NCBI RefSeq assembly: GCF_003967175.1
Contig: NZ_AP018553.1
Span: 2,219,982 to 2,283,981 of the forward strand
Reading direction: 5' to 3'
DNA length: 64,000 bases
DNA from: Sulfodiicoccus acidiphilus
GTDB lineage: Archaea; Thermoproteota; Thermoprotei_A; Sulfolobales; Sulfolobaceae
Below the pieces are notes generated by a model, which searched no databases, had not been told where the DNA came from, and was given only the letters and a program-made list of their open reading frames with translations. The position numbers and the translations under genes are program-made. Shown piece after piece: positions 1-64,000 of this stretch; position 1 is the first letter of the stretch, and every line of letters starts with the position of its first letter.

Positions 1-607
1 GCGGGAACAGGATGTTAACCTTGGTGCCTTTACCTTCTCCGTCTCCTGTCTCGAAGGGAAAACCAGTTCCAGGGTAGATCGTGCTAGGATCTTGATGCAG
101 GTCAATGTGAAGGACCTTAGGGTCCAAATAGAAGATCTCTTGCGTTCCGTTACCGTGATGGACATCGAAGTCTATTATCGCAACTCTTCCTTCCGCTTTG
201 GAGGCGGCGTAGGCTATATTGTTAAATATGCAGAAGCCCTGAGTTGGAGCTCCCATCGCCCTTCCATATCTTCCAGCGTGATGTCCGGGAGGCCTCACTA
301 AAGCTATCCCCTCTACTTTATATGCGGTGAAAGCTCCCCCTAGAGCCATCAGGGCGGATTCGTAGGTGAACCTATTAGTGTAGGTGTCAATATCTATTTG
401 CTCTTCAGCCTCAGAGGCCCTTCTCACCATTTCGACGTAAGTCCCGTCATGCACCTCTAGGGGATCTCCAGCTCCCTCCGGACTCAACACCTCCACCTCA
501 CCTAAGGCATCTAAGGCCAGCTCTAACCTCGTGCTATTCTCTATGTGAGGAAAGTGGGGTGGATCGTGTTTGGAGTAGATCGAAGAGTAAACTACCTTCA
601 TATTCAT
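1..607 (-). CDS. Histone deacetylase-like / AcuC-type deacetylase, 3' part cut by window edge
   Basis: I read this by translating the minus strand; it runs off the left end of the window, so only about 202 N-terminal residues are visible. The translation contains the zinc deacetylase signatures RPPGHHA (tandem catalytic histidines) and DFDVHHGNGTQ (metal-binding Asp and His), followed by HIDLHQDP and a YPGTG loop. These are the hallmarks of the class II HDAC/acetoin-utilisation/acetylpolyamine amidohydrolase superfamily, which removes acetyl groups from lysine or polyamine substrates. The start is ATG at 607, with a second in-frame ATG at 601; an in-frame stop lies farther upstream. The real substrate cannot be told from this fragment. 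Confidence 0.9.
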   Translation of the reverse strand, partial: MNMKVVYSSIYSKHDPPHFPHIENSTRLELALDALGEVEVLSPEGAGDPLEVHDGTYVEMVRRASEAEEQIDIDTYTNRFTYESALMALGGAFTAYKVEGIALVRPPGHHAGRYGRAMGAPTQGFCIFNNIAYAASKAEGRVAIIDFDVHHGNGTQEIFYLDPKVLHIDLHQDPSTIYPGTGFPFETGDGEGKGTKVNILFP

Positions 608-1503
608 CGGGCTGCCCTTGCGAGTTATAGGGATTTGGGCCTATGGTTCTGCTTGCTGTTCAGAAGCTCTCATTTAGTCACCTCTGGCTACGAAAGGCCT
701 GCGTTTACTCACGGTCAACCCTTTATTTTATCGGGGGACGAGGGGAAGGGATACAACTTCCGTGAGGATGGATAGCCCCCATATTTAAATAACGTTTGTA
801 GAGATCACATTAACGATGGTCACCGAGAGGCGTCGAAGCGAGGGTCCGCGAAGTACGCCTCCGCCCCATTCGACGGCCCTTCATGGGCACCGACAGATCG
901 GACTGGGACGATCCAGAGTTTAGAACTGGGCAAGGTGAGTGAAAGGAGCAGGAAATCTCTATCGCTAGGTGAGAAGCCCCGTCCGTCAGAGCTGTGTGAG
1001 TTAACCAACCAGTGAGTAAGTAGGGGTCAGACTTTCCTAGGGTTTCATGGAATTTCGTATCGACCCTCGTCTTCATACTCCTTGTCCCGCTCCCCAAGCC
1101 TAGGTTAGGGAGTGTGGACTACCAGCCGCGATATAGGGAGTCTGATCTAACCCGTTTTCCTCAGGTTGCTCCTCGAGTCCATAGTAGAGTTCTCCTCTAC
1201 GTGATAATATTAACGTAAAAGTTTATAAAACTCAGATTATTGAAATCACTTAGGTTCTAACGTTATCCCAGTTAATCCCTAGGGTACTACGAACTCCGAG
1301 GAACACGAAAAAGTGGTGGGGGAAAGGCGCACGGCACCGGCTCGCTTGATAGCGTTAAAAGGACTAGGCTCGCTAAATCACATCAAATGACAAAAAATTT
1401 ACAGCTTATCGGAAACTGTCGGCAACGGCACTAGTTGCGGAGAATGAAACAGGAGTCTGAAGTTACTATTTTAATCAAGATTAAAGATAAAAAGCTATGT
1501 TGC
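608..1503. other. Long intergenic stretch with a decayed IS200/IS605-like tail and GC-rich hairpins
   Basis: No convincing gene is present; the short reading frames here lack family features. A TATA-like stretch (catatttaaata, about 779-790) precedes a GC-rich segment from 815 to about 1000. That segment holds several perfect short helices (gaggcgt/acgcctc at 830-866, gccc/gggc near 882-893, gatcg/cgatc near 897-914) and ends with gaagccccgtccgtcag near 972-988. The last motif resembles the right-end hairpin of IS200/IS605 elements, so I infer a tnpB 3'-tail or guide-RNA relic. The 1140-1500 part shows nothing I can assign. Confidence 0.4.
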
Positions 1504-2094
1504 TTAAGCAAATTGTGTAAAGGACGGCAGGCTAGAGTTCATAAAGTGAACGTTCTCACTCAAGGTAAGCCCTAGCTTGTAGTTTTCACTGGAGTTACTA
1601 GGGGAGTGTTGAAAGCCGAGGAGGGCTAGGGCTATTGCGGCTGGGATCGGGACTAGACTAGCGTTAATATATTCTCGTTGCCTAGAGAGTATGATTACGG
1701 TTACTGGGGCTGAGCCTAACAACCTCTCCACCTTAGAGGCCTCACTTACGTTCCTAGGGAGACCTACAATAATGTAAGTGTGAGTTCCACTAGTTACCAA
1801 CACCTCGTGGCCAAACTCTTTAGGAATAGTGGCCATGGCCACCATAGGCTCTCCATCGACCACCACCCCGGTCACATTAATAGGTCCACCTCTGAGGGAA
1901 ACATTTACCTCCATCATCATTAACGGTACGGTCGAGTAGTTAGTTGGCACAAGCGAGACCCAGCCTACTCCCACTCCCACCATATGCTCCCTTGGAGTAT
2001 GGGAGGATATCATGAATAATCCCAAACCTGCTAGAACGACGGCCACAATCAGCAACAGGACGGGCAAGTTACGCATTTCGCTATCTAAGAACAC
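1504..2094 (-). CDS. Uncharacterised membrane-anchored protein
   Basis: A 196-residue protein I do not recognise. After a short N-terminus (alternative ATG at 2076, beginning MRNLPVLL) it has one strong hydrophobic segment at roughly residues 10-28, consistent with a signal anchor. The rest is beta-prone, Asn/Ser/Thr-rich with several N-x-S/T sequons, as expected for an extracytoplasmic glycosylated domain. A second weakly hydrophobic patch (IPAAIALALLGF) lies near residue 155. It starts 22 bp after the 3-hydroxyacyl-CoA dehydrogenase stop, so it is probably cotranscribed, but its sequence offers no link to acyl-CoA metabolism. The gene is real by length and context; the function is unknown. 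Confidence 0.6.
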   Translation of the reverse strand: MFLDSEMRNLPVLLLIVAVVLAGLGLFMISSHTPREHMVGVGVGWVSLVPTNYSTVPLMMMEVNVSLRGGPINVTGVVVDGEPMVAMATIPKEFGHEVLVTSGTHTYIIVGLPRNVSEASKVERLLGSAPVTVIILSRQREYINASLVPIPAAIALALLGFQHSPSNSSENYKLGLTLSENVHFMNSSLPSFTQFA

Positions 2095-2116
2095 TCCAAT
2101 AAAAATGGAGCAGTTC

Positions 2117-3130
2117 TCAGGAAAGGCCCAACCTCTTAGAGAGAGTGATTATCCCTTCCTTGAGTCCCAGTCCCAGTCTGGTTCCTTCGTCTACCTCCTC
2201 CTCTGTGACGATCCCTTCTCTAATTAACCATTTCCCTTCTTCGAACGCAGGTCTAACAATTTCCTTCGGATCTGGTCCTCCCCCTACCATCATAATCCTG
2301 GGTCTAGAGGCCCAGTTGTAGAATCCGGCACCGCTCTTGGTGCCTTTCTTTCCCTCCTTAACTAAGGTCTCCACTGGTGGGCATTCTAGCCTAAGTCCCC
2401 TCTTTGCTACTTCCTTACTTATGCTTAGATTGAGGTCTAGGCCGGTGTAGTCGAGGAGCATGAAAATACCCATAGGAAACCCGAGCTCGTAGTATGCGAC
2501 GGAATCTATCTGTTCCACAGTGTACTTACCTAGTAGTCCACACGCAGCGTTGAATATCCTGAAAAGTATCCTATTGACCACGAAACCTGGAACGTCCTTC
2601 CTAACGGGCAGGGGGGTCTTTCCCAACCCCCTCACAATATCTATCGCACGGTTAAAGTAAATCGGCCCGGTATTGTCTCCCCTTATAACTTCTACTAACG
2701 GCATCAAGACAGGGGGATTGAAAAAGTGCATTCCAACGAACCTCGCCGGCATTCTAACTGCCCTAGAAAGCTCGGTGATAGGTATGGAGCTAGTGTTGCT
2801 CGCTATAATCGATTCGTCATTTGCCTCTTCCGAGGCCTTCCTTAGAACGTCGATCTTAACGTTGAAGTCTTCGAACACAGCCTCTAAGATCAGGTCGTCT
2901 CCCCTTACAGCCTCTACTCCAGGCAGGACCTCTATCCTCGACATCACCTCTTCGACGTCCTTGACCTTCCCTTTCTCGGTAAGCTTTTCTACAGACCACC
3001 TGATATTCCTTAGGGCCTTCTCTATTTGCGACTTATCCACGTCGAAGATGCCCACTCGATGTCCAGCTAGGGCGAAGACCTCTGCTATGCCTGATCCCAT
3101 CTGACCTGCACCTAAAACCCCTACCTTCAT
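2117..3130 (-). CDS. 3-hydroxyacyl-CoA dehydrogenase
   Basis: This enzyme oxidises (S)-3-hydroxyacyl-CoA to 3-ketoacyl-CoA with NAD(P)+, in beta-oxidation or related acyl-CoA routes, in the cytoplasm. The N-terminus carries the Rossmann fingerprint GVLGAGQMGSGIAEVFALAGH (residues about 4-24) with an acidic residue ending the second strand (FDVDKS), favouring NAD. The catalytic-site segment GMHFFNPPVLMPLVEV is near residue 135, and the C-terminal helical dimer domain begins with DVPGFVVNRILF. At 337 residues it is a single-function enzyme rather than a hydratase fusion. Its ATG overlaps the stop of the upstream ligase fragment by 4 bp, indicating an operon with the CoA ligase that would supply acyl-CoA. 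Confidence 0.93.
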   Translation of the reverse strand: MKVGVLGAGQMGSGIAEVFALAGHRVGIFDVDKSQIEKALRNIRWSVEKLTEKGKVKDVEEVMSRIEVLPGVEAVRGDDLILEAVFEDFNVKIDVLRKASEEANDESIIASNTSSIPITELSRAVRMPARFVGMHFFNPPVLMPLVEVIRGDNTGPIYFNRAIDIVRGLGKTPLPVRKDVPGFVVNRILFRIFNAACGLLGKYTVEQIDSVAYYELGFPMGIFMLLDYTGLDLNLSISKEVAKRGLRLECPPVETLVKEGKKGTKSGAGFYNWASRPRIMMVGGGPDPKEIVRPAFEEGKWLIREGIVTEEEVDEGTRLGLGLKEGIITLSKRLGLS

Positions 3131-3747
3131 CCCTTCACCACCCTCTTGGCCTTTCCCTCATACCTAGGCAGAGCTCCAGGTTCTACGAACTCCACCTCGA
3201 CGTTAACGAATGTCGCCGCACTCAACTTGGATTTAACTACTCTCCTGAGCTCTTCTGAAGGCCTGGAGCATTCCACTCTTAGCTTGAGTGAGGGGGTATT
3301 GTCGGAAACTAGGAGCTGGTGCTCACCCAACTCGGGGAAGCTCATGACTATCTCGGCCACAGCAGTTGGATAAACCTTTACTCCCTTGTAAAATATAACG
3401 TCGTCGATCCTACCTTTCATGATTGATATACGAGGGTAAGGAAGGTCGTCTGGCTCCTCGAGCTTGGTCTCGTCTCTAGTTCTGTACCTAAGGAGAGGCA
3501 CGGCTTCTCTATTCAGGGTCGTAAGTGCTATTTCACCTTCCTCTCCTTCGCTCAACACCTCCCCTGTTTCCGGATCCACTACCTCCACCACGAAGTGGTC
3601 AGTCCAAATGTGCATCCAAGCGTGGCGATCCTCTGGGCACTCCTGAGCTACACCAGGACCCATGACCTCGGTGAGGCCGTAGATCTCCCTGGCCGCTTCT
3701 TTCAAATCTAGTTCTCTTTCTATCCTAGATAGAGTCTCTGGAGTCAT
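3127..3747 (-). CDS. Phenylacetate-CoA ligase-like protein, C-terminal half (frameshifted gene)
   Basis: The 206-residue downstream half of a PaaK-family adenylate-forming ligase. It contains the AMP-binding region (YGLTEVMGPGVAQEC), the hinge LLRYRTRDET and the mobile C-terminal domain GRIDDVIFYKGVKVYP. The first in-frame start (3747) is not a natural start, because the same frame continues upstream as LRLVIPGAEAM, the conserved continuation of the N-terminal half. Removing one A from the five-A run at about 3786-3790 joins both halves into one protein of about 430 residues, the normal PaaK length. So the gene is either recently broken, a +1 recoding case, or a homopolymer sequencing error. 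It overlaps the dehydrogenase start by 4 bp. Confidence 0.85.
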   Translation of the reverse strand: MTPETLSRIERELDLKEAAREIYGLTEVMGPGVAQECPEDRHAWMHIWTDHFVVEVVDPETGEVLSEGEEGEIALTTLNREAVPLLRYRTRDETKLEEPDDLPYPRISIMKGRIDDVIFYKGVKVYPTAVAEIVMSFPELGEHQLLVSDNTPSLKLRVECSRPSEELRRVVKSKLSAATFVNVEVEFVEPGALPRYEGKAKRVVKG

Positions 3748-3751
3748 TGCT

Positions 3752-4423
3752 TCAGCCCCTGGGATAACTAGTCTCAGGTCCAGTTTTTAGACCTTCTTTT
3801 CTCACCCTCTCAGCGATAACCAGCTCGTAGGAAGGGGTGCCAGTTATTACTGTGGCCTTGAAGTCGACCATGGCCTTTATTAGGGCCTCGGTCCTTCCGG
3901 CTCCCCATGGTATCACCTTAGCTCCTATCCTCTGGCCCTCCATGTGCAGACCTATGCCTCCCGTGAAAAGTCCGTAGCCGTAGACGTTAGCTATCACGTC
4001 ATTGTTCGTTACTCCTGCAGTCCTTAGGCATCTAGCCACTAGGTCCCTCCAAGTTTCCACGTCCTTCGCGGTGTAGGCCCCCACGCTCGGGACGCCTGTC
4101 GTCCCGCTTGTCATGTGCCATCCCACTAGCTCCTCGAAGGGTACGGCGAGGAATTCTCCGCCATAAGGGTACCCATCCCTCCTGAGTTCTTCCTTAGTCG
4201 TGAAGGGTAACTTGTGGAGGTCGCTCGGACTTCTCAGTTCGTCCGGCGAAAGTCTGGCCTCCTTCATCCTCCTTCTATAGAACGGACTGGAGTTCCAGAC
4301 CCTCTCCACTAAGGCCCTAAACCGACTTAACTGGACCTTCTCGATCTCCTTCACGCTCAGTCCCTGCGGATCGGTCTCATCCACCGTGAAATATCGTCTA
4401 AAGCAAAACAATAAAGTTTCCAT
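3752..4423 (-). CDS. Phenylacetate-CoA ligase-like protein, N-terminal half (frameshifted gene)
   Basis: The N-terminal 223 residues of a PaaK-type CoA ligase, which activates an aromatic or related carboxylic acid with ATP to an acyl-adenylate and then acyl-CoA. The A3 phosphate-binding loop reads MTSGTTGVPSVGAYT (about residue 105), and YGYGLFTGGIGLH and TGTPSY follow, all typical of the family. The frame runs out after GLKTGPETSYPRG, whereas the other frame continues with the conserved RLVIPGAEAM. A single extra A in a five-A run explains the break. The gene is divergent from the peptidase gene at 4472, so a promoter probably lies in the 48-bp gap. The substrate is uncertain; phenylacetate is only the best-known case. 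Confidence 0.85.
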   Translation of the reverse strand: METLLFCFRRYFTVDETDPQGLSVKEIEKVQLSRFRALVERVWNSSPFYRRRMKEARLSPDELRSPSDLHKLPFTTKEELRRDGYPYGGEFLAVPFEELVGWHMTSGTTGVPSVGAYTAKDVETWRDLVARCLRTAGVTNNDVIANVYGYGLFTGGIGLHMEGQRIGAKVIPWGAGRTEALIKAMVDFKATVITGTPSYELVIAERVRKEGLKTGPETSYPRG

Positions 4424-4471
4424 AAAAAGGGGGAGGCTCGCGCCTTTTTCTTCAGTTTCTCAAACCTCTTA

Positions 4472-6244
4472 ATGGACCCCAGAGAAGCCTATCGGATAAG
4501 GGTAGCCTCAGATCCCTTCACGATCAGGGGAAAAACACTCTTTACCATGACGTGGATTGAGGGATCGAAGTATAAGTCCTCCATATTCTCATTCGATGGT
4601 TCGAGGGTAGAGAGGCTGACCTTCACGGGATCAGAACGACTGGGAAGGATCTACGACAACTCTTTCTACTACGTCCAAAATAGAGAAGGGAAGGACAGGT
4701 TAATCGTGGTGGAGGCGGGAAAGGAACCTAGGCAGTTGTTTGAAGCGTGCAATATCAAGAAGTTCATGCCCACTCGAGACGGATTGCTCGTTATGGCCCA
4801 AGAGTGTGCAGATCTCAAGTCCCCTTACTACGCGAGGAAAGTGAAGTACAAGTTTGATGGGCGTGGACTGCTAAGGACACGTGACTCCCTCTACTACGTG
4901 GGAGAGGAATCGAGGAAGTTGGTGAGTGGAGAGTTCGATGTCGTGGATTTCTCTCACTCGGGAGGGAGGACAGTAGTTGTCACGACTGAGGGAGACGACG
5001 ACGTTGGACTCCAGGATGTCTACGATCTCGATTTGAACACTGGAGAAAGAAGGAAGGTGACCGACGGTTCAGGAATCGTACTGGCAGTGGCACTTTCTCC
5101 TTTAGGGGAACTCGCTTACCTTGGCCATAGAAAGGGAAAGGCACCTTGGGCCTCTAATGAGGTTATCTTCCCTGAGAGGGGAAGGAGTTACTTATGTGGA
5201 AACAATTGCGGTAGCAAGGTCCTTTCCGACCTCTTCGATTCTACTACAGACAAACTGCAGTGGACAGATGCCATCTATGTAGTAGGGCAAATAGGTGGAG
5301 ACGCCCTTCTCTTTAGGATAGACGACAAGCCCGAGGAACTGACAGAGCGTGGAATGAGCGTGAGGGGATTCGACGCCTCAGATGAGCTGGCATTGGTTTA
5401 CAGTACTCCCCAGAAGCCTTCATTGCTCAAGTTCCACAGCGACTACGATCCGAATCCAGGCGTCAAGGGACTCTCCCCTATCAACGTTAAGGTTGGGCAG
5501 ATCGAGGGTTGGTTAATAGAAGTGTCCAAGGACGCCCCGACCATCCTCTTCGTCCACGGCGGCCCTCACATGGCTTACGGGTCAGCCTACTTCGTGGAGT
5601 TCCAATTCTTCGCCTCCAACGGCTTCAATGTGGCGTACGTTAACCCTCGGGGGAGTCAGGGCTACGGTGAGGAGTTCGCGAAGGTCTGTGTGGGAGATTG
5701 GGGTGGAGGTGATATGAATGACCTCATGAACTTCGTTTCTCACCTAAGGGACAAGGAGGGGTTAAAGGGTAAGTGGGGAGTTACCGGAGGTTCCTACGGT
5801 GGCTTCATGACCAACTGGATAGTCACCCACTCCAACCAGTTTTCAGCTGCTGTGTCAGAGAGGGGGATATCGAACTTGCTCAGTATGTGTGGAACCAGTG
5901 ATATCGGTTTCTGGTTCAACGCGATCGAAAGCGGGATAGACGACCCGTGGAGTCCAGAAGGTATAAGGAAGTTGATGGAGATGTCTCCAATTACATATGT
6001 GTCTAGGGCGAATACGCCCGTGATGCTGATACATGGCGAAGAGGACTATAGATGTCCTATAGAGCAGGCTGAGCAGTTCTTCGTTGCTCTGAAAAGGAAA
6101 GGTGTAGAAGCTGTACTTGTTAGGTATCAAGGAGATGGGCACGAGCATGCTAGGAGGGGGAGGCCAGAAAATATGGTAGATAGACTTGAGATCAAATTAA
6201 AATGGTTTAGAGAAAAACTTAATAATAATAAAAAGGAAAAATAA
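4472..6244 (+). CDS. S9 family peptidase (acylaminoacyl-peptidase/prolyl oligopeptidase type)
   Basis: A 590-residue cytosolic serine peptidase that cleaves short or N-acylated peptides. Roughly residues 1-330 form the beta-propeller gating domain and 340-590 the alpha/beta hydrolase domain. The oxyanion region FVHGGPHMAYG precedes the nucleophile elbow TGGSYGGFMTNW (Ser about 441); the catalytic Asp lies in GEEDYRCP (about 525) and the His in GDGHEHARR (about 557). The motif VNPRGSQGYGEEFA is typical of acylaminoacyl-releasing enzymes. Length and order match the archaeal family. The gene stands alone, divergent from the CoA-ligase operon and convergent with the next gene, only 5 bp away. Confidence 0.93.
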   Translation: MDPREAYRIRVASDPFTIRGKTLFTMTWIEGSKYKSSIFSFDGSRVERLTFTGSERLGRIYDNSFYYVQNREGKDRLIVVEAGKEPRQLFEACNIKKFMPTRDGLLVMAQECADLKSPYYARKVKYKFDGRGLLRTRDSLYYVGEESRKLVSGEFDVVDFSHSGGRTVVVTTEGDDDVGLQDVYDLDLNTGERRKVTDGSGIVLAVALSPLGELAYLGHRKGKAPWASNEVIFPERGRSYLCGNNCGSKVLSDLFDSTTDKLQWTDAIYVVGQIGGDALLFRIDDKPEELTERGMSVRGFDASDELALVYSTPQKPSLLKFHSDYDPNPGVKGLSPINVKVGQIEGWLIEVSKDAPTILFVHGGPHMAYGSAYFVEFQFFASNGFNVAYVNPRGSQGYGEEFAKVCVGDWGGGDMNDLMNFVSHLRDKEGLKGKWGVTGGSYGGFMTNWIVTHSNQFSAAVSERGISNLLSMCGTSDIGFWFNAIESGIDDPWSPEGIRKLMEMSPITYVSRANTPVMLIHGEEDYRCPIEQAEQFFVALKRKGVEAVLVRYQGDGHEHARRGRPENMVDRLEIKLKWFREKLNNNKKEK

Positions 6245-6249
6245 AGGAA

Positions 6250-8550
6250 TTAATAGTAATACCCTCCCGACGAACTCCCAGAGGATGAGCTGCTAGGCGA
6301 GGTAGTGGCCGGTAAAGTGAGCACCCAGGGTACTGGCTTAACGAATATCAGGTTTATTACGACACCGTCTCCTAGTAGTATTGGAACGTGGAATATGTAC
6401 GTCTTCCCGTTCCAAGTCCACATGTTAGCTCCTTGATCTGGAGTTATCATCACTGTGATGAATGGTTTGCTGGCGGTGTAAGAGAAGGTTACATTGCCAT
6501 TTATTGCATAGGCGAAGACGATGGAAGGAACTTGTCCTGCCTCAGGAGCAGTGACGTTCTGCGGCGCATAGAATACCACGGAGAAGTTGTAGTCGCTCAA
6601 ACTCCCCGAAGGTGTGGTTATGGTGGTTCCGGGCTGTATTACAACCCACGTGTTCCCCGCATCCACTACGCCTCCCTGAGTTCCGTTAATCTGATACGTG
6701 TATGCAGCTATGGGGGTCAAACCGTAGGCCTCCCCTATCTTCACGTATGTCTGAGTGGGTATGTGTCCTATGGGATGGTTAGCAGATTCGAATACCCATA
6801 TCACCGGCTTGAAGAAGACTGTATTGACCATAACGTCCTGACCATATATCCAGACGTCTGGGAACTTATATGAACCACCAGTGTAGACTGTTCCATTGAA
6901 GCTTCCACCAAACCACGTCCACGAGGTCCAAGTTGATGGAGCCCCCATGACGACGGTTATGACGCCATCCGGAGCCCCAGAGGCGTTGACTAGAGATATG
7001 GTCGGAGTTATTTGACCATCAACCTCGAAAGCGTAAGCAAAGAGAGGCGTTAGGTAGGGCTGTAGACCTGGGTAACTAACTCCCTCCATGCTGAAAGTCA
7101 CCAAAGAGAAGTTGTACAGGTCCTTCATCGATCCCCCCACTTCTGCATAGGTTCCAGGCTTCACTATCGCTATTAGGTTGCCTACTTGGAGGACAGCGCC
7201 CTGAGTCGCGTTAACTTGGACTGTCTGAATTCCATTTACTATAAACGTCGGTGTGTTGGTGTATCCAGGCGCGTCGGAACTGAGTGGAACCATGGAGGAA
7301 CTCATCGTTTCGCTGACTATCTGCCATCTTGCTGTGGTAGTGTTGTACTGCAGGTTCGCGGTGACATTTAAGTGAATGTCGTATATCATAGGGAAGTTGG
7401 GCTGTCCCGCGGCTACAAAGCCAATGAACGCACTGTCGTTAGCCGTCACTATGGCCTGTGCTTGGGAGGGCGATAGAGTCACCGATACCATGGGTCCTAC
7501 TGTAGAACCGTTGGGGAGCAGGTTCTGTGCATACATCACCGCGAAAATAAAGTAAGTGTCCCACTCTTGGAATAACCTGGTGATATTGGAGCCTGTGTAG
7601 CTACCTGTCTTGAAGACAGGGGGTAGGGAGCCTGACAAGGTCAGTGTAGCTCCTGGAGCGAAGCCAGACGATATTACGTTGGCAGGGAACTCGGCCCCCA
7701 TCGCGTTCAGTTGGGATAGAACTAGCTCGGTTGCCTGAGCTGCTTGCATCGAGTGTTGAGAGGGATAACCCGCTATCACAGTGGAAGGCGGAACTTCATT
7801 TCCTATCCACGTTAAGTGAGTTATCTTTCCGTTGACCACCTCTACAGTTACAGATGCGTTGAATACCTGAAGCAGAACTGGGTCGTTTAGGGGAGCCACG
7901 AAATACTGTACTACTGCAGAAATGGTGTAGACGTTACCGCTCCTGGAGAAGGTTGGCAATGCAGTGGTATAGAAGTAAACCGTCTCATACGTCCCGAAGA
8001 ACTGGGAGAGCCAAGAGCTATTGAATGTGTTTAACGTGTATGTGCCAGGGAAGGGGACGCCTGTAATGTTTGCGGTGAAGTTCGACGCCAAGAACGGTGT
8101 TACGTCTTCCGGCGACTCTATTGCTATCCCATCAAGCATCTGAAAGAATGAGGATAATGACGTTCCTAGTGTGGAGGCATTGACTGACTGCAGGGCATTG
8201 TACTTTTGTTGTAAGGCCGCGTAAGCTGACTCAAGCGAAGCGTACTCTGAGGAAAGTTGAGAGTAAGAGGAGTTAAGTGACTTGTAATTTGACTGCAGAG
8301 AACTGTAAGATGAGCTGAGCGACTGATACTTCGCCATTAGCGAGTTGTAGGAGCTCATTAGGGACTGGTACGAACTGTTGAGTGAACTCAGCTTCGATTC
8401 TGTGGAGTTTACCTGAGTGGAGAGGGAACTTATCTGGGACTGAAGTGAAGAGACCTTTCCGAGGGTCATTCCATACTCTACGAACCCTATTGCTGCTACT
8501 ACCACTAAAATCACGAGTATTACCCCGAAAACTACCGTCTTCGTGTCCAT
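6250..8550 (-). CDS. Large exported protein with N-terminal membrane anchor, coiled coil and beta-rich ectodomain
   Basis: Not a family I can name. From the ATG at 8550 (MDTKTVVFGV) it has a hydrophobic signal/anchor of about 22 residues. A Ser/Leu/Tyr heptad region follows (SSLQSQISSLSTQV, then repeated SSYQSLMSSYNSL-like units) of about 90 residues that should form a coiled-coil stalk. About 600 residues of Thr/Asn/Val-rich beta sequence follow, with many glycosylation sequons and two similar halves, each with a prediction-like G..V..GN..I/V.PGT segment. The tail is Ser/Gly-rich and ends GGYYY. I chose 8550 over upstream starts at 8607 and 8562 because a TATA box (8579-8588) lies about 30 nt upstream. 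The architecture suggests a surface or S-layer-associated protein. Confidence 0.8.
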   Translation of the reverse strand: MDTKTVVFGVILVILVVVAAIGFVEYGMTLGKVSSLQSQISSLSTQVNSTESKLSSLNSSYQSLMSSYNSLMAKYQSLSSSYSSLQSNYKSLNSSYSQLSSEYASLESAYAALQQKYNALQSVNASTLGTSLSSFFQMLDGIAIESPEDVTPFLASNFTANITGVPFPGTYTLNTFNSSWLSQFFGTYETVYFYTTALPTFSRSGNVYTISAVVQYFVAPLNDPVLLQVFNASVTVEVVNGKITHLTWIGNEVPPSTVIAGYPSQHSMQAAQATELVLSQLNAMGAEFPANVISSGFAPGATLTLSGSLPPVFKTGSYTGSNITRLFQEWDTYFIFAVMYAQNLLPNGSTVGPMVSVTLSPSQAQAIVTANDSAFIGFVAAGQPNFPMIYDIHLNVTANLQYNTTTARWQIVSETMSSSMVPLSSDAPGYTNTPTFIVNGIQTVQVNATQGAVLQVGNLIAIVKPGTYAEVGGSMKDLYNFSLVTFSMEGVSYPGLQPYLTPLFAYAFEVDGQITPTISLVNASGAPDGVITVVMGAPSTWTSWTWFGGSFNGTVYTGGSYKFPDVWIYGQDVMVNTVFFKPVIWVFESANHPIGHIPTQTYVKIGEAYGLTPIAAYTYQINGTQGGVVDAGNTWVVIQPGTTITTPSGSLSDYNFSVVFYAPQNVTAPEAGQVPSIVFAYAINGNVTFSYTASKPFITVMITPDQGANMWTWNGKTYIFHVPILLGDGVVINLIFVKPVPWVLTLPATTSPSSSSSGSSSGGYYY

Positions 8551-8578
8551 GTTCTCTACCATCGAGCGTAAGACTACA

Positions 8579-8590
8579 CCATATAAACTT
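8579..8590 (-). promoter_or_regulatory. TATA box of the exported coiled-coil gene
   Basis: On the minus strand the sequence reads aaaaagtttatatgg, a typical crenarchaeal BRE/TATA. A start about 25 nt downstream falls near 8559, making ATG 8550 the first usable codon and excluding the start at 8607. Confidence 0.6.
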
Positions 8591-8991
8591 TTTCCAAGAT
8601 TTAACACATCAATGACTCTATTTGATGTGATGGAGAACCATTTTTTTCAAATAACTGACAATCTGGGGGTATGTGACCTGTTGTTCTGATATTGGTAGAA
8701 TGGATTATATATCTTATATTTAAATTGAATAAAAATTTAAAAGTAAACTTCTTTTTTATTTTCTGATATTCTGCTTTGGTCAACTTCTTTGGTCCAAGAA
8801 GAATTACTCCCCCAATTTTAGAGTAGGAAATTCGCGAAGTCGAATTAGGTAATGAAAGAACGAACCAAGCACATCTTCTACCGAACGATGTCTCATTCCT
8901 CTATTCGGAACCACTTCCATGTTAACCAACGAAAGGATGGCATTCACAGTCAACATGTGGTCTCACCGCAGCCTGGTGAAGGTAATCGAGA

Positions 8992-9190
8992 GTGAACTAC
9001 TTCGCCCCTATGGACTACATGCTTGCGGCGAGAATTTCCTGCACCTCCGAGCGACTTCGATCCTCATTTGTAGTGGAGTTTCCATAGAGTCCGTTCCGTG
9101 GTGCCCAGCGACCTAGTTGTCTCCTCGAGTTCGAATGTAGAAGTTTTTCCACGAGAGGTTTCCTCGAGGAGGAGTTGCGCCCACTTAACT
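8992..9190 (-). mobile_element. Decayed family-2 IS200/IS605-derived mini-element
   Basis: The segment begins (plus strand) with gtgaactac, the mirror of the family-2 right end gtagttcac. It keeps the order of landmarks seen in the better copies at 27363 and 61224: an acttcgatcctc block, a tagtggag block, and a tttcc...cgagagg block. Identity is low, so it is an old copy. The left-end hairpin cannot be recognised. The remaining DNA from 8610 to 8990 is AT-rich and shows nothing assignable; a short plus-strand reading frame at 8919-9116 crosses the element boundary and is probably not a gene. Confidence 0.55.
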
Positions 9191-9209
9191 CCTTACTTTT
9201 TAATTCGCG

Positions 9210-10043
9210 CTACTCTTGACTTAGCTCCCTACGCGAGCTAGTTGCGTGAGTTCCCGTTGGTTCAAACTGTATGGTAACGTGATTAATGCCGTAACTGGTC
9301 AATAGCCTCTCCACTTCCGTCCTCTTCTCCTCCAATTGGCTTAGGGTCGATTTCGGATCCTCTTCAGCGTGGAGGGTCGCAATTATCATGTGATCACATA
9401 TGGTCCACACGTGAACATGATGAACCCCAGGAAGGATAGTCCTAATTCGATTCTCCACTTCCTCAACATCTACAGGGGACCTCTCCATCAGAACATTGAA
9501 GGATGTCCTGAGAGAGCCAAAGTTCAGGATAACGAAAAGTAGTGCCAATGCTGCAGAACAAAGGGGATCAAGATAGAACTGTCTCGTTAGCAAAATAACG
9601 AGGCCGGCAAGTGCGCCCACTGCATACTGTATGAAGTCCGAGATGGAATGAAGCACCAACGCCTTCTGTTCAAGTCCACCCTTACCTCTCGTAATAGGGG
9701 CTATGAGAAGGGCCGCGGCGGTCGAGAGAATTAGTGTTAATGTCGGAATGTCATGTATCCCAAGATCCAAGAAAAGAAGGGAGATCCCTACTGAGGCGAC
9801 GCTTCCAATTATGACTGCCCCACCGTTCGCTAAGGCAGAAAATATCTCCAAACGATGTAGGCCGTATGTGTAGAGACGCTGATCTTTTATGGAGACTAGG
9901 GCCAGCGAGGAAAAGGAGATTGTAAGTGCGTCTAGCAGAGAATCAAACGACTCAGTTAGGAGAACGGGACTCCTCCCGTAGAACGAACCAAATACCAGTG
10001 TGAGGAAAACGCACCAGTACAGAATAGCTCTCGTAGATCTCAA
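9210..10043 (-). CDS. Cation diffusion facilitator (CDF) family metal exporter
   Basis: A 277-residue integral membrane protein expected to export Zn2+ or another divalent metal in exchange for protons. It has about six hydrophobic segments; TM2 contains ESFDSLLDALTISFSSLALVS (DxxxD-type half-site) and TM5 HSISDFIQY (HxxxD half-site), the metal-binding pairs of CDF proteins. The cytosolic C-terminal domain with VHHVHVWTICDHMIIATLH follows, as in ZitB/CzcD-like proteins. The loop KDQRLYTYGLHRLEIFSALANG is the standard CDF segment between TM2 and TM3. It is separately transcribed and its metal cannot be told. Confidence 0.92.
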   Translation of the reverse strand: MRSTRAILYWCVFLTLVFGSFYGRSPVLLTESFDSLLDALTISFSSLALVSIKDQRLYTYGLHRLEIFSALANGGAVIIGSVASVGISLLFLDLGIHDIPTLTLILSTAAALLIAPITRGKGGLEQKALVLHSISDFIQYAVGALAGLVILLTRQFYLDPLCSAALALLFVILNFGSLRTSFNVLMERSPVDVEEVENRIRTILPGVHHVHVWTICDHMIIATLHAEEDPKSTLSQLEEKRTEVERLLTSYGINHVTIQFEPTGTHATSSRRELSQE

Positions 10044-10117
10044 CCGATCCCAAGAATAGTCGGGACGGTGTGGTTTATACTTATCTCAAATCCTGCTTGA
10101 AGTTGTTCTTCGGAGCT

Positions 10118-11707
10118 TCACAACTTCTTGAAGGTCAAGCGCGTGAGCCAGTAGATCGACTTGAGTACACCTACAGTGTTGTTGAGATTAAGTGTCGAAT
10201 ACTTCAGGGAGGATTCGCCCTTGGTGTCTCTCAGTTCCTTAAACACCCATTCTATGCTATCAAACACCCTATCTATCATGTACTGTACCAACCGCTGGGC
10301 CACCTTGTTTCCCAGTCCTCCCGTGAAAGTAGGTATAGAGTCCCTTATGACCTTCAAGTTCCATCTCCAGCTTATGTAGAGCAGGTCCCAGTACCTAGCC
10401 GGAAGTTTCTTTAAAGAGGGAAACGGATTGTCCCGGATCATGGTGTTACCCATTGGTACCACTGGAAGTGGAAATATGTAGGTCTTGAATCCGTGGTCAA
10501 TTATTGACTCCACCAACCTTATACTTTCCTCTACGTCTTGGTCGTTTTCTTCTGGGTAACCTATAGTCATCGTGTAGCAAGGGTAAATGTAGCTCTCGTT
10601 CATCACTGCTGTCGCCTTTATCACCAGATCTCCCCAGTCCCCAATACTCCACGGAAAAGCCTTCGCCCTCATGTACTTACGAAGGATCTTTTCACTCCCA
10701 GTCTCCAGTCCTACAACTGGAGCCGCGGCCCTCACCCTGTCGTATCTAGAGATCTCCGCCATGGATTTAACCGTCTTTGGACTGTCCATCACCGCACCTA
10801 TTGATATGTGAGGAAACCAAGCACCATCCATACCGGCGGACATGGTAGTCTGAAACAGCTTCACTACAGCGTCATGATTCACCCTTAGCTTACTGGATCC
10901 ATAAAGGAGGATATCGTCAGTGACGAACTCAACCCTCTCCGCACCACCGCGCTTATTGACCTCAATCTCCTTTTGCACGTCCTCGAGCGGAATCGATAAG
11001 AAGGTGTCGGGAGTTATGGAACAGAACCAACACCCTCTAGGACATCCACGAGTAACCTGCACCTCTCCCAGTCGCGCGGGATTGACAATGGTCGGTATTT
11101 CACTAACCTTAGGCTTCCTACCCTTCACCGCTGGCGGTGGTGTTCTACCCTCCAACACCGACTTTACTAGGGGGGGAAAGTCTAGCTCACCGTGGCCGTA
11201 GAATAGCGTGTCTATCCAGACAGGTCTCTCTTTCTCCAATTGCCAAACTCCAGGTCCACCCACTATGACCTTGAAGCCGTACTTTGCCTTCAATTTCATT
11301 ACTTCCTCTCCTAACTCCCTAAAGAGCTCGGCAGTCCACGTAGGTCCCCCACCGAACAGCATGGAAAGTTTCATGCTCACCGGCTCAAGGCCTAGGGGAT
11401 CGTGAACCGTCAATCCCAACACCTTTGTCTGAGGGGACACTACGTGCTTGAGTTCGTCTGGGGGAGTCACATATACTTCGTCCTCTGAGAAGCCTGCTCT
11501 CAATAGGGAGGCCTCCACTTTCCTGAGGGCATAAGGAGCGACTACAGCCTTTCCTCCCCTTGACTTGACCCTGGGAGTGAAGAAGACCTTCACGAAGGCC
11601 TGTGGAACTAGCCTGCTGGGCATGCAAGCTACATAACCCATTACGCTGGAGCCACCGTAGTCGGTGAAGGAACCTCTATCTGCGGTAAGAACGACTGTAG
11701 CACCCAT
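10118..11707 (-). CDS. Radical SAM protein with N-terminal B12-binding-like domain
   Basis: A 529-residue cytoplasmic protein. The first ~170 residues resemble a cobalamin-binding/Rossmann-like domain (VLGLTVHDPLGLEP, KVIVGGPGVW). The radical SAM core follows with its 4Fe-4S motif CPRGCWFC (CxxxCxxC) near residue 210. Downstream segments VEFVTDDILLYG, PVVGLETGSEKILRKYMRA and TIGYPEENDQDVEESIRLVE are typical of B12-dependent radical SAM enzymes of the BchE/elongator-like class. The reaction cannot be inferred: such enzymes do methylation, cyclisation or methylthiolation. No obvious partner gene is adjacent; the gene has its own upstream region and is followed by the CDF transporter after 75 bp. 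Confidence 0.85.
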   Translation of the reverse strand: MGATVVLTADRGSFTDYGGSSVMGYVACMPSRLVPQAFVKVFFTPRVKSRGGKAVVAPYALRKVEASLLRAGFSEDEVYVTPPDELKHVVSPQTKVLGLTVHDPLGLEPVSMKLSMLFGGGPTWTAELFRELGEEVMKLKAKYGFKVIVGGPGVWQLEKERPVWIDTLFYGHGELDFPPLVKSVLEGRTPPPAVKGRKPKVSEIPTIVNPARLGEVQVTRGCPRGCWFCSITPDTFLSIPLEDVQKEIEVNKRGGAERVEFVTDDILLYGSSKLRVNHDAVVKLFQTTMSAGMDGAWFPHISIGAVMDSPKTVKSMAEISRYDRVRAAAPVVGLETGSEKILRKYMRAKAFPWSIGDWGDLVIKATAVMNESYIYPCYTMTIGYPEENDQDVEESIRLVESIIDHGFKTYIFPLPVVPMGNTMIRDNPFPSLKKLPARYWDLLYISWRWNLKVIRDSIPTFTGGLGNKVAQRLVQYMIDRVFDSIEWVFKELRDTKGESSLKYSTLNLNNTVGVLKSIYWLTRLTFKKL

Positions 11708-11879
11708 AAACCTTCATTTACGTGAAGAAGTAATAAATTTCCACATAAGGTGGTATAAACAACAACTTACACAGAAACAGTGAGCGAGGGGAATGTAAAT
11801 GCTAGTTTAGCTAACTAAAGATTTATAAATTCATTTCTAGTCATAAAGAGTGGGAAAGTCCCATAAAGCCCTTTCGAGT

Positions 11880-12747
11880 AAGAGGCTCATCTCCAAGAAC
11901 CGATTCAAGCCGAGTCGAAGCGGCCTAAGATAGCAAGCACCTCAAGAACTTAAGGACATGTACGCGAAGCTAGAGAAGCGGTTCGCCTGCAACTACCACG
12001 TCATCGTGATGAGGGACATACGAGTTAAACAACTGTTCTACAAGTCCTTAAGATCTATGAGAAAGAGATTACGATAGGTCTCCCTTCCACGAACTTGGAA
12101 CTGTGACGAAGTATAAGGTAGGGAAGTACTGTGAGAGGTTTAATCCTGGTAGATCCTAAACACACTTCGAGGAATTGTGCCAGATACAGCTGACTTCCTC
12201 CCCGCCCTGGAAGGGACGAGGGTTCCCTCCCAGAGGGATCGTCGTTCCCACCACCGGTTCGGGTTTACATGTCTCGTTTGGTGGGCAGTCGAGTGGATCA
12301 GAGATCCACTCCCATTTGAAGAGGAGGGGACTTTCATCGCAAAGCTCTAGTCCCTTAAGGGAGAAGAGAGACGATGGTTGCTCCTCCCACAGTCCCATTA
12401 AACCTTCGATCGAGCTGGGGAGGAGCGTCGTTAGTACCACTAAGAGAAATTTCACAAAGAAGTATTTAAATATATAAGGGGGCTATCCATCCCCGCCGTG
12501 AAAGGCGAGGCTTTCCGCCCCCTTAACCCCAATTTTTGTAACTTGAAGGAAAGACCTAACTTTGAAAGATCACGCCTCCACAAATGCCTTGTGAGGTCGG
12601 GTAGCTGACCAGAACTACAACGGTCCTCTTAACGTCCTGAAGAGGTCGGAGATAAGGCAGCTCTCATTGGAGCTCTGCCCTCTACCGTTAAGCAAGGTGG
12701 GGGCAATGAGGAGGAAGCCCCGCCCATGGAGACGGGGTAATTAAGTC
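11880..12747 (+). pseudogene. tnpB: Dead tnpB (IS200/IS605 OrfB) interrupted by mini-element copy A
   Basis: Reading the plus strand with several frameshifts and stops recovers TnpB in the right order. First comes KDMYAKLEKRF, then VIVMRDIRVKQLF and KSLRSMRKRL (11957-12075), then LILVDPKHTSRNCARYS (about 12132-12188, the region leading into the zinc finger). After the interrupting element, LERKTLTLKDHA and ADQNYNGPLNVLKRSEIR (degenerate RuvC III) appear. The tail KPRPWRRGN reads through the right-end hairpin gccccgcccatgg...ggggt at 12717-12742. The 350-bp gap in the middle is exactly copy A. TnpB is the RNA-guided nuclease of these elements; this copy is clearly inactive. Confidence 0.8.
12191..12537 (-). 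mobile_element. Family-1 IS200/IS605-derived mini-element, copy A
   Basis: About 347 bp, nearly identical over most of its length to copies B and C. On the minus strand it begins right after TTAC with the left-end hairpin (cgcctttcacggcg within a gggggc...gccccc stem). It then carries the 3' tail of a tnpB frame (DPLDCPPNETCKPEP, VGTTIPLGG, PFQGGEEVS) and ends in the right-end hairpin cccttccagggcgggg followed by aggaagtca. No transposase is inside, so it must be moved in trans by a Y1 TnpA. It is inserted within the tnpB pseudogene, splitting TSRNCARYS from LERKTLTL. Confidence 0.88.
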
Positions 12748-13062
12748 TGACATAAGCCTCCATTAGCGGCCATGCCAAACCAACTCGTGGGGGCTTTCTA
12801 AAAAGGGGTGGATGAGCAGGAAGTTTTCGAGGGAGTCAAGTAAGGGGCCTGTCATCCCTTCTCGATATTTAACCAAGGCCTTTCCCGAGCTCCCCTCCCA
12901 AGATAGGCACTCATTTTAAATAACAGAGACAACTCAATTTAATCTAAGACAGTAAAGTAATCCCCCATCTAAGTTAAGCTAGAGTCTAGCATCCCCTTTG
13001 GAACTTTAGGTTAAGAGGCCATCCACGAGTAGAGCAGCCAGGCACCCTTAGAGCCTCATAGC

Positions 13063-14349
13063 TCACTTAGGCTGTTCGGTTACAGAGATAATATCTAGAG
13101 CCTCAGCGTAGAGAAATCCCAAAATCACCCATCCAAAGAACACGTCCTGAATAGACTTGGGTATTTCAGGTAACGAGAATAAGAGAACCCATACAGAGAC
13201 TCCAGTCGCCACCAATGCTACGCTAAGCTCCACTACTCTCTTCCATCCCTTCATCAGAGACATTCTAAGCAAGGAGAAGTTGGCCGACAAATGTATTAAG
13301 ATGTTACAGAATCCAGCTAACGCTCCAAGAGCGAGGAACGTGTAGTAAATTCCGAGCCCCAAGGCCATCAAAGTGATCGTTGCCACGAATATTCCACCTA
13401 CAACGCCTTCGGCCAAGAACGGTCGACCCTTGGTCTCCTTAGAGAAAATGTAAGGAAACCTGCGATCCTCCGCCATTGCTTTAAGTGTTCTAGAGCCGGC
13501 CAGCACATAAGCCATACCCCCCATCACCCCGTCGCTAAGTGCTACGAAACCTAGCCCCAACGTCCCTAATGGACCCAATCGCTGAAGAATGTAATCCACG
13601 AGATTTCCGGTGAAGCCTATCTCTCCTAGACCGTAGAAGAATAAGGTGGCCAAAACTCCACCAACTAACAACACCGCTATCGCAGCCCTGCCTATAGTGG
13701 TTTTAGCGTTCTGTGCTTCACCTCCAAGCGGTGCTATGGAGCCATAGCCGGTAGGTATTCCTAGACCAAATATAACAGCTGCTGCTAGTTTGGTAGGAAA
13801 GGAGATTGGATCGTAGAAAGCCCACCCAGACTCGTGCATGAAAAACAAGGATAGTCCTATTAACACCGCCATCTCCACTGTGGACATAACTAAAGCATAA
13901 GTAGCGGAAGTTCTAACACCTGCCAAGACCAAGGAAATGGCTAAAATCGAAACACTTAGCGCTAACACCCATTGTGCAACCCCAGTCGTCACGTACAGCA
14001 CGTAGGCCCCACCAGCCAAGAGAGTACCTCCGTAAGAAAGGGCATAGAGAAGGTAGCTCCATCCCGTTTCCAGTCCCAACCTCGATGTGAGGGAATAAAA
14101 GGCGTAAACGTAGTATCCACCTCCTCGCTTAAATCTCTTTGAAAGGTAGTAAACTACAAGTCCGTTAAACAACACAACTATTGTAGCGATGAGCATTGCG
14201 AAGGACGCTGCCCTTCCGGCCTCGGCCACCATGACTGTCCCAAAGGTGAGAAGGGATATGAAAGGGGCTTGCCCCCCAAACGAGAGGAAGAAGAGCTCGC
14301 GAAAACCCAACTTTCGTGAGTTATGGGGGACTACCCTCTCTTTTTCCAT
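13063..14349 (-). CDS. APC-family amino acid permease
   Basis: A 428-residue polytopic membrane protein with about 12 hydrophobic segments. The N-terminal segment FLSFGGQAPFISLLTFGTV corresponds to the unwound TM1 substrate-binding region of APC transporters, and FGLGIPTGYGSIAPLGGEAQNAKTT matches the TM6 region with the conserved E/GE-N motif. It should import an amino acid or amine with a cation. The gene is alone; the 750 bp beyond its 3' end contain only relic DNA. Specificity cannot be told. Confidence 0.88.
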   Translation of the reverse strand: MEKERVVPHNSRKLGFRELFFLSFGGQAPFISLLTFGTVMVAEAGRAASFAMLIATIVVLFNGLVVYYLSKRFKRGGGYYVYAFYSLTSRLGLETGWSYLLYALSYGGTLLAGGAYVLYVTTGVAQWVLALSVSILAISLVLAGVRTSATYALVMSTVEMAVLIGLSLFFMHESGWAFYDPISFPTKLAAAVIFGLGIPTGYGSIAPLGGEAQNAKTTIGRAAIAVLLVGGVLATLFFYGLGEIGFTGNLVDYILQRLGPLGTLGLGFVALSDGVMGGMAYVLAGSRTLKAMAEDRRFPYIFSKETKGRPFLAEGVVGGIFVATITLMALGLGIYYTFLALGALAGFCNILIHLSANFSLLRMSLMKGWKRVVELSVALVATGVSVWVLLFSLPEIPKSIQDVFFGWVILGFLYAEALDIISVTEQPK

Positions 14350-14452
14350 TATCGATAATACGAGTGTACAATGAATTTATGCGTTATGTGTCCTGTTCGC
14401 TGGTGCATTTCAGCCCAAACTTTAAGATCAGTGGAAAGACATTTTCCTTGAG

Positions 14453-14806
14453 ATGTCCAGGTTAGCATTCGTCCTTTACACAGACCCAGAACAAAGGAGC
14501 GAGTTGGTGAAGGCTCAACACGCCCTTCAAGCGGCTATTCAGCTCAAGAGGAAGGGTCACGATGTTAAGGTATTCTTCGACGGTCTTGGGGTAAAGGTGC
14601 CCTTGCACGAGAAAACAAGGGAACTTGTAGACGAGGCTATGAAGGAAGGTATCGTAGCAGGAGCGTGCGGATACTGTGCCTCGCCACCTCACGTTAACGT
14701 GACAGAGAAGGTGAGAAAGGCTGGCCTCCAACTCGTCGGGGACGAGAGTCGTCATAGGGACATCTCTATGTTTATGGACGAGGGATACCAGCTTGTTATA
14801 GTCTGA
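14453..14806 (+). CDS. DsrE/DsrF-like sulfur-relay family protein
   Basis: A 117-residue soluble protein with the DsrE fold: MSRLAFVLYTDPEQRSELVKAQHALQAA at the N-terminus, then KVFFDGLGVKVPL, and a conserved Cys pair in GACGYCASPPHV near residues 72-75 where TusD/DsrE-type proteins carry the sulfur-accepting cysteine. Sulfur oxidation is a common way of life in Sulfolobales, so a sulfur-carrier role is plausible. No hdr, tusA or dsr gene is adjacent, so the partner is unknown. It is monocistronic, in the opposite direction to the permease. Confidence 0.8.
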   Translation: MSRLAFVLYTDPEQRSELVKAQHALQAAIQLKRKGHDVKVFFDGLGVKVPLHEKTRELVDEAMKEGIVAGACGYCASPPHVNVTEKVRKAGLQLVGDESRHRDISMFMDEGYQLVIV

Positions 14807-15073
14807 CTTCCTTCCACGCTGGTGATTAATGTAGATTCGGTTAGTCGGTTTTCAAATCCAACTTGAGATTACGCCGCGATAAGTGATGGAGCTCAGAGCT
14901 GCTTTAGGAGACTCTTGAGTACGAGAAATATTGATTTCCCTGTCAGACAAAGGAGGAATGACATCAGCATGATTAGACATTAACTTCAATACTGGAAAGC
15001 GAGGCCCCGTTCTTCCGATTTCTATTCGAACAACAGAGACCTTTTCACGAGGGTAGTTTACTTCATGAAAGAT

Positions 15074-15083
15074 CTTTTTAAAT
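15074..15083 (+). promoter_or_regulatory. TATA box of hsp20
   Basis: ctttttaaat centred about 25 nt before the ATG at 15104, so transcription should start at or beside the start codon (leaderless mRNA). Confidence 0.6.
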
Positions 15084-15103
15084 GTGAGCGATGAGTAGTT
15101 ATT

Positions 15104-15487
15104 ATGGTGAGCATAGTGGACCTGGTAAAGAAGGAACTGGCCAAACAGGTAAGCGATCTCACTAGAGAGTTCTACGAGGAGGTGTATCCACCTGTGGATC
15201 TCTACGAGGAGGGAGGTTACCTCACAGTTAAAGCCGACTTGGCCGGGTTCAAGAAAGAGGACATCAACGTGAGGGTCGTGGGACAAGATACGCTTGTAAT
15301 TTCTGCATCTAGAGAGTCTAAAAAGCAGGGAGTAGAATACCTGACCCAAAGGCCAAGGAAAGTGGAGAGGCACGTCAAACTGCCAGTGAAGGTGGCAAAG
15401 GACGCTGAGGTGATCGGTAGGTATGAGGATGGTGTGCTCACGCTGAGGATACCAGTCGAGGGCGCAGTGAAGGTCAAGATCGAGTGA
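15104..15487 (+). CDS. Small heat shock protein, Hsp20/alpha-crystallin family
   Basis: A 127-residue ATP-independent holdase. The alpha-crystallin domain starts at PPVDLYEEGGYLTVKADLAGF, continues DINVRVVGQDTLVISASRE, and ends with the family A-x-x-x-n-G-v-L motif DGVLTLRIPV. The C-terminal extension is short and lacks a clear I-x-I/V motif. The start ATG has a well-placed TATA box. Its last 14 bp overlap the end of the convergent ABC1 kinase gene. Confidence 0.92.
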   Translation: MVSIVDLVKKELAKQVSDLTREFYEEVYPPVDLYEEGGYLTVKADLAGFKKEDINVRVVGQDTLVISASRESKKQGVEYLTQRPRKVERHVKLPVKVAKDAEVIGRYEDGVLTLRIPVEGAVKVKIE

Positions 15488-16949
15488 AGACGAAGGACAA
15501 TCCTAACAATGCAAGTAGAATTGAAAGGACTTCGTCTCTTGTCAAAACGTAAAGGACCACCGCTCCCACCATTACAATCTGCGGAAGATAGTTCCTACTC
15601 CTTTTGCTTCCTACAATTACGGGAGTTCTTCTCTGGGTCAAGAGGGACAGCCTGAGACGGTTCGTTAAAGTGCTTACTACATCCCTGACCTCCTCTTCCA
15701 TGGCCTCTCTAGCTAGTCCCTCGTCCTCTAAGAATTGGGTAAGGACTCCTATGAAGTCGAAGCTCGGATCTATTGTCCTACATATTCCCTCCAACTCGTT
15801 AGTCATCCTCATGTAGAGAACCATCTTCTGAGGTAACCTCAAAGGAAACTTGTAAAACACTTGATCGGCCAGCTTCATGAAGTCCTGTAGCTCCATCTCG
15901 TCCACCTGTATTCCTTGCATTGACTTCATGAAAAGGCCTATGCCCTCTGCCAGAACCTCCCTATCTGCCTCTGGCTGGATAGCACCTAGTTGATCTAAAA
16001 TTCTGACTAGACCGTACGGGTCTTGTCTTATCAAGTTCACATACGCCCTCACCAAGTTCCTCCTAGTGATTCTATCGAGTGAGCCGACCATTCCGAAATC
16101 GTAAAGTATTAAGTTACCTTCTTTATCCACTGCCAAGTTGCCTGGGTGTGGGTCAGCATGGAACAATGGTTTCTCCAATAACATGGTCATGAACACTTGG
16201 AATATCCGGTACGCGAGTTCCCTTCTATCCACAACTTTGGACGCCTCATCTGAAGTGACTTTATAGCCAGGTAGATACTCCATAACTAAAACGCGTTTTG
16301 TGGCCCTCACCACCTTGGGGGTCCTGATCCTGCTGAAGTCGCTGAGTTCGTCGGTTATCCTTTTAATGTTCTCAGCTTCCTTCACATAATCCATCTCTTC
16401 GAATATCCTCTTGGAAAAGTCGTCAACTATCACCTTGACCGACTCTACTAAAGAAGTGTCAAAAACGAACCTAAGATAGGGCAACAGGGCCCTAACTATC
16501 GCAATGTCCTGCTCCACCAACTTTCTGACATCGGGCCTAAGCACCTTTATGGCGACTTCTCTGCCATCTCTCAATCTCCCCACGTGGACCTGTCCCAAAC
16601 TGGCTGAAGCTATGGGGACTTCCTCCACACTATCTAGATCAGGAACGTCATTAATTATAGCACCCTTAACCCTTTCGAAAGGCTCTGGTGTGACTTCGTC
16701 CTGGAGTCGTTGGAGCTCCTTGAGGTATGGCTCGGGCATAACATCGGCCCTGACGGACAGAAGTTGCCCAAGCTTAATGAAAGTCGGACCTAACTCCATT
16801 ATGGAGTCCACGAACTTCTTAGCCTCTCTCCTCATCTCTTCCTCCGAAGGTTGCTTGTCGTTTAGTATGTCTCTTCTGAAATCTCTGTACCTCAAGACTC
16901 GAGGGAGCATCTTCTCGATTATCTTCAGGGTTCTTCCGACAGGCAACAT
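15474..16949 (-). CDS. ABC1/UbiB/AarF family atypical kinase
   Basis: A 491-residue protein-kinase-like enzyme of the UbiB family, usually associated with isoprenoid quinone or lipid biosynthesis. The family-specific KxGQ segment is seen in LGPTFIKLGQLLSVRADVMP, the QDEV motif in LQRLQDEVTPEP, the ATP-site lysine in REVAIKVLRP, the catalytic region in HADPHPGNLAVD and the metal-binding LYDFGMVGSL. The C-terminus carries two hydrophobic segments (IVMVGAVVLYVL and LSILLALLGLSFVF), a membrane anchor usual for this family. Substrate is unknown. It is monocistronic and convergent with hsp20. Confidence 0.92.
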   Translation of the reverse strand: MLPVGRTLKIIEKMLPRVLRYRDFRRDILNDKQPSEEEMRREAKKFVDSIMELGPTFIKLGQLLSVRADVMPEPYLKELQRLQDEVTPEPFERVKGAIINDVPDLDSVEEVPIASASLGQVHVGRLRDGREVAIKVLRPDVRKLVEQDIAIVRALLPYLRFVFDTSLVESVKVIVDDFSKRIFEEMDYVKEAENIKRITDELSDFSRIRTPKVVRATKRVLVMEYLPGYKVTSDEASKVVDRRELAYRIFQVFMTMLLEKPLFHADPHPGNLAVDKEGNLILYDFGMVGSLDRITRRNLVRAYVNLIRQDPYGLVRILDQLGAIQPEADREVLAEGIGLFMKSMQGIQVDEMELQDFMKLADQVFYKFPLRLPQKMVLYMRMTNELEGICRTIDPSFDFIGVLTQFLEDEGLAREAMEEEVRDVVSTLTNRLRLSLLTQRRTPVIVGSKRSRNYLPQIVMVGAVVLYVLTRDEVLSILLALLGLSFVFTRS

Positions 16950-17302
16950 ATGCCTCTACTTATTTAACACGACCGTAAAAAGTAATTAGAAATGTTGTCT
17001 CACTGTTTACTTATGCAGCGGGCAGAATTTATATGGACGACGAAACTTAAAAGATTCACAGTTGACAGTTTTCCAGTATTCCACGTTCAGGGGAATATCT
17101 TAACTGGATGGGGGCGTTTGCCTCTTATGGAACCCTCTTATGGAACTAGGAACTTAGGAAATGCTAGAGAAATGGGCTTCGTAGGGAAGTCAATAGAGAA
17201 GAACCAATAATACCGCCGAAAGCTCACCAAACAACTTGTCCTCACGTTAAGCTAACCTAGTTACCATCGTAAACGGGGTCCATAAGAGGGTTAGACTCTA
17301 CC
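16950..17302. other. Intergenic DNA, no assignable gene
   Basis: A 72-codon plus-strand reading frame (16992-17210) is present, but its composition and lack of any recognisable motif make a gene unlikely. No RNA gene or repeat is seen until the mini-element beginning at 17303. Confidence 0.4.
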
Positions 17303-17505
17303 GTGAACTACGCCGTCCTTACGGAAGGGACGTCCTCGCCTCGAAGATCTCCTCCTTCCTGAGGAAACCTCGATCCTCCTTCACCATAGCGGAGGTCCAG
17401 AGGGGCCTTCTGAAACTCACCGCGTGGAAGAGGGGTTAAGGAAGGTAGTTTTTCCACAGACTTCAGTTCCCCAGTCCCGAGGATACAACTAGCTTTTACA
17501 GCCGA
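17303..17505 (-). mobile_element. Family-2 IS200/IS605-derived mini-element, truncated copy at the iorA breakpoint
   Basis: The plus strand starts with gtgaactacg (mirror of the right end gtagttcac) and has a cctcgatcctcc block, a catagcggaggtcc block, a cagttcccc block and a cagccgaggtctaa block. All are in the same order as in the copies at 27363 and 61224. The left-end hairpin is missing: similarity stops where the truncated iorA coding sequence begins. The last four codons and the stop of that gene are supplied by this element. Confidence 0.7.
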
Positions 17506-18425
17506 GGTCTAATAATTGTGGTCCAGATCTGGCATAAAATCGATTTAAGCTGCATTTTCACCACTGGTTCCAATTCCTCCACCACTGCTACCCTTCTAGT
17601 TCTCTCAAGTGCCTTCAGAATTAGCCTCTTTGGCAAGGGTACGGGGGTAGAAAGCTTAAGGATCGACGCTTTAATTCCCATGTCCTCCAAAGTTTCTTTC
17701 ACGTAAACGTACCCTATACCGGAGGCCAAAACCAACACTTCACCTTCTCCCTCGAGCTCGCTCATCTCTTCCACCGCTTCCTTTGCCACCTCCCACCTCT
17801 TCAGCTGCTCCTTTCTGTTCCTCCTTGCATTCTCTGGAACTAACACATACCTAGAGGGGTCCTTTCTGGACTTTCCTCTCACTGGCTCAGCAGGAGCGAG
17901 TAGTTCAACCGGTTCCCTGACATGGCTCACCCTAGTGTTCGTCCTCAACATTACAGGTTGCTTAAGTCGAGCACTGAGCTCGAATGCCTTGAAAGTAAGT
18001 TGATGAGCACTCTTAGGATCGTATGCTTCGACAATTGGGATAAGGAATTGTAGCGCGAAGTACCTATTGTCCTGCTCGTTTTGAGATGACCACATCGAAG
18101 GATCGTCGGCCGACACTAGAACCAGGGCTCCTTCAACACATGTATAGGAGGAACTTGAGATAGCGTCGGCGGCCACATTGAGTCCCACATGTTTCATCGA
18201 GGCCATGGCGTAGGCTCCCGTGATAGCTGCACCGTAGCTTGTCTCGTAAGCCACCTTCTCGTTAGTGCTCCACTCAATGTAGACCTCCTTACTAAACTTA
18301 GGGATAGACTCCAAGATCTCAGTGGAAGGCGTGCCAGGATACCCGGTTGCGACAGAGACGCCTGCTGCCACAGCCCCAGCGGCTATAGCTTCGTTACCTA
18401 AAACGAGCCTGATCTCTGTCTTCAT
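17496..18425 (-). pseudogene. iorA: Indolepyruvate ferredoxin oxidoreductase alpha subunit, C-terminally truncated
   Basis: IorA oxidatively decarboxylates aryl pyruvates to aryl-acetyl-CoA using TPP and ferredoxin. The 309 visible residues are the POR domain and the middle domain: LGNEAIAAGAVAAGVSVATG, YPGTPSTEI, YGAAITGAYAMASMKHVGLN, then VEELEPVVKMQLKSI. Family members are about 600 residues with a C-terminal TPP-binding domain and an 8-iron ferredoxin tail. Here everything after VVKMQLKSILC is replaced by a short tail ending RPRL, encoded by the adjacent mini-element. The N-terminal part is otherwise intact and has a good TATA box upstream, so the loss looks recent. No iorB is adjacent. 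Confidence 0.82.
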
Positions 18426-18446
18426 TCAACGGTCGCAACGATTTAA

Positions 18447-18458
18447 ACTTTATAAATA
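18447..18458 (-). promoter_or_regulatory. TATA box of truncated iorA
   Basis: On the minus strand aatatttataaagttt lies about 27 nt before the ATG at 18425, fitting a leaderless transcript. The promoter appears intact although the gene is truncated. Confidence 0.5.
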
Positions 18459-18558
18459 TTCGTTGGATGAGTTATCCTCAATGTTAAAATTTAACACGTG
18501 CAACATGAACAAGTATACGCCATTTCCCTTTTAAAGCAATATCGACCAAGCTGAGGGC

Positions 18559-18819
18559 ATGAACAGGAGAAACGCATGGACCGAGTTCAAAAGGGAGGTT
18601 ATGAAGGGAGAAGGGAAGTGGATTCCAAGAAGGCTTGAGAGGGTGAGGAAGTTAATAGAGCAGGACCCTAACGTGAGCATGGTTAAGTGTGCTGGTATCC
18701 TAGAGACGGACGCAGTGGTACTCAACAGGTACATCTTCAGCCTCATGAGACTCAGGGTCGGACCTCAACCACCTAAGTCTACCGCTAACATACTAACGCC
18801 GGACCAAGGAACATCGTGA
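18559..18819 (+). CDS. Small uncharacterised basic protein, possibly HTH-like
   Basis: An 86-residue protein with no recognised family. It is rich in Arg/Lys; the middle (RRLERVRKLIEQDPNVSMVKCAGILETDAVVLNRYIFSL) looks like alternating helices that could form a small helix-turn-helix, but that is inference. Support for a real gene comes from a TATA box (cccttttaaagc, 18527-18538) 26 nt before the ATG. Its last 55 bp overlap the convergent dioxygenase gene, so the true end could be questioned, but no earlier stop exists. Confidence 0.5.
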   Translation: MNRRNAWTEFKREVMKGEGKWIPRRLERVRKLIEQDPNVSMVKCAGILETDAVVLNRYIFSLMRLRVGPQPPKSTANILTPDQGTS

Positions 18820-19526
18820 GCTATTACCTTAGCTCCGTTAAGACCTGAAGCGCCAAGGGCCACGTAGAGGGGCCTTAGCAGTCCTTCAGGTTGAGCTGCA
18901 TTCCATTCTGGCCTAGACTCCAGATCCAATACCGATGGATCTCCTCGTTCAAGTGCTTCAATTAGGATCGAGTCAAACTTAGATTTCTTCGGGGGTGTCT
19001 TGAAGTACATCAGATCGAGTCTGTGGGTAGGAGATCCTGTAGCGAGGAGGAGTACTCTTCTCCCGGCTGAGGCTAGAGCAATCGCCTTACCCAAAGCTAG
19101 GTGCTCACTTATTGGGCCAGTCGTGATGGAGATCGCTACCGCCTTAACGCCCTCTGGAAACATGTACATTAGGGGGATCCACGCACCATGATCTAGTCCC
19201 CAGCTCTCATCTTCCCTCACCGGTACACCTTCACTCTTGGCCCTTCTAACTATATCCTTCGCGAGTTTAACGTCATTCTGAGCAGAGTAACAGTATTGAT
19301 ACAACTCCGCTGGGAAACCGTAGTAGTCTTGAATGCACTCCAATTTCTCCTGTATTTCCACTAAGTGTACACCGTCCCAAGAGACGAAATGAGGACTGAC
19401 CACGACTACAGTCTCAGGATCAATGCTCGTCTTAATTTCCTTTCCTAGTCTCGATAGAACACCCTTCCAAGCTACATCCTCCACCAGAATAGTAGGTGAA
19501 CCATGTGAGGCAAATATACTCCGCAT
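18765..19526 (-). CDS. Class III extradiol dioxygenase (LigB/DODA-like)
   Basis: A 253-residue non-haem iron enzyme family that opens aromatic rings such as DOPA or catechols with O2. The metal-binding histidines are in MRSIFASHGSPTI (His8) and VVVSPHFVSWDG, and the family signature SWGLDHGAWIPLMYMFP follows. Length and order match the DODA-type single-subunit subgroup. Aromatic-compound genes nearby (PaaK-like ligase, indolepyruvate oxidoreductase) make an aromatic substrate plausible but unproven. Transcribed alone from a start at 19526. Confidence 0.88.
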   Translation of the reverse strand: MRSIFASHGSPTILVEDVAWKGVLSRLGKEIKTSIDPETVVVVSPHFVSWDGVHLVEIQEKLECIQDYYGFPAELYQYCYSAQNDVKLAKDIVRRAKSEGVPVREDESWGLDHGAWIPLMYMFPEGVKAVAISITTGPISEHLALGKAIALASAGRRVLLLATGSPTHRLDLMYFKTPPKKSKFDSILIEALERGDPSVLDLESRPEWNAAQPEGLLRPLYVALGASGLNGAKVIAHDVPWSGVSMLAVDLGG

Positions 19527-19939
19527 GAGACTAAATGTTCCCCTAAGGAAAATAAGAGAGTAAGTGTAGTGGAGTAAAGTGTCAAACGTGAAAATTTCTT
19601 AAGCCTCGCTACTTCTCTCCGCACTCTCAACTCATCGTTTTATTGTGAGTTATACCATATCCACTGGTGGACCTAGGGTCTTCTGAAGCCTTAACGACAC
19701 ACTCAACTCCTGTCCTGGGTGTTTACGTAGTTCAGTACCTCTCATTAACGCAAGGAGTTACAAAGGACCGAAAGCCTCGCCCTTCAGGGCGGGGAGGAAG
19801 TCATAGACGTGTTGTACTCAGGATTGCGAACGACCCTGAGATATGACAACCAGACCCCTTACCGTTAATGTGTGTGATCATAAGAGGGGAGAAATTAGAG
19901 GAAAGTATCGGTACCTGAAAAGTTAGGTTAGTCTAGAAG
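19527..19939. other. Intergenic stretch with IS200/IS605 relic
   Basis: No gene is seen. The stretch from about 19690 to 19805 looks like a worn tnpB 3' tail on the plus strand, ending in a clear right-end hairpin (separate entry). The remainder contains nothing I can assign. Confidence 0.45.
19774..19804 (+). mobile_element. Solo family-1 right-end hairpin (IS200/IS605 relic)
   Basis: The plus strand reads tcgcccttcagggcggggaggaagtca: a cccttcaggg hairpin followed by the same cggggaggaagtca terminus as family-1 elements A-D. It is in the opposite orientation to all those copies. In frame it encodes KASPFRAGRKS, the usual read-through tail of tnpB. Upstream DNA is too decayed to show the rest. 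Confidence 0.6.
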
Positions 19940-21889
19940 TCAATGAGAGAGCAATGTTCTCACCTTCTCAGCTTCGTAGACGGGTAGACTACAGGTGTTA
20001 CCTACACAGACATAAGCCCTGGAACCAGTGCCGTAAGAGAGCATTGCCCTCAAGGGAGGTGGGAGTTCGTCCTTCCTGTCAGGTGTAACTCTTTCCACCA
20101 ACTTCAGAGGGTGGTAAATGGAGAGAGCAGATCTGTGAAGCGAATCGGCCTTGGAGTCTCCCTCATCAATCACGACCACGTGAGCCGCTCCCCTCAGGAT
20201 AGCGTCAAGTGATCCTGCTACACCCGCATAAAAGGGGGGATTAGTGAGTATCCTGGAAGTTATCACCTTTGCGATAGAAGGGTCAAACTCGACCTTACCT
20301 CCTATCCACAACTTGATCCACGTCTTGAGAGCTATGGAGTTGGGGGACTCGTTCGGAGTATCAGCCATCGTCACTTCGTCGGAACGTGCAGAGTCCACGA
20401 AGCCTTGCGAGGTCTTGAAGGAAAATAGCCTGTCCCACACCCTGAGGGCCGAGTCTAGGTAATTAATGCGACCTGTCACCTCATACGCTGATAGTAAGGC
20501 CGACGCCGAGGCGGCGTAGTCTTCCATGAGGGGTTCTCCTCCACCTAATCTCCTTCCTGCGGAATTCAACTTATCGATCACTCCTAAAGCCTCCCTCGCA
20601 CCTTGCCCTAGAATCACGCTTGTAAGCAATAGGGCTTCTCCGATTCTCGAGTTCGTGTAAGTGTAAAGGTTGTCGTCCACGTTAGGCTTCTTTCTACTCT
20701 CCTCCCTGTACTTACGAAGTCTTTCCCTAAGTTCGCTCAACTTCTTTTGGGCCTCGAACTGGTCTGTGGATAGTCTCCTGGTTAGCTCGTAAAGGCTAGC
20801 AGACCTTTTCAGGACTTTCCTTCCCTCGACCTCTGGTGACGCTCTAAAAGAAAATAACCAAATCCCTAATTGAAAGTCATCTCCTAGGGCTTCCTGAAGC
20901 TCACCCTCTGTCCATGTGTAATACTTTCCCTCCACTCCCTCACTATCGGCGTCTAAACTGTTGGCGAATCCACCCTCGACCTTCATATCCCTCAGGAGAA
21001 AGGATGAAGTCATAGAGATGCAATCAAGGAACTCAGGATCCTTTGTCTCCAAGTAAGCGCTAAAGTAGTCTAGGAGGAGCTCTGCGTTATCAACCCCGAG
21101 TTTCTCGAAGTGAGGAACCCACCACTCCCTGTCTACGGAGTACCTATGGAAGCCTCCTCCTACTTGGTCGAATATACCACCGAAGTACATCTTAGTTAGA
21201 GTGAAGGAGACCAACTTCCTGTAGGAATTGTCACGTGTTCTGAACCACTGGGAGAGCAGTAGCTCATCTACAGTGGGGTGAGGGAATTTCATGCCGTTCC
21301 CCAAACCTCCCTCTTCAAGGTCAAAGTTGGAGATGATGAAGTTGATCACCTGGTCTACGACTTCGGGTGTGGGTTCAAGCTCCTCAACCTCCCTCGACTC
21401 AGCGAGAAAGCGGACTACGGTGTTGGCAGCTACGTTCAACTTCTCTCTCTCTTCTTTCCAGATCTTCACTATCTGCCATAGGAGCCTCTTGAAACCAACT
21501 TTACCGTACATGTCCTCGGGAGGAAAGTAGGTTCCTCCGAAGAACACTTTACCTTCTGGCGTCAAGAAGGCCGTGAGAGGCCAACCTCCCTCTCCTGTCA
21601 TGGCAGACACGGCCTGTTGGAGCTTCCTGTCCACGTCGGGCATCTCATCCCGATCAACCTTTATCGGAATGAAGTACTCGTTGAGGATCCTAGCAACCTC
21701 TGGATCGGAGTAATTCTGTTGGTCCATCACGTGACACCAGTGACACCAGGAGGCTCCTACGTCAACTAGGATTGGCTTATCCTCCTCCTTAGCCTTTCTA
21801 AATGCCTCTTCAGACCAAGTGTGCCAGTCGACCGGCTGATCTGCACTTTCCCTTAGATAGGTACTCGTAGCGTTGGCTAACCTGTTCAC
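19940..21889 (-). CDS. DUF255 / YyaL-type thioredoxin-domain protein
   Basis: A 649-residue protein of the YyaL/SPATA20 family. The N-terminal thioredoxin-like domain is diagnostic: NATSTYLRESADQPVDWHTW, then DVGASWCHWCHVMDQ (the CxxC-like site) and IKVDRDEMPDVDRKLQ. The remaining ~480 residues form the alpha/alpha-barrel (glycosidase-like) part, with QVGGGFHRYSVDREWWVPHFEK and ANSLDADSEGVEGKYYTW. The biochemical function is not established for the family. Full length, alone, with a 37-bp gap to the next gene in the same direction, so possibly cotranscribed with the amidohydrolase. Confidence 0.93.
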   Translation of the reverse strand: MNRLANATSTYLRESADQPVDWHTWSEEAFRKAKEEDKPILVDVGASWCHWCHVMDQQNYSDPEVARILNEYFIPIKVDRDEMPDVDRKLQQAVSAMTGEGGWPLTAFLTPEGKVFFGGTYFPPEDMYGKVGFKRLLWQIVKIWKEEREKLNVAANTVVRFLAESREVEELEPTPEVVDQVINFIISNFDLEEGGLGNGMKFPHPTVDELLLSQWFRTRDNSYRKLVSFTLTKMYFGGIFDQVGGGFHRYSVDREWWVPHFEKLGVDNAELLLDYFSAYLETKDPEFLDCISMTSSFLLRDMKVEGGFANSLDADSEGVEGKYYTWTEGELQEALGDDFQLGIWLFSFRASPEVEGRKVLKRSASLYELTRRLSTDQFEAQKKLSELRERLRKYREESRKKPNVDDNLYTYTNSRIGEALLLTSVILGQGAREALGVIDKLNSAGRRLGGGEPLMEDYAASASALLSAYEVTGRINYLDSALRVWDRLFSFKTSQGFVDSARSDEVTMADTPNESPNSIALKTWIKLWIGGKVEFDPSIAKVITSRILTNPPFYAGVAGSLDAILRGAAHVVVIDEGDSKADSLHRSALSIYHPLKLVERVTPDRKDELPPPLRAMLSYGTGSRAYVCVGNTCSLPVYEAEKVRTLLSH

Positions 21890-21926
21890 GATAGACCAAT
21901 GGACTTCGCACTCTAAAAAGGTAGTC

Positions 21927-23132
21927 TTAATACTGCACCCACCGAGCCAACTCCCTCAACTGAGGACCATTAATTGCCCTCCCACGGATCACGATGTACT
22001 CTAGGTTATCCGGCCTCAGGTCGGAGGGATCTTCTACCTTCTTAAACAAAGCCAAGTCACCCCACTTACCTACCTCCAGCGAACCTCCCCTCAGTCCTAA
22101 GCAAAGGGCTGCGTCAAAGGACGCTGCCCTAAGAGCTCCCTCTAATCCCAAGAACTTGGCCAGAAGGACGATCTCCCTGTAGTTCTCTCCATGTCTACGA
22201 CTTGAGGAACCCACGTAGTCCGTACCAGCAATTATGGTGACTCCATTATCCCTCGCTATCTTCACATCTTCCTCCATATGTTTCCTGATCAGTTCGCTTC
22301 TAGCCTTTCTGACCTCCTCGTTCATTTTTCTAACCTCCAGGCCCACCTCGTAGGTGGCGAGAGTGGGCACGTAGCAGATACCTTTCCTCGCCATTTCCTT
22401 CGCTAACGACTCGCTCAGTCCCAATCCATGCTCTATTGTATCGGCCCCTGCGTCCAAGGCGTTCCCTATTGCCTCCTCCCCGTAGGCGTGCATGGCCACC
22501 TTCAGGTCCGCCCTGTGGGCTTCATCAACGATAGCCCTGAGCTCCTCTAAGGTGAAGGCAGGTTTGATCTTTCCCCCCGACGAGAAAGCCCCTGAGGCGT
22601 AGACTTTTATAACGTCTGCTCCCTGCCTTACACATTTCCTCACGGCCTTTCTACACTCCCATGGGGAGTCGCAATAGAACGAGTAAGAAATGGATTGTCC
22701 CATTTCCAGCGGCAAATCCCTGGGATCGTCGTTTCCTCCAGTCTCAGCTATGGAGTAACCAGAGGCGACTATCCTTGGGCCAAGTAACCTACCTTCTTCA
22801 ATGGCCTCAGCAAGTCCCAGTGCACACTTACTTCCCAAGTCCCTCACTGTAGTGAAACCAGCAGACAACAGTCTAATGGCGTCACCTACGCTCCTCGCAG
22901 TCGCTAACGTCTCAGGCACTAAATTCCATTCCAGGAGCCTATCCTCCTTCACTCCAAAGAAGTGAACGTGAGCGTCAATTAGCCCCGGTAGAATAACGTA
23001 GTCCCCGGAGAGGCTCTTCTCTCCATTTGAACGACCCACTCTTTCTATCTCACCGCGTTCTACCCTCACCTCAACGTCCTCCCTAAATGACCTCCCGTCG
23101 AAGGCTTTCCCCGATACTATCACCGAGTCCAC
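21927..23132 (-). CDS. Metal-dependent amidohydrolase (imidazolonepropionase/prolidase-like)
   Basis: A 401-residue member of the amidohydrolase superfamily. Metal-binding residues can be traced: the HxH of VILPGLIDAHVHFFG (about residue 55), the lysine of GADVIKVYASGAFSSGGK, histidines in KVAMHAYGEEAIGNALDAGADTIEHG, and the Asp in IIAGTDYVGSS. The composite beta-sandwich at both ends (VIVSGKAFDG; LEVGKWGDLALF) is standard. This subgroup includes enzymes that hydrolyse cyclic amides, Xaa-Pro dipeptides and lactones; the substrate here is not evident. It lies upstream of the DUF255 gene in the same direction. Confidence 0.88.
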   Translation of the reverse strand: MDSVIVSGKAFDGRSFREDVEVRVERGEIERVGRSNGEKSLSGDYVILPGLIDAHVHFFGVKEDRLLEWNLVPETLATARSVGDAIRLLSAGFTTVRDLGSKCALGLAEAIEEGRLLGPRIVASGYSIAETGGNDDPRDLPLEMGQSISYSFYCDSPWECRKAVRKCVRQGADVIKVYASGAFSSGGKIKPAFTLEELRAIVDEAHRADLKVAMHAYGEEAIGNALDAGADTIEHGLGLSESLAKEMARKGICYVPTLATYEVGLEVRKMNEEVRKARSELIRKHMEEDVKIARDNGVTIIAGTDYVGSSSRRHGENYREIVLLAKFLGLEGALRAASFDAALCLGLRGGSLEVGKWGDLALFKKVEDPSDLRPDNLEYIVIRGRAINGPQLRELARWVQY

Positions 23133-23232
23133 AAGGGAATTCGAAAACTAAGGTATTTAGTCACACATCCCTTATCCTCATTCTTTTACGACCTATCGTA
23201 AGTCTTTTTAGAGACGGTGAGAGAGCTACTTG

Positions 23233-23991
23233 ATGATGATTAACAAAGACGTGGAAGTGATTGGGTTAGCCACAGTAGTGGGTTTCTCGATTTTTGCAAC
23301 GTTTCCACTGACAAGACATACAAACTTAGACCAGAGAAAGGTGGAATTACTTAACGGGGCGGCCATGGGAGTCCTGATATACCTATTGATGGATGTGTTC
23401 TCTGGAACCTACTTGCTGGTCGGGGAGAGCGATCCTCTGCCAGAAACTATCCTCCTTTTGGGGATTGTTCTCTCGTACTTAGGATTTCACCTACTTTCCT
23501 CGGTCAGGCCGAGGAGGGTGGGTCAGGCCTATCAATCAGCTCAACATGTGTCAACTCTGATAGCCTTGGGTATAGGACTACAAAACTTAACGGAAGGTTT
23601 GGCGCTGGGAGGATCCTTCAGATTGGGACTCTCCTCCATAGTGTTACCCTTAGTGGTGGGATCTACCCTGCAGAACGTGACAGAAGGCTTCCCAATCTCG
23701 GCCCCTTTCCTCACAGAGAGGCAGAAGCCAGCGGCCAAAACAGTCGGAGGACTTTACCTCTTGGGAGGGGCGCCTACTCTAATTGGCGCAATTTTCTCTT
23801 ACTTAGCGGCCTCCACCATCCTTGTGGCTTCCTTCAACGGAATAGCCCTAGGAAGTATAATATACGTCTTGATGGAGATGTACAGAGGAACTGTAAAAAG
23901 GACCCAACATTTAGGTTTGAGTCCTCACCTTACCTCAGTTGGATTGGTTTTGGGATTCACCGTGGCTTTCCTAGTCAACATGTTTCCATAA
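23233..23991 (+). CDS. ZIP-family divalent metal transporter
   Basis: About 252 residues with 7-8 hydrophobic segments, belonging to the ZIP (ZupT-like) metal uptake family. TM4 and TM5 contain the characteristic metal sites LIALGIGLQNLTEGLALG and TLQNVTEGFPIS. Canonical ZIPs have HNxxEG in TM4; here His is replaced by Gln in both (QNLTEG, QNVTEG), which may alter metal choice. I chose the ATG at 23233 over the TTG at 23230; three consecutive in-frame starts leave this slightly open. A TATA-like ctttttaga lies about 25 nt upstream. Confidence 0.85.
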   Translation: MMINKDVEVIGLATVVGFSIFATFPLTRHTNLDQRKVELLNGAAMGVLIYLLMDVFSGTYLLVGESDPLPETILLLGIVLSYLGFHLLSSVRPRRVGQAYQSAQHVSTLIALGIGLQNLTEGLALGGSFRLGLSSIVLPLVVGSTLQNVTEGFPISAPFLTERQKPAAKTVGGLYLLGGAPTLIGAIFSYLAASTILVASFNGIALGSIIYVLMEMYRGTVKRTQHLGLSPHLTSVGLVLGFTVAFLVNMFP

Positions 23992-24043
23992 GAACGGGAT
24001 TACGTGCGCTTGATAGAAAGACTTATATAGTACAGTGTAGAAA

Positions 24044-24054
24044 GATTTATAAAT
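24044..24054 (+). promoter_or_regulatory. TATA box of the TFB gene
   Basis: gatttataaat lies about 30 nt before the ATG at 24081; a second TATA-like element (acttatatag, 24021-24030) lies just upstream. The arrangement suggests tandem promoters for the basal factor gene. Confidence 0.6.
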
Positions 24055-24080
24055 GGAATGGCTTATTCTTTTAGTTTCGA

Positions 24081-25019
24081 ATGGAGGTGAGGGAGTTGAC
24101 TGAAGAGAAGTCGGAAGGAACTTTGCAGCCTTGTCCACAGGACAAGATAGTATTCGACTACGAAAGAGGAGAGTACATCTGTGAAGAGACCGGTGAGGTA
24201 ATAGAGGACAAAGTAATAGATCAAGGGCCCGAGTGGAGGGCCTTCACTGCTGAGGAGAAGGAAAAAAGAAGTAGGGTAGGTGGACCTCTCAACCAAACGA
24301 TACATGACAGAGGTCTCTCGACTATGATAGATTGGAGAGATAAGGACGCCATGGGTAGGTCTTTGGAGCCTAAGAGAAGATTGGAAGTCCTAAGGTGGAG
24401 GAAGTGGCAAATCAGGGCGAGAATTCAGAGCAGTGTAGACAGGAACCTAGCTCAGGCCATGAATGAACTGGAGAGGATCGGTAACCTGTTGGGCCTCCCC
24501 AAGTCTGTCAAAGACGAAGCGGCCACCATATACAGGAAGGCGGTGGAAAGGGGACTAGTTAGGGGGAGAAGTATAGAGAGCGTGGTTGCGGCCTCCATAT
24601 ACGTTGCCTGTAGGAGATTAAAGGTGGCCAGGAGCCTCGACGAGATAGCCCAGTACACTAAGGCTAACAGGAAAGAGGTCGCTAGATGTTATAGGCTGTT
24701 GCTGAAAGAGTTGTCCATTTCCGTGCCAGTTAGTAACGCTCGGGACTACATAACTAGAATAGGGGCACTACTCAACCTCAGCGGGGCATCTATGAAGTAT
24801 GCTGCAGAAATCTTGGAGAAGGCCAAGGATATGGGACTGACAGCTGGGAAGGACCCAGCTGGATTGGCAGCCGCTGCAATATATATAGCGGCGTTGCTTC
24901 ATGACGAGAGGAAGACACAGAAGGAAATAGCCCAGGTAGCTGGTGTTACGGAAGTCACGGTGAGGAATAGATACAAAGAGCTAGTTCAAGAGCTTAAATT
25001 AGAAATTCCACAACAGTAG
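24081..25019 (+). CDS. tfb: Transcription initiation factor TFB (TFIIB homologue)
   Basis: A 312-residue basal transcription factor that binds TBP-TATA and BRE and recruits RNA polymerase. Order: N-terminal ribbon ([25 protein letters not shown]), B-reader/linker ([24 protein letters not shown]), then two cyclin repeats ([16 protein letters not shown]...; [14 protein letters not shown]...) with C-terminal HTH ([13 protein letters not shown]). The ribbon has only two of the usual four cysteines, the same state as Sulfolobus TFB1 as I recall it, so this is the main housekeeping TFB, not TFB2/3. The stop lies only 11 bp from the convergent CinA-like gene. Confidence 0.96.
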
Positions 25020-25029
25020 AATTTATTGT

Positions 25030-25806
25030 TTATTCAACTATTCCTCCCATCTTCGCAACTATTTCTCTTAGCTCCTTTTCACAAGATTCGAGTCTATTGA
25101 GGAGCTCTTCTCTATCTGGAGAACTGCCCGCAATCTGAACCTCTAGATATGGATCCCCCACTTCCCTACCTTTTGGATGAGTCTTTATATATAGATTATA
25201 CTTCTTGACCCGAGAGATAACGTGTGGGGCTAACACGGATTCCATTATTCCCCTAGCTTTGAAAGACCTTTCCGCATAGACTACGCTTGGCCTTTTAACC
25301 AGATATCGATTCAGGAAATTCTCTAGAACGCTTTCCATTTCGCGAGGCACTCCAGGGGTTGCCAAAATTTCTGTGTGCCCTATCCGAAGATATATGCCGG
25401 GTGCTACTCCAGCATCGTTAGGAACTGGGACTGCTCCTTCAGGCATAAAGGCCATCTTCCTTCTTGCCGGCGTCACTTCTATCTCGCCGTACTTGCTCCT
25501 TATTTGGTCTAGGGCATCACTGTTCTCCACTAGTCCCCTCCCCAAACCTAGCGCTATACCCTCGGCGGTCCTATCATCGTAAGTTGGACCCAACCCTCCA
25601 GACACTACCAACAGTGCTGGGGACCTAGCTAGGACTTCTTTGACCACCGAAGCAATTTCCTCGACTTCGTCCATTACAGCTGTTATTCTCCTCACCACGA
25701 ACCCCATGGAAGTGAGCCTACGTGCTATGTGAGTAGCGTTAGTATTTGTAGTGTGCCCGTTCAGAAGTTCGTTACCTACAGTCAGAACTTCCGCGTTCAT
25801 CGACAT
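25030..25806 (-). CDS. CinA/MoaB-like domain protein (NMN deamidase-related)
   Basis: A 258-residue protein with the MoaB/MogA-type molybdopterin-binding fold found at the N-terminus of Cin[27 protein letters not shown], then [21 protein letters not shown]. It lacks the C-terminal NMN deamidase domain of full-length bacterial CinA, which is usual for archaeal members. It may act in nucleotide repair (ADP-ribose pyrophosphatase activity is known for this domain) rather than in molybdopterin synthesis. It is divergent from the aminotransferase; a second ATG at 25800 is equally possible. Confidence 0.85.
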
Positions 25807-25808
25807 AA

Positions 25809-25818
25809 GCTATAAAAT
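25809..25818 (+). promoter_or_regulatory. TATA box of the aminotransferase gene
   Basis: gctataaaat is centred 27 nt before ATG 25841, which decides that start over the upstream in-frame start at 25751 lying within the divergent gene. Confidence 0.65.
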
Positions 25819-25840
25819 CACCAAGAAAGTTATAGGCTTC

Positions 25841-27034
25841 ATGGAGTTGGAGCGCTTCTTCTCAGAGCAAGTGAAAGCCATGAGGTCCTCAGAAATAAGG
25901 GACCTCCTGAAGATCACAGAGGGCAGGGAGGTAATTAGTCTCGCTGGCGGGCTTCCAGATCCTTCTACTTTCCCAAGAGAGGACATAAAGAAGATTGCGG
26001 AAGACATCATGGACAAGAATTGGGAACGGGCTCTGCAGTATACTGCCACAGGAGGAGTGGAGGAGTTCAAGAAACAACTGATTTCACTGTCCTCGCTTCG
26101 GGGAATATCTAAGATTAGAGAGGAAAACCTCTTCGTTACAGTGGGAAGTCAGGAGGCACTCTATATGCTGGCTAACTTGCTGATCGACCCAGGTGACCAG
26201 GTGGCGGTTGAGATGCCAACCTATCTAGCTGCTTTGAACGCGATGAGGCTCAGGAAACCTAACTTCCTCGGCGTGGAACTCACCGAAGAAGGTGCTAACC
26301 TCGACCAGTTGGAGGAACGTGCGAAGAAAACCAGAGGCAAGCTGAAGCTGTTCTACACAATTCCAACGGCACAGAATCCTGGAGGCGTTACAATGGGACT
26401 AGAAGGGAGGAAAAGGCTCCTGGAAATAGCCAGCGATTACGATTTCCTAGTAGTGGAGGACGATGCTTACGGATTCCTAGTTTTCGATGGGGATGCTCCT
26501 CCCTCTCTTAAGGCACTGGACACGGAGGGAAGGGTAATATACACTTCAACGTTCAGCAAGATCTTGGCCCCTGGCTTCAGGTTAGGCTGGGTGGTGGCAG
26601 AGCCCGAGGTGATCTCCAAGCTCGAAATGATGAAGCAAAACGTAGATCTACACACACCGTCCTTCACTCAATATATAGCAGCCGAGGCCATAAGACGAGG
26701 AGTCATACAGTCTAATTTCCCAAAGGTCAGGGCCATATACAAGAGGAAGAGGGATGTAATGCTAGATAGCCTAGAGGCCCATTTTCCAAAGAGCGCCAGC
26801 TGGAGTAGGCCTAAGGGTGGAATGTTCGTTTTTGCCAAGGTCTCGGAGAAGCTAGACACGGGAATCCTTCTGGAGGAGGCGTTGAGGAAGGGAGTGGCCT
26901 ATGTGCCGGGTGCCAGTTTCTATCATGACTTCTCCGGAAGGAACACAATGAGACTAAACTTCAGCTTCCCGCCCGAGGAGAAGCTAAGAGAAGGAATAAG
27001 GATCTTGGGAGATCTCCTCAAGGAGAAATTGTAG
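25841..27034 (+). CDS. PLP-dependent class I aminotransferase (LysN/2-aminoadipate type)
   Basis: A 397-residue fold-type I aminotransferase of the MocR/2-aminoadipate subgroup. Landmarks: [15 protein letters not shown] near the N-terminus, the cofactor-binding [27 protein letters not shown], the Asp of [10 protein letters not shown], the Schiff-base lysine in [18 protein letters not shown], and [11 protein letters not shown], whose Arg binds the substrate carboxylate. The family includes LysN of the AAA lysine/arginine pathway and aromatic aminotransferases; context does not separate these. An adjacent TATA box indicates a leaderless message starting at 25841. Confidence 0.92.
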
Positions 27035-27169
27035 ATTTTCAAAAATATAGATTTTCTTCCCGCCTTTGGAATGCCCTTAACGCTCATTTTCTTCGCAATC
27101 TTTTCGTGGGACACGTCGAGGCGAACAGCGGTTAAGAGGGTCCACCTCTGTCTGGAAAGAACGTGAGGA

Positions 27170-27696
27170 CCTTTGACTGCTGGGGGCAGTCGGGTGGCTC
27201 AGAAGACTCCCACATGAAAAATGGGACCCTCATTGCATAGCTCAGATCGCTAGAAAGAGAAAGGGAGGTATGCTGGATGCATCTCCCTTAGTCTTGTTAA
27301 GTCCTCGATCGAGCTAGGGAGGATGGTCGGTAACATCACTAATAGGTTTCCTGAAAAACTATGTGAACTACCCCTCCCTCGCGGACGGGGCATCTCGCGG
27401 TGGGGATTTCCTGCTTCCCGGAGGAACCTCGATCCCCGTCCGTAGCGGAGGTTCAGTGGAACCTTTCTGTGAACAGTACGGAAGGGGGATCACGGAGGGT
27501 TTCCTCTCCACGGGCGTGAGTTCCCCCGGTCCCGAGGGTGCAACCCAGCTCTCACAGTAGAGGTCGTAGAAATAGTATTTTGACAACCGTAAAGAGGTTT
27601 ACATAAGGGGGCTGTCCGTCCCCACGGAAGGGGACTTTCGCTCCCTTAACCTCCGTAAGGTTAAATGAGGGCTTTTCGCCCCCTTAACCCTTCATT
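27170..27696 (-). mobile_element. Family-1 mini-element (diverged), split by a family-2 element
   Basis: Two separated pieces align to family-1 copies. The segment at about 27181-27360 has ggcagtcgggtgg, a cactcccacatgaaaa-like block and cctcgatcgagctagggagga. The segment at 27659-27696 is the left-end hairpin (gggcttttcgccccc, then ttaaccc). The minus strand begins immediately after TTAC (gtaa at 27697-27700 on plus), as in copies A-D. Between the two pieces sits a complete family-2 element, so this is a nested insertion. The family-1 right end is eroded, making the 27170 boundary approximate. Confidence 0.65.
27363..27654 (-). mobile_element. Family-2 IS200/IS605-derived mini-element nested in a family-1 copy
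   Basis: About 292 bp and the best preserved family-2 copy here. The minus strand starts after TTAC with a left-end hairpin (ccccttccgtgggg within ggga...tccc). It carries the 3' tail of a tnpB frame (CESWVAPSGPGELTPVERKP, GSTEPPLRTGIEVPP, DAPSAREG) and ends in the right-end hairpin ccccgtccgcgaggg plus gtagttcac. No transposase is inside. The flanking gtaa (27655-27658 plus strand) shows the same TTAC target as family 1. Confidence 0.78.
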
Positions 27697-27867
27697 GTAA
27701 GTTAACGTTGGTACTCACCCTCAGTGAGCTTAAGAGCAGTGACGGTCTGCGAAAATGGACTAAGTTAAAGCTATATCTCCACCGTTAAGAGCGAGGTTCA
27801 CTATTTCATTATTTTTACTTACTTTCATGAAGTCAAATGGTCTAGAATTTATATTGTATGGAGAGAA

Positions 27868-28737
27868 CTATAGACCTCCTAGCTTGTAGAGGGCCCTTTT
27901 GAACTCTACCACCACGGCCGGCTTAGACGTAGGAATGGAGGCTAAGACGTCGTCCGAGAACCCCACAACCGACTCGAGTACCTTCGCGATCCTCTTAGAG
28001 CCAAGGAGGTGGGAAACGTAGGTCGATGGTTTGGGAAATATCTCTAGTGTGTTTTTGAAGAGGTTTAACGGCCAAGTCCTCGAAAACCTAGGTAGAATTA
28101 CTCTAGGGGCATCTAGTGCAGATAGAGAACCCCGAATCCAACTCTTCATCGAAGAGAGAAGAATGGCATCCCAATCACCACTGATCTGTCCCACCTTCTC
28201 CACTCCCTCTAACGTCAGAGGCACAGAACCTTCTGTGAAGAGCCCCACCTTGGATGCCACATCTGGAAGGAGGGCCGCGGCCAACATGCCCGTCAGACCT
28301 CCTCCCACTATTAACACCTTGGAGTCCCTGACCTCAGATATGATCTGCTCAATCAGGCTTAGGTGAGGATAAAGTAAGTACTTCCAGTCTGCACTGTCTG
28401 GAACCTCGACCACTACATCGGATGGAACTAATGCTTCCTCTGCCATCACCCCGTCGATGTCGGTCCCGAGGCCACCGTAGGAGTTAGAGAAGGGAAAAAC
28501 CAAAACCTTCTTACCTTCGAGCTTCTTTGAGACCTCTAACCCAGTAGCACTGACCCTAGCTAAGGCAGTAGTGCCAAGGATTCTCCATGGCTGAACCCAT
28601 AGCAATCCCAAGAAGACCGCGTTCTCAACTCCATCTAATAATACCAACTCTGGAGAGACCAAGAGGTGGTCCCTTAATACCGGTCTCTTCACCACGTCCC
28701 TAGCGGTGATACTCTGGTCAAATATTATCGCCAACAT
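27868..28737 (-). CDS. Rossmann-fold dehydrogenase-like protein (MDR-related), function unknown
   Basis: A 289-residue protein. The centre has a nucleotide-binding fingerprint, SKVLIVGGGLTGMLAAALLPD (about residues 143-163), preceded by a region reminiscent of the quinone/zinc alcohol dehydrogenase fold (TALARVSATGLEVSKKLEGKKVLVFPF). The N-terminal catalytic domain is short and I see no zinc-binding Cys set, so it may be a degenerate MDR member without alcohol dehydrogenase activity. It is divergent from a small HTH regulator that starts about 50 bp away, suggesting local regulation. Confidence in the gene is high, in the family only moderate. Confidence 0.6.
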   Translation of the reverse strand: MLAIIFDQSITARDVVKRPVLRDHLLVSPELVLLDGVENAVFLGLLWVQPWRILGTTALARVSATGLEVSKKLEGKKVLVFPFSNSYGGLGTDIDGVMAEEALVPSDVVVEVPDSADWKYLLYPHLSLIEQIISEVRDSKVLIVGGGLTGMLAAALLPDVASKVGLFTEGSVPLTLEGVEKVGQISGDWDAILLSSMKSWIRGSLSALDAPRVILPRFSRTWPLNLFKNTLEIFPKPSTYVSHLLGSKRIAKVLESVVGFSDDVLASIPTSKPAVVVEFKRALYKLGGL

Positions 28738-28786
28738 CTATCTGCTCACCGACGTAACCTCTAATAAATGCGACTACGATTGTATA

Positions 28787-29119
28787 GTGTTGAAGATCCT
28801 GCACAACGTAAGTAAAGAAGGTAGGAGACAGATCCTAGAGATTCTTCTAAGAAAGAGAAGCAGAAGCGAGGTGGCCTCAATGTTGGGTGTGACTCCTGCT
28901 GCTATAACCAAGTACCTAAAGGGTAATACACATCCAAGCGACGAAGTCCTGAGGCGTTGCGTGGATTTCGCCGACGAGGAGGAGAGATTTGAGATCAAGA
29001 GAATAATTCTAGATGATATTACCTCATCACTTAAGGAGTTTCTTGGTGAAGAAGGAGAAGAAGAATTATCGATTATCCTTAAAAATCTTAAGGATAGGTC
29101 CTTGAAGCTCAAGGCTTGA
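28787..29119 (+). CDS. HTH transcriptional regulator (XRE-like), archaeal
   Basis: About 110 residues from GTG 28787, which I chose because a TATA-like ctctaataaatg is centred about 23 nt upstream and the region before it has poor coding character. A helix-turn-helix is evident in RSRSEVASMLGVTPAAITKYLKGNTHPSDEVLRRCVDFA. It is followed by a long acidic helical tail (EEERFEIKRIILDDITSSLKEFLGEEGEEEL) likely for dimerisation. It resembles small Sulfolobales DNA-binding regulators. Divergent from the MDR-like gene at 28737, whose promoter region it could control. Confidence 0.72.
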   Translation: MLKILHNVSKEGRRQILEILLRKRSRSEVASMLGVTPAAITKYLKGNTHPSDEVLRRCVDFADEEERFEIKRIILDDITSSLKEFLGEEGEEELSIILKNLKDRSLKLKA

Positions 29120-29132
29120 TACTCTAGGTCCC

Positions 29133-29564
29133 TCACTCCCTTCTTGGTTCGTAGAGAGGGCAGGCGATACATAGATCTGGGAACTTAATTACCGATACTC
29201 TCTTTGCTCCGTCTGTGATCTCCACGGCGTCCTGAGGAACACCTAACTTCTCAGGTTCACTAACGTGCCAGGCCCCGCATATCCCGCTGTTAACGTGCTT
29301 ACACCTTCTAGATTTCCACAACCCTTGCGACTTCGCCACAGCCCTCCACGATAACTCTCTTTCTAACTGCAACACCATTGACTCCAACTTCTCTAGAGTC
29401 GCCTTCGACCCTGATAGGTCGCCTTGTTGTCTCTCCATGACTTCCTTAAGTGCCTTAATTTGCTCCTTTAGCGCACTTAGCTCACTCTCCAGCTCTGAGG
29501 CCGATACAAGTGACACACTTGAATACAAGCTCTCTTCTAAAGCTTCCACGAACATAAACTTCAA
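29133..29564 (-). CDS. Uncharacterised coiled-coil protein with C-terminal four-cysteine motif
   Basis: A 143-residue protein I do not recognise. Residues about 18-70 are a long heptad-rich helix (SELESELSALKEQIKALKEVMERQQ...), a likely dimeric coiled coil. The C-terminal 60 residues carry cysteines in RCKHVNSGICGAWHV and DLCIACPLYEP, a spacing suited to a zinc or Fe-S site. Its 3' end is 13 bp from the convergent HTH gene, and it is divergent from the DUF2192-like gene after 50 bp. An interaction role is suggested by architecture only. Confidence 0.65.
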   Translation of the reverse strand: MKFMFVEALEESLYSSVSLVSASELESELSALKEQIKALKEVMERQQGDLSGSKATLEKLESMVLQLERELSWRAVAKSQGLWKSRRCKHVNSGICGAWHVSEPEKLGVPQDAVEITDGAKRVSVIKFPDLCIACPLYEPRRE

Positions 29565-29613
29565 CCATTTTACTCTTTTAAATACTCCTGCCAGAAAGAT
29601 AGGGTGATACGTC

Positions 29614-30318
29614 TTGGTGAAGGAGGTTTACAGGGACAGGGTGAGAATACTAACAGAGCTGTGGGCAGACGTAAATAGAGAGTGGGAGACGATGGACAGG
29701 GAGGCCCTTCTAGAGGAACTCAGGAGGAGATATGAAGAGGAGAAAGTGAGGCCTCTCAGAGGGTTCAAGGCCGAGAACATTTATGAGAAGGAATTAATAA
29801 CGTTCTACGTAGTAGGAAGAGATGGACTCGGCCTATTCGAAGAGTCCAAGGAGGTTTTCGAGAAATTACTCTATCAAGAGCTAAGATACGAGGAGATCGC
29901 CAGTAAAGTTCTTAGGAACTCTATGGATGAGATCAGGCCAATCGATGGAGACACCTTGTCTCGTGCGTTAAGACTCATCATGGTCAGAGTCCTTCTATCG
30001 TTCTCCAAAGAGGAGGAACTGTTTCAGGCCCTTAGGAACCTAGATGGAAGTGGAGATCCTGAGTTCACTCACACCGCTAAGAGCTTCTCTAGGTTCTACA
30101 CCGCCTTCAAACTAGCCGAGAGTATGAGTGAGGGGGCGTTCAGAGACAGACTCAGCGTAGAGGCAGCTAAGAAGGCCATTGCCATAAGTATAGGAATTTC
30201 CTATCCTTCTCCTCGAAACAGCTACATAGCACTCATAGCCTCCGAGGTATTCAGAGTAAGTCATAAAGTACTTTCCAGGGTCCTCGAGCTAGAAGAGGCC
30301 GACAACAAATCTTTTTAG
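29614..30318 (+). CDS. DUF2192-like conserved crenarchaeal protein
   Basis: A 234-residue mainly alpha-helical, highly charged soluble protein. The segment RPLRGFKAENIYEKELITFYVVGRDGLGLFEE resembles the conserved core of DUF2192 as I remember it; a profile search would decide. Function is unknown for that family. No catalytic motif is visible. The following HTH-CBS gene begins 26 bp downstream on the same strand, so the two are probably cotranscribed. The start at 29614 is GTG-like and not certain. Confidence 0.6.
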   Translation: MVKEVYRDRVRILTELWADVNREWETMDREALLEELRRRYEEEKVRPLRGFKAENIYEKELITFYVVGRDGLGLFEESKEVFEKLLYQELRYEEIASKVLRNSMDEIRPIDGDTLSRALRLIMVRVLLSFSKEEELFQALRNLDGSGDPEFTHTAKSFSRFYTAFKLAESMSEGAFRDRLSVEAAKKAIAISIGISYPSPRNSYIALIASEVFRVSHKVLSRVLELEEADNKSF

Positions 30319-30344
30319 CTATCTACAATTATCATTTTGAGACC

Positions 30345-31247
30345 GTGCACAACCTTTCCCTCACTCAAAGGGAGATTCTCATTGCCCTAATCGACCTTTA
30401 CAACAGACAGAAGAAATTGATAAAAAGCAAGGAAATAGCCGACGTGATATCAAAGGATGAGGGGACGGTTAGGAACATAGTTCTAAGCCTGAAGGTCCTT
30501 GGACTGATAGAGTCAAAGCCTGGCCCCAACGGAGGATACATGCCCACGTTAAAGGCCTACGAGGTAGTGAAGAACCCCAGCGTAACTCCAGTCTTCGATA
30601 AGTTGACGGTTTACAAAGGCTCCACAGAGACTGGAATCAAGGTGAATAACATCGAGCTCCTCGAGATCACTAATCCCTCGTCAAACAAGGTATTACTCGG
30701 AGTGAGCGGGGAACTCGGTAAACTGAAAGTAGGTGAAACTATTAGAGTCGGGCCGACACCCTACACTAGGCTGGTGATCGAAGGTCTGATAATTCATGTG
30801 GACGAGGAGAGGAGCCAGGTGCTGGCAGACCTGATAAGGATGGTGAGCATACCCAAGGAGAAGGTGAAGAACCTACTCAACAAGAGACTAATTACTTTGA
30901 GGCCTGACATGAGCCTGAAGGAGGCGGCTTCCATCTTCTACAGGGAGAAGATCAGGGGAGCTCCTGTAGTGGACGACAGGGGGAAGATAGCGGGAATAGT
31001 GACAACGGCAGACATGATAAGGGCAGTAATGGAGGAAAGAATAGAGGAGCCGGTGAAGTCCTTCATGCGTGGTGAGGTGATAACGATCAAGGCGGAGGAC
31101 GATGTCCTAGACGCTGTCAGGAAAATGATAACATATGGCGTAGGGAGGTTACTCGTAGTGGACGAACAGGGAGGCCTAGTCGGAATAGTAACTAGAACAG
31201 ACATTCTTAGGAAGATAGCAGGACTAGAGGGAATATGGGGAGTGTAA
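30345..31247 (+). CDS. HTH and CBS-pair domain regulator
   Basis: A 300-residue protein with three parts. Residues 1-75 form a winged helix (SLTQREILIALIDLY...SKEIADVISKDEGTVRNIVLSLKVLGLIESK). The middle (about 80-170) is a beta-rich segment like the NRPx/DUF293 extension of archaeal HTH-CBS proteins. The C-terminus has two CBS motifs (MSLKEAASIFYREKIRGAPVVDDRGKIAGIVTTADMI and EDDVLDAVRKMITYGVGRLLVVDEQGGLVGIVTRTDIL). CBS pairs bind adenosine nucleotides, so this is probably a transcription factor sensing AMP/ATP/SAM-like ligands. Start is GTG 30345. The downstream JAB gene overlaps its end by 13 bp. Confidence 0.9.
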   Translation: MHNLSLTQREILIALIDLYNRQKKLIKSKEIADVISKDEGTVRNIVLSLKVLGLIESKPGPNGGYMPTLKAYEVVKNPSVTPVFDKLTVYKGSTETGIKVNNIELLEITNPSSNKVLLGVSGELGKLKVGETIRVGPTPYTRLVIEGLIIHVDEERSQVLADLIRMVSIPKEKVKNLLNKRLITLRPDMSLKEAASIFYREKIRGAPVVDDRGKIAGIVTTADMIRAVMEERIEEPVKSFMRGEVITIKAEDDVLDAVRKMITYGVGRLLVVDEQGGLVGIVTRTDILRKIAGLEGIWGV

Positions 31248-31576
31248 GAGAGAGATGCGGTCTAGTAGTTGGTGGAAAGTTCTACGAGCTCAACAACTTA
31301 GCGGGGACTGAGGGCGAGTTCCTAATGGACCCTGTGGAAGTATTGGCAATATCTAAGGGAAGAGAGATAGGGGCAATAGTTCATACCCATCGCTGGTCTC
31401 CACTTCCTAGCCGTAAGGATGTAGAAGGAATGATGGTGTGGAGAGTACCGTGGGTAATTTCAAGTCGAGGCCTCGTCAGAGGCTTCAGGCTCGTCGATAC
31501 TAGTGTACTTGAGCTGGACGTCGAATCCCTTCTGTCTAAGGAAGTCTATGACCTTATCGTGAAGCTTTCTCAATAA
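31235..31576 (+). CDS. JAB/MPN-domain (JAMM-like) metallopeptidase protein
   Basis: A 113-residue single-domain protein. The pattern ERCGLVVGGKFYELNNLAG, FLMDPVEVLAISKGREIGAIVHTHRWSPLPSRKD, VPWVISSRG matches prokaryotic JAB domains, which hydrolyse isopeptide or amide bonds using zinc. The metal motif HTH...S..D is present, but the spacing between the second His and the Ser is one residue shorter than the usual H-x-H-x7-S-x2-D. It may act on ubiquitin-like modifiers (SAMP/Urm1 type), which is inference. It overlaps the HTH-CBS gene by 13 bp and the convergent helicase by about 117 bp. Confidence 0.75.
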   Translation: MGSVRERCGLVVGGKFYELNNLAGTEGEFLMDPVEVLAISKGREIGAIVHTHRWSPLPSRKDVEGMMVWRVPWVISSRGLVRGFRLVDTSVLELDVESLLSKEVYDLIVKLSQ

Positions 31577-34102
31577 GTCCCTCTTGTCCTCAGCTAGGAC
31601 TATGTCCCCATACTCCTTGAGTAGCATGTTGTGGGCAAACGGGCTGGGAACGGAGTTCGGCCCCACGGCTTCCACCCTTATCTTCCCTTCCTTAATCCCA
31701 GAGAGCACCCACCTGGCCTTGGCGATGTCCATGTAATCCTCTAGTATTTCCCTTATAGTTTCTTTAAGTACGGGGAACTCGTCTAGCTCCTTGATCACGT
31801 CAAGTACTGCTTGGACTCTCATCTGTCTTCTGTCTATTCTGAGTTCTGTCCCCTTGTAGTTCCTCAGTATCATGAAAGACCTCTCGGCGCAGTGTCTGAA
31901 CCTACGCTTAAGCATCTCAGTTCGCATTATAACCCTACTTAGGACCTCGTATAGACTTGAGGGGTCCAACTTCATTAAGGCCTGTTTGGGGTCGTAGTTG
32001 GCTTTCTCTGGGAGAGTTATCACGAACCCGTTGTCAGTGACGGACAACTTGACGTCTACTCCCAGGTCGTCAGTCACGACGCTAGCCACTGCCCTAGATA
32101 ACGCGTCAACAGTTCTCCTACCGTACAGTGTGTGGAAAACTAGGTTCCTCCTACCTTCTTCATCATCGTAGACCTCTATTAGAACGAGATCATCCTTTGG
32201 TACCAACCCGCCGGTGAACAAATATTCCTCCAAGATGTACCTATATATGGAGCGCGCTGCCCAGCTTGACACTTTGTAACTTGACTGGAGGTAGGAGACT
32301 ACCTCTTCCTCGTCCTTTCCTTGCTTTATCATGTCGGCGATCGTCCCCCTGAACTTGCCCACCTCTAGAGCGGAGTCGAACGCAAGAGGAAGCATCTCTG
32401 AAAACCAACTGGGTACCGTCGGCCTCTGCCCCTCCGCGTCTCGCACCAGTATACCTTGCCCTCCCCTGCTTCCCAAGAACTCGTACGTTCTTCCACCCAG
32501 TACAAATATGTCACCAGGCGTAAGTAACTCAACGAACTCCTCTTCCAAGTTCCCCACATACTTCCTTCTTTCTGTGAAGACGGGTACGTGGGCTTGATCC
32601 GGTATGGTGCCACTATTCATGTAATACATCATTCTGAGAAGTCCCTTAGGCCTCACCTTTCCGTTCTCATCTATTCTCAATTTAGCGTAAATCTTCCTCT
32701 CCTCGAGTCCGAATTTGCCGAGGAGGTAGTTCAGAACGACATCGAAATCCTCACGAGAGAGGGTGGAGAAGTTGTAACTTCTCCTCACAAGGTTATAGAG
32801 TTCGTCTGCTGTGAGAGGCTCAATTAAAGAGCTTAGCATTATGACCTGGGACAAGACATCCAAAGGATTCATTGGTATGTGGACGCTATCTATCTTTCTG
32901 TCACGGGCGAGCTGGGCCAAGACCGAACACTCAACTAAGTCGTCCCTGTCGACTACTATTATCCTGCCTTTGCTCTCCCTGCGAATGTGGTGGCCAGCTC
33001 TTCCTATTCTTTGAAGTAGCCTACTCACACTCTTAGGACTACCTAGAAGAACCACTAAGTCCAAATATCCTATGTCTATTCCTAGTTCGAGGCTTGTGGA
33101 GGAAATAACGGCCTTGAGTTCCCCTCTTTTCAACTTCTCCTCAACTTCCAATCTGATGTCCCTACTCAGACTACTGTGGTGAACGCCTATCTCCTCTGGG
33201 GTTATTACACCATCTAAGGCCTTGGCCAACTTGTATGCTACTCTCTCAGTGGCGCTCCTAGTGTTGGTGAAAACTAAAGTGGTCCTATGCCTCCTTATGA
33301 GGTCCGCCATGGTTTTATATATCCCGCTCTGCACTTCGCCCTCGTCGGCCCTAACTAAGTCTCTAACTGGCGAGACGACCCTAATGTCGGCGGGCTTGAC
33401 AAATCTAGCGTCAACGATCTCCACATCTTTCCCTCCCAAGTACTTAGCTACCTCAGTGAGGGGTGAAACGGTTGCGCTCAGGCCTATTCTCACTACTGCC
33501 CGCCTTACAACCAAAGACTCGTAGACTTCGATTAGTCCTGATAAGTGAGCTCCCCTCTTGTTGCTGGCCAACTCATGGATCTCGTCCACTATGAGCCATT
33601 TGACGTTGGATATTACCTGTCTGAACCTTGGGGAGGCCAAGGCTATACCGAAAGACTCGGGCGTAGTTATGAGGATGTGGGGAGGGGTGCGCAACATCTT
33701 CTGTCTTTGATAGCTGGGTGTGTCCCCAGTTCTCACAGCCACCCTTATCTCGGGAATTGAAGCAGCAGAACGTATCTCCATTAAGGGCTCTAGGAGGTTT
33801 CTTCGCATGTCGTTCCCTAGTGCCCTTAATGGAGATACGTAAAGGGCGTAGACTCTGTCCTCAAGCTTACCACTCTCTCCTAACGCGAAGAGTTCATCCA
33901 AAACTGCCAAGAATGCGGAAAGTGTCTTTCCAGTACCTGTTGGACTGGAAATTAGAACGTTTCTCCCTTGCTTTATCAAAGGTATAGCAGCACGTTGTGG
34001 GGGAGTGAAGGTCCCGTACTTTCTAGAGAACCAAGAGGAAACGTAAGGCCTGAGGGTAGATAGGATTTCCTGATCCTCCCTAGTAACTCTGGGGACGCTC
34101 AT
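31460..34102 (-). CDS. Lhr-type ATP-dependent helicase
   Basis: A superfamily 2 helicase of about 880 residues. RecA1: FTPPQRAAIPLI (Q motif), SSPTGTGKTLSAFLAV (motif I), LYVSPLRALGNDM (Ia), TTPESF (Ib), VDEIHEL (II), GLSATVSP (III). RecA2: LVFTNTRSATERVA (IV), SSTSLELGIDIG (V), QRIGRAGHHIRR (VI). The long C-terminal region with LLRMMYYMNSGTIPD and a TPGDIFVLGGRTYEF segment is the winged-helix plus Lhr-specific beta-barrel, so this is the archaeal Lhr group that remodels branched DNA and RNA:DNA hybrids. The start MSVPRV at 34102 is preferred because a TATA (tttaaa, 34131-34137) lies 30 nt upstream. Confidence 0.93.
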   Translation of the reverse strand: MSVPRVTREDQEILSTLRPYVSSWFSRKYGTFTPPQRAAIPLIKQGRNVLISSPTGTGKTLSAFLAVLDELFALGESGKLEDRVYALYVSPLRALGNDMRRNLLEPLMEIRSAASIPEIRVAVRTGDTPSYQRQKMLRTPPHILITTPESFGIALASPRFRQVISNVKWLIVDEIHELASNKRGAHLSGLIEVYESLVVRRAVVRIGLSATVSPLTEVAKYLGGKDVEIVDARFVKPADIRVVSPVRDLVRADEGEVQSGIYKTMADLIRRHRTTLVFTNTRSATERVAYKLAKALDGVITPEEIGVHHSSLSRDIRLEVEEKLKRGELKAVISSTSLELGIDIGYLDLVVLLGSPKSVSRLLQRIGRAGHHIRRESKGRIIVVDRDDLVECSVLAQLARDRKIDSVHIPMNPLDVLSQVIMLSSLIEPLTADELYNLVRRSYNFSTLSREDFDVVLNYLLGKFGLEERKIYAKLRIDENGKVRPKGLLRMMYYMNSGTIPDQAHVPVFTERRKYVGNLEEEFVELLTPGDIFVLGGRTYEFLGSRGGQGILVRDAEGQRPTVPSWFSEMLPLAFDSALEVGKFRGTIADMIKQGKDEEEVVSYLQSSYKVSSWAARSIYRYILEEYLFTGGLVPKDDLVLIEVYDDEEGRRNLVFHTLYGRRTVDALSRAVASVVTDDLGVDVKLSVTDNGFVITLPEKANYDPKQALMKLDPSSLYEVLSRVIMRTEMLKRRFRHCAERSFMILRNYKGTELRIDRRQMRVQAVLDVIKELDEFPVLKETIREILEDYMDIAKARWVLSGIKEGKIRVEAVGPNSVPSPFAHNMLLKEYGDIVLAEDKRDLLRKLHDKVIDFLRQKGFDVQLKYTSIDEPEASDEAST

Positions 34103-34130
34103 TATTAGACAAGTGTACAGACTCACTCGG

Positions 34131-34138
34131 TTTAAAAG
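34131..34138 (-). promoter_or_regulatory. TATA box of the Lhr helicase gene
   Basis: Minus strand ttcttttaaaccg, about 32 nt before ATG 34102. It places transcription start just ahead of that codon and argues against the start at 34126. Confidence 0.5.
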
Positions 34139-34150
34139 AAAGAATACGCA

Positions 34151-35512
34151 TTACTCCCTGAGGTGCTTATATGGAGTGTAGAGGTAAGGGAAAGCGTAGT
34201 ATAGAAGCCAAAGGCCAGGCAGGAACTCAAACCTCATGATATAAACTATAGAGGAGGCAAGGAAAGCTGCTCCGAATAAGAGCATGACGTAAACTATCCT
34301 CGTCCTCTCCGGTCTCCCCTTCGGAGTCACGACGTATTTCCTTCTTTTGCTAAAGGCTCTAAGAGTCCACATAAATATGAAAGGCGATATTGCCACAGTG
34401 TATGCGCTTAGTCTTCCTAGTCCTAGTAAAGAGTCCCTCCAGCCGAATCCTTCTCTTCTAGAGAGTGCGAACACAAAGGAGCTGTAAATGCCCAGTAGGA
34501 TGAGCCAGATGGTAAGTAAGGCTGCGAAAACGTAACCGAAATTCTGCCAAGGGGAGAGCACAGCCAATACAATTGCCCCAATAAAGGTTGTAACCACGGG
34601 GATGTATTGCATCATGTAGAAGAGGAGGTCTAGCTTCTGAATCAGCGTAGTCTCGCTATTCATTAACTCACCTAATTTCCTAGAGAGAACCTCCATACTA
34701 CCCATAGCCCACCTAGTCTGCTGTACGTAGTAAGCACGTAAGTTGTCTGGGACCTCTACCAACACCTCGCCCTCACTGGCACAGATCTTCATCCCCCTTG
34801 ATATCATTCTCGCTCCAAGATCTAGGTCGTCCTGTATAACGTCGGGATCCCAGCCTTTAACAATGAGCAATGAAGTCCTGCGGTATATAGTACCACTGCC
34901 TACGGGAAATATCTTCATCCCTGATAGATACCTGCCCAGTAGGAGGGAAGTGGAGCCAAAGCTCGTTGTTGTTATCAGTGCCTTAGCGAGTACGGAGTCT
35001 GAGTTGCTGTACCCCTTCCAGGTTAATGTGACTGCATCACACTGTTCCCGTTCCATTTTGCTCACAGCCTTTGCTATGGAGCCTGGCAGGACCCTGGAGT
35101 CAACGTCTAAAGTCAGTATCAACTCGCCCTTAGTCTTCCAGAGTCCATAGGCCAAGGCAGCACTCTTGTACCCTCTCCTCTCCTCCCTACGTAAGAGGTG
35201 AACCTCTAGCCCAGGAGGAATCCTCAATTCCCGCGTTAGGGAATCGAAGGTTGTAGGATCGTCGTCCGAGACGACCACCACCTCTAACTTGTCCAATGGG
35301 TAATTAGAAGAAGAGAGGTTCTCTAAAAGTCCGTTCAATGTCTCAACGTTCTCACCCTTCACTGGAACTATCACTGACAGTGTTGGCCACCTGGGCTGAG
35401 GCGAATCTTCTTCACGCCCCTTCACTCCTCGCACATAGTATAAGGACTGTCCAGCCCAGAGACCTATAGGAGGCAGGAAGAGCAGTAAGGAGATTAGGAG
35501 GCCGGGGCTCAT
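34151..35512 (-). CDS. Membrane-bound processive glycosyltransferase, family GT2
   Basis: A 453-residue GT2 enzyme with an N-terminal TM segment, a cytosolic catalytic domain and about four C-terminal TM segments. Catalytic landmarks: SVIVPVKGENVETLNGLLENLSSS, VVVSDDDPTT, LTLDVDSRVLPGS (DxD), GWDPDVIQDDLDLGARM (acceptor-side Asp), and YYVQQTRWAMGSM (QxxRW). This full set is that of cellulose/hyaluronan synthase-like processive enzymes, so it likely makes an exopolysaccharide or a surface glycan. It overlaps the SerK-like gene by 4 bp, indicating cotranscription with unrelated genes. Confidence 0.9.
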   Translation of the reverse strand: MSPGLLISLLLFLPPIGLWAGQSLYYVRGVKGREEDSPQPRWPTLSVIVPVKGENVETLNGLLENLSSSNYPLDKLEVVVVSDDDPTTFDSLTRELRIPPGLEVHLLRREERRGYKSAALAYGLWKTKGELILTLDVDSRVLPGSIAKAVSKMEREQCDAVTLTWKGYSNSDSVLAKALITTTSFGSTSLLLGRYLSGMKIFPVGSGTIYRRTSLLIVKGWDPDVIQDDLDLGARMISRGMKICASEGEVLVEVPDNLRAYYVQQTRWAMGSMEVLSRKLGELMNSETTLIQKLDLLFYMMQYIPVVTTFIGAIVLAVLSPWQNFGYVFAALLTIWLILLGIYSSFVFALSRREGFGWRDSLLGLGRLSAYTVAISPFIFMWTLRAFSKRRKYVVTPKGRPERTRIVYVMLLFGAAFLASSIVYIMRFEFLPGLWLLYYAFPYLYTPYKHLRE

Positions 35513-36090
35513 GTAATGGGTACAGGATCGTGCTGGATTATAAAGTCATAGACGTGTCTCGTAGTCTTTGGTGGGAAGACTAGCCCTTTCCTAGCCACCG
35601 AAATTACGTCTTCCTTAGAGAGTGAGGGTGGTTCCAACTCTCCCCTCTCTACAACCTTCACTACCCTAACATTGAGGGTCGAGAGGAAACGTTCAACCCA
35701 ATGTAAACGCCAGAAGAGAATGTAAGAGGAGGAGCCGCACATTTCCACTCTCCCCAGCCTAGCGCACCACTTTCCTCTAGAGGAATTTGCCCTCATTAAC
35801 TGCCTAGCCACCTGTGGGTTGCTCACGTTCCTGTACCACTTTCCTACCTTTACACTGCTCTCCCTATAGTCTACCAACAGAGCTGGCACTCTGTCTAACC
35901 CGAGCGAAATCGCTACAGCCCTTCTATGATGGCCGTCCAACAGTAGGTCGGTGTTCCAGTCAACTATTAGAGGTGTCATCCGCCTAGAGGCCAATACCGC
36001 CTTCTCCACTCTGGCGAACACTGCGAGATCTACGTCCTCGTGGGGTAGAAGACGTCTTGGACTCACCCACCTGAGCTCTCGCGTAGTCAC
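35509..36090 (-). CDS. SerK-like ADP-dependent serine kinase (ParB/sulfiredoxin fold)
   Basis: From GTG 36090 this gives about 193 residues. The core WVSPRRLLPHEDVD, DLLLDGHHRRAVAISLGLDRVPALLVDY matches the ParB-like fold of archaeal SerK, and the C-terminal VFPPKTTRHVYDFI corresponds to the FSPKTTRHV segment of the Thermococcus enzyme as I recall it. SerK phosphorylates free serine with ADP, feeding cysteine synthesis. The frame is open upstream to 36153, but that overlaps the Fe-S cysteine codons of the endonuclease III gene; 36090 starts just after them. It overlaps the GT2 gene by 4 bp. Family assignment is moderate to good. Confidence 0.75.
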   Translation of the reverse strand: MTTRELRWVSPRRLLPHEDVDLAVFARVEKAVLASRRMTPLIVDWNTDLLLDGHHRRAVAISLGLDRVPALLVDYRESSVKVGKWYRNVSNPQVARQLMRANSSRGKWCARLGRVEMCGSSSYILFWRLHWVERFLSTLNVRVVKVVERGELEPPSLSKEDVISVARKGLVFPPKTTRHVYDFIIQHDPVPIT

Positions 36091-36742
36091 AGCAGTTGGA
36101 TAGGGGACACCTATCGCATAAAGGTTTGCCGGCCTTGCAAATGTTTCTTCCATGTTGTATGAGAACTAGGTGTAACCTGAGATACTCGTTTTCTATAACT
36201 AAGGAAGATAAGGCCTTAGATATGGCGGTATAGGTGGGATTCTCGCCTACCATGCCCAGCCTTATCGATATTCTCCTAATGTGGGTATCAACTGGAAAGA
36301 AGGGATATCCTCTACACGTCAAAAGAACAACGTCGGCTGTCTTCTCCCCAACCCCTGGCATTGAAGTGAGCTCCTCTCTCGCTCGCTCCGGAGGGTAATT
36401 GAGTACGACGTTCAAGTCGCCGCCATACTTATCCAAAACAATTTTGGATATTTCTTTAAGTCTAACACTTTTAAGCCTATGGAGTCCCGCCACCCTAAGG
36501 GCTTCCTCCAAGAGTCCCAAGCTGGCCTCATAGATCTTAGAGGGAGTGACACCGACCTTCAGCTCCAACGAGTAATACGCCCTGAAGGCTGACTTGTCCG
36601 TGGAGTTCTGAGAGAGAATAGTGGCCACAAGCACCTTGAATGGGTCTCTACTCTCTAACCAGACCTTAAGAGATATGAAGTCCTTAGGCTCTAGGTTATA
36701 GTAGTGCAACAACCGCATTAAGGCCGAACTATCGCAAACCAA
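35984..36742 (-). CDS. nth: Endonuclease III-type DNA glycosylase (HhH-GPD)
   Basis: A base-excision repair glycosylase/AP lyase. The HhH-GPD motif is clear: LTSMPGVGEKTADVVLLTCRGYPFFPVDTHIRRISIRLG, with catalytic Lys in EKTADV and Asp in VDTH. The C-terminal 4Fe-4S cluster cysteines are in ICKAGKPLCDRCPLSNC. The last ~30 residues after the cluster overlap the SerK-like gene in another frame and are poorly conserved in look. Another possible ATG (MRLLHYYN) lies eight codons in. The gene starts 14 bp from the tRNA-Pro gene, downstream of it on the same strand. Confidence 0.92.
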   Translation of the reverse strand: MVCDSSALMRLLHYYNLEPKDFISLKVWLESRDPFKVLVATILSQNSTDKSAFRAYYSLELKVGVTPSKIYEASLGLLEEALRVAGLHRLKSVRLKEISKIVLDKYGGDLNVVLNYPPERAREELTSMPGVGEKTADVVLLTCRGYPFFPVDTHIRRISIRLGMVGENPTYTAISKALSSLVIENEYLRLHLVLIQHGRNICKAGKPLCDRCPLSNCCDYARAQVGESKTSSTPRGRRSRSVRQSGEGGIGL

Positions 36743-36755
36743 CTGATCACCTCAG

Positions 36756-36829
36756 TGGGGCCGGCGGGATTTGAACCCACGACCACCAGGGCCCAAGCCT
36801 GGCATCCTACCAAGCTAGACGACGGCCCC
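36756..36829 (-). tRNA. tRNA-Pro (anticodon TGG)
   Basis: The minus strand folds into a cloverleaf: acceptor ggggccg/cggcccc, anticodon arm ccagg-cttgggc-cctgg giving anticodon TGG, and T-arm with gttcaaat. The discriminator base is A and CCA is not encoded. No intron interrupts the anticodon loop. Confidence 0.95.
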
Positions 36830-36884
36830 ATTGGCTCGATAACCCGTCTGAATTTAACCTTATCGGATGTACATCTCAACTCTC

Positions 36885-37160
36885 CTGAACTACCCACCCT
36901 TACAGATTTAACTTCTCTAGATGAGATCTACTTCTAGGAAACGACTCCGATCCTCCTTTATCAATGGGCGCTGGTTCTTCGAGTCTCTCCGCAATTCTCC
37001 AGATGAAGGTTACAGAGTTTGCCCTCCATCTAGGCCAACCCCAGTCGAGAGAGTAAGACCAAGCACCTGCAACTGGGCCCTAAATAACTTTATTCGTGAG
37101 GAAAACGTTTCTATGATGGCCATCCCTCACGGAATGGGACTTTCGTCTCCTAACCATGAT
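36885..37160 (-). mobile_element. Decayed family-2 mini-element downstream of Alg7-like gene
   Basis: The plus strand starts with ctgaactaccc (right end) and ends with a left-end-like hairpin (catccctcacggaatggga, then cctaacc). Internal blocks match the copy at 61224: ccgatcctcctttatcaatggg, ccaaccccagtc and gaaaacgtttctatga. Identity is moderate and the target tetranucleotide is no longer evident. It occupies nearly all the DNA between tRNA-Pro and the GT4 gene. Confidence 0.65.
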
Positions 37161-37191
37161 TATTAAGGTTAAAAGCGAAATTTCGCCTCCT

Positions 37192-38163
37192 CTACCTAAT
37201 AACGATCACTGTCGTCTGTAGGTACACTGCAATCAACGCAAAGATCAACTCAATTCCCCACAGGACACCCACCACCTGTGGTTCACTGAACCTTCCCATC
37301 TTCATCACTATGTGGGTCAAGGATTGAGGTTTACCAGTCCAAGAGAGCTTTCCGTTAGGTTGAGGGATGCCGAATGATATCCCTCTGAACTTCGTTCTAG
37401 CCTTCAGAACGAACTCCAGAACGTAAGGTACATAGAGGACAGCCAACGCCGTGAGCATGTAACCTGATATCCCTAGGGCTCCTAGCAATGCCCCTATGAA
37501 GTAAGTACCAACGTTGCCGGGGAAAACCTTAGCCGGATACCTGTTAAAAACCAGGAAACCAACTAGACAGGCTATAAGTACCGTTGAAAGCAGCCCAGCG
37601 ACCTGCGGATAACCGTGCTGCCTAAGACCAATGAAGGCGAATGCAGCAGCCATCACTATTCCCATTCCGGCCGAAAGGCCGTTGAGCCCCTCGAGCATAT
37701 TGAAAGCGTTGGAAGTGATTGTCAAAGCAGCAGGAACAACAAGCACGTAGTAGACTAGGCCGAAGTTCACCGGTCCCACAAAGGGAATAGAAATTGTGGA
37801 GTGACCTAGGCTAGCCAAGGATATGGGGACGGCAGCAAAGAGAGGAGTGAAGGCCCTTACTGACTGCCTTATATTCAAGAAGTCGTCCAGGACTCCGAGG
37901 AAACCGACTAAAAGAGAAGTTAGGAGTATCGGCTCTACGATTAGTGAAAAGGAGAAGTTAAGAGCGAGAAGTGCGAAGGAGCCGGCGACAAATCCCGCCA
38001 CTATACCCACCCCCCCGAGGAGGGGGACGTCGGGCTTGTCGACCTTGTTAATATCCTTCCCCGTTAGACCATGGGCCTTTGACGCATTTATCACCCACAT
38101 AGTCGAAAGTATCGCAACGAACAGGGCAACCGAATCAGAGACTAATACGTATAACCATTTCAC
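37192..38163 (-). CDS. UDP-GlcNAc:polyprenyl-phosphate GlcNAc-1-phosphate transferase (AglH/Alg7/MraY family)
   Basis: A 323-residue polytopic enzyme with about ten hydrophobic segments, in the membrane. It should start N-glycan assembly by moving GlcNAc-1-P onto dolichyl phosphate. Family motifs: DVPLLGGVGIVAGF, GFLGVLDDFLNIRQSVRAF (conserved DD), ITSNAFNMLEGLNGLSAGM (NxxNxxDGxNG-like), and FPGNVGTYFIGALLGALG (GDxGs-like). It follows GGPP synthase with a 4-bp overlap, so isoprenoid chain supply and lipid-linked sugar synthesis are probably coexpressed. Confidence 0.9.
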   Translation of the reverse strand: MKWLYVLVSDSVALFVAILSTMWVINASKAHGLTGKDINKVDKPDVPLLGGVGIVAGFVAGSFALLALNFSFSLIVEPILLTSLLVGFLGVLDDFLNIRQSVRAFTPLFAAVPISLASLGHSTISIPFVGPVNFGLVYYVLVVPAALTITSNAFNMLEGLNGLSAGMGIVMAAAFAFIGLRQHGYPQVAGLLSTVLIACLVGFLVFNRYPAKVFPGNVGTYFIGALLGALGISGYMLTALAVLYVPYVLEFVLKARTKFRGISFGIPQPNGKLSWTGKPQSLTHIVMKMGRFSEPQVVGVLWGIELIFALIAVYLQTTVIVIR

Positions 38164-39146
38164 TTCCTTCGCCTCACTACTAGGGTCGCTAGATCCCTGA
38201 GGAATTGTGCCTGGGGCCCCGACGCAATGTTCAGTGAATCAAGGGCAGAGAGTGACTTGTTAGAATACTCCTCTGCCAGTTTCAGCGCATAGTTTAGAGA
38301 CAGATCACGTAACACGTTGGCGGCTGCAGCCAACTCATCTCTCGAGCTAGACCTATTTCCTAGGGCGGTTAGGATGATCTTTCTCTGTCGTTCTGACCCT
38401 TCATGAAGCGCCTTTATCACTAGTATGGTCTTCTTCCCTTCCCTTATGTCACTGAAAACAGGCTTACCTAGCTCCTTTTCGTCTCCTGTGAGGCCCAAGA
38501 TGTCGTCCGCTATCTGAAACGCTATGCCCAAGTTGATCCCATATTCCCTAAGCTTTCTTAACTTGTCCTCATCCGCCTCAGCCAACACTCCTCCCAACTC
38601 TGCTGACGTAGCGAATAGCTCTGCCGTCTTCTTAGAAATCATATCGATATACTCAGCCTCGGTAACGTCACTCCTGGACTCAAACTCCATGTCTTTAGCC
38701 TGTCCCTCTGATATGACCACAACCGCCCTAGTAAGCGTGTCAAGTGCTCTTAGGACTGTCTCGCTACTCTTGCCTCGCAGGGCCATCTGGATCAATTGAT
38801 ACGACTTAACGTGAAGCAGGTCTCCCGCCAATATGGCCATGGGAACTCCCCATAGGACATGAACAGTAGGCTTGCCCCTTCTAAGCTGGTCCTGATCCAT
38901 TATGTCGTCGTGGACTAAGGTAAAGGAGTGAAGAACTTCCACCGAAGCTCCAGCGTAGAGCGCTTTCTCCCTCTCGCCTCCCAATATATCGCTCACTGCT
39001 ACGAGGATCAGCGGACGGAGCCTCTTTCCTCCTCCTAGTAAGGTGTGTCTGGCTGCCTCATAGAGCGGTCCTCTGCCCTCTAAAACAGAGAGCATTGTCG
39101 CATCTACTTGTTTTATTAGTTCGTCGACATAGGACTGGTAGTTCAA
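38160..39146 (-). CDS. gds: Geranylgeranyl diphosphate synthase (short-chain polyprenyl synthase)
   Basis: A 328-residue trans-prenyltransferase that builds GGPP (C20) for archaeal ether lipids. The first Asp-rich motif is HDDIMDQDQLRRGKPTVH, the second IADDILGLTGDEKE. GGGKRLRPLILVAV near the N-terminus binds the diphosphate. The residues before the first motif (HSFTLVHDD) have a Phe-Thr pair where archaeal GGPP synthases limit chain length. It overlaps the IPP isomerase gene by 4 bp upstream and the GT4 gene by 4 bp downstream, forming an isoprenoid-lipid operon. Confidence 0.95.
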   Translation of the reverse strand: MNYQSYVDELIKQVDATMLSVLEGRGPLYEAARHTLLGGGKRLRPLILVAVSDILGGEREKALYAGASVEVLHSFTLVHDDIMDQDQLRRGKPTVHVLWGVPMAILAGDLLHVKSYQLIQMALRGKSSETVLRALDTLTRAVVVISEGQAKDMEFESRSDVTEAEYIDMISKKTAELFATSAELGGVLAEADEDKLRKLREYGINLGIAFQIADDILGLTGDEKELGKPVFSDIREGKKTILVIKALHEGSERQRKIILTALGNRSSSRDELAAAANVLRDLSLNYALKLAEEYSNKSLSALDSLNIASGPQAQFLRDLATLVVRRRK

Positions 39147-40216
39147 GCTCTACCGGCCCTGACTTTTGTGTACACAGATAAATCTAACCCTCTCGACGTT
39201 ACCCAGTCCCTGAGTTTCCCGCTTATTACTAGGGGAGTCTTCTTGATGTCACGTACGTCTTTCGCCCCTACGAGGAAGGAAGCCACTTTGAGTTGAAACT
39301 TGAAGTCCTCCACAAACTCACCGAGGGCCTCGGCCCCTTTCACGGCGGCCCTCATCGCTGGTAAAGCCATCCCTACTAGGTCAGCCCCTAGAGCAAGGGC
39401 TTTAGCTCCATCCAGACCGTTCCTAATTCCCCCACTACCTATGATAAATGAATCAGGGGCCGCGAATCTAGTCTCAATTATAGAAGCAGCAGTAGGAACG
39501 CCCCAACCCTTGAACACGTCGGCGCTCCTCCATTTCCAGTTCCCCCTTCGTCTGCCCCTGAACATTTCGACGGCAACCCAGCTAGTGCCCCCAGCACCCT
39601 GTACGTCAAAGTGAGTCACACCTACTCTCCTAAGCTTAGAAACCGTCTCCATGGCCAGACCAGTCCCAGTTTCCTTCACTATCACAGGGACACCTAGTGA
39701 CTTAATCACTTCGCTTAACACGGTTAATAGTCTATCCGAGTAGTCTGGCTCCCCCTCAGGCTGAAAGACCTCCTGAGCAGGGTTGAAGTGCACCGCTATT
39801 GCGTCCGCCTCGACCATTGAGATCGCTTCCTCGAGTTCTCGGACTCCGTAACCTCGTAGTAGTTGTGGGGCTCCTATGTTGGCAATTACTGGAATATCCC
39901 TCGCTATCCTTCTAACTACGGCGAAGCTCTCTCTGGTCTCGGATCTTTCTAGTGCTACCCTTTGACTCCCAACGCCCATTGCTATTCCGGTCTTTTCCGC
40001 TGCCGTAGCTATGATTGAGTTGAGTCTGCCAAGCTCCTCAGTTCCACCTGTCATTCCAGAGATAACGATCGGGGCTGATATTTTCTTCCCGAGAAAATTT
40101 GTCGATATGTCGATCTCCTCAAATGAGAGCCCAGGTAATGCCTGATGGACCAGATCAACATCGTCGAACATAGTATTGACGTGTCCTTCAACGTCCTCGT
40201 AAAGGCAAATTTCCAC
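39143..40216 (-). CDS. fni: Type 2 isopentenyl-diphosphate delta-isomerase
   Basis: FMN- and NADPH-dependent isomerase converting IPP to DMAPP. Signatures: PIVISGMTGGTEELGRLN, MGVGSQRVAL, PVIANIGAPQLLRGYG, AIAVHFNPAQEVFQPEG, VIVKETGTGLA, HFDVQGAGGTSW and IIGSGGIRNGLDGAKALALGADLVGMALP. The first canonical start is GTG 40216, giving VEICLYEDVEGH. However, the same frame upstream encodes IVNRKAEH, which matches the conserved N-terminus (RKxEH contacts substrate phosphate), and no ATG/GTG/TTG precedes it before a stop. So the true start may be a non-canonical ATA (about 40243), or the gene has lost its start. First gene of the isoprenoid operon. Confidence 0.93.
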   Translation of the reverse strand: MEICLYEDVEGHVNTMFDDVDLVHQALPGLSFEEIDISTNFLGKKISAPIVISGMTGGTEELGRLNSIIATAAEKTGIAMGVGSQRVALERSETRESFAVVRRIARDIPVIANIGAPQLLRGYGVRELEEAISMVEADAIAVHFNPAQEVFQPEGEPDYSDRLLTVLSEVIKSLGVPVIVKETGTGLAMETVSKLRRVGVTHFDVQGAGGTSWVAVEMFRGRRRGNWKWRSADVFKGWGVPTAASIIETRFAAPDSFIIGSGGIRNGLDGAKALALGADLVGMALPAMRAAVKGAEALGEFVEDFKFQLKVASFLVGAKDVRDIKKTPLVISGKLRDWVTSRGLDLSVYTKVRAGRA

Positions 40217-40337
40217 ATGTTCCGCTTTACGATTAACTATTGAAAACCTAGGTCACCCAGCCAATATGGAGAAGGTTTCCTCAAAAGTGTTTCTAGCTTG
40301 GGTCTTTTCTCTCATTGACTCATTCAACAATCTTAAC

Positions 40338-40678
40338 TGACTTCCTCCCCGCCCTGGAAGGGACGAGGGTTCCCTCCCAGAGGGATCGTCGTTCCCACCA
40401 TCGGTTCGGGTTTACATGTCTCGTTTGGTGGGCAGTCGAGTGGATCAGAGATCCACTCCGATCTGAAGAGGAGGGGACTTTCATCGCAAAGCTCTAGTCC
40501 CTTAAGAGAAGGAGATAATAGCTGCTCCTCCCTCAGTCCCATTAAACCTTAGATCGAGCTGGGGAGGAGCGTCGTTAGTACCACTAAGAGAAATTTTAAC
40601 AAAGAAGTATAAATATGAGGGGGCTATCCGTCCCCGCCGTGAAAGGCGAGACTTTACGCCCCCTCAACCCCCCTCTCT
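40338..40678 (-). mobile_element. Family-1 IS200/IS605-derived mini-element, copy B
   Basis: About 341 bp, closely matching copies A and C. On the minus strand it follows TTAC (gtaa at 40679-40682 plus). It opens with a nested hairpin (cgcctttcacggcg inside gggggc/gccccc), carries a short frame ending DPLDCPPNETCKPEP...PFQGGEEVS (tnpB tail), and ends with cccttccaggg and aggaagtca. A TATA-like stretch lies just inside the left end (aaatttctt/tatttatac), so the tail could be transcribed as RNA. It lies between fni and tRNA-Asn and disrupts neither. Confidence 0.88.
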
Positions 40679-40740
40679 GTAAGAAACTTCTCGATATTAC
40701 AAAGATTCGACCAGCCGCCTCACCGCTTATCCTCCTGATC

Positions 40741-40816
40741 TGGCGCCGCGGGGAGGACTCGAACCTCCGACCGCCGGGTTAACAGCCCGGCGCTCTACCG
40801 ACTGAGCTACCGCGGC
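40741..40816 (-). tRNA. tRNA-Asn (anticodon GTT)
   Basis: The minus-strand cloverleaf has acceptor gccgcgg/ccgcggc, D-arm gctcagtcggtagagc, anticodon arm ccggg-ctgttaa-cccgg (GTT) and T-arm ggaggttcgagtcctcc. The discriminator is G and CCA is encoded (40741-40743). No intron. Confidence 0.96.
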
Positions 40817-40857
40817 CCGACGACGGTGATTCCCCACCACTTAAAAAATTTGCCTTG

Positions 40858-41247
40858 TTAGCTTTCCTGCTTCCCCTTGAGCTCAGAGGCCTTCTTTACA
40901 ATCTCGTCAACTATGTCCTTCCCTTGGCCTGGGTCAATAATGGCGACCGCTGCAGCTGGAACTTGAAGGCCAGCTGCCTCCCCGAGGGACTTCTTTGAGG
41001 GCACGAATATATATGGTATCTTCTTCTCATCACATAGAATAGGAAGGTGCATCACTATCTCTTCTGGTTGGACGTCTTCTGCTATGACCACCAACTTGGC
41101 GTGGGTCCTTTCCACGGCCTTGGTGGCCTCATTGGTTCCCTTCTTTATCTTCCCTGTCTCCTTCGCCCTCTTAACTGCCTCCAAGATCCTGTCGACTAGC
41201 TCCTGGGGAACCTCAAACTTCACGTAGGCTGGCTTGGACATTTCCAT
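40858..41247 (-). CDS. rpl7ae: Ribosomal protein L7Ae / box C/D and K-turn RNA-binding protein
   Basis: A 129-residue protein of the 50S subunit that also binds kink-turns in C/D and H/ACA guide RNAs and RNase P. Diagnostic segments: [60 protein letters not shown]. An alternative ATG two codons in (MSKPAY) is more like homologues. It is downstream of GluRS on the same strand with a 45-bp gap. Confidence 0.97.
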
Positions 41248-41292
41248 TTCCTCCTTAGCTCACGTAGTAAGATTAGCCGTGGGTTTAAAAAA

Positions 41293-42945
41293 TCACTCAT
41301 GGGAGTATATCAAGGTGAGGGGGTCCTCAGCGTCGACCCTGGCGAATCCCTTCCTGACTAACTGCACTATTTCGCCCTTCCTAAGTTGGCTGAGGTACCT
41401 CTCCCCTAACCCCTCTATTTCTCTATCAGAGAAAAGTATCCTGACCTTCAGGGCTTCATTACCGTTGACCCAGTGAACTATGGGGTAACCCATCTCTCTA
41501 GCCTCCTCCACTCCGCCCTCGACTTGGAGCGCCTCTTCCCCTTCTATTTTCACGTTGACTAGCCCCATAAGCCTCACCGTGCCCTTCGCATCTTCTTTTT
41601 CCAATATCAATAGATCGCCATCTCTAAGCTGTAGCCTCCTCGTTTCATTCTTCAATACAGGAACTTCGGCACTGACGTCACGGCCCCTGTAAATTAGGTG
41701 CAGAGGCTCTGTAACTGCCATGACTCGCTTGGCTATGGGGTCTAGTTTCTTTCTGTTTATGGCAGCCACGTTCTGCATGCTAATCGTAGCATCAGTGATC
41801 TTGAGGCCCACTTCGAGAATAACTTCGATAATGGTCTCGGGCAGTATGCCCCTTCTCCTTAAACCAGCAAGCGTAGGCGCCCTGAAGTCGTCGCGGCTCC
41901 CAGTCCTCAACTTGGATTTACTCATGGTGAAGCCTGCTAGTTTCACCCTTCCGAACTCCATGACCGTTGGATACTCCCACTTCAGGTAGTTGTATATCCA
42001 TTTCTGTTTCTTAGCGTTGCTCATGTGTTCCCTAGCTCTGAAAATGTGTGTTATGCCGAAGTCGTGGTCGTCCACCGCGCTCGCTAGGTTATAGGTAGGC
42101 CAAGCCCAGAATCTGTCCCCTACTACAGGGTGGGGGTTCTTCTTGACGTCGATAACCCTCATCAGAACCCAATCACGTTGAGACGGATCTGGATCGTGCA
42201 GGTCCGTCTTAAGTCTCACAACCGCCTCACCCTCTTTCCTCTGACCTTCGGTCATTTCCTGGAAGAGCTCAAGGTTCTGTTTCAGAAAACTTTCCTTGTC
42301 GTCCAGAGAACTTTCCCTGTGAGGACAGGCCTCTGACTTGTCTCTATATTTATTGAAATCCTTCCCACACAGGTCAACGTAGGCAAAGCCCCTGGAAATC
42401 AGTTCCTTCACTACCTCGTAATACCGTCTCATTCTCTCTTCGGAGGAAGCTCTAACCTCGTAGTCCCACTTTATCCCAAGCCAGTCGAGGTCTTCCCTTA
42501 TCCAGTCATAAGCTTCCTTTATCGGTCTCTTAACTTTCGGGTCAGTATCGTCGAACCTCAGGATGAACTTACCTCCAGTACTACTCGCGTAATAGAAGGA
42601 AAGAACCGCAGCCCTAGCATTGCCCAAGTGGAGCGGGCCGTCTGGGTTGGGTGCGAAGCGAGTAACCACTGGTCCCTTCACCTTTGGAAGTTCCTTCCTC
42701 TCCTCTTTTCTCTGTGGCAACTGGTATTGGGAGAGCGAGTACTTCTGCTCCTCCAAAGACATGGAGTTAACCTCACTCACAACTTGGGCCACAATTTGGA
42801 CTACGTCCTTGGCCCGAGACCTCATGTCTGGTCTTTCTCCGAGGACCTTGGATACTACTGCCCCCGTCACTGCCTTGCCATTATGCTCCACAGCATTCAG
42901 AAGAGCGTATTTAAGGATCAGTGGCTTAAGCTCCTCAAAGCTCAC
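41293..42945 (-). CDS. gltX: Glutamyl-tRNA synthetase (archaeal, non-discriminating type)
   Basis: A 550-residue class I synthetase. The HIGH-like motif is in TRFAPNPDGPLHLGNARAAVLSF (HLGN), the KMSKS-like motif in LAGFTMSKSKLRTG, and the C-terminal part is the beta-barrel anticodon domain of the GlnRS-like archaeal type (KRVMAVTEPLHLIYRG). As archaea make Gln-tRNA through GatDE, it should charge both tRNA-Glu and tRNA-Gln. Its start overlaps the end of the phosphoglycolate phosphatase gene by 4 bp. Confidence 0.96.
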   Translation of the reverse strand: MSFEELKPLILKYALLNAVEHNGKAVTGAVVSKVLGERPDMRSRAKDVVQIVAQVVSEVNSMSLEEQKYSLSQYQLPQRKEERKELPKVKGPVVTRFAPNPDGPLHLGNARAAVLSFYYASSTGGKFILRFDDTDPKVKRPIKEAYDWIREDLDWLGIKWDYEVRASSEERMRRYYEVVKELISRGFAYVDLCGKDFNKYRDKSEACPHRESSLDDKESFLKQNLELFQEMTEGQRKEGEAVVRLKTDLHDPDPSQRDWVLMRVIDVKKNPHPVVGDRFWAWPTYNLASAVDDHDFGITHIFRAREHMSNAKKQKWIYNYLKWEYPTVMEFGRVKLAGFTMSKSKLRTGSRDDFRAPTLAGLRRRGILPETIIEVILEVGLKITDATISMQNVAAINRKKLDPIAKRVMAVTEPLHLIYRGRDVSAEVPVLKNETRRLQLRDGDLLILEKEDAKGTVRLMGLVNVKIEGEEALQVEGGVEEAREMGYPIVHWVNGNEALKVRILFSDREIEGLGERYLSQLRKGEIVQLVRKGFARVDAEDPLTLIYSHE

Positions 42946-43631
42946 GACGTAACACCCCTCTCTCTAAGGACGGCATGCACCATTTCCACGACTCCTTTTC
43001 CACTCTTACTTCTAGTGATCATGATTGAACTCTCCTTAAGATCCTGAGTCGAGTTAGCCAAAGCGACTGGGTATCCTACCTCCTTGAGGAGCTCGATGTC
43101 AGTACTGGAGTCCCCTATGGCAGCCACCTGTTCCCTCTCGAGCCCGGACAACTGAATGAGTCTTCTCACTCCCAACGCCTTGCCCTCACTGTTGACGGAT
43201 ATGTGCACTGCGTAGCCACTGTACCTCAAAGTTAAGCCGTGAGAGGAGGCCCACTTCTTCGCTTGATTCGTGTCGAAGTCATCCCGTAGGTAAAAAGCAT
43301 AGTCTGATTCCCTGTAGGGGTTCTGCCAGCTCTGCGCTAACCCAAATGTGTCTGAGAACTCTTGCGCCAACTTCCTCTCCAACTTCTCGCATAATCTCTC
43401 GAAGTGTTGAAGGTAAACGACGCAACCGTTCTCAGCTACTACTCCCCCTGAAAGACCCATGTACTGGTGGAGACCACGCAACACCGGGTATGAGTTGCCA
43501 CTGACCAATCCCACTTTTATTCCCATTTTTTCAGCGAGTCTAAGTGCAGCCACGGCATCGAGGTCCAGTCTGTAAGTGTCCCTATCTTCAGTTAATGTTC
43601 CATCTACATCAGCTAGGATCAGCCTTATCAT
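42942..43631 (-). CDS. Phosphoglycolate phosphatase, archaeal HAD type
   Basis: A 229-residue HAD-superfamily hydrolase of the Cof-like (type IIB cap) subgroup. Motif I is LILADVDGTLTEDRD, motif II LVSGNSYPV, motif III lysine in SEGKALGVRRLIQ, and motif IV AIGDSSTDIELLKEVGYPVALANS. The archaeal phosphoglycolate phosphatase of this size (as in Thermoplasma) has the same layout. Overlaps GluRS and the HD-domain gene by 4 bp each, so a tight operon. Confidence 0.9.
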   Translation of the reverse strand: MIRLILADVDGTLTEDRDTYRLDLDAVAALRLAEKMGIKVGLVSGNSYPVLRGLHQYMGLSGGVVAENGCVVYLQHFERLCEKLERKLAQEFSDTFGLAQSWQNPYRESDYAFYLRDDFDTNQAKKWASSHGLTLRYSGYAVHISVNSEGKALGVRRLIQLSGLEREQVAAIGDSSTDIELLKEVGYPVALANSTQDLKESSIMITRSKSGKGVVEMVHAVLRERGVTS

Positions 43632-44821
43632 TTGAGCACTTCCCTAGCTCTACTAACAAACTGGTGGTCAACATAAATTCTTCGAATGAGCATAGATTCC
43701 GGCATCTCGCTAAGTATGGTTTGAGAAAACTCCGAGAGCTTCTTCTTTCTGCTTTTGGTCGAAACTAGTATGCTGTCTTTTCTCATGACCCTTATTCTCT
43801 CCTCGAATGGGTAAATGGAATCCTGTGGGACTCCAGCCCTCTCGAGATCCGAAACTAAGGTCCGTATATCACCTTTAGACTCACGGTAAGCCACCTCCTC
43901 GAAGACTACCTTAGGCCCTCTCCTGTTGAGGAACCCGTTTATCAGGTTCTTCACCTGTTCTGGTACCTCTTCATCGTAGAGAGAACCGTAAAGTCTAGAA
44001 AACATCCACTCGTCATCCCAAATGTGGAACGTGCCCGAGGAAATCATTTCCCTCACTCCTTTTAATGTCTCAAGTCCAGGGCAACAGTGAGGTAAAATCT
44101 TCTCGTAGATCTTCCTGAGCAATAACTCGTAGCCTAAGATAGTCTTATGGTAGTACACCGCTTGGTACATGTGGAGGCGTGCAACGTAGAAGTTCTCCAA
44201 GCTCTGAATTCCCTTGTCCTTAATTACTACCTCTCCTCCTTCGTAGGAGACCGTGTCCAGCAGCCTGTCTGTGTCAACATTGCCCAACGAGACACCAGTA
44301 TGTTTCGAGTCCCTGATCAGGTAGTCTATCCTGTCTGCGTCAACGTCACTATCTATTATAGGAGAAAGAGGACTGTACCCATCCAGAATACCAATGATTT
44401 GGGTGGTATTTAAGGAATGTCTCTGAAACACTTCGACGAGGTCTTGGGACTCCTTTAAGGCCATCTCCCTAATACTCTCATTACTTCCCTCCTCACCGTA
44501 TCTCGACAAATAAAATCCTTCTATCGCATGGCTGAAGGGGAACTGACCGAGGTCGTGAAGAAGTGCGGCAATCCTGAGGTGTTCCAACTCCCCATAGTCT
44601 ATCATTCCTTCATTAAGCATCTTGCGACCTATCTTATCTGCCACAAAAAGAGTACCCAAGGAGTGACTGAATCTGGTGTGAGTGGCACCTGGATAAACTA
44701 AGTAGGCTAGGCTAGTCTGTCTTATCCTCCTTAGGCGTTGAAATATCTCAGCATCTACGATATCCGTCTCCACTTCGTTTAAGTCTATGTATCCATGTGT
44801 CTCGTCAAATATCTTCTTCAT
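43628..44821 (-). CDS. HD-domain phosphohydrolase
   Basis: A 397-residue SAMHD1/dGTPase-like HD protein. Metal ligands are visible: HTRFSHSLGTLFVADKIG (His), ALLHDLGQFPFSHAIEGF (HD pair) and SDVDADRIDYLIRDSKHTGV (distal Asp). Together these form the H...HD...D signature. Such archaeal proteins hydrolyse nucleoside triphosphates or other phosphoesters; the substrate is unknown. It starts 30 bp after the 5S rRNA gene on the same strand, so its transcription may be linked to the rRNA promoter. Confidence 0.9.
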   Translation of the reverse strand: MKKIFDETHGYIDLNEVETDIVDAEIFQRLRRIRQTSLAYLVYPGATHTRFSHSLGTLFVADKIGRKMLNEGMIDYGELEHLRIAALLHDLGQFPFSHAIEGFYLSRYGEEGSNESIREMALKESQDLVEVFQRHSLNTTQIIGILDGYSPLSPIIDSDVDADRIDYLIRDSKHTGVSLGNVDTDRLLDTVSYEGGEVVIKDKGIQSLENFYVARLHMYQAVYYHKTILGYELLLRKIYEKILPHCCPGLETLKGVREMISSGTFHIWDDEWMFSRLYGSLYDEEVPEQVKNLINGFLNRRGPKVVFEEVAYRESKGDIRTLVSDLERAGVPQDSIYPFEERIRVMRKDSILVSTKSRKKKLSEFSQTILSEMPESMLIRRIYVDHQFVSRAREVLK

Positions 44822-44850
44822 TGAATGAATAAAGCCGAATTCAATTATAA

Positions 44851-44974
44851 GTCCATACCGGCTCCGGCAGGTTGCGGGTCCTCACGGAGTCCCACTACCA
44901 GCCGAACGTGAACGGCTTAACTTCCGGGTTCGAAATGAGTCCGGGTGTTTCCCGTTCACCATGGCCGGTTGGAC
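44851..44974 (-). rRNA. rrf: 5S ribosomal RNA
   Basis: The minus strand gives about 124 nt closed by helix I (gtccaaccggc with gccggtatggac). The internal sequence ggactcatttcgaacccgg and gaagttaagccgttcac is the conserved archaeal 5S core, and tagtgggactccgtgagg lies in the expected helix IV/V position. It stands apart from 16S/23S, as is normal for Sulfolobales. Confidence 0.96.
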
Positions 44975-45006
44975 AATATAACCCTAACCCAGCCCCCTTA
45001 AAAAAC

Positions 45007-45189
45007 TTACTTCCTTCGAACTTCCTTCATATAAATACCTGCGATGTAGAGCTTCCCGCCGTCTTTCGGACAGGTTCCTTCGACTTTCATCACATAGTCT
45101 CCCTCCTTGTATTCCCTCTCAGCATTGTAATCGCAGCTCATGCACTTCACCACTGTGATTGTGGACGTTTGGGTCTTCTGCTCTGACAC
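45007..45189 (-). CDS. Small zinc-ribbon protein
   Basis: About 60 residues from GTG 45189 (VSEQKTQTST); the frame is open farther upstream but there it lies inside the DUF1512 gene. Two Cys pairs or half-pairs are seen: VVKCMSCDYNAEREY (CxxC) and EGTCPKDGGKLYIAG (single Cys plus Asp), so the ribbon is slightly degenerate. It may be a small RNA- or protein-binding zinc ribbon. It starts 10 bp after the DUF1512 stop and precedes 5S rRNA on the same strand. Confidence 0.65.
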   Translation of the reverse strand: MSEQKTQTSTITVVKCMSCDYNAEREYKEGDYVMKVEGTCPKDGGKLYIAGIYMKEVRRK

Positions 45190-45199
45190 TCGTCCTCCC

Positions 45200-46336
45200 T
45201 CACTGAGCGACGCCACTCGTATTGCCCACTCCAACTACAACTACGGTGTCCCCTTCCTCTGTCCTTTCCTTTATTATCTGTTTCGTCATCTCCACGACAG
45301 GATCTACCGCTTCATATATTTCCTTCTTCATCTCAATTATCGCTTCGTCCATTCCCATCTTCACTATTAGGGCATCTATTGGAATCTGATACTTCAGCGC
45401 TACTCTCTCAATCGCTATCTTTTCAGGACCTGGGTCACCCATAGCTACCCCAGTCCCCTCGGCTATACTTCCTGTTTTCTCCCCCTCTAGCTTCAGGGCA
45501 GCGTCAACCGTTATTATCCTTTTTACTCTTCCCTTGTTTTCCTCCACAACCCTCTCTACCGCCTCTCCAGGAGTTCCAACCGTCGCCATCGGTCCCTCTG
45601 CTTTTATCACTATTAGTCTCCTTCCCTCATAGTAGGTCTCTCCAGCAATGGTCTCGTCACTCACCTGCCACTTCTTTTCGGAGTTAAGGAGGAATCTAGA
45701 AGCCACCATAGGTCCCAACGAATCTCCAACTGGTTTCCCTTCTACGAACGTCTTATGAGCCCTGTCGTACGACTCAGCTATCTTCACTAGCATGGGCACA
45801 ACCATTTGAAGTTGGAACAGGAGATAGAAGTTGTTCAATTTCTTGGCCTGGATTAGGTAGTGCCTCACAACCTTGTAAACCATGTTCAGGGCATTTGTTA
45901 TCTCGGCCGATACCTCAATTTTGCTTACTGTAACTGGATCTGCGTTGGGCACAGAGAGTTTAATCATGCTCTTGACTTTCCCCTGGCCTGTCCTGAGGAG
46001 AAGCCTCATTCTACCTATTATATCTGTGGGTTCTATGCTGACAGGGTCTATTACGAAGATCTCCGCCAGCCTTTCTGTCAGTCCTTTCGGGTCCTTTGCT
46101 CCCTTTTCCTTCAGGAGTTTCTCCGTGGTGTTCCTGGCGTCGTTGGCGTACTTCTCCAGAACCATAAGGCGTTGCTCTATTTCTCTAGTTATGAAATAGG
46201 ATTGAAACCTCTGACCGACTCCAGGTAGGAACAATATCACGTAGAACAGCATAAGTACGAAGAATGGTATGTATGTAGAGAGTAGGGCAGAAGTTGAGCC
46301 CTGAGCGGCCGCTGCGGCTAACGCAATTAAGGACAT
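45200..46336 (-). CDS. DUF1512 family membrane-anchored protein
   Basis: A 378-residue conserved archaeal protein of unknown function. One N-terminal TM segment (TYIPFFVLMLFYVILFLPGVGQ) precedes a soluble domain with QSYFITREIEQRLMVLEKYANDARNTTEKLLKEKG and a Rossmann-like C-terminal part (RLIVIKAEGPMATVGTPGEAVERVVEE; GTGVAMGDPGPEKIAIE; DALIVKMGMDEAI). These match DUF1512 as I know it. It is probably cotranscribed with the zinc-ribbon gene. Confidence 0.82.
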   Translation of the reverse strand: MSLIALAAAAAQGSTSALLSTYIPFFVLMLFYVILFLPGVGQRFQSYFITREIEQRLMVLEKYANDARNTTEKLLKEKGAKDPKGLTERLAEIFVIDPVSIEPTDIIGRMRLLLRTGQGKVKSMIKLSVPNADPVTVSKIEVSAEITNALNMVYKVVRHYLIQAKKLNNFYLLFQLQMVVPMLVKIAESYDRAHKTFVEGKPVGDSLGPMVASRFLLNSEKKWQVSDETIAGETYYEGRRLIVIKAEGPMATVGTPGEAVERVVEENKGRVKRIITVDAALKLEGEKTGSIAEGTGVAMGDPGPEKIAIERVALKYQIPIDALIVKMGMDEAIIEMKKEIYEAVDPVVEMTKQIIKERTEEGDTVVVVGVGNTSGVAQ

Positions 46337-46592
46337 ACAAGATACACTTTAACGATCCACCCGGACATAGCCAAATTAAGCTTTTGCTAACACCGAATTT
46401 CTCGCTCTGTTGAGCTCTGAGGAAAAGAAAGGCAATACCTAGTGGTTCTGAGGAGGATGAAAGTTTTAAAACGTTGCCGTCTACAGTCGATGTCTTTCCA
46501 TCAGCCAAACGTCTAGAAGGAATTGAAAGGTAAACCATAATCGATTAGTGTGCTTAGTATGGTGTATGAGACCTCGAGGAAACGCAATCCCT

Positions 46593-47264
46593 TCAAGCCG
46601 ATGAGGAAGTCAACTCTTGGATCTCGAGGAGTGCCGCCTCTTTTCCATCCCACACCCATTTAAGCCAGCTGTAAGGTGGAGAGACTACACCATAGATAGA
46701 GGTCCAAAGTCCATTCTCCACTATATTGAGTTCCTTCCTACCAGTTTCCGCTAACTTGATCGTAACTATCCCAGCGAGGTGGACAAGGGAATTATCGAGA
46801 ATTAAAGGATCGCCTACTGGGTACCACATAAGAGGTCTTACTTTGTAAACACGGACATCGACTGGCACAGGATCTTCTCCCTTTCGGTAGAGTATGGGGG
46901 ACTGGTACCTTTGAACCTTTCTGAGTCCCTCAACATACGGAGAATCCATCAGCGCGCCGTCTAGGAGTTCCAGCATCTCCCAGATCTCTTTCTCCTTTAT
47001 AGGTAGTCCACACTCTTCGCGAGCTCTCTTCACTATTTCTAACGATAACACTATGTAACGGCTGAGTTTCGGTAAAGGCCCTCTCAGGTTAACCAATGGT
47101 TTACACTCGAATCCAGACGCCTCCCAAAACATGGAAAGAAACTCACTGACCCCCGAGGGTTCCTCATAGATCAGCTCAGCCTCTGCATATGCCCATGCTA
47201 AAAGAATTGGGTTATTTACGTTTGGCAAATAGAGTCCAGACAGGACTAAGGGAACTTTAATCAC
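46593..47264 (-). CDS. Uncharacterised protein of the Memo/ribosomal operon
   Basis: A 223-residue soluble protein that I cannot place. The N-terminus [31 protein letters not shown] vaguely recalls the first strands of GHMP kinases, and mevalonate-pathway genes occur in this neighbourhood in Sulfolobales. However, the GHMP ATP motif (PxxxGLGSSA) is absent, so I do not call it a kinase. Its start overlaps the Memo gene end by 8 bp, showing it is the last gene of the S13-to-Memo operon. No membrane or signal segment is seen. Confidence 0.6.
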   Translation of the reverse strand: MIKVPLVLSGLYLPNVNNPILLAWAYAEAELIYEEPSGVSEFLSMFWEASGFECKPLVNLRGPLPKLSRYIVLSLEIVKRAREECGLPIKEKEIWEMLELLDGALMDSPYVEGLRKVQRYQSPILYRKGEDPVPVDVRVYKVRPLMWYPVGDPLILDNSLVHLAGIVTIKLAETGRKELNIVENGLWTSIYGVVSPPYSWLKWVWDGKEAALLEIQELTSSSA

Positions 47265-48099
47265 TGAATTTCACTGCGGAGTATCCAACTACAGAGTTCT
47301 TATCGCCCGAGGTATCTCCTGATGTGGCATGCTTGAGGAGTCTGGCCTTCTTTCCCAACTTCTTGGCGATTCTCATCACTACCATAGTGGGTCCATAGCC
47401 ACACATGGTAACTCCCATTTCCTCTACTACACTATACAAACCTCTGTAGTCCAGACTCAATATCTTATCTAACGCTAACTCGTCCTTTTTCAACGTCTCA
47501 TCGTGAGGGTCGTAATGATTCAGGTCTGTGCTCGCGAGGACCACTACGTTATCCTCCTTAAGTTTCATGAGTCTCAGAATACCCTCCGAGATATATTCCG
47601 CCACTTCTGGGGTCTGCATAGATATAACTATTGGAACTATCTTGAATGACGAACCGAAAATGAATTGAAGGAAAGGTAACTGAACCTCAATTGAGTGTTC
47701 GTATAGATGTGCCCTTTCATCTAGGTCCATAACTTCACTTTCATGGGCAAGCCTGATGACTGCCTCGTTGTCCACTTCCACTCTACCCAATGGCGTTTCC
47801 CATTCCCCATTCGGATAAACAGAAACATAAGATCCTAGTCCAGTGTGGTTCGGACCCAGTATTACCACTAGTTGGGGGGAATTCCTAGCCGCTAACTCGG
47901 CATAAACGTGGGCAGCAACGGGCCCACTATATATGTAGCCAGCATGAGGGACGACGTAAAGATTAGTTGGGCCACCCTCGAATATTCGAGGGAAGAACCC
48001 TGGCCCTACATTATGGGTGAAACACCAAGATATTCTCCTCCTAAGTTCCTCAGCGTCATCCTCGTAAAAAGAGCCAGCCACTGCTGGCCTTCTTATCAT
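47257..48099 (-). CDS. MEMO1 family protein
   Basis: A 280-residue protein of the Memo/LigB-fold family. Typical segments: [94 protein letters not shown] and [11 protein letters not shown]. The dioxygenase-like His/Asp/Cys positions are kept (HAGY, NHTG, STDLNHY, CG). Family members bind copper or phosphotyrosine-like ligands; the archaeal role is not known. Overlaps rps2 by 4 bp. Confidence 0.93.
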
Positions 48100-48776
48100 T
48101 GAGCTACTTTCACCTCGAACTCATCAACAGAGACAGGCAACTCGCCATCTGGAGCTAACTCCTTCCTCTCTCTCAACACCTGTCTCGCTAGGGCCCAGTA
48201 TAGTAAGGCCAGTGACTTCCTTCCCTTGTTGTTGCAGGGAATCAAGATGTCCACAAAGTCCACCTTTACGTCAGTATCTGCAAAGGCCACTATGGGTATT
48301 CCCACCTCAGAAGCTTCCTTAATGGCTTGCATATCCACCCGAGGATCCGAGACAACTAAGACTTCAGGTTCAATGTAACTGGAGAGGTAAGGGTTGGTAA
48401 GCGTTCCTGGAACGAATCTTCCCACGATACTCTTTGCCCCTATAACCTCAGCGAACTTTTGAACGGGGGTGAAAGCGTACTGTCTGGCCGCAACGGCTAG
48501 AATTGAGGAACTATCAAACCTGGAAAGGAACTTAGCTGCTACTCTCAACCTCTCATCAATTTTTCTTACGTCCAAAACGTATAGGCCCTCAGGTCTGACT
48601 CTATAAACGAATTTCTTCATAAATGAGCCGCAACTATGGGTCCCTATGTGGACTCCCACTGTCAAGTAATTCTCCAGAGGTACTAGGAGCTCTACTTCTC
48701 CTCCCTTCTCACTTCTCTGAAGCTCTGCCTTCTCTTCCTCCGTTAGCCTAGAACCCTTTTCCTCTTCGGACATCAT
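48096..48776 (-). CDS. rps2: Ribosomal protein S2
   Basis: A 226-residue 30S protein. Signatures: [133 protein letters not shown]. In other Sulfolobales, as I recall, rpoK and enolase lie between rpoN and rps2; here rps2 begins only 7 bp after the rpoN stop. Confidence 0.97.
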
Positions 48777-48783
48777 AATCGCC

Positions 48784-48996
48784 TCATATAGGTCTGGTGT
48801 AATGCACTAGCTCATGGATTATATCTACGTAGGAAAGAAGCATACGTCTGCAACAAAGCCTCTTAACACCTAATTCGTCCAACGCCTCCCCTGGCGGCAC
48901 CCCTACCTCCACTTTCGCTTCAAAGGCCTCCCATTTGTCACCTACTACTGCTCCGCAGGTGAAACATCTAACCGGTACGATCATTCCATAATTCAC
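48784..48996 (-). CDS. rpoN: DNA-directed RNA polymerase subunit N (Rpo10)
   Basis: A 70-residue zinc-bundle subunit (66 from the ATG at [11 protein letters not shown], the usual start). Zinc ligands: [10 protein letters not shown] and the vicinal CC in KRLCCRRML, the family hallmark. Its start overlaps the rps9 stop by 4 bp, with the ribosomal operon continuing to rps2. Confidence 0.95.
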
Positions 48997-49427
48997 CTAT
49001 AGGACTTCTGCCTCCATCTTCTTGCGCTATACCTCATCCATTTTTCAGACTCGGTTCTCCTCGGGTCACCTGCTAACATATATCTATCGTAAGACCTATA
49101 CAGGTTCTCCAGCTCTTCGTCTCCTGTGAATCGAACCAACGCTCTAGCCAAGGCCACTCTGGCTGCCTCCGCCTGACCCATTATCCCTCCCCCTTGGACT
49201 TCAATGTAGGCGTCAATGGATGACCATCTATCTCTTCCTAGTAGCAGAAGAGGCTCCATGATCTTCAATCTGGCCACCTCTATGGGCATTAGCTCTACTG
49301 GTACCCCATTGAAGAAAACTCTCCCCTTTCCAGGTATCACACGACACCTGGCGGTGGCCTTTTTCCTGGTCGCACTCCCTACGATACTTTTCCCTTGTTT
49401 CTCCTCAGAGCTCACTCTTCCACCCAA
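48993..49427 (-). CDS. rps9: Ribosomal protein S9
   Basis: A 144-residue protein that contacts P-site tRNA through its C-terminal tail. Features: [57 protein letters not shown], and the tail [24 protein letters not shown]. The C-terminal KSYR is universal in the family. The ~23-bp overlap with rpl13 could shrink if the GTG a few codons in (VSSEEK) is used. Confidence 0.96.
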
Positions 49428-49845
49428 GCTCCCTTGTTAACTCTCCAACAGTGACATACTTACCTTTAAGCCTATCGACGTGGGCTTCTGGAAACTTCAC
49501 CTTCTTCCTTTCCACATATTGCTCTGGGACCCCTACGTAAACTTTGAGTTTCCTGTACATAACATTACCAGACGGATTGTCAGGCAGCATCCCCCTGACT
49601 GTTCTCTTCACTAATGAAATGGGATTTCGTGGCCTCCTGATACCTTGCCTAGAGGGGTTAAACATTGTCCTTACTCCCATGAGCAATCTATATCCTGCCA
49701 AGACTCTGCTCAATTCTCCACTTATGACCACCTTCTCCGCATTAACAACAATGATTGTTTTACCCTGCTTTAACTGCTTTACTATCATGGTTGCCATTCT
49801 ACCGAGGATCTGTCCTTCTCCATCCAATACTAATTCCTCCATCAC
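49405..49845 (-). CDS. rpl13: Ribosomal protein L13
   Basis: A 146-residue 50S protein. Seen: LDGEGQILGRMATMIVKQLKQGKTIIVVNAEKVVISG, GIRRPRNPISLVKRTVRGMLPDNPSG, and YRKLKVYVGVPEQYVERKKVKFPEA. The order and length match archaeal L13. Overlaps rpl18e by 4 bp. Confidence 0.96.
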   Translation of the reverse strand: MMEELVLDGEGQILGRMATMIVKQLKQGKTIIVVNAEKVVISGELSRVLAGYRLLMGVRTMFNPSRQGIRRPRNPISLVKRTVRGMLPDNPSGNVMYRKLKVYVGVPEQYVERKKVKFPEAHVDRLKGKYVTVGELTRELGWKSEL

Positions 49846-50195
49846 TTCACCACCTTCACAGCCTTAAGATCCTTCACCTCACTTAGAGCGCGGGTCAAGG
49901 GGATCGCTCTTCCTCCTACGGACTGGATCTTCGATACAGCTGACCTAGAGAAATCGAAGGCCACTACAACAATTGGATGATCTACTTTCCCAGCTCCCAA
50001 AACTTTTCCTGGTACTACGCCTACGGCTCCCTCAGGTAGGAGTTTGTTTACCTTTCCAACATTAACCTCAACTCTCCTTCTGGATGACACTGATAATTCC
50101 TCCGCTACTTTTCTCCACACCGGTGCATGTTGCTTGCCCAATTCATAAATTAATTTCCTTAGCACCACGTTGGTGCTACCGCTCTCGACCATCAC
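49842..50195 (-). CDS. rpl18e: Ribosomal protein L18e
   Basis: A 117-residue protein of archaeal/eukaryotic large subunits. Signatures: [39 protein letters not shown] and [31 protein letters not shown]. Overlaps rpoD by 4 bp, consistent with tight operon packing. Confidence 0.95.
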
Positions 50196-50980
50196 GTGTT
50201 CACCTTTTCCTTCAGCTCCTCTAACTTACGCTGAATACTCCTGCTAGCTTCTATTAAAATTCTTTGAGGTTTCACCGAGCCTACAGTTTCCAACCTCAGA
50301 ATGAACTTGTTAGGAACTGAACTCACTCTTATTTTCCCTTCACAATACTTGAGACATTCTTCACATAGAATGCAGGAGCGTTCATTCTTCACGCCAAGCT
50401 TACCGTTATTCAAAGAGAATACACCTGCTGGACACACCTTATAGGCTTCCGCACACTCGCCTAGGATCTCCACCTTGGGGTAGTATCGACTCACAGCTAC
50501 TGCAACTGGGCTGAACTTCACGTGTTCTTTACCATACCCTAACCTTAGCCTCGCTTCTAGGGACACCTTCTGACCAGGACCTAAGAGGACTATGGGAATA
50601 TCGTTCGAGGTTGGGACCACAGCAGGATCTTCCGACTTTATGTCTCTAGAGTATACCATGATCGTCGCTCCCCTACCTTCGGCCTCTAGGTAGATCTTAC
50701 TGTAACACTTCTCACACCCCTCAACACATTCCGCACACTCCTCTGGCCGTCCATAGTGATCTATGGCCTCGTCACTGGTGAATGGAATAAGCCCAAGCCT
50801 ATGTGCTAGGATTTCGTCGTAAAGAGGGCTGTTATTCTCTATGAAGTATACCTCGTCTATAGCCATAACTGGCACATAAAGCATTGATGCTCTTCTTATA
50901 GCATTAACGAAGCCCAGGGGATACCCTTCAACTTCCAGTTCCACCGAGGTGGGAGTGAGTTCTAAAACTTTCACCGACAT
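50192..50980 (-). CDS. rpoD: DNA-directed RNA polymerase subunit D (Rpo3) with Fe-S domain
   Basis: The 262-residue alpha-like assembly subunit of archaeal RNAP. The dimerisation domain is seen in [49 protein letters not shown]. Two extra Cys clusters follow: [16 protein letters not shown], and [21 protein letters not shown] with [13 protein letters not shown], the ferredoxin-like domain that binds an Fe-S cluster in Sulfolobus RNAP. All ligand cysteines appear to be present. Sits between rps11 and rpl18e. Confidence 0.97.
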
Positions 50981-50985
50981 TTTTC

Positions 50986-51384
50986 TTACACTCTTCTACC
51001 ACGTCTGCCGCCAGGTCTCCTGATAGTATCGTGGGGGACTGGGGTGACATCCTCTATTCGTCCTATCACGAAACCTGACCTTGCCAATGCCCTGATAGCA
51101 GGTTGAGCACCCGGACCTGGAATCTTCGATCCGTAGCCTCCTGGCGCCCTCACTTTTATGTGCACAGCCATTATGCCCCGATCTATGGCATCGGACGCCA
51201 CCTTAGACGCAGTCAACATTGCTGCGTAAGGAGAAGGCTTCTCCCTGTCCGCCTTTACCATCATTCCTCCGCTACCTCTGGCTATTACTTCTCCACCCGT
51301 AACGTCAGTCACAGTTATGATAGTATTGTTTTGAGAGGCGTAGATGTGAGCGTAACCCCACCTTATTTCTCTTCTACTGGACAT
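50986..51384 (-). CDS. rps11: Ribosomal protein S11
   Basis: A 132-residue 30S platform protein: [107 protein letters not shown]. The C-terminal [11 protein letters not shown] tail is universal. Overlaps rps4 by 11 bp. Confidence 0.98.
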
Positions 51385-51892
51385 CCTTCTTCACCTCCAC
51401 TGGCGGGTTTGACTTGAAAACACTTGTGGGATAGAAGTCTACCACGTCACCTCTCTTCACTATATAAGATGGGGAGGTTACCCTTACACCGTTTACTGTT
51501 ATATGACCATGAACTATGAGCTGCCTAGCTTGATATATTGTTCTACTGAGTCCGTTTTGGTAAACCACTGTCTGCAGCCTCCTCTTTAGCAAGTCCTCTT
51601 CGGTCAAGGCCAAGACGTCACTAACTGTCAATTCCTCCTTGTCAGATAGACCTAACCGCAACACTTTAGCCGTCAGCTGTTTCTCTCTAGCTGCGCGTTC
51701 AGCAGGTGGTAAGGCCAATAGACCTCTCGCCTGCAACCTTAGGTTCTTAACTATTGTTCTCGCGAGGTAGATCTCTCTCTTATTTCTTAATCCATAAGTT
51801 CCCAAAAGCGATTGCTCACGCGTTAACTGTTCCTTGGACCAAGGAGTTGAGGGTCCCTCCCATTTTTTCCTAGCCCTCTTAGGATCTCCCAT
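51374..51892 (-). CDS. rps4: Ribosomal protein S4
   Basis: A 172-residue archaeal S4: [19 protein letters not shown] at the start, [20 protein letters not shown], and the S4 RNA-binding domain [42 protein letters not shown]. It is 10 bp downstream of rps13 in the same operon. Confidence 0.97.
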
Positions 51893-51901
51893 TTACATCG
51901 C

Positions 51902-52384
51902 CTACTTACTCTGCTGCTGTTGTTGCTGTCCCTGTTTACTTCTCCTGACTCCCACGGTACCTCCTGTTCTTCCTGTGGTCCTAGTTCTCTGTCCGCGTAC
52001 CTTTAGACCCAAAGAGTGTCTAATCCCTCTCCAGCTTTTCACCTTCTTCTCCCTTTCTATGTCCTCTCTGGCATAGAAAAGGAGGTCAGAAGTTACTAAA
52101 TGAAGATCTGTTCCACTCTCGTAGTCGGATCTTCTGTTATACATCCAGACAGGAAGCCCCTCTATCCTTTTCGAGGAGACCAAAGCTACCACTTTCTTTA
52201 TTTCGGCATCTGTAAAGTTACCAAGCCTCTTGTTGGGATCTAGACCAGCTTTAAGGAGTATCCCCTTAGCTGTGTTGTAACCGATGCCCTTGACCATGGC
52301 CAATGCATAGGCTGCCTTATATCTGCCATCAGTATCCTGGCCGAAGAGCCTCACAATGTATTTGAACTCCTGACCACTTGACAT
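51902..52384 (-). CDS. rps13: Ribosomal protein S13
   Basis: First gene of the ribosomal/RNAP operon. From ATG 52384 ([17 protein letters not shown]) it has the helix-turn-helix core [47 protein letters not shown] and the basic tail [31 protein letters not shown] followed by a Gln-rich run of unusual length. I prefer 52384 over GTG 52399 because homologues start with MS-Q-FKYIVR and the TATA box (52419-52430) places the transcript start near 52400. Confidence 0.97.
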
Positions 52385-52418
52385 TGCGACACCGTTCACA
52401 ACCTCCTACGTGTCACTG

Positions 52419-52430
52419 GTTTTAAATTTA
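52419..52430 (-). promoter_or_regulatory. Palindromic TATA box upstream of rps13
   Basis: ggtttt-aaatttaac contains the perfect palindrome tttaaattta (52421-52430). On the minus strand it is correctly placed for rps13. Because it is symmetric it could also fire on the plus strand into the structured segment that begins about 20 nt downstream. Confidence 0.55.
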
Positions 52431-52439
52431 ACAGAGGCC

Positions 52440-52748
52440 GAGCTGAGGTTTGGACTCCATTGATTTTCACGAATTCGTGTTTAATCTTCAAGCCCTTGGG
52501 CTTCCTCAGGTTCACAGGGAAACCAGTTCCTTCTCCACCCCCTTAGTGGGGCGATCCCGCTACCTGTGACAACGCTAATGGGAAGTAGGCGCACCTCCGC
52601 AGACGTTCAGAAGAGCGTTTGGGTGCTCGACCTGGCTGAACCCACACCTGGCGCTCGAAGTTGTTACCAGCCTTTCCAGATACGTACAGGCGGCGGGGAT
52701 ACGGCTCCTAAAGGTGAGGTACGAGACTAGTTTCGTCTAGTTTTTTCC
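52440..52748 (+). ncRNA. Candidate structured non-coding RNA, unassigned
   Basis: No reading frame fits this ~300-bp GC-rich segment, but it is full of helices. I can pair ctgagg/cctcag (52444 and 52510 area), gatt...aatc around the palindrome cacgaattcgtg, aagccc/gggctt, tcacagg/cctgtga (about 52513-52566), agacgtt/agcgttt with a six-base loop (about 52598-52617), and cgtac/gtacg (about 52683-52722). A final agac/gtct hairpin is followed by six T's (52741-52746), a transcription stop on the plus strand. Size fits RNase P or SRP RNA, yet I do not find the conserved motifs of either. Strand is inferred from the T-run and the upstream palindromic TATA. Confidence 0.45.
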
Positions 52749-52775
52749 TGTCAGAGATATTTTGCGTGAGAGCCA

Positions 52776-54089
52776 TTAGCCAACATTTGAGGGGTCTTTC
52801 CTCCCCTTAACCTCAGAGGAATTAAGTAACGAAGAGAACCTCTTTTTCTTTTCAAGTGAGGCAGCCAACGCTTTAGAGATTAACATATTTCTAGCTGTCC
52901 GATCGTACTTGGAACTGTTGCCTATTACTTTCTTCACTGGGGTGTAGGGAGATTCCCTGAAGTTAGGACTAAGCTCCCTGAGCTTTCCATCCTCTTCCAC
53001 ATACATTGGGAAGCCGATGAAGTTCTCAACTCTTCCTACGACGTCTGCCTTAATTCCCCTAGATGAAAGTTCTCCTATTATGAGATCTGGATGTTTTGTA
53101 AATATCATTATCGAGTCTATTGAGATTCCATAAGGATCCACATTAACATCATCCATGAGTCTAAGGACGTGGGGATCTATCAAGGACCTGAAGATTTCAG
53201 GGTAGATCACCAGTGAAGTCGATGTTAGCCTCGAAACCTCAAGCGCATCTCCCCTTATCCCTCCGTTAGTGACATCTGTCATGGCATCCACGTAATCTAG
53301 CAGCCGATCTCTCACCAACTGACACGACAATAGATCGTACAAGTTAATAGTGGCCTCTACTACATCCGGTCTGCCGTGATAAATAGCTGTGGCTGTAACT
53401 GTTCCTCCTCCATGACCCTCAGTCATGACCACGTAGTGGCCGGGCTTCACATTTGCTCTGCCGAGCGGTTTGGGAGGCGCCTTAGCAATAGCTCCCACCC
53501 CACCGCTTATCCTTTCCCCTATCACTACATCGCCTCCTATTCTGAGCGTGCTTCCCGCGAGTATCCTTATCTTTAGGAAATCGGTCACAGTCGTGACTCC
53601 AGCCTCGAAGTCAAACAGCATTGAGACGTCGCTATCGTCAGACAGGTGTATGTCAACCAACACCCCCAGTGGCCTTCCTCCCTTCACCATCACGTCCCTG
53701 AGGGCCGCCCTAGTAGCATGGAACCCAGCTAAGTAAGGAAAAAAGCTCAACCTAGAATGAATTCCGTCTACGGAAACAAGGACGTCCTCAGCTAGACCAG
53801 CGTCGTCGAAAGAACGAGGATCTGATCCTGAGGCCTCAAGTAACGCCGAGTGAACGTCGTAATCTCCGACACCTCTAGACCCTAATCCGGCCTCTCCTGC
53901 CCGTAGACCTACTGGAGAGAAGGAGAACTGGTTAGAGCTCCTCGAGTTCCTAACCTCCTCCACTAATGCTTCGATGAAGGGATCTCTTCCCTGGACATTT
54001 CCTCTATAAATAGAGATTAGTTTCGGTAATTCATTGAAAGGATCTCTTCCAGAATCCAGAAGACGCCTAGTTATTCCTTCAAGATCCAT
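52776..54089 (-). CDS. AIR synthase-related protein (PurM/SelD/ThiL superfamily), function unknown
   Basis: About 437 residues from ATG 54089 (MDLEGITRR). The N-terminal 100 residues are helical and unique. The PurM-like ATP-binding region follows: GVGDYDVHSALLEASGSDPRSFDDAGLAEDVLVSVDGIHSRLSFFPYLAGFHATRAALRDVMVKGGRPLGVLVDIHLSDD. Then YVVMTEGHGGGTVTATAIYHG and DAMTDVTNGGIRGDALEVSR belong to the C-terminal half. It resembles the AIR synthase-related proteins of methanogens and Sulfolobales rather than SelD, as no Sec/Cys site is present. Divergent from the 87-residue gene at 54123, which rules out the upstream start at 54146. Confidence 0.82.
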   Translation of the reverse strand: MDLEGITRRLLDSGRDPFNELPKLISIYRGNVQGRDPFIEALVEEVRNSRSSNQFSFSPVGLRAGEAGLGSRGVGDYDVHSALLEASGSDPRSFDDAGLAEDVLVSVDGIHSRLSFFPYLAGFHATRAALRDVMVKGGRPLGVLVDIHLSDDSDVSMLFDFEAGVTTVTDFLKIRILAGSTLRIGGDVVIGERISGGVGAIAKAPPKPLGRANVKPGHYVVMTEGHGGGTVTATAIYHGRPDVVEATINLYDLLSCQLVRDRLLDYVDAMTDVTNGGIRGDALEVSRLTSTSLVIYPEIFRSLIDPHVLRLMDDVNVDPYGISIDSIMIFTKHPDLIIGELSSRGIKADVVGRVENFIGFPMYVEEDGKLRELSPNFRESPYTPVKKVIGNSSKYDRTARNMLISKALAASLEKKKRFSSLLNSSEVKGRKDPSNVG

Positions 54090-54122
54090 ACCGTTAATAA
54101 ATGCGACTATAAAATATGGGTT

Positions 54123-54386
54123 GTGGGAGCGCCAATAGTTGCTCAAGGAGAACCTACGGTGGTAGAGTTTGAGACTGAAGGGGAGATCCCCTGGGTCACC
54201 ATAAAGTTAAAGGACGGCTCCGTCCTTAAAATGAAAGTTTTCGTTACGGGAGTAATACGCGTTGGAAACGACCCCAACACTGGACTTCCCATTTACGCAA
54301 TTCAGACACAACCCGTTATACAGAACGTAAAGATCCCGAGCGAACTAATCAAAAAGCCCGGAAGGGGATCAAACCCCATGACCTAA
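54123..54386 (+). CDS. Small conserved-looking protein of unknown function
   Basis: An 87-residue, beta-rich acidic protein from GTG 54123. The sequence VVEFETEGEIPWVTIKLKDGSVLKMKVFVTGVIRVGNDPNTGLP suggests a small barrel; the C-terminal tail KKPGRGSNPMT is disordered. I know no function. A TATA (ctataaaata, 54103-54112) lies 15-20 nt upstream, slightly close for this start. The YjbQ gene starts only 1 bp after its stop, so the two are cotranscribed. Confidence 0.65.
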   Translation: MGAPIVAQGEPTVVEFETEGEIPWVTIKLKDGSVLKMKVFVTGVIRVGNDPNTGLPIYAIQTQPVIQNVKIPSELIKKPGRGSNPMT

Positions 54387-54387
54387 A

Positions 54388-54783
54388 TTGAAGGTCGAAT
54401 TCGAGGTAAACACTTCCTCTAGACTGCAGGCCATAGATATTACTAACGAAGTAAACGATAGGCTTAAGGGAATTGAAGATGGAGTAGTTCTTCTCTATGT
54501 AAAGCACACCACATGCGGCCTCATAGTGAATGAGGCCGAGGAGGGGCTGATGAGTGATTATGTGAAGTGGTTAGGAAGAGTGTTCCCAATAAACGGGGAC
54601 TATCTCCACAATAGAATTGACAATAACGGCCACGCACACCTCTCGAGTGCGATTGTGGGAAACTCGAGACTCTTGCCGGTGAGTAACGGGAAGTTGGATC
54701 TAGGAACTTGGCAGCGCGTGATATTGTTAGAGTTTGACGGACCTAGGAGAAGGGTAATAGGGTTGAAAACGGCAATGAAGTAA
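54388..54783 (+). CDS. YjbQ/UPF0047 family protein (secondary thiamine-phosphate synthase type)
   Basis: A 131-residue single-domain protein starting at TTG 54388. The family signature is complete: GVVLLYVKHTTCGLIVNEAEEGLMSDYVKWL, HNRIDNNGHAHLSSAIVGNSRLLPVSNGKLDLGTWQRVILLEFDGPR. The histidines in KHTTC and NGHAHL are the conserved metal/ligand residues. Weak thiamine-phosphate synthase activity is reported for this family, but the natural role is unclear. Follows the 87-residue gene directly. Confidence 0.92.
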   Translation: MKVEFEVNTSSRLQAIDITNEVNDRLKGIEDGVVLLYVKHTTCGLIVNEAEEGLMSDYVKWLGRVFPINGDYLHNRIDNNGHAHLSSAIVGNSRLLPVSNGKLDLGTWQRVILLEFDGPRRRVIGLKTAMK

Positions 54784-54824
54784 AGCTTTTTTCCCGTCAC
54801 TGCAGTACACCTTGTGGTAATTTA

Positions 54825-55133
54825 ATGCCCCCTCTACTTTCGTTCTCACTCTCTCACAGGTTAAGCGAATGTGACGATGAGGAGTGCATAGAACAACTGG
54901 CAGATGAATATATTGAGTTCCTAAGGAGAGGAGGAGAGGATTCAGGTTGGGTAGAAGAGAGGACCGAAGACGAAGCAGATTTCGACAAGTCATTTCTCTT
55001 CATTGAAGCCCTTCTCAAGAGGGTTATTGAGACCGATATAGAACCCCAGGTCCTTTTGATGTTGTTGGAGAGGGACCTCGGGGAAAGTCACCCCGTCGTC
55101 CTCATACTTAAGGAGGAGCTGGAAGGAGAGTAG
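54825..55133 (+). CDS. Small acidic helical protein, function unknown
   Basis: A 102-residue, Glu/Asp-rich, mostly helical protein (ECDDEECIEQLADEYIEFLRRGGED; FIEALLKRVIETDIEPQVLLMLLERDLGE). No domain is recognised. It begins 42 bp after YjbQ on the same strand and ends 87 bp before tyrS, so it may be part of that transcript. The composition matches neighbouring genes, supporting a genuine gene. Confidence 0.55.
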   Translation: MPPLLSFSLSHRLSECDDEECIEQLADEYIEFLRRGGEDSGWVEERTEDEADFDKSFLFIEALLKRVIETDIEPQVLLMLLERDLGESHPVVLILKEELEGE

Positions 55134-55219
55134 TGTTTCCGTTCCGGAGTGCGGCAGTGCCCGGGACTCATTACTTTTTATTACGGGAGTTAAAGGGTAT
55201 TTAGTTAGGGGTTTCACAT

Positions 55220-56296
55220 TTGGATGTAAACGAGCGTTTACGTTTGCTCACGCGCAACCTCGAGGAAGTAGTAACCCTTGAGGAGCTCAAATCCAAGGTA
55301 AGTACGGGGGAGAAGCTTAAGGGTTACATTGGGTTTGAACCAAGCGGGCCTTTCCACCTTGGCTGGCTCATCTGGGCAAGGAAGTTAAGCGACATGCAGA
55401 AGGCGGGAGTACAAATGAATGTCTTAATTGCGACCTGGCACGCATGGATAAACGACAAGATGGGAGGAGATATGGATAAGATAAAGCTAGTAGGAAAATA
55501 TACGATAGAAGTCCTGGGGCAAGTGGGAGTAGACACTGCGAGCTTGAAGGTGCTTGACGCTGAGAACTTCGTGGAGGACAAAGAGTATTGGAAGCTAGTT
55601 CTCAACGTCGCCAAAAACACGAGCCTAGCGAGGATGAAAAGAGCTATGACTATAATGGGGAGGAAAGCTGAGGAGGCCGAGTTAGATACGTCCAAACTAA
55701 TCTACCCAGCAATGCAAGTTTCCGACATCTTTTACATGGACTTAGACTTGGCATTGGGGGGAATTGATCAACGTAAGGCACATATGCTGGCTAGGGATGT
55801 GGCGGACAAACTTGGAAAGAAGAAGGTAATAGGAATGCACGTTCCTCTTCTAGTTGGTCTACAGGGAGGAAGTAGGATGAACTTAGAAGAGGACGAGGCA
55901 CTGAGCACGGTGAAGATGAGCAAGTCAAAGCCAGAGACTGCTATATTCGTCCACGACTCTCCGGAGGAAGTAGAGAGAAAGATAAAGATGGCTTACTGCC
56001 CTGCTGGACAGGTAGATGGTAATCCCATACTCGGGATAAATAGGTACATCATATTTGGGGAAGATGGAGAGACGCTCACGGTGGAGAGACCCGCAAAATA
56101 CGGAGGTGATGTAAAGTTTGAAAGTTACGAGGAGCTTGAAAGAGCATATGTGGACGGAAAGGTTCACCCCCTAGATCTTAAGGCAGCCACGGCTAGGAAA
56201 GTAAATCAGATCCTTGAACCTGTGAGGAAGCACCTCTCCAATCGTTCTGAGTTCGACGCACTGATAAGGAACATAGTGTCTAACGTGACTAGGTGA
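55220..56296 (+). CDS. tyrS: Tyrosyl-tRNA synthetase, archaeal type
   Basis: A 358-residue class I synthetase starting at TTG 55220. The HIGH-like motif is GFEPSGPFHLGWLIWARKL, the tyrosine pocket and IYPAMQVSDIFYMDLDLALGGIDQRKAHMLAR are typical, and the KMSKS motif is STVKMSKSKPETAIFVHDSPEEVERKI. It lacks the C-terminal S4-like domain of bacterial TyrRS, as expected. It is followed after 4 bp by dnaG on the same strand. Confidence 0.95.
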   Translation: MDVNERLRLLTRNLEEVVTLEELKSKVSTGEKLKGYIGFEPSGPFHLGWLIWARKLSDMQKAGVQMNVLIATWHAWINDKMGGDMDKIKLVGKYTIEVLGQVGVDTASLKVLDAENFVEDKEYWKLVLNVAKNTSLARMKRAMTIMGRKAEEAELDTSKLIYPAMQVSDIFYMDLDLALGGIDQRKAHMLARDVADKLGKKKVIGMHVPLLVGLQGGSRMNLEEDEALSTVKMSKSKPETAIFVHDSPEEVERKIKMAYCPAGQVDGNPILGINRYIIFGEDGETLTVERPAKYGGDVKFESYEELERAYVDGKVHPLDLKAATARKVNQILEPVRKHLSNRSEFDALIRNIVSNVTR

Positions 56297-56300
56297 CATT

Positions 56301-57521
56301 ATGTTGAAGTACAACGTTGTTTTCAAATTCGAAGTCGACGGCATAGTTGACAAACCAGACATAATAGGTGCCATATTCGGACAAACCGAGAATCTCTTCG
56401 GGGAGGAGTTCGACCTAAGAGAGCTCCAAGACAAGGGGAGATTGGGAAGAATAACGGTTGAGCTCAGGAGGAGGGATAATAGGACTGAAGGAGAGGTCGT
56501 AATACCCTCAAACCTGGACAGGGTTGAAACAGCACTTATTGCATCAATGATAGAGAACGTAGATAAGGCAGGCCCCTACAATATCAAGTTCCAGCTTGTG
56601 GAGATCCAGGACATTAGAGCAGAGAAGTTAAAGAAGATCATAGACCGTGCTAAGGAGATACTCTCCACTTGGAGTAAGGAGAAAACCTTAGACATAAGAG
56701 AGGTATTAAACGAAGTCACTAGCTCCGTCAGAACTGGGGAAATCATAGAATACGGTCCAGAGAAGCTCCCTGCTGGGCCCAACGTCGATAAGGATCCCAA
56801 CCTCATAATAGTGGAAGGAAGGGCAGATGTCATAAACTTGCTCAGGTACGGCTATAAGAATACCCTAGGAATAGAGGGAGCTACAGGGAGGATTCCCGAG
56901 TCTGCCATAAGACTCTCGAAGCAGAAGAAGATGGTCATCGCGTTCTTGGATGGAGATCATGGAGGGGATCTCATCCTTAAGCAACTCATTAACTCAGACG
57001 CCAGAATAGACTATGTAGCTAGGGCACCACAAGGGAGGGAAGTAGAGGAGCTGACAGGAAAGGAGATAGCCAAGGCCCTCTCCAACATGATGCCCCTAGG
57101 TCAGTACCTCAAGAGGCAGGAAGCTAAGGCTGAGGTTAGAGAAGCCAGAACGGCCACACTAGCACAGACTGTGCAGCCTCAAGAGGTGGTAGTTCAGGAA
57201 CAGAGGCCAGAGGAAGTGATCACCATGCCTAACACTGTCCTAGAGGAGGTAAAGAAGCTCCCTGGCACTCTAGAGGGTATAATCTTCGATGAGTCGTGGA
57301 ATCCTGTTGAGAAAGTGCAGGTTAGGGACATAATACCAAAGCTGGAAAACGGAGGGTCCAACAACGCCACCTACATAATATTTGACGGGGTGATAACGCA
57401 GAGATTACTTGAGCTGGCATCGGAAAGAAATATCAAGCTTCTAGTAGGAGCTAGAGTTGGAGGATTGACTAAAAGGCCTAAAAACGTGAAGATTCTCACC
57501 TTTACCGATATGCTTACATAG
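56301..57521 (+). CDS. dnaG: DnaG-like primase, archaeal
   Basis: A 406-residue Toprim-domain protein of archaea, which has primase activity and also associates with the exosome. The N-terminal domain KYNVVFKFEVDGIVDKPDIIGAIFGQTENLFGEEFDLRELQ is archaea-specific. The Toprim acidic residues are in LIIVEGRADVINLLRYGYKNTLGIEGATG and MVIAFLDGDHGGDLILKQL (DxD). The C-terminal part after a Gln/Glu-rich linker is VKKLPGTLEGIIFDE. Part of an operon with tyrS; the stop lies about 60 bp before mini-element copy C. Confidence 0.95.
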   Translation: MLKYNVVFKFEVDGIVDKPDIIGAIFGQTENLFGEEFDLRELQDKGRLGRITVELRRRDNRTEGEVVIPSNLDRVETALIASMIENVDKAGPYNIKFQLVEIQDIRAEKLKKIIDRAKEILSTWSKEKTLDIREVLNEVTSSVRTGEIIEYGPEKLPAGPNVDKDPNLIIVEGRADVINLLRYGYKNTLGIEGATGRIPESAIRLSKQKKMVIAFLDGDHGGDLILKQLINSDARIDYVARAPQGREVEELTGKEIAKALSNMMPLGQYLKRQEAKAEVREARTATLAQTVQPQEVVVQEQRPEEVITMPNTVLEEVKKLPGTLEGIIFDESWNPVEKVQVRDIIPKLENGGSNNATYIIFDGVITQRLLELASERNIKLLVGARVGGLTKRPKNVKILTFTDMLT

Positions 57522-57579
57522 TGTTTTTACGTTTTCCCTATTGTGGCGGCTCTTACAGGTGGGTTTTAGCGGATTTTCC

Positions 57580-57920
57580 TGACTTCCTCCCCGCCCTGGA
57601 AGGGACGAGGGTTCCCTCCCAAAGGGATCGTCGTTCCCACCATCGGTTCGGGATTACATCCCTCATCTGGTGGGCAGTCGAGTGGATCAGAGATCCACTC
57701 CCATCTGAAGAGGAGGGGACTTTCACCCATTACGTCTAGTCCCTTAAGAGAAGGAGATAATAGCTGCTCCTCCCTCAGTCCCATTAAACCTTAGATCGAG
57801 CTGGGGAGGAGCGTCGTTAGTACCACTAAGAGAAATTTTAACAAAGAAGTATAAATATGAGGGGGCTATCCGTCCCCGCCGTGAAGGGCGAGACTTTCCG
57901 CCCCCTCAACCCCAATTTTC
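57580..57920 (-). mobile_element. Family-1 IS200/IS605-derived mini-element, copy C
   Basis: 341 bp, very close to copy B (differences cluster in a short block and single bases). The minus strand follows TTAC (gtaa at 57921-57924 plus). It has the nested left hairpin (cgcccttcacggcg), the tnpB tail frame with DPLDCPPDEGCNPEP, VGTTIPLGG and PFQGGEEV, and the right-end hairpin plus aggaagtca. The differences between copies mostly keep the frame open. It lies between dnaG and the phosphatase gene. Confidence 0.88.
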
Positions 57921-57998
57921 GTAAAATGGCTTAGCCGAGACATAGCTCCTTTAAGGTCTTACGAGCATGGTATTTGGTTAATCCTTGCTTTAAAGCAG

Positions 57999-58802
57999 GT
58001 GATTGAACTTACCTCCATGGAGTGGAGCGAAGTAAGGACCTTGATTAAGAAGGCGACAGAGATCATGAGGGAACGAGGACCATTATTGAGGATGGAAGCT
58101 AGAACAGTGGGATTTGTTGGAGATACCCATACAGCTCTCGACGTCACAGATAAGGTGATCAAACACTACTTTCCGTTGTTGGACAAGCTAGTATTTCTAG
58201 GAGATTACGTTGACAGAGGAGATACAGGGGTGGAGAATCTAGTACAAATACTCTCCATATTTATAAAAAATCCTGAAAAGGTTATAGTACTTAGAGGAAA
58301 TCATGAGAGTCCTCTCACCAACCTGTACTATGGCTTCTACAGTGAAGTAACGAAGAAGTTCGGAAGTGATGCGTACGTGGAGTTCGAAGAACTTTTCTCC
58401 TCGATGCCCTACGCGGCCTTAGTAAATAAGGTACTATGCGTGCACGGAGGACTATCAAATGGGATCAGGGACGTAGAAGAGATCGAAATGTTACCTTCAT
58501 ATGACATCAATCCCGACGATCCACAGGCGTTCCAAATTCTATGGAACGACCCCAGGGAGGAGGTTACTGGCTTTGTACCAAGTGAGCGAGGTGATGGAGC
58601 CTTCCTGTTTGGAAGGGATGTCACTGAAGAGTTTCTAACCCATAACGACCTTACGAGGTTGATTCGTGGCCACGAGGTAGCTGACGGTTTCAGGTTCGAT
58701 ATGGATGGCAAAGTGATAACAGTGTTTTCGAGTAGGTACCATCACATGTCTGCAGGAATGCTAGTCATGTCCGGGCAGAGCCTTACTAAGATCTATCTCT
58801 AG
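57999..58802 (+). CDS. PPP-family serine/threonine protein phosphatase
   Basis: A 267-residue metallophosphatase (PP1/PP2A type). All PPP signatures are present: GDTHTALDV (GDxHG-like, His partly changed to Thr-Ala), LGDYVDRGDTG, VIVLRGNHESPL, VLCVHGGLS, and RGHEVADGF near the C-terminus. It removes phosphates from Ser/Thr, as known for Sulfolobus PP2A homologues. The start is GTG 57999 or ATG 58017; a TATA-like ctttaaag at 57988-57995 favours 58017. The gene is bracketed by mini-element copies C and D in the same orientation. Confidence 0.93.
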   Translation: MIELTSMEWSEVRTLIKKATEIMRERGPLLRMEARTVGFVGDTHTALDVTDKVIKHYFPLLDKLVFLGDYVDRGDTGVENLVQILSIFIKNPEKVIVLRGNHESPLTNLYYGFYSEVTKKFGSDAYVEFEELFSSMPYAALVNKVLCVHGGLSNGIRDVEEIEMLPSYDINPDDPQAFQILWNDPREEVTGFVPSERGDGAFLFGRDVTEEFLTHNDLTRLIRGHEVADGFRFDMDGKVITVFSSRYHHMSAGMLVMSGQSLTKIYL

Positions 58803-58822
58803 TCATCTCTACTTCTATATGC

Positions 58823-59140
58823 TGACTTCCTCTCCGCCCTGGAAGGGGTTCTACTGCAAAGGTGTCGTGGTTACCACCGTCGGTTCGGGATCGCGTCTCC
58901 GGTGAGCGGTGGGGGGGGGGAACTCTTCCACGTGAAAAGGGGACTTTCGTCGCTGAGCTCCAAATCTCTTGAGGAGGGAATAAGGAAGAATGTTGTTCGT
59001 CTCTCTCCCTAAGTCCCGTTGAGGCCCCAGTGGAGTTGGTGGAGAGACGTCGTTGGTATTTCTGATAGATGTACGGAAAAACTAGTGCAAGGGGGCCATC
59101 CGTCCTCACTACGGTCTTACGCCCTCTTAACTCCTTTTTT
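58823..59140 (-). mobile_element. Family-1 IS200/IS605-derived mini-element, copy D (diverged)
   Basis: About 318 bp. It retains the right end (tgacttcctctccgccctgg on plus), the ggttcggga and cgtgaaaaggggac blocks, the tggagagacgtcgtt block, and a left-end hairpin ending at ctcctttttt next to gtaa (59141-59144 plus, TTAC on minus). The internal tnpB frame is broken, and a run of nine G's has arisen near 58911-58919. So this is an older copy than A-C, but its ends are still recognisable. Confidence 0.78.
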
Positions 59141-59549
59141 GTAACTATTTATGGAAAGAGCGCAAGGATCCTTAATTGTTCCTGGGATTAAGCCGTAGAA
59201 AGTTAACGCCAGGACATATACCCTAATTAAGCTAAAGAACAGTGAGCACCTAGTGAAAATAGACTAAGAAGCTAAAGTTATATCTTAGTTCATGAATGGT
59301 CTAGCCCTTTCTAGACCTCATTTCTAGATAACGAGTACCTAATGTGGTATTAGGAATGGCACCTCCACAGTCGTGTGCACTTACATGCATACGAGATCCA
59401 GATCGAGATTATAACACTTGCATGTTAACTTTCACACATTGCCAAATCACTTTCAACTGTCGTGTGAATAAGAGCTATATTTATTTCGCGCTACTTTTGA
59501 TTTTTCACTGATGAGCTCCTCATGATCTAGAACCTTAACTCCAAATTTT
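59141..59549. other. Intergenic DNA with a segment shared with 27701-27850
   Basis: No gene is seen. From gttaacg at 59202 to about 59320 the sequence parallels the DNA right after the nested elements at 27701: the blocks agaacagtga, tgaaaatagactaag, taaagttatatct and catgaatggtctag recur in the same order. The rest (59320-59540) is AT-rich and unassigned. Confidence 0.4.
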
Positions 59550-59858
59550 CTACTCTATTACAAGGATGTTGGAGTATGGGAATCCCATACTTACAAGAAT
59601 CTCTTTGATTCTTTCCCTATGGTCTCCTTGAAGTTCTATCCTGTTGTTTTTGACCGTACCGCCTGTGGCGAGCTTTGACTTGAGGTCTGATGCTATTTTC
59701 TTCAAATCGTGATCTGAGCTATCTATCCCTTCAATTATTGTAACGTCCTTACCATATCTTCTCTTCTCTAGTTTTATCTTAATTAATTGCTCCTCCTTAT
59801 TTAACTGCTCACAGACCTCAGGAGGTAGCCCTCCACACAGACTTGTATCTTCAGCCAT
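59550..59858 (-). CDS. Translation initiation factor aIF1 (SUI1 family)
   Basis: About 102 residues from ATG 59858 ([19 protein letters not shown]). The SUI1 domain is clear: [68 protein letters not shown], with GT-like turn and QGDHR. It monitors start-codon selection on the 30S subunit. A six-codon-longer start is possible. A TATA-like element is not obvious; the gap to the upstream CobT-like gene is only 65 bp, so cotranscription is likely. Confidence 0.95.
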
Positions 59859-59923
59859 CTGTAAAATCCAGCTCACGTCCCGATCTTTTGAACTTTTCTG
59901 TTGAAGAAGGTCACCAAGCTATC

Positions 59924-60913
59924 TCAACTCACGTTTAATTTCGTTAGCATAATATACTCTCGTTCTATGGACTCTATAACTCTTTGATGCCCGAACGCGG
60001 AAATAGCCATGTAACTTAATCCTCCAGCCCCTACCCCTTCCTTAACATACCCTTCTTCGTAGGCTCTTAGTCCAGGGAACTTAGAGTCAGAGAGGTCTAG
60101 GGTGGAGTTGCTCACCTTCACACCTAATTCCTTAGCGAGTCCAAGGAAGTCTGCTGACGGGTCTTCGACTACCCATTTTGTCGTAATTATTTCTACTTCG
60201 TCTATGGGAAAGGAAAGTGCCTTCAATATCGCGACTACAGCAAGCATTTGTGTTCCCCCCGCAAGGACCTTCCTTCCCTTAAAACCCGCCATTAAACCAG
60301 CAATTGCCGTCAGCACAGGGTCCGTTAAAGCCGCAATTCTAGGTAACAACTCTTTGGGAGCATTGGCAATAGCTTGAGAAATGACCCTTCTCTTCAGTTC
60401 CTTTGGATTATGAGGAGAAGTAGAGCTGGTTCTATCTCCAGCTTCATATCCTAGTCCCACTAGAGTCGCTGCCGCCGTAGTTGTTCCTCCTGGAATAGAT
60501 TCGCCAACGATTAGAGAACCCACGAAATCCAGGGATGCTCCCAACTGTTTGGCCATACCGAAAATTTCCTCAAATTCCTCCTTTAGGAAAGCACGTTTCC
60601 TAATGTCCCTGCCAGGAGTCTCTCCTACTCGAAGATATGGAACCTGAGGGTTTATCCTTGATCCAGCATTTACAACCAAATGAGGTATTCCTAGGAGCTT
60701 TATGGATGCCCTAGAGATTATGGCGGGCGTAGGTATTCCAGAAGGAGTTACTGGGATCCCTACTATACTCTTCGTAGAACCTGTGAGGAGATATTCGGCA
60801 TCGGCAGCTGGTGTGAACAGAGTCAGTTCTGGAGACGCCCCGGCCAACGTAATTCCAGGTATGAGACTAGTATCGGTAGTTCCTATTACAAGTAGGAAGA
60901 GATCCAAATTCAC
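59924..60913 (-). CDS. CobT-like nicotinate-nucleotide phosphoribosyltransferase (UPF0284)
   Basis: A 329-residue protein of the archaeal branch of the CobT family, which prepares alpha-ribazole phosphate for cobamide assembly. Segments: SIVGIPVTPSGIPTPAIISRAS, SRINPQVPYLRVGETPGRDIR, VGESIPGGTTTAAATLVGLGYEAGDRTSSTSPHNPKELK, RKVLAGGTQMLAVVAILKAL, and YVKEGVGAGGLSYMA with a Glu near the C-terminus that acts as base. The radical SAM/B12-type protein in the same window fits a cobamide-using host. Upstream of aIF1. Confidence 0.9.
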   Translation of the reverse strand: MNLDLFLLVIGTTDTSLIPGITLAGASPELTLFTPAADAEYLLTGSTKSIVGIPVTPSGIPTPAIISRASIKLLGIPHLVVNAGSRINPQVPYLRVGETPGRDIRKRAFLKEEFEEIFGMAKQLGASLDFVGSLIVGESIPGGTTTAAATLVGLGYEAGDRTSSTSPHNPKELKRRVISQAIANAPKELLPRIAALTDPVLTAIAGLMAGFKGRKVLAGGTQMLAVVAILKALSFPIDEVEIITTKWVVEDPSADFLGLAKELGVKVSNSTLDLSDSKFPGLRAYEEGYVKEGVGAGGLSYMAISAFGHQRVIESIEREYIMLTKLNVS

Positions 60914-61223
60914 CCCACAACTCGAGAGATTAGGAATTGACTTATAAAAAGGGAGCCTTAGAGCTGGGTTAACAGTCCTAGAGGTTTGGAGTCCCCCTCA
61001 GGGCTATTTCTGAGTTCTTGGTTTACCACCCTCAATTTCATCATTTCATTGCTAATGGCAGGAAGCCCCCTCAATTCGTCTGCGGTAGAACAGCTAACCT
61101 AGTCTCAAAAGCGAATTCCTCTCCCAGGGTTTCCTCAGCCCACAGCTCTTAGGGAATTTGGAGATACGGATTGGAACGCGCTTTATTGATGTGTCTAGTT
61201 CGAATCCTCCCATTGTGTTTTTT
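60914..61223. other. Intergenic stretch, weak IS-like remnant
   Basis: No gene is seen. A gaagccccctcaattcgtctgcgg segment near 61060-61085 resembles a worn right-end hairpin of IS200/IS605, but the support is slight. The remainder is featureless. Confidence 0.3.
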
Positions 61224-61512
61224 GTGAACTACCACGCCCTCGCGGACGGGGCGTCCTCGCGGTGAGTCCCGCTCCTCGGAGGAACCTCGATCTCCTTACG
61301 TAGCGGAGGTTCAGTGGAACCGTTGTGAACAGTACGGGAGGGGGATCGCGGAGGGTTTCCTCTCCACGGGCGTGAGTTCCCCCAGTCCAGAGGGTGCGAC
61401 CCAGCTCTCACGGCCGATGTCTAGAAGACGTTGGAGTCTCATTACGAAAACGTTTCTATGAGGGGGTATCAGTCCCCACGGAAGGGGACTTTCCCCCAAC
61501 CCCCTCGCTGTG
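61224..61512 (-). mobile_element. Family-2 IS200/IS605-derived mini-element
   Basis: The plus strand starts with gtgaactaccacgccctcgcgg (right end). It carries acctcgatctcc, tagcggaggttcagtgg, gggtttcctctccacgggcg and ccagctctcacgg blocks almost identical to the copy at 27363. It ends with a left hairpin (gtccccacggaaggggac). The minus-strand frame (ESWVAPSGLGELTPVERKP) is kept, then broken. The target TTAC is not clear here. A separate family-1-like left end follows immediately. Confidence 0.72.
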
Positions 61513-61514
61513 TT

Positions 61515-61570
61515 AAATATAAGGGGTTGTCCGTCTCTCACTACGGTCTCCCCCCTCAACCCCAGATAGA
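61515..61570 (-). mobile_element. Solo family-1 left-end hairpin
   Basis: aaggggttgtccgtctctcactacggtctccccc, then ctcaacccc, matches the left end of copy D (gtcctcactacggtct). It lies directly beyond the family-2 copy, the same arrangement as the nested pair at 27.2-27.7 kb, and may be the remainder of a family-1 copy that received the family-2 insertion. Confidence 0.5.
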
Positions 61571-61689
61571 GATAAAGTCCTTTTAACTTAATGGAACCAG
61601 GAAGCGAAAGTTCCAATTCCAGAGGGAAGGCCCATTATAGAAACGTTTTGCACACGAAAATAGTTATCTAGAGCCTTGCTATAAGAGCT

Positions 61690-61910
61690 AGGTCGTACTC
61701 GTTCGGCTATAGTTCCGGCGGAGGATGAGCCCTGCAATCCCTCTTTAGCGGAGAGGGGGTTCATAGGACAGCTCGATCAGCCTTCAACTCAGGTTAAGGG
61801 GGATCGGAGTCGTTTCTGGAAGTAGGAAGTTCCCGCCGCGAGGTGGAGCCTAGTCCTGAGGCCGAGGTTGTTTACTGGGTAACCATGCTTGGATGAAGCC
61901 TAGGGATAGA
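61690..61910 (+). pseudogene. Probable tnpB 3'-tail / guide-RNA relic
   Basis: A GC-rich plus-strand segment: a cggagagggggttcat block, a ctcaggttaaggggga block and ccgccgcgaggtggagcctagtcc. One frame reads RREVEPSPEAEVV, a composition seen in the C-terminal tails of Sulfolobales TnpB proteins. No RuvC-coding part is left. I infer a decayed element tail, but a stand-alone structured RNA cannot be excluded. Confidence 0.35.
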
Positions 61911-62005
61911 GGATAACACAAGGGAGTATTCACAGAAAATTCGGTAAGGAACAACCTACGTTAATCGAAAACATCTTTTTACTTGGAAGGGGACTCTTCA
62001 TCTCC

Positions 62006-62815
62006 GTGGGACGAGAAATAGCTATTCTAACAGATTTTGGTACAGGCGATAACTATAACGGTGTAATGACAGGCATAATCAGAAAGATTAACAGGGAGGC
62101 CACGATAACTTACATATCTTCAGAGAGCAAACCGTTTAACATTTACGCCGGGGCCTATCTTCTATATACTTCCTTCCAGAGTTTCAGGAAAGGAACCATA
62201 TTTCTTGTTGTCATAGACCCAGGAGTAGGCACAAATAGGAGGGCTTTACTTGTGAGAACTAGGCATTACTACTTCGTGGGACCAGATAACGGTGTTCTAT
62301 ACCCTTCGATTCAGAAGGATGGATTGCTGGCCGCCTACGAACTAACAAACCCCCACATCCACCTTGGCCCTCAAATTTCATCTACTTTTCACGGCAGAGA
62401 CGTCTTCGCTCCAGCGGCGGCCTTTAAGTCGTTGGGAGTTCCCGATTCCTCACTAGGTTCGCCAGTAGATCCTTTTAGCTTGCTCAGACTGGAATTCACA
62501 GAAGAACAGAGAGGTGACCTGAGATGCGGAGTAGTACTCTTCGTAGATCACTTCGGTAACGTAGCCACTAGCATAACACACTTGCCTGAGCTGGGGGACC
62601 CTATTATTTCCATAAACGGCGTCCAACATAAAGCGAAAAAGGTAAGGACTTTCGGTGAGGGATTACCTGGGGAACTAATAATCTACAAAAACAGTTACGA
62701 TTTCGTGGAGTTAGGAATTAACAAGGGAAACGCTAATAAGGTGATTGATACAAGGGAGGGCGAGAGTATTTGCTTAGGGGGTTATACCCAGGGAGATTTC
62801 AGCCGTTCCACCTAG
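62006..62815 (+). CDS. SAM hydroxide adenosyltransferase (SAM hydrolase, DUF62 family)
   Basis: A 269-residue homologue of fluorinase/chlorinase-fold enzymes that convert S-adenosylmethionine to adenosine and methionine using water-derived hydroxide. Family motifs: [15 protein letters not shown] near the N-terminus, [57 protein letters not shown]. The halide-specific insertion of fluorinases is absent. Start is GTG 62006. The NMN adenylyltransferase gene overlaps its end by 46 bp, and S-adenosylhomocysteinase follows, so two SAM-cycle enzymes lie together. Confidence 0.9.
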
Positions 62816-63288
62816 GCCACTTAAATGTGGTCAAGTGGGCCCTGGATAGAGTCGACGAGCTCGTGGTATTAGTTGGTAGTGCCCAAGAGAGTCACACCCT
62901 TTCTAACCCCTTCACAGCGGGCGAAAGAATAGAAATGATAAGGATGGGACTAAAGGAGTATGGGTTGGATGAACGAACAATCGTGGTGCCTATATCGGAT
63001 GTCTTGATGAATAGTGTGTGGGTCTATCATGTTAAGATCCACGTTCCTAAATTCGGTAAGGTCTTCGCCCGCAATCCGCTGGTTCTCAGGCTTTTCAAGG
63101 AGGCTGGATACGAAGTTGAAATGCCACCTCTCTACAATAGAGAAAAATACAATTCAACAATCATCAGAAAATATATTATAGTTGGCGAAAATTGGTCCGA
63201 ACTAGTTCCGAAATCTGTGCACCGTTACATCGTTGAGGAGATACATGGAGACGAGAGGTTAAAGGACATAGCGGGCTCGGACAAGTGA
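62770..63288 (+). CDS. nadM: Nicotinamide-nucleotide adenylyltransferase (archaeal NadM type)
   Basis: A 172-residue nucleotidyltransferase that makes NAD+ from NMN and ATP. Start is TTG 62770, giving [25 protein letters not shown] with the GRFQPxHxGH ATP motif; homologues begin at the same place. Also present: [24 protein letters not shown] and the ISxTxxR-like NSTIIRKYI. Overlaps the SAM hydroxide adenosyltransferase by 46 bp in another frame. Confidence 0.93.
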
Positions 63289-63329
63289 AGGGGAAACGTT
63301 ATTAGACAGACGTCAGAGAAGCGAGACCT

Positions 63330-64000
63330 ATGTATAAGGTAAAGGACATCAAACTAAGTGACAGTGGCAGGAAACAGCTAGAGTGGGCAGAGAAGCATAT
63401 GCCGGTTCTCATGTCAATCAGACAGAGATTTCGGAGCGAACTTCCCTTGAGGGGAACAAGAATATCGGCTGTACTTCACGTTACGAAGGAGACGGGAGCT
63501 CTAATGCTGACTCTTAAAGCGGGAGGAGCAGAAGTTAAGTTGGCAGGAAGCAACCCCTTGTCTACTCAGGATGACGTGGCGGCTTTCCTGGCCTCAGAAG
63601 GGATAGGAGTTTTCGCATGGCGAGGTGAGTCTCTGGAAGACTACTACCAAAACATGGTTGAAATAACGAGGGATGGGGCGGATCTGATCATGGATGATGG
63701 GGCGGATCTGCACAGCTTTATGCATGAGAAGTCAAGTGAAGGTGGGGAAGTCCTAGGCGGAACCGAGGAGACCACCACTGGTGTTAATAGGTTGAAGGTC
63801 ATGGAGGAAGAAGGAGTACTCAGGTATCCCATTATTGCCGTCAACAACGCTTTCACTAAGTACCTCTTCGATAACAGAATAGGAACTGGTCAAAGTACGG
63901 TAGATGGAATATTAAGAGCGACCAACGTCTTGCTAGCTGGTAAAACAGTTGTGGTGGCAGGCTATGGATGGGTAGGAAGAGGGATAGCGACTAGAATGCG
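63330..64000 (+). CDS. ahcY: S-adenosylhomocysteinase, N-terminal part (cut by window edge)
   Basis: I translated this directly; it stays open to the last base, about 223 residues. [150 protein letters not shown] match the enzyme, including the NAD-binding GYGWVGRG motif and the substrate lysine-equivalent region. It hydrolyses SAH to adenosine and homocysteine. It lies 41 bp after nadM on the same strand. Confidence 0.96.

Follow-up and report, generated by a model that had tools for sequence, protein, structure and literature searches.

Gene-less mini-elements of Sulfodiicoccus acidiphilus as probable IS200/IS605 transposons carrying stand-alone TnpB guide RNAs

Analysis of a 64,000-nucleotide window of the Sulfodiicoccus acidiphilus genome revealed a family of mini-elements that, judged from sequence comparisons, are probably non-autonomous IS200/IS605 (TnpB-type) transposons whose sole product would be a stand-alone, trans-acting TnpB guide RNA. 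The genome of this hot-spring archaeon holds about 40 gene-less copies, each with the complete build of a guide-RNA gene and its own address, so that they look like parasites borrowing the enzyme of another element to secure their position. The observed basis consists of the anatomy, the insertion rule, the identity between guides and empty sites, the conservation of the RNA structure, the homology to tnpB 3' scaffolds and a resident intact TnpB. An earlier note on this DNA had read the repeats as stand-alone TnpB guide-RNA loci, a reading that the comparisons described below support; the promoter, the 5' RNA domain and the link to the HgcC RNA family go beyond it.

Copies and insertion rule

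The window (the whole stretch of DNA that was analyzed) comprises bases 2219982-2283981 of the single 2,353,189-bp contig, to which the genome-wide searches also refer. Copies A (12190-12537), B (40337-40678), C (57579-57920) and D (58822-59140) all lie on the minus strand, and each is preceded by TTAC (12538-12541, 40679-40682, 57921-57924 and 59141-59144, respectively). Copy B is complete from left end to right end in an alignment of 40 genome copies, and copy D is degraded and has lost its TATA box (52.8 bits with our model R1). A fifth, truncated copy (27219-27349, minus strand), recognized by its sequence and an R1 score of 88.5 bits, retains the 5' domain and the first part of the core but neither the left nor the right end. 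A BLASTN search of the whole genome gave 43 matches, of which approximately 33 showed 88-97% identity over ~345 bp and seven showed 70-78%. A covariance model extended the copy set to the truncated copy at 27219-27349, copy D and a degraded copy at genome position 1105669. The S. acidiphilus genome thus contains at least 42 mini-elements, copies A-D among them, and all per-genome counts given here are lower bounds.

TTAC directly precedes 38 of the 40 aligned copies, and all 40 terminate in a right end that is GTCAG or differs from it only slightly. Other flanking positions carry only 0.0-0.47 bits in this alignment; the downstream DNA is distinct for every copy, and the best pairwise guide match is 11/16. 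An 18-nt right-end motif, GGGCGGGGAGGAAGTCAG, has five matches in the window at up to three mismatches, compared with 0.07 expected. No open reading frame of at least 80 aa overlaps 40337-40682, so that copy B is without a nuclease or other sizeable reading frame.

The earlier note had placed copies A, B and C on the minus strand and had quoted a different flank for each of copies A-D; these placements and the quoted bases, including those of copy D, are correct. However, the first G that it counted as flank belongs to the element, because every copy has this base and the empty site lacks it. The guide of copy B therefore starts with TTAAGATTGT at 40336.

Positions 19758-19803 hold a tiny remnant on the plus strand, opposite to copies A-D. 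It consists of TTAC followed by AAAGGACCGAAAGCCTCGCCCTTCAGGGCGGGGAGGAAGTCA, in which a left and a right end (19762-19803) are fused with almost nothing between them.

A putative promoter and a predicted two-part RNA within the elements

On the minus strand, the order of parts is a hairpin left end, a TATA box, a spacer of ~22 nt, a 5' domain of ~120 nt with helices P1 and P2, a core of ~131 nt, the right end and the flank. The left end of copy B (40618-40678), with its hairpin, is common to full-length tnpB elements and carries a cross-genus mean of 1.25 bits per position. The TATA box, TTTATA (40608-40613), stands at the place of the tnpB promoter and is conserved as TTTAAATA/TTTATA in cross-genus minis. 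In intact relatives, tnpB starts ~22 nt past the same TATA box, and in cross-genus minis the RNA domain starts at that very spacing. Because the gene starts so close to the TATA box, the tnpB mRNA is probably leaderless, and the RNA of copy B is predicted to start near 40585.

The 5' RNA domain of copy B (40474-40585, 131 bits with R1) contains P1 (40524-40570) and P2 (40474-40501), which are recognized by covariation. The core (40337-40468), assigned as omegaRNA from its tnpB 3'-end homology, covariation and HgcC match, comprises H1 (40438-40458), H2 (40394-40432), a right-end hairpin (~40346-40384) and the terminus GAGGAAGTCAG. The would-be 16-nt guide, TTAAGATTGTTGAATG (40321-40336), is unique flank 3' of the right end. 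The cross-genus mean information is 1.5 bits per position in the TATA box, 1.05 in the spacer, 1.5 in the RNA start and P1 and 1.36 in the core, but approximately 0.2 in the flank and guide. This profile indicates that the conserved unit is the left end, the promoter and the RNA, and thus more than two transposon ends. The earlier note had proposed that the copies preserve just the tnpB tail and the right end; both are indeed kept, but a left end, a promoter and a separate 5' RNA domain are kept as well.

Model R1 matches only minis or mini fragments. A parent element carrying this 5' domain within tnpB was considered and rejected, since R1 never matches any tnpB gene body. This specificity bears on the view that the minis are functionless relics, each left by an independent internal deletion of a tnpB element. 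Although tnpB pseudogenes occur in the genome, as does the tiny fused remnant at 19762-19803, all minis from many Sulfolobaceae genera have one common internal structure, which tnpB genes lack. They therefore represent one old family rather than separate deletions, and we regard the relic explanation as very improbable.

Conservation of the RNA structure

The substitution patterns follow RNA pairing, as the earlier note had expected of a guide RNA. In 26 minis from 11 genomes, P1 and P2 were paired in 91% of cells, compared with 47-59% for slid structures, a control that leans towards the structure because the latter was partly drawn from one aligned sequence; double changes numbered 28, compared with 12 after shuffling, which leaves relatedness in place. 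With the same controls, the whole mini RNA was paired in 85% of cells (44-55% slid), with 67 double changes (32 shuffled), and the core, in a mixed set of 38 minis and tnpB 3' ends, was paired in 85.5% (42-54% slid), with 45 double changes (22 shuffled). The clearest sign of constraint is found in P2, where GGGACU/AGUCCC alternates with GGGAUCC/GGAUCCC by double changes. In Sulfolobaceae relatives from other genera, the 5' domain and the core have each undergone compensatory changes, and the likeness between genomes may partly reflect recent spread, which can inflate conservation.

Compared with shuffled sequences, copy B folds better in its core (z -2.5) but not in its 5' domain taken by itself (z -0.27). 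A candidate alternative 10-bp right-end hairpin, CUGGGAGGGA/UCCCUUCCAG, fits as far as pairing goes. A candidate GACU/AGUC pairing of the core with the 3' terminus was rejected, as no pair had changed on both sides. The loop of P2 (40474-40501, minus strand) contains a conserved GATGA-like motif flanked by two purine-rich strands, which by analogy recalls a kink-turn/L7Ae site.

Empty sites and would-be guides

The earlier note had proposed that each guide addresses the empty site of its own element, and empty sites in relatives do read TTAC plus guide. The joined flanks of copy L105 in genome G003 match an unoccupied site in the congener G012 with 82% identity over ~345 nt. The empty site reads ATTAC followed by TATAGCTCTAAACC, and the filled site reads ATTAC, the element and then TCTAGCTCTAACC. 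This comparison shows that the insertion was precise, 3' of TTAC and without duplication, and that the guide is the former neighbor of TTAC. In S. acidiphilus itself, copy L063 lies within a gene; the G003 homologue of this gene is unoccupied and has TTTAC followed by CCAACGAGAGAAGTAG, which is identical to the 16-nt guide (16/16). The gene that holds copy L005 encodes another TnpB; a homologue in G018 reads TTTAC followed by an 18/19 match. Unoccupied paralogues of this gene in the S. acidiphilus genome also match the guide at 18/19 positions, but have CGC in place of TAC beside the match; thus, none of the own-genome paralogues seen offers an intact self-target for L005. The unoccupied homologues of L012 and L020 are strongly diverged at the TAM.

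The minis insert 3' of one constant tetranucleotide, leave the target unduplicated and have hairpin ends like those of autonomous relatives, as IS200/IS605 elements do. They also combine tnpB 3'-end homology, a guide equal to the empty site beside the TAM and a covarying structure, the properties of a TnpB omegaRNA. The TTAC of copy B is accordingly presumed to be its TAM.

Possible TnpB partners and a candidate mobilizer

The mini core is homologous to the closing codons and 3' end of genes of one TnpB family, in this genome and in other Sulfolobaceae. In full-length elements of the S. acidiphilus genome (L079 and L060) and of relatives (L141-L151), a tnpB gene of ~381-390 aa is enclosed by the left and right ends found in the minis. 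A TnpB of matching scaffold type in the genome, on which the earlier reading depended, is indeed present: L079 (381 aa, genome 1030134-1031276) is the one intact family member, with its frame and catalytic residues kept. It carries a Cas12f1-like_TNB domain; its second and third RuvC acidic residues align with those of TnpB structures in a PDB comparison, and the first D (VAVDIN) was identified from the motif. The L079 element starts with TTAC followed by AAAGGGATGAAAGCC, ends with GAGGAAGTCAG and agrees with the minis in TTAC, left end, promoter and type of core.

The L079 core is a short variant, whereas the minis mostly carry an extra hairpin of ~22 nt (long core). The long core is also found in tnpB elements of four relatives (G020, G015, G004 and G024), and long-core TnpBs with intact or nearly intact frames were seen only in relatives. 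The L079 protein is 78% identical to the long-core TnpBs compared and 79-80% identical to the short-core ones. Because the resident intact TnpB is of the short-core type and the minis are of the long-core type, we can only infer from these sequences that long-core mini RNAs use L079 in the same genome. Among genomes with several well-kept minis, cognate TnpBs are intact in G000, G003 and G024 and nearly intact in G020. In G012, which has seven mini matches, all cognate TnpBs are broken; in G007, G011, G013, G017 and G018, we found no clear cognate TnpB, and the minis are few and mostly degraded. A contig scan for relatives found none by protein and two contigs by DNA pattern.

The only intact tnpA of the genome lies in L074 (genome 429000-435000), an IS605-type element with its own TnpB. 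Since its end hairpins resemble those of the minis, L074 is a candidate mobilizer of these elements. Mini copy L023 lies directly upstream of L074, head to head.

Left and right ends without a transposase are typical of MITE/PATE-type non-autonomous IS200/IS605 elements, and the minis have the same organization. They could be ordinary elements of this kind, moved by TnpA in trans, with end hairpins kept as DNA only and an incidental RNA that guides nothing. The resemblance of their ends to those of L074 fits this view, and the 88-97% identity among copies suggests a recent burst. However, transposition requires ends and not ~200 nt of interior, and unlike MITE/PATE-type elements, the minis have a conserved, promoter-headed structured RNA as their interior. 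Comparison between genera shows a conserved promoter and a conserved 5' domain with compensatory changes, and the core parallels the tnpB 3' scaffolds even in the parts that lie within the coding region. We therefore consider this explanation rather unlikely, and a guide-RNA function the better account.

Relation to HgcC and other known systems

HgcC is a long-standing orphan among archaeal non-coding RNAs. An Rfam search of the mini retrieved HgcC (RF00062) alone, below its gathering score of 50 bits. The HgcC model spans the core from end to end, takes in GAGGAGGUCAG and reaches the first bases of the guide; it scored 22.3 bits (E 0.0058) for copy B and 41.6 bits (E 3e-6) for the L079 tail. 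Minis of this genome scored approximately 22-32 bits and tnpB tails up to 42 bits; because all scores are under the cut-off of 50, we call these cores HgcC-related rather than members. The minis further differ from HgcC in their 5' domain and, mostly, the extra core hairpin. Among 20 HgcC matches listed in the genome, 13 are TnpB 3' ends, three of them inferred from the common C-terminal reading frame, and seven are minis. In Thermococcus kodakarensis, transcription of HgcC1-3 begins within transposase genes, and HgcC4-5 are expressed with no such gene associated (PMC4247193). Together with the matches at TnpB 3' ends and minis, this points to HgcC being a TnpB omegaRNA family and to stand-alone forms that can be transcribed. 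We found no report in the open-access literature that joins HgcC to TnpB, nor a description of guide-only TnpB mini-elements, although subscription papers could hold either.

Altae-Tran is said to have described, in 2021, stand-alone, trans-acting omegaRNAs of IscB in Ktedonobacter racemifer. Like the minis, these are guide-RNA loci without an adjacent nuclease gene, but they belong to the IscB family rather than to TnpB. Nuclease-less guide RNAs are thus already known for IscB.

For ISDra2 TnpB, the reRNA is ~150 nt long, its guide measures 16 nt and the insertion site serves as the TAM (PMC8612924). SisTnpB1, a TnpB of the Sulfolobales, cuts at 75 C with TTTAA (PMC10640517), and RNA processing has been observed at a tnpB 3' end in Sulfolobus acidocaldarius (PMC12817955). 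The minis resemble the ISDra2 and SisTnpB1 systems in having a core from the tnpB 3' end plus right end, a guide beyond the right end and a TAM equal to the insertion site. Unlike those elements, they have no nuclease gene, a promoter that leads straight into the RNA, an extra 5' domain and ~40 guides in one genome.

Transcribed transposase-gene tails are also already known: RNA-257_1-4 of Saccharolobus solfataricus are stand-alone RNAs with homology to the distal portion of such a gene (PMC3674436). The minis are likewise stand-alone loci in the Sulfolobales with homology to a transposase-gene tail. However, RNA-257_1-4 derive from ISC1904, which has resolvase and transposase genes; the four copies are described as rearrangement remnants, and an antisense role has been proposed for them (PMC3674436). 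By this precedent, the minis might be transposon-derived antisense RNAs co-opted by the host for regulation. We find this improbable given that some 40 scattered copies have mobile ends and each its own 3' sequence, and that pairing and end anatomy are conserved rather than one antisense stretch.

Proposed mechanism and implications

For the preferred explanation, that of transposons encoding a TnpB guide RNA, we propose the following mechanism. The element would consist of TTAC, the left end, a tnpB-type TATA promoter, an RNA of ~260 nt (5' domain and omegaRNA core), the right end and the guide. Transcription would run from the internal promoter through the right end into the host flank, so that the last ~16 nt of the RNA would equal the DNA beside TTAC before insertion. 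A TnpB made by another element would load this RNA in trans and target TTAC plus guide, a combination expected only at the empty site, that is, where the element has been lost or in an allele without it. Cutting there may cause the element to be retained or recopied, and mobilization may be carried out by TnpA in trans.

An order-wide model search found matches in eight genomes, all eight from Sulfolobaceae, and no mini family outside Sulfolobaceae among the genomes searched with the model. More tentatively, and at a little short of even probability, we suggest that these elements are 'guide-RNA satellites' throughout Sulfolobaceae. They would have dropped the nuclease, replaced the tnpB mRNA with a promoter-driven 5' RNA domain and come to parasitize the TnpBs of other elements with dozens of guides per TnpB, and HgcC would be an omegaRNA of this kind too. 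Seemingly without precedent is a large mobile family that combines complete ends and a retained tnpB promoter with a covarying 5' domain specific to its lineage.

If the guide-RNA reading is true, then the TnpB retention mechanism can be shared, and an element needs the guide gene alone. Within one genome, a thermophilic TnpB would then have dozens of natural guides together with their targets, and the system would be a testable case of satellite parasitism among the transposons at the root of CRISPR-Cas12, and the HgcC RNA family would gain a likely function.

Other loci of the family

Several minis in G020 (L121-L126) and G024 (L109 and L111) have one common tail, GGAGCTTCCGGTATAAAAACCTTTCC..., instead of a right end and guide, and their left flanks differ. 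These are perhaps composites with another mobile element, or carry a fixed 'guide'. At L064 (genome 831206-833253), a mini has inserted beside the right end of another member of its family, with a decayed tnpB nearby; this locus is a nested insertion of related elements. Finally, 27409-27565 and 61267-61421 belong to another repeat family (D3/D4), related to a stretch present in dozens of genome copies, and one repeat copy of this type adjoins the truncated mini at 27219.
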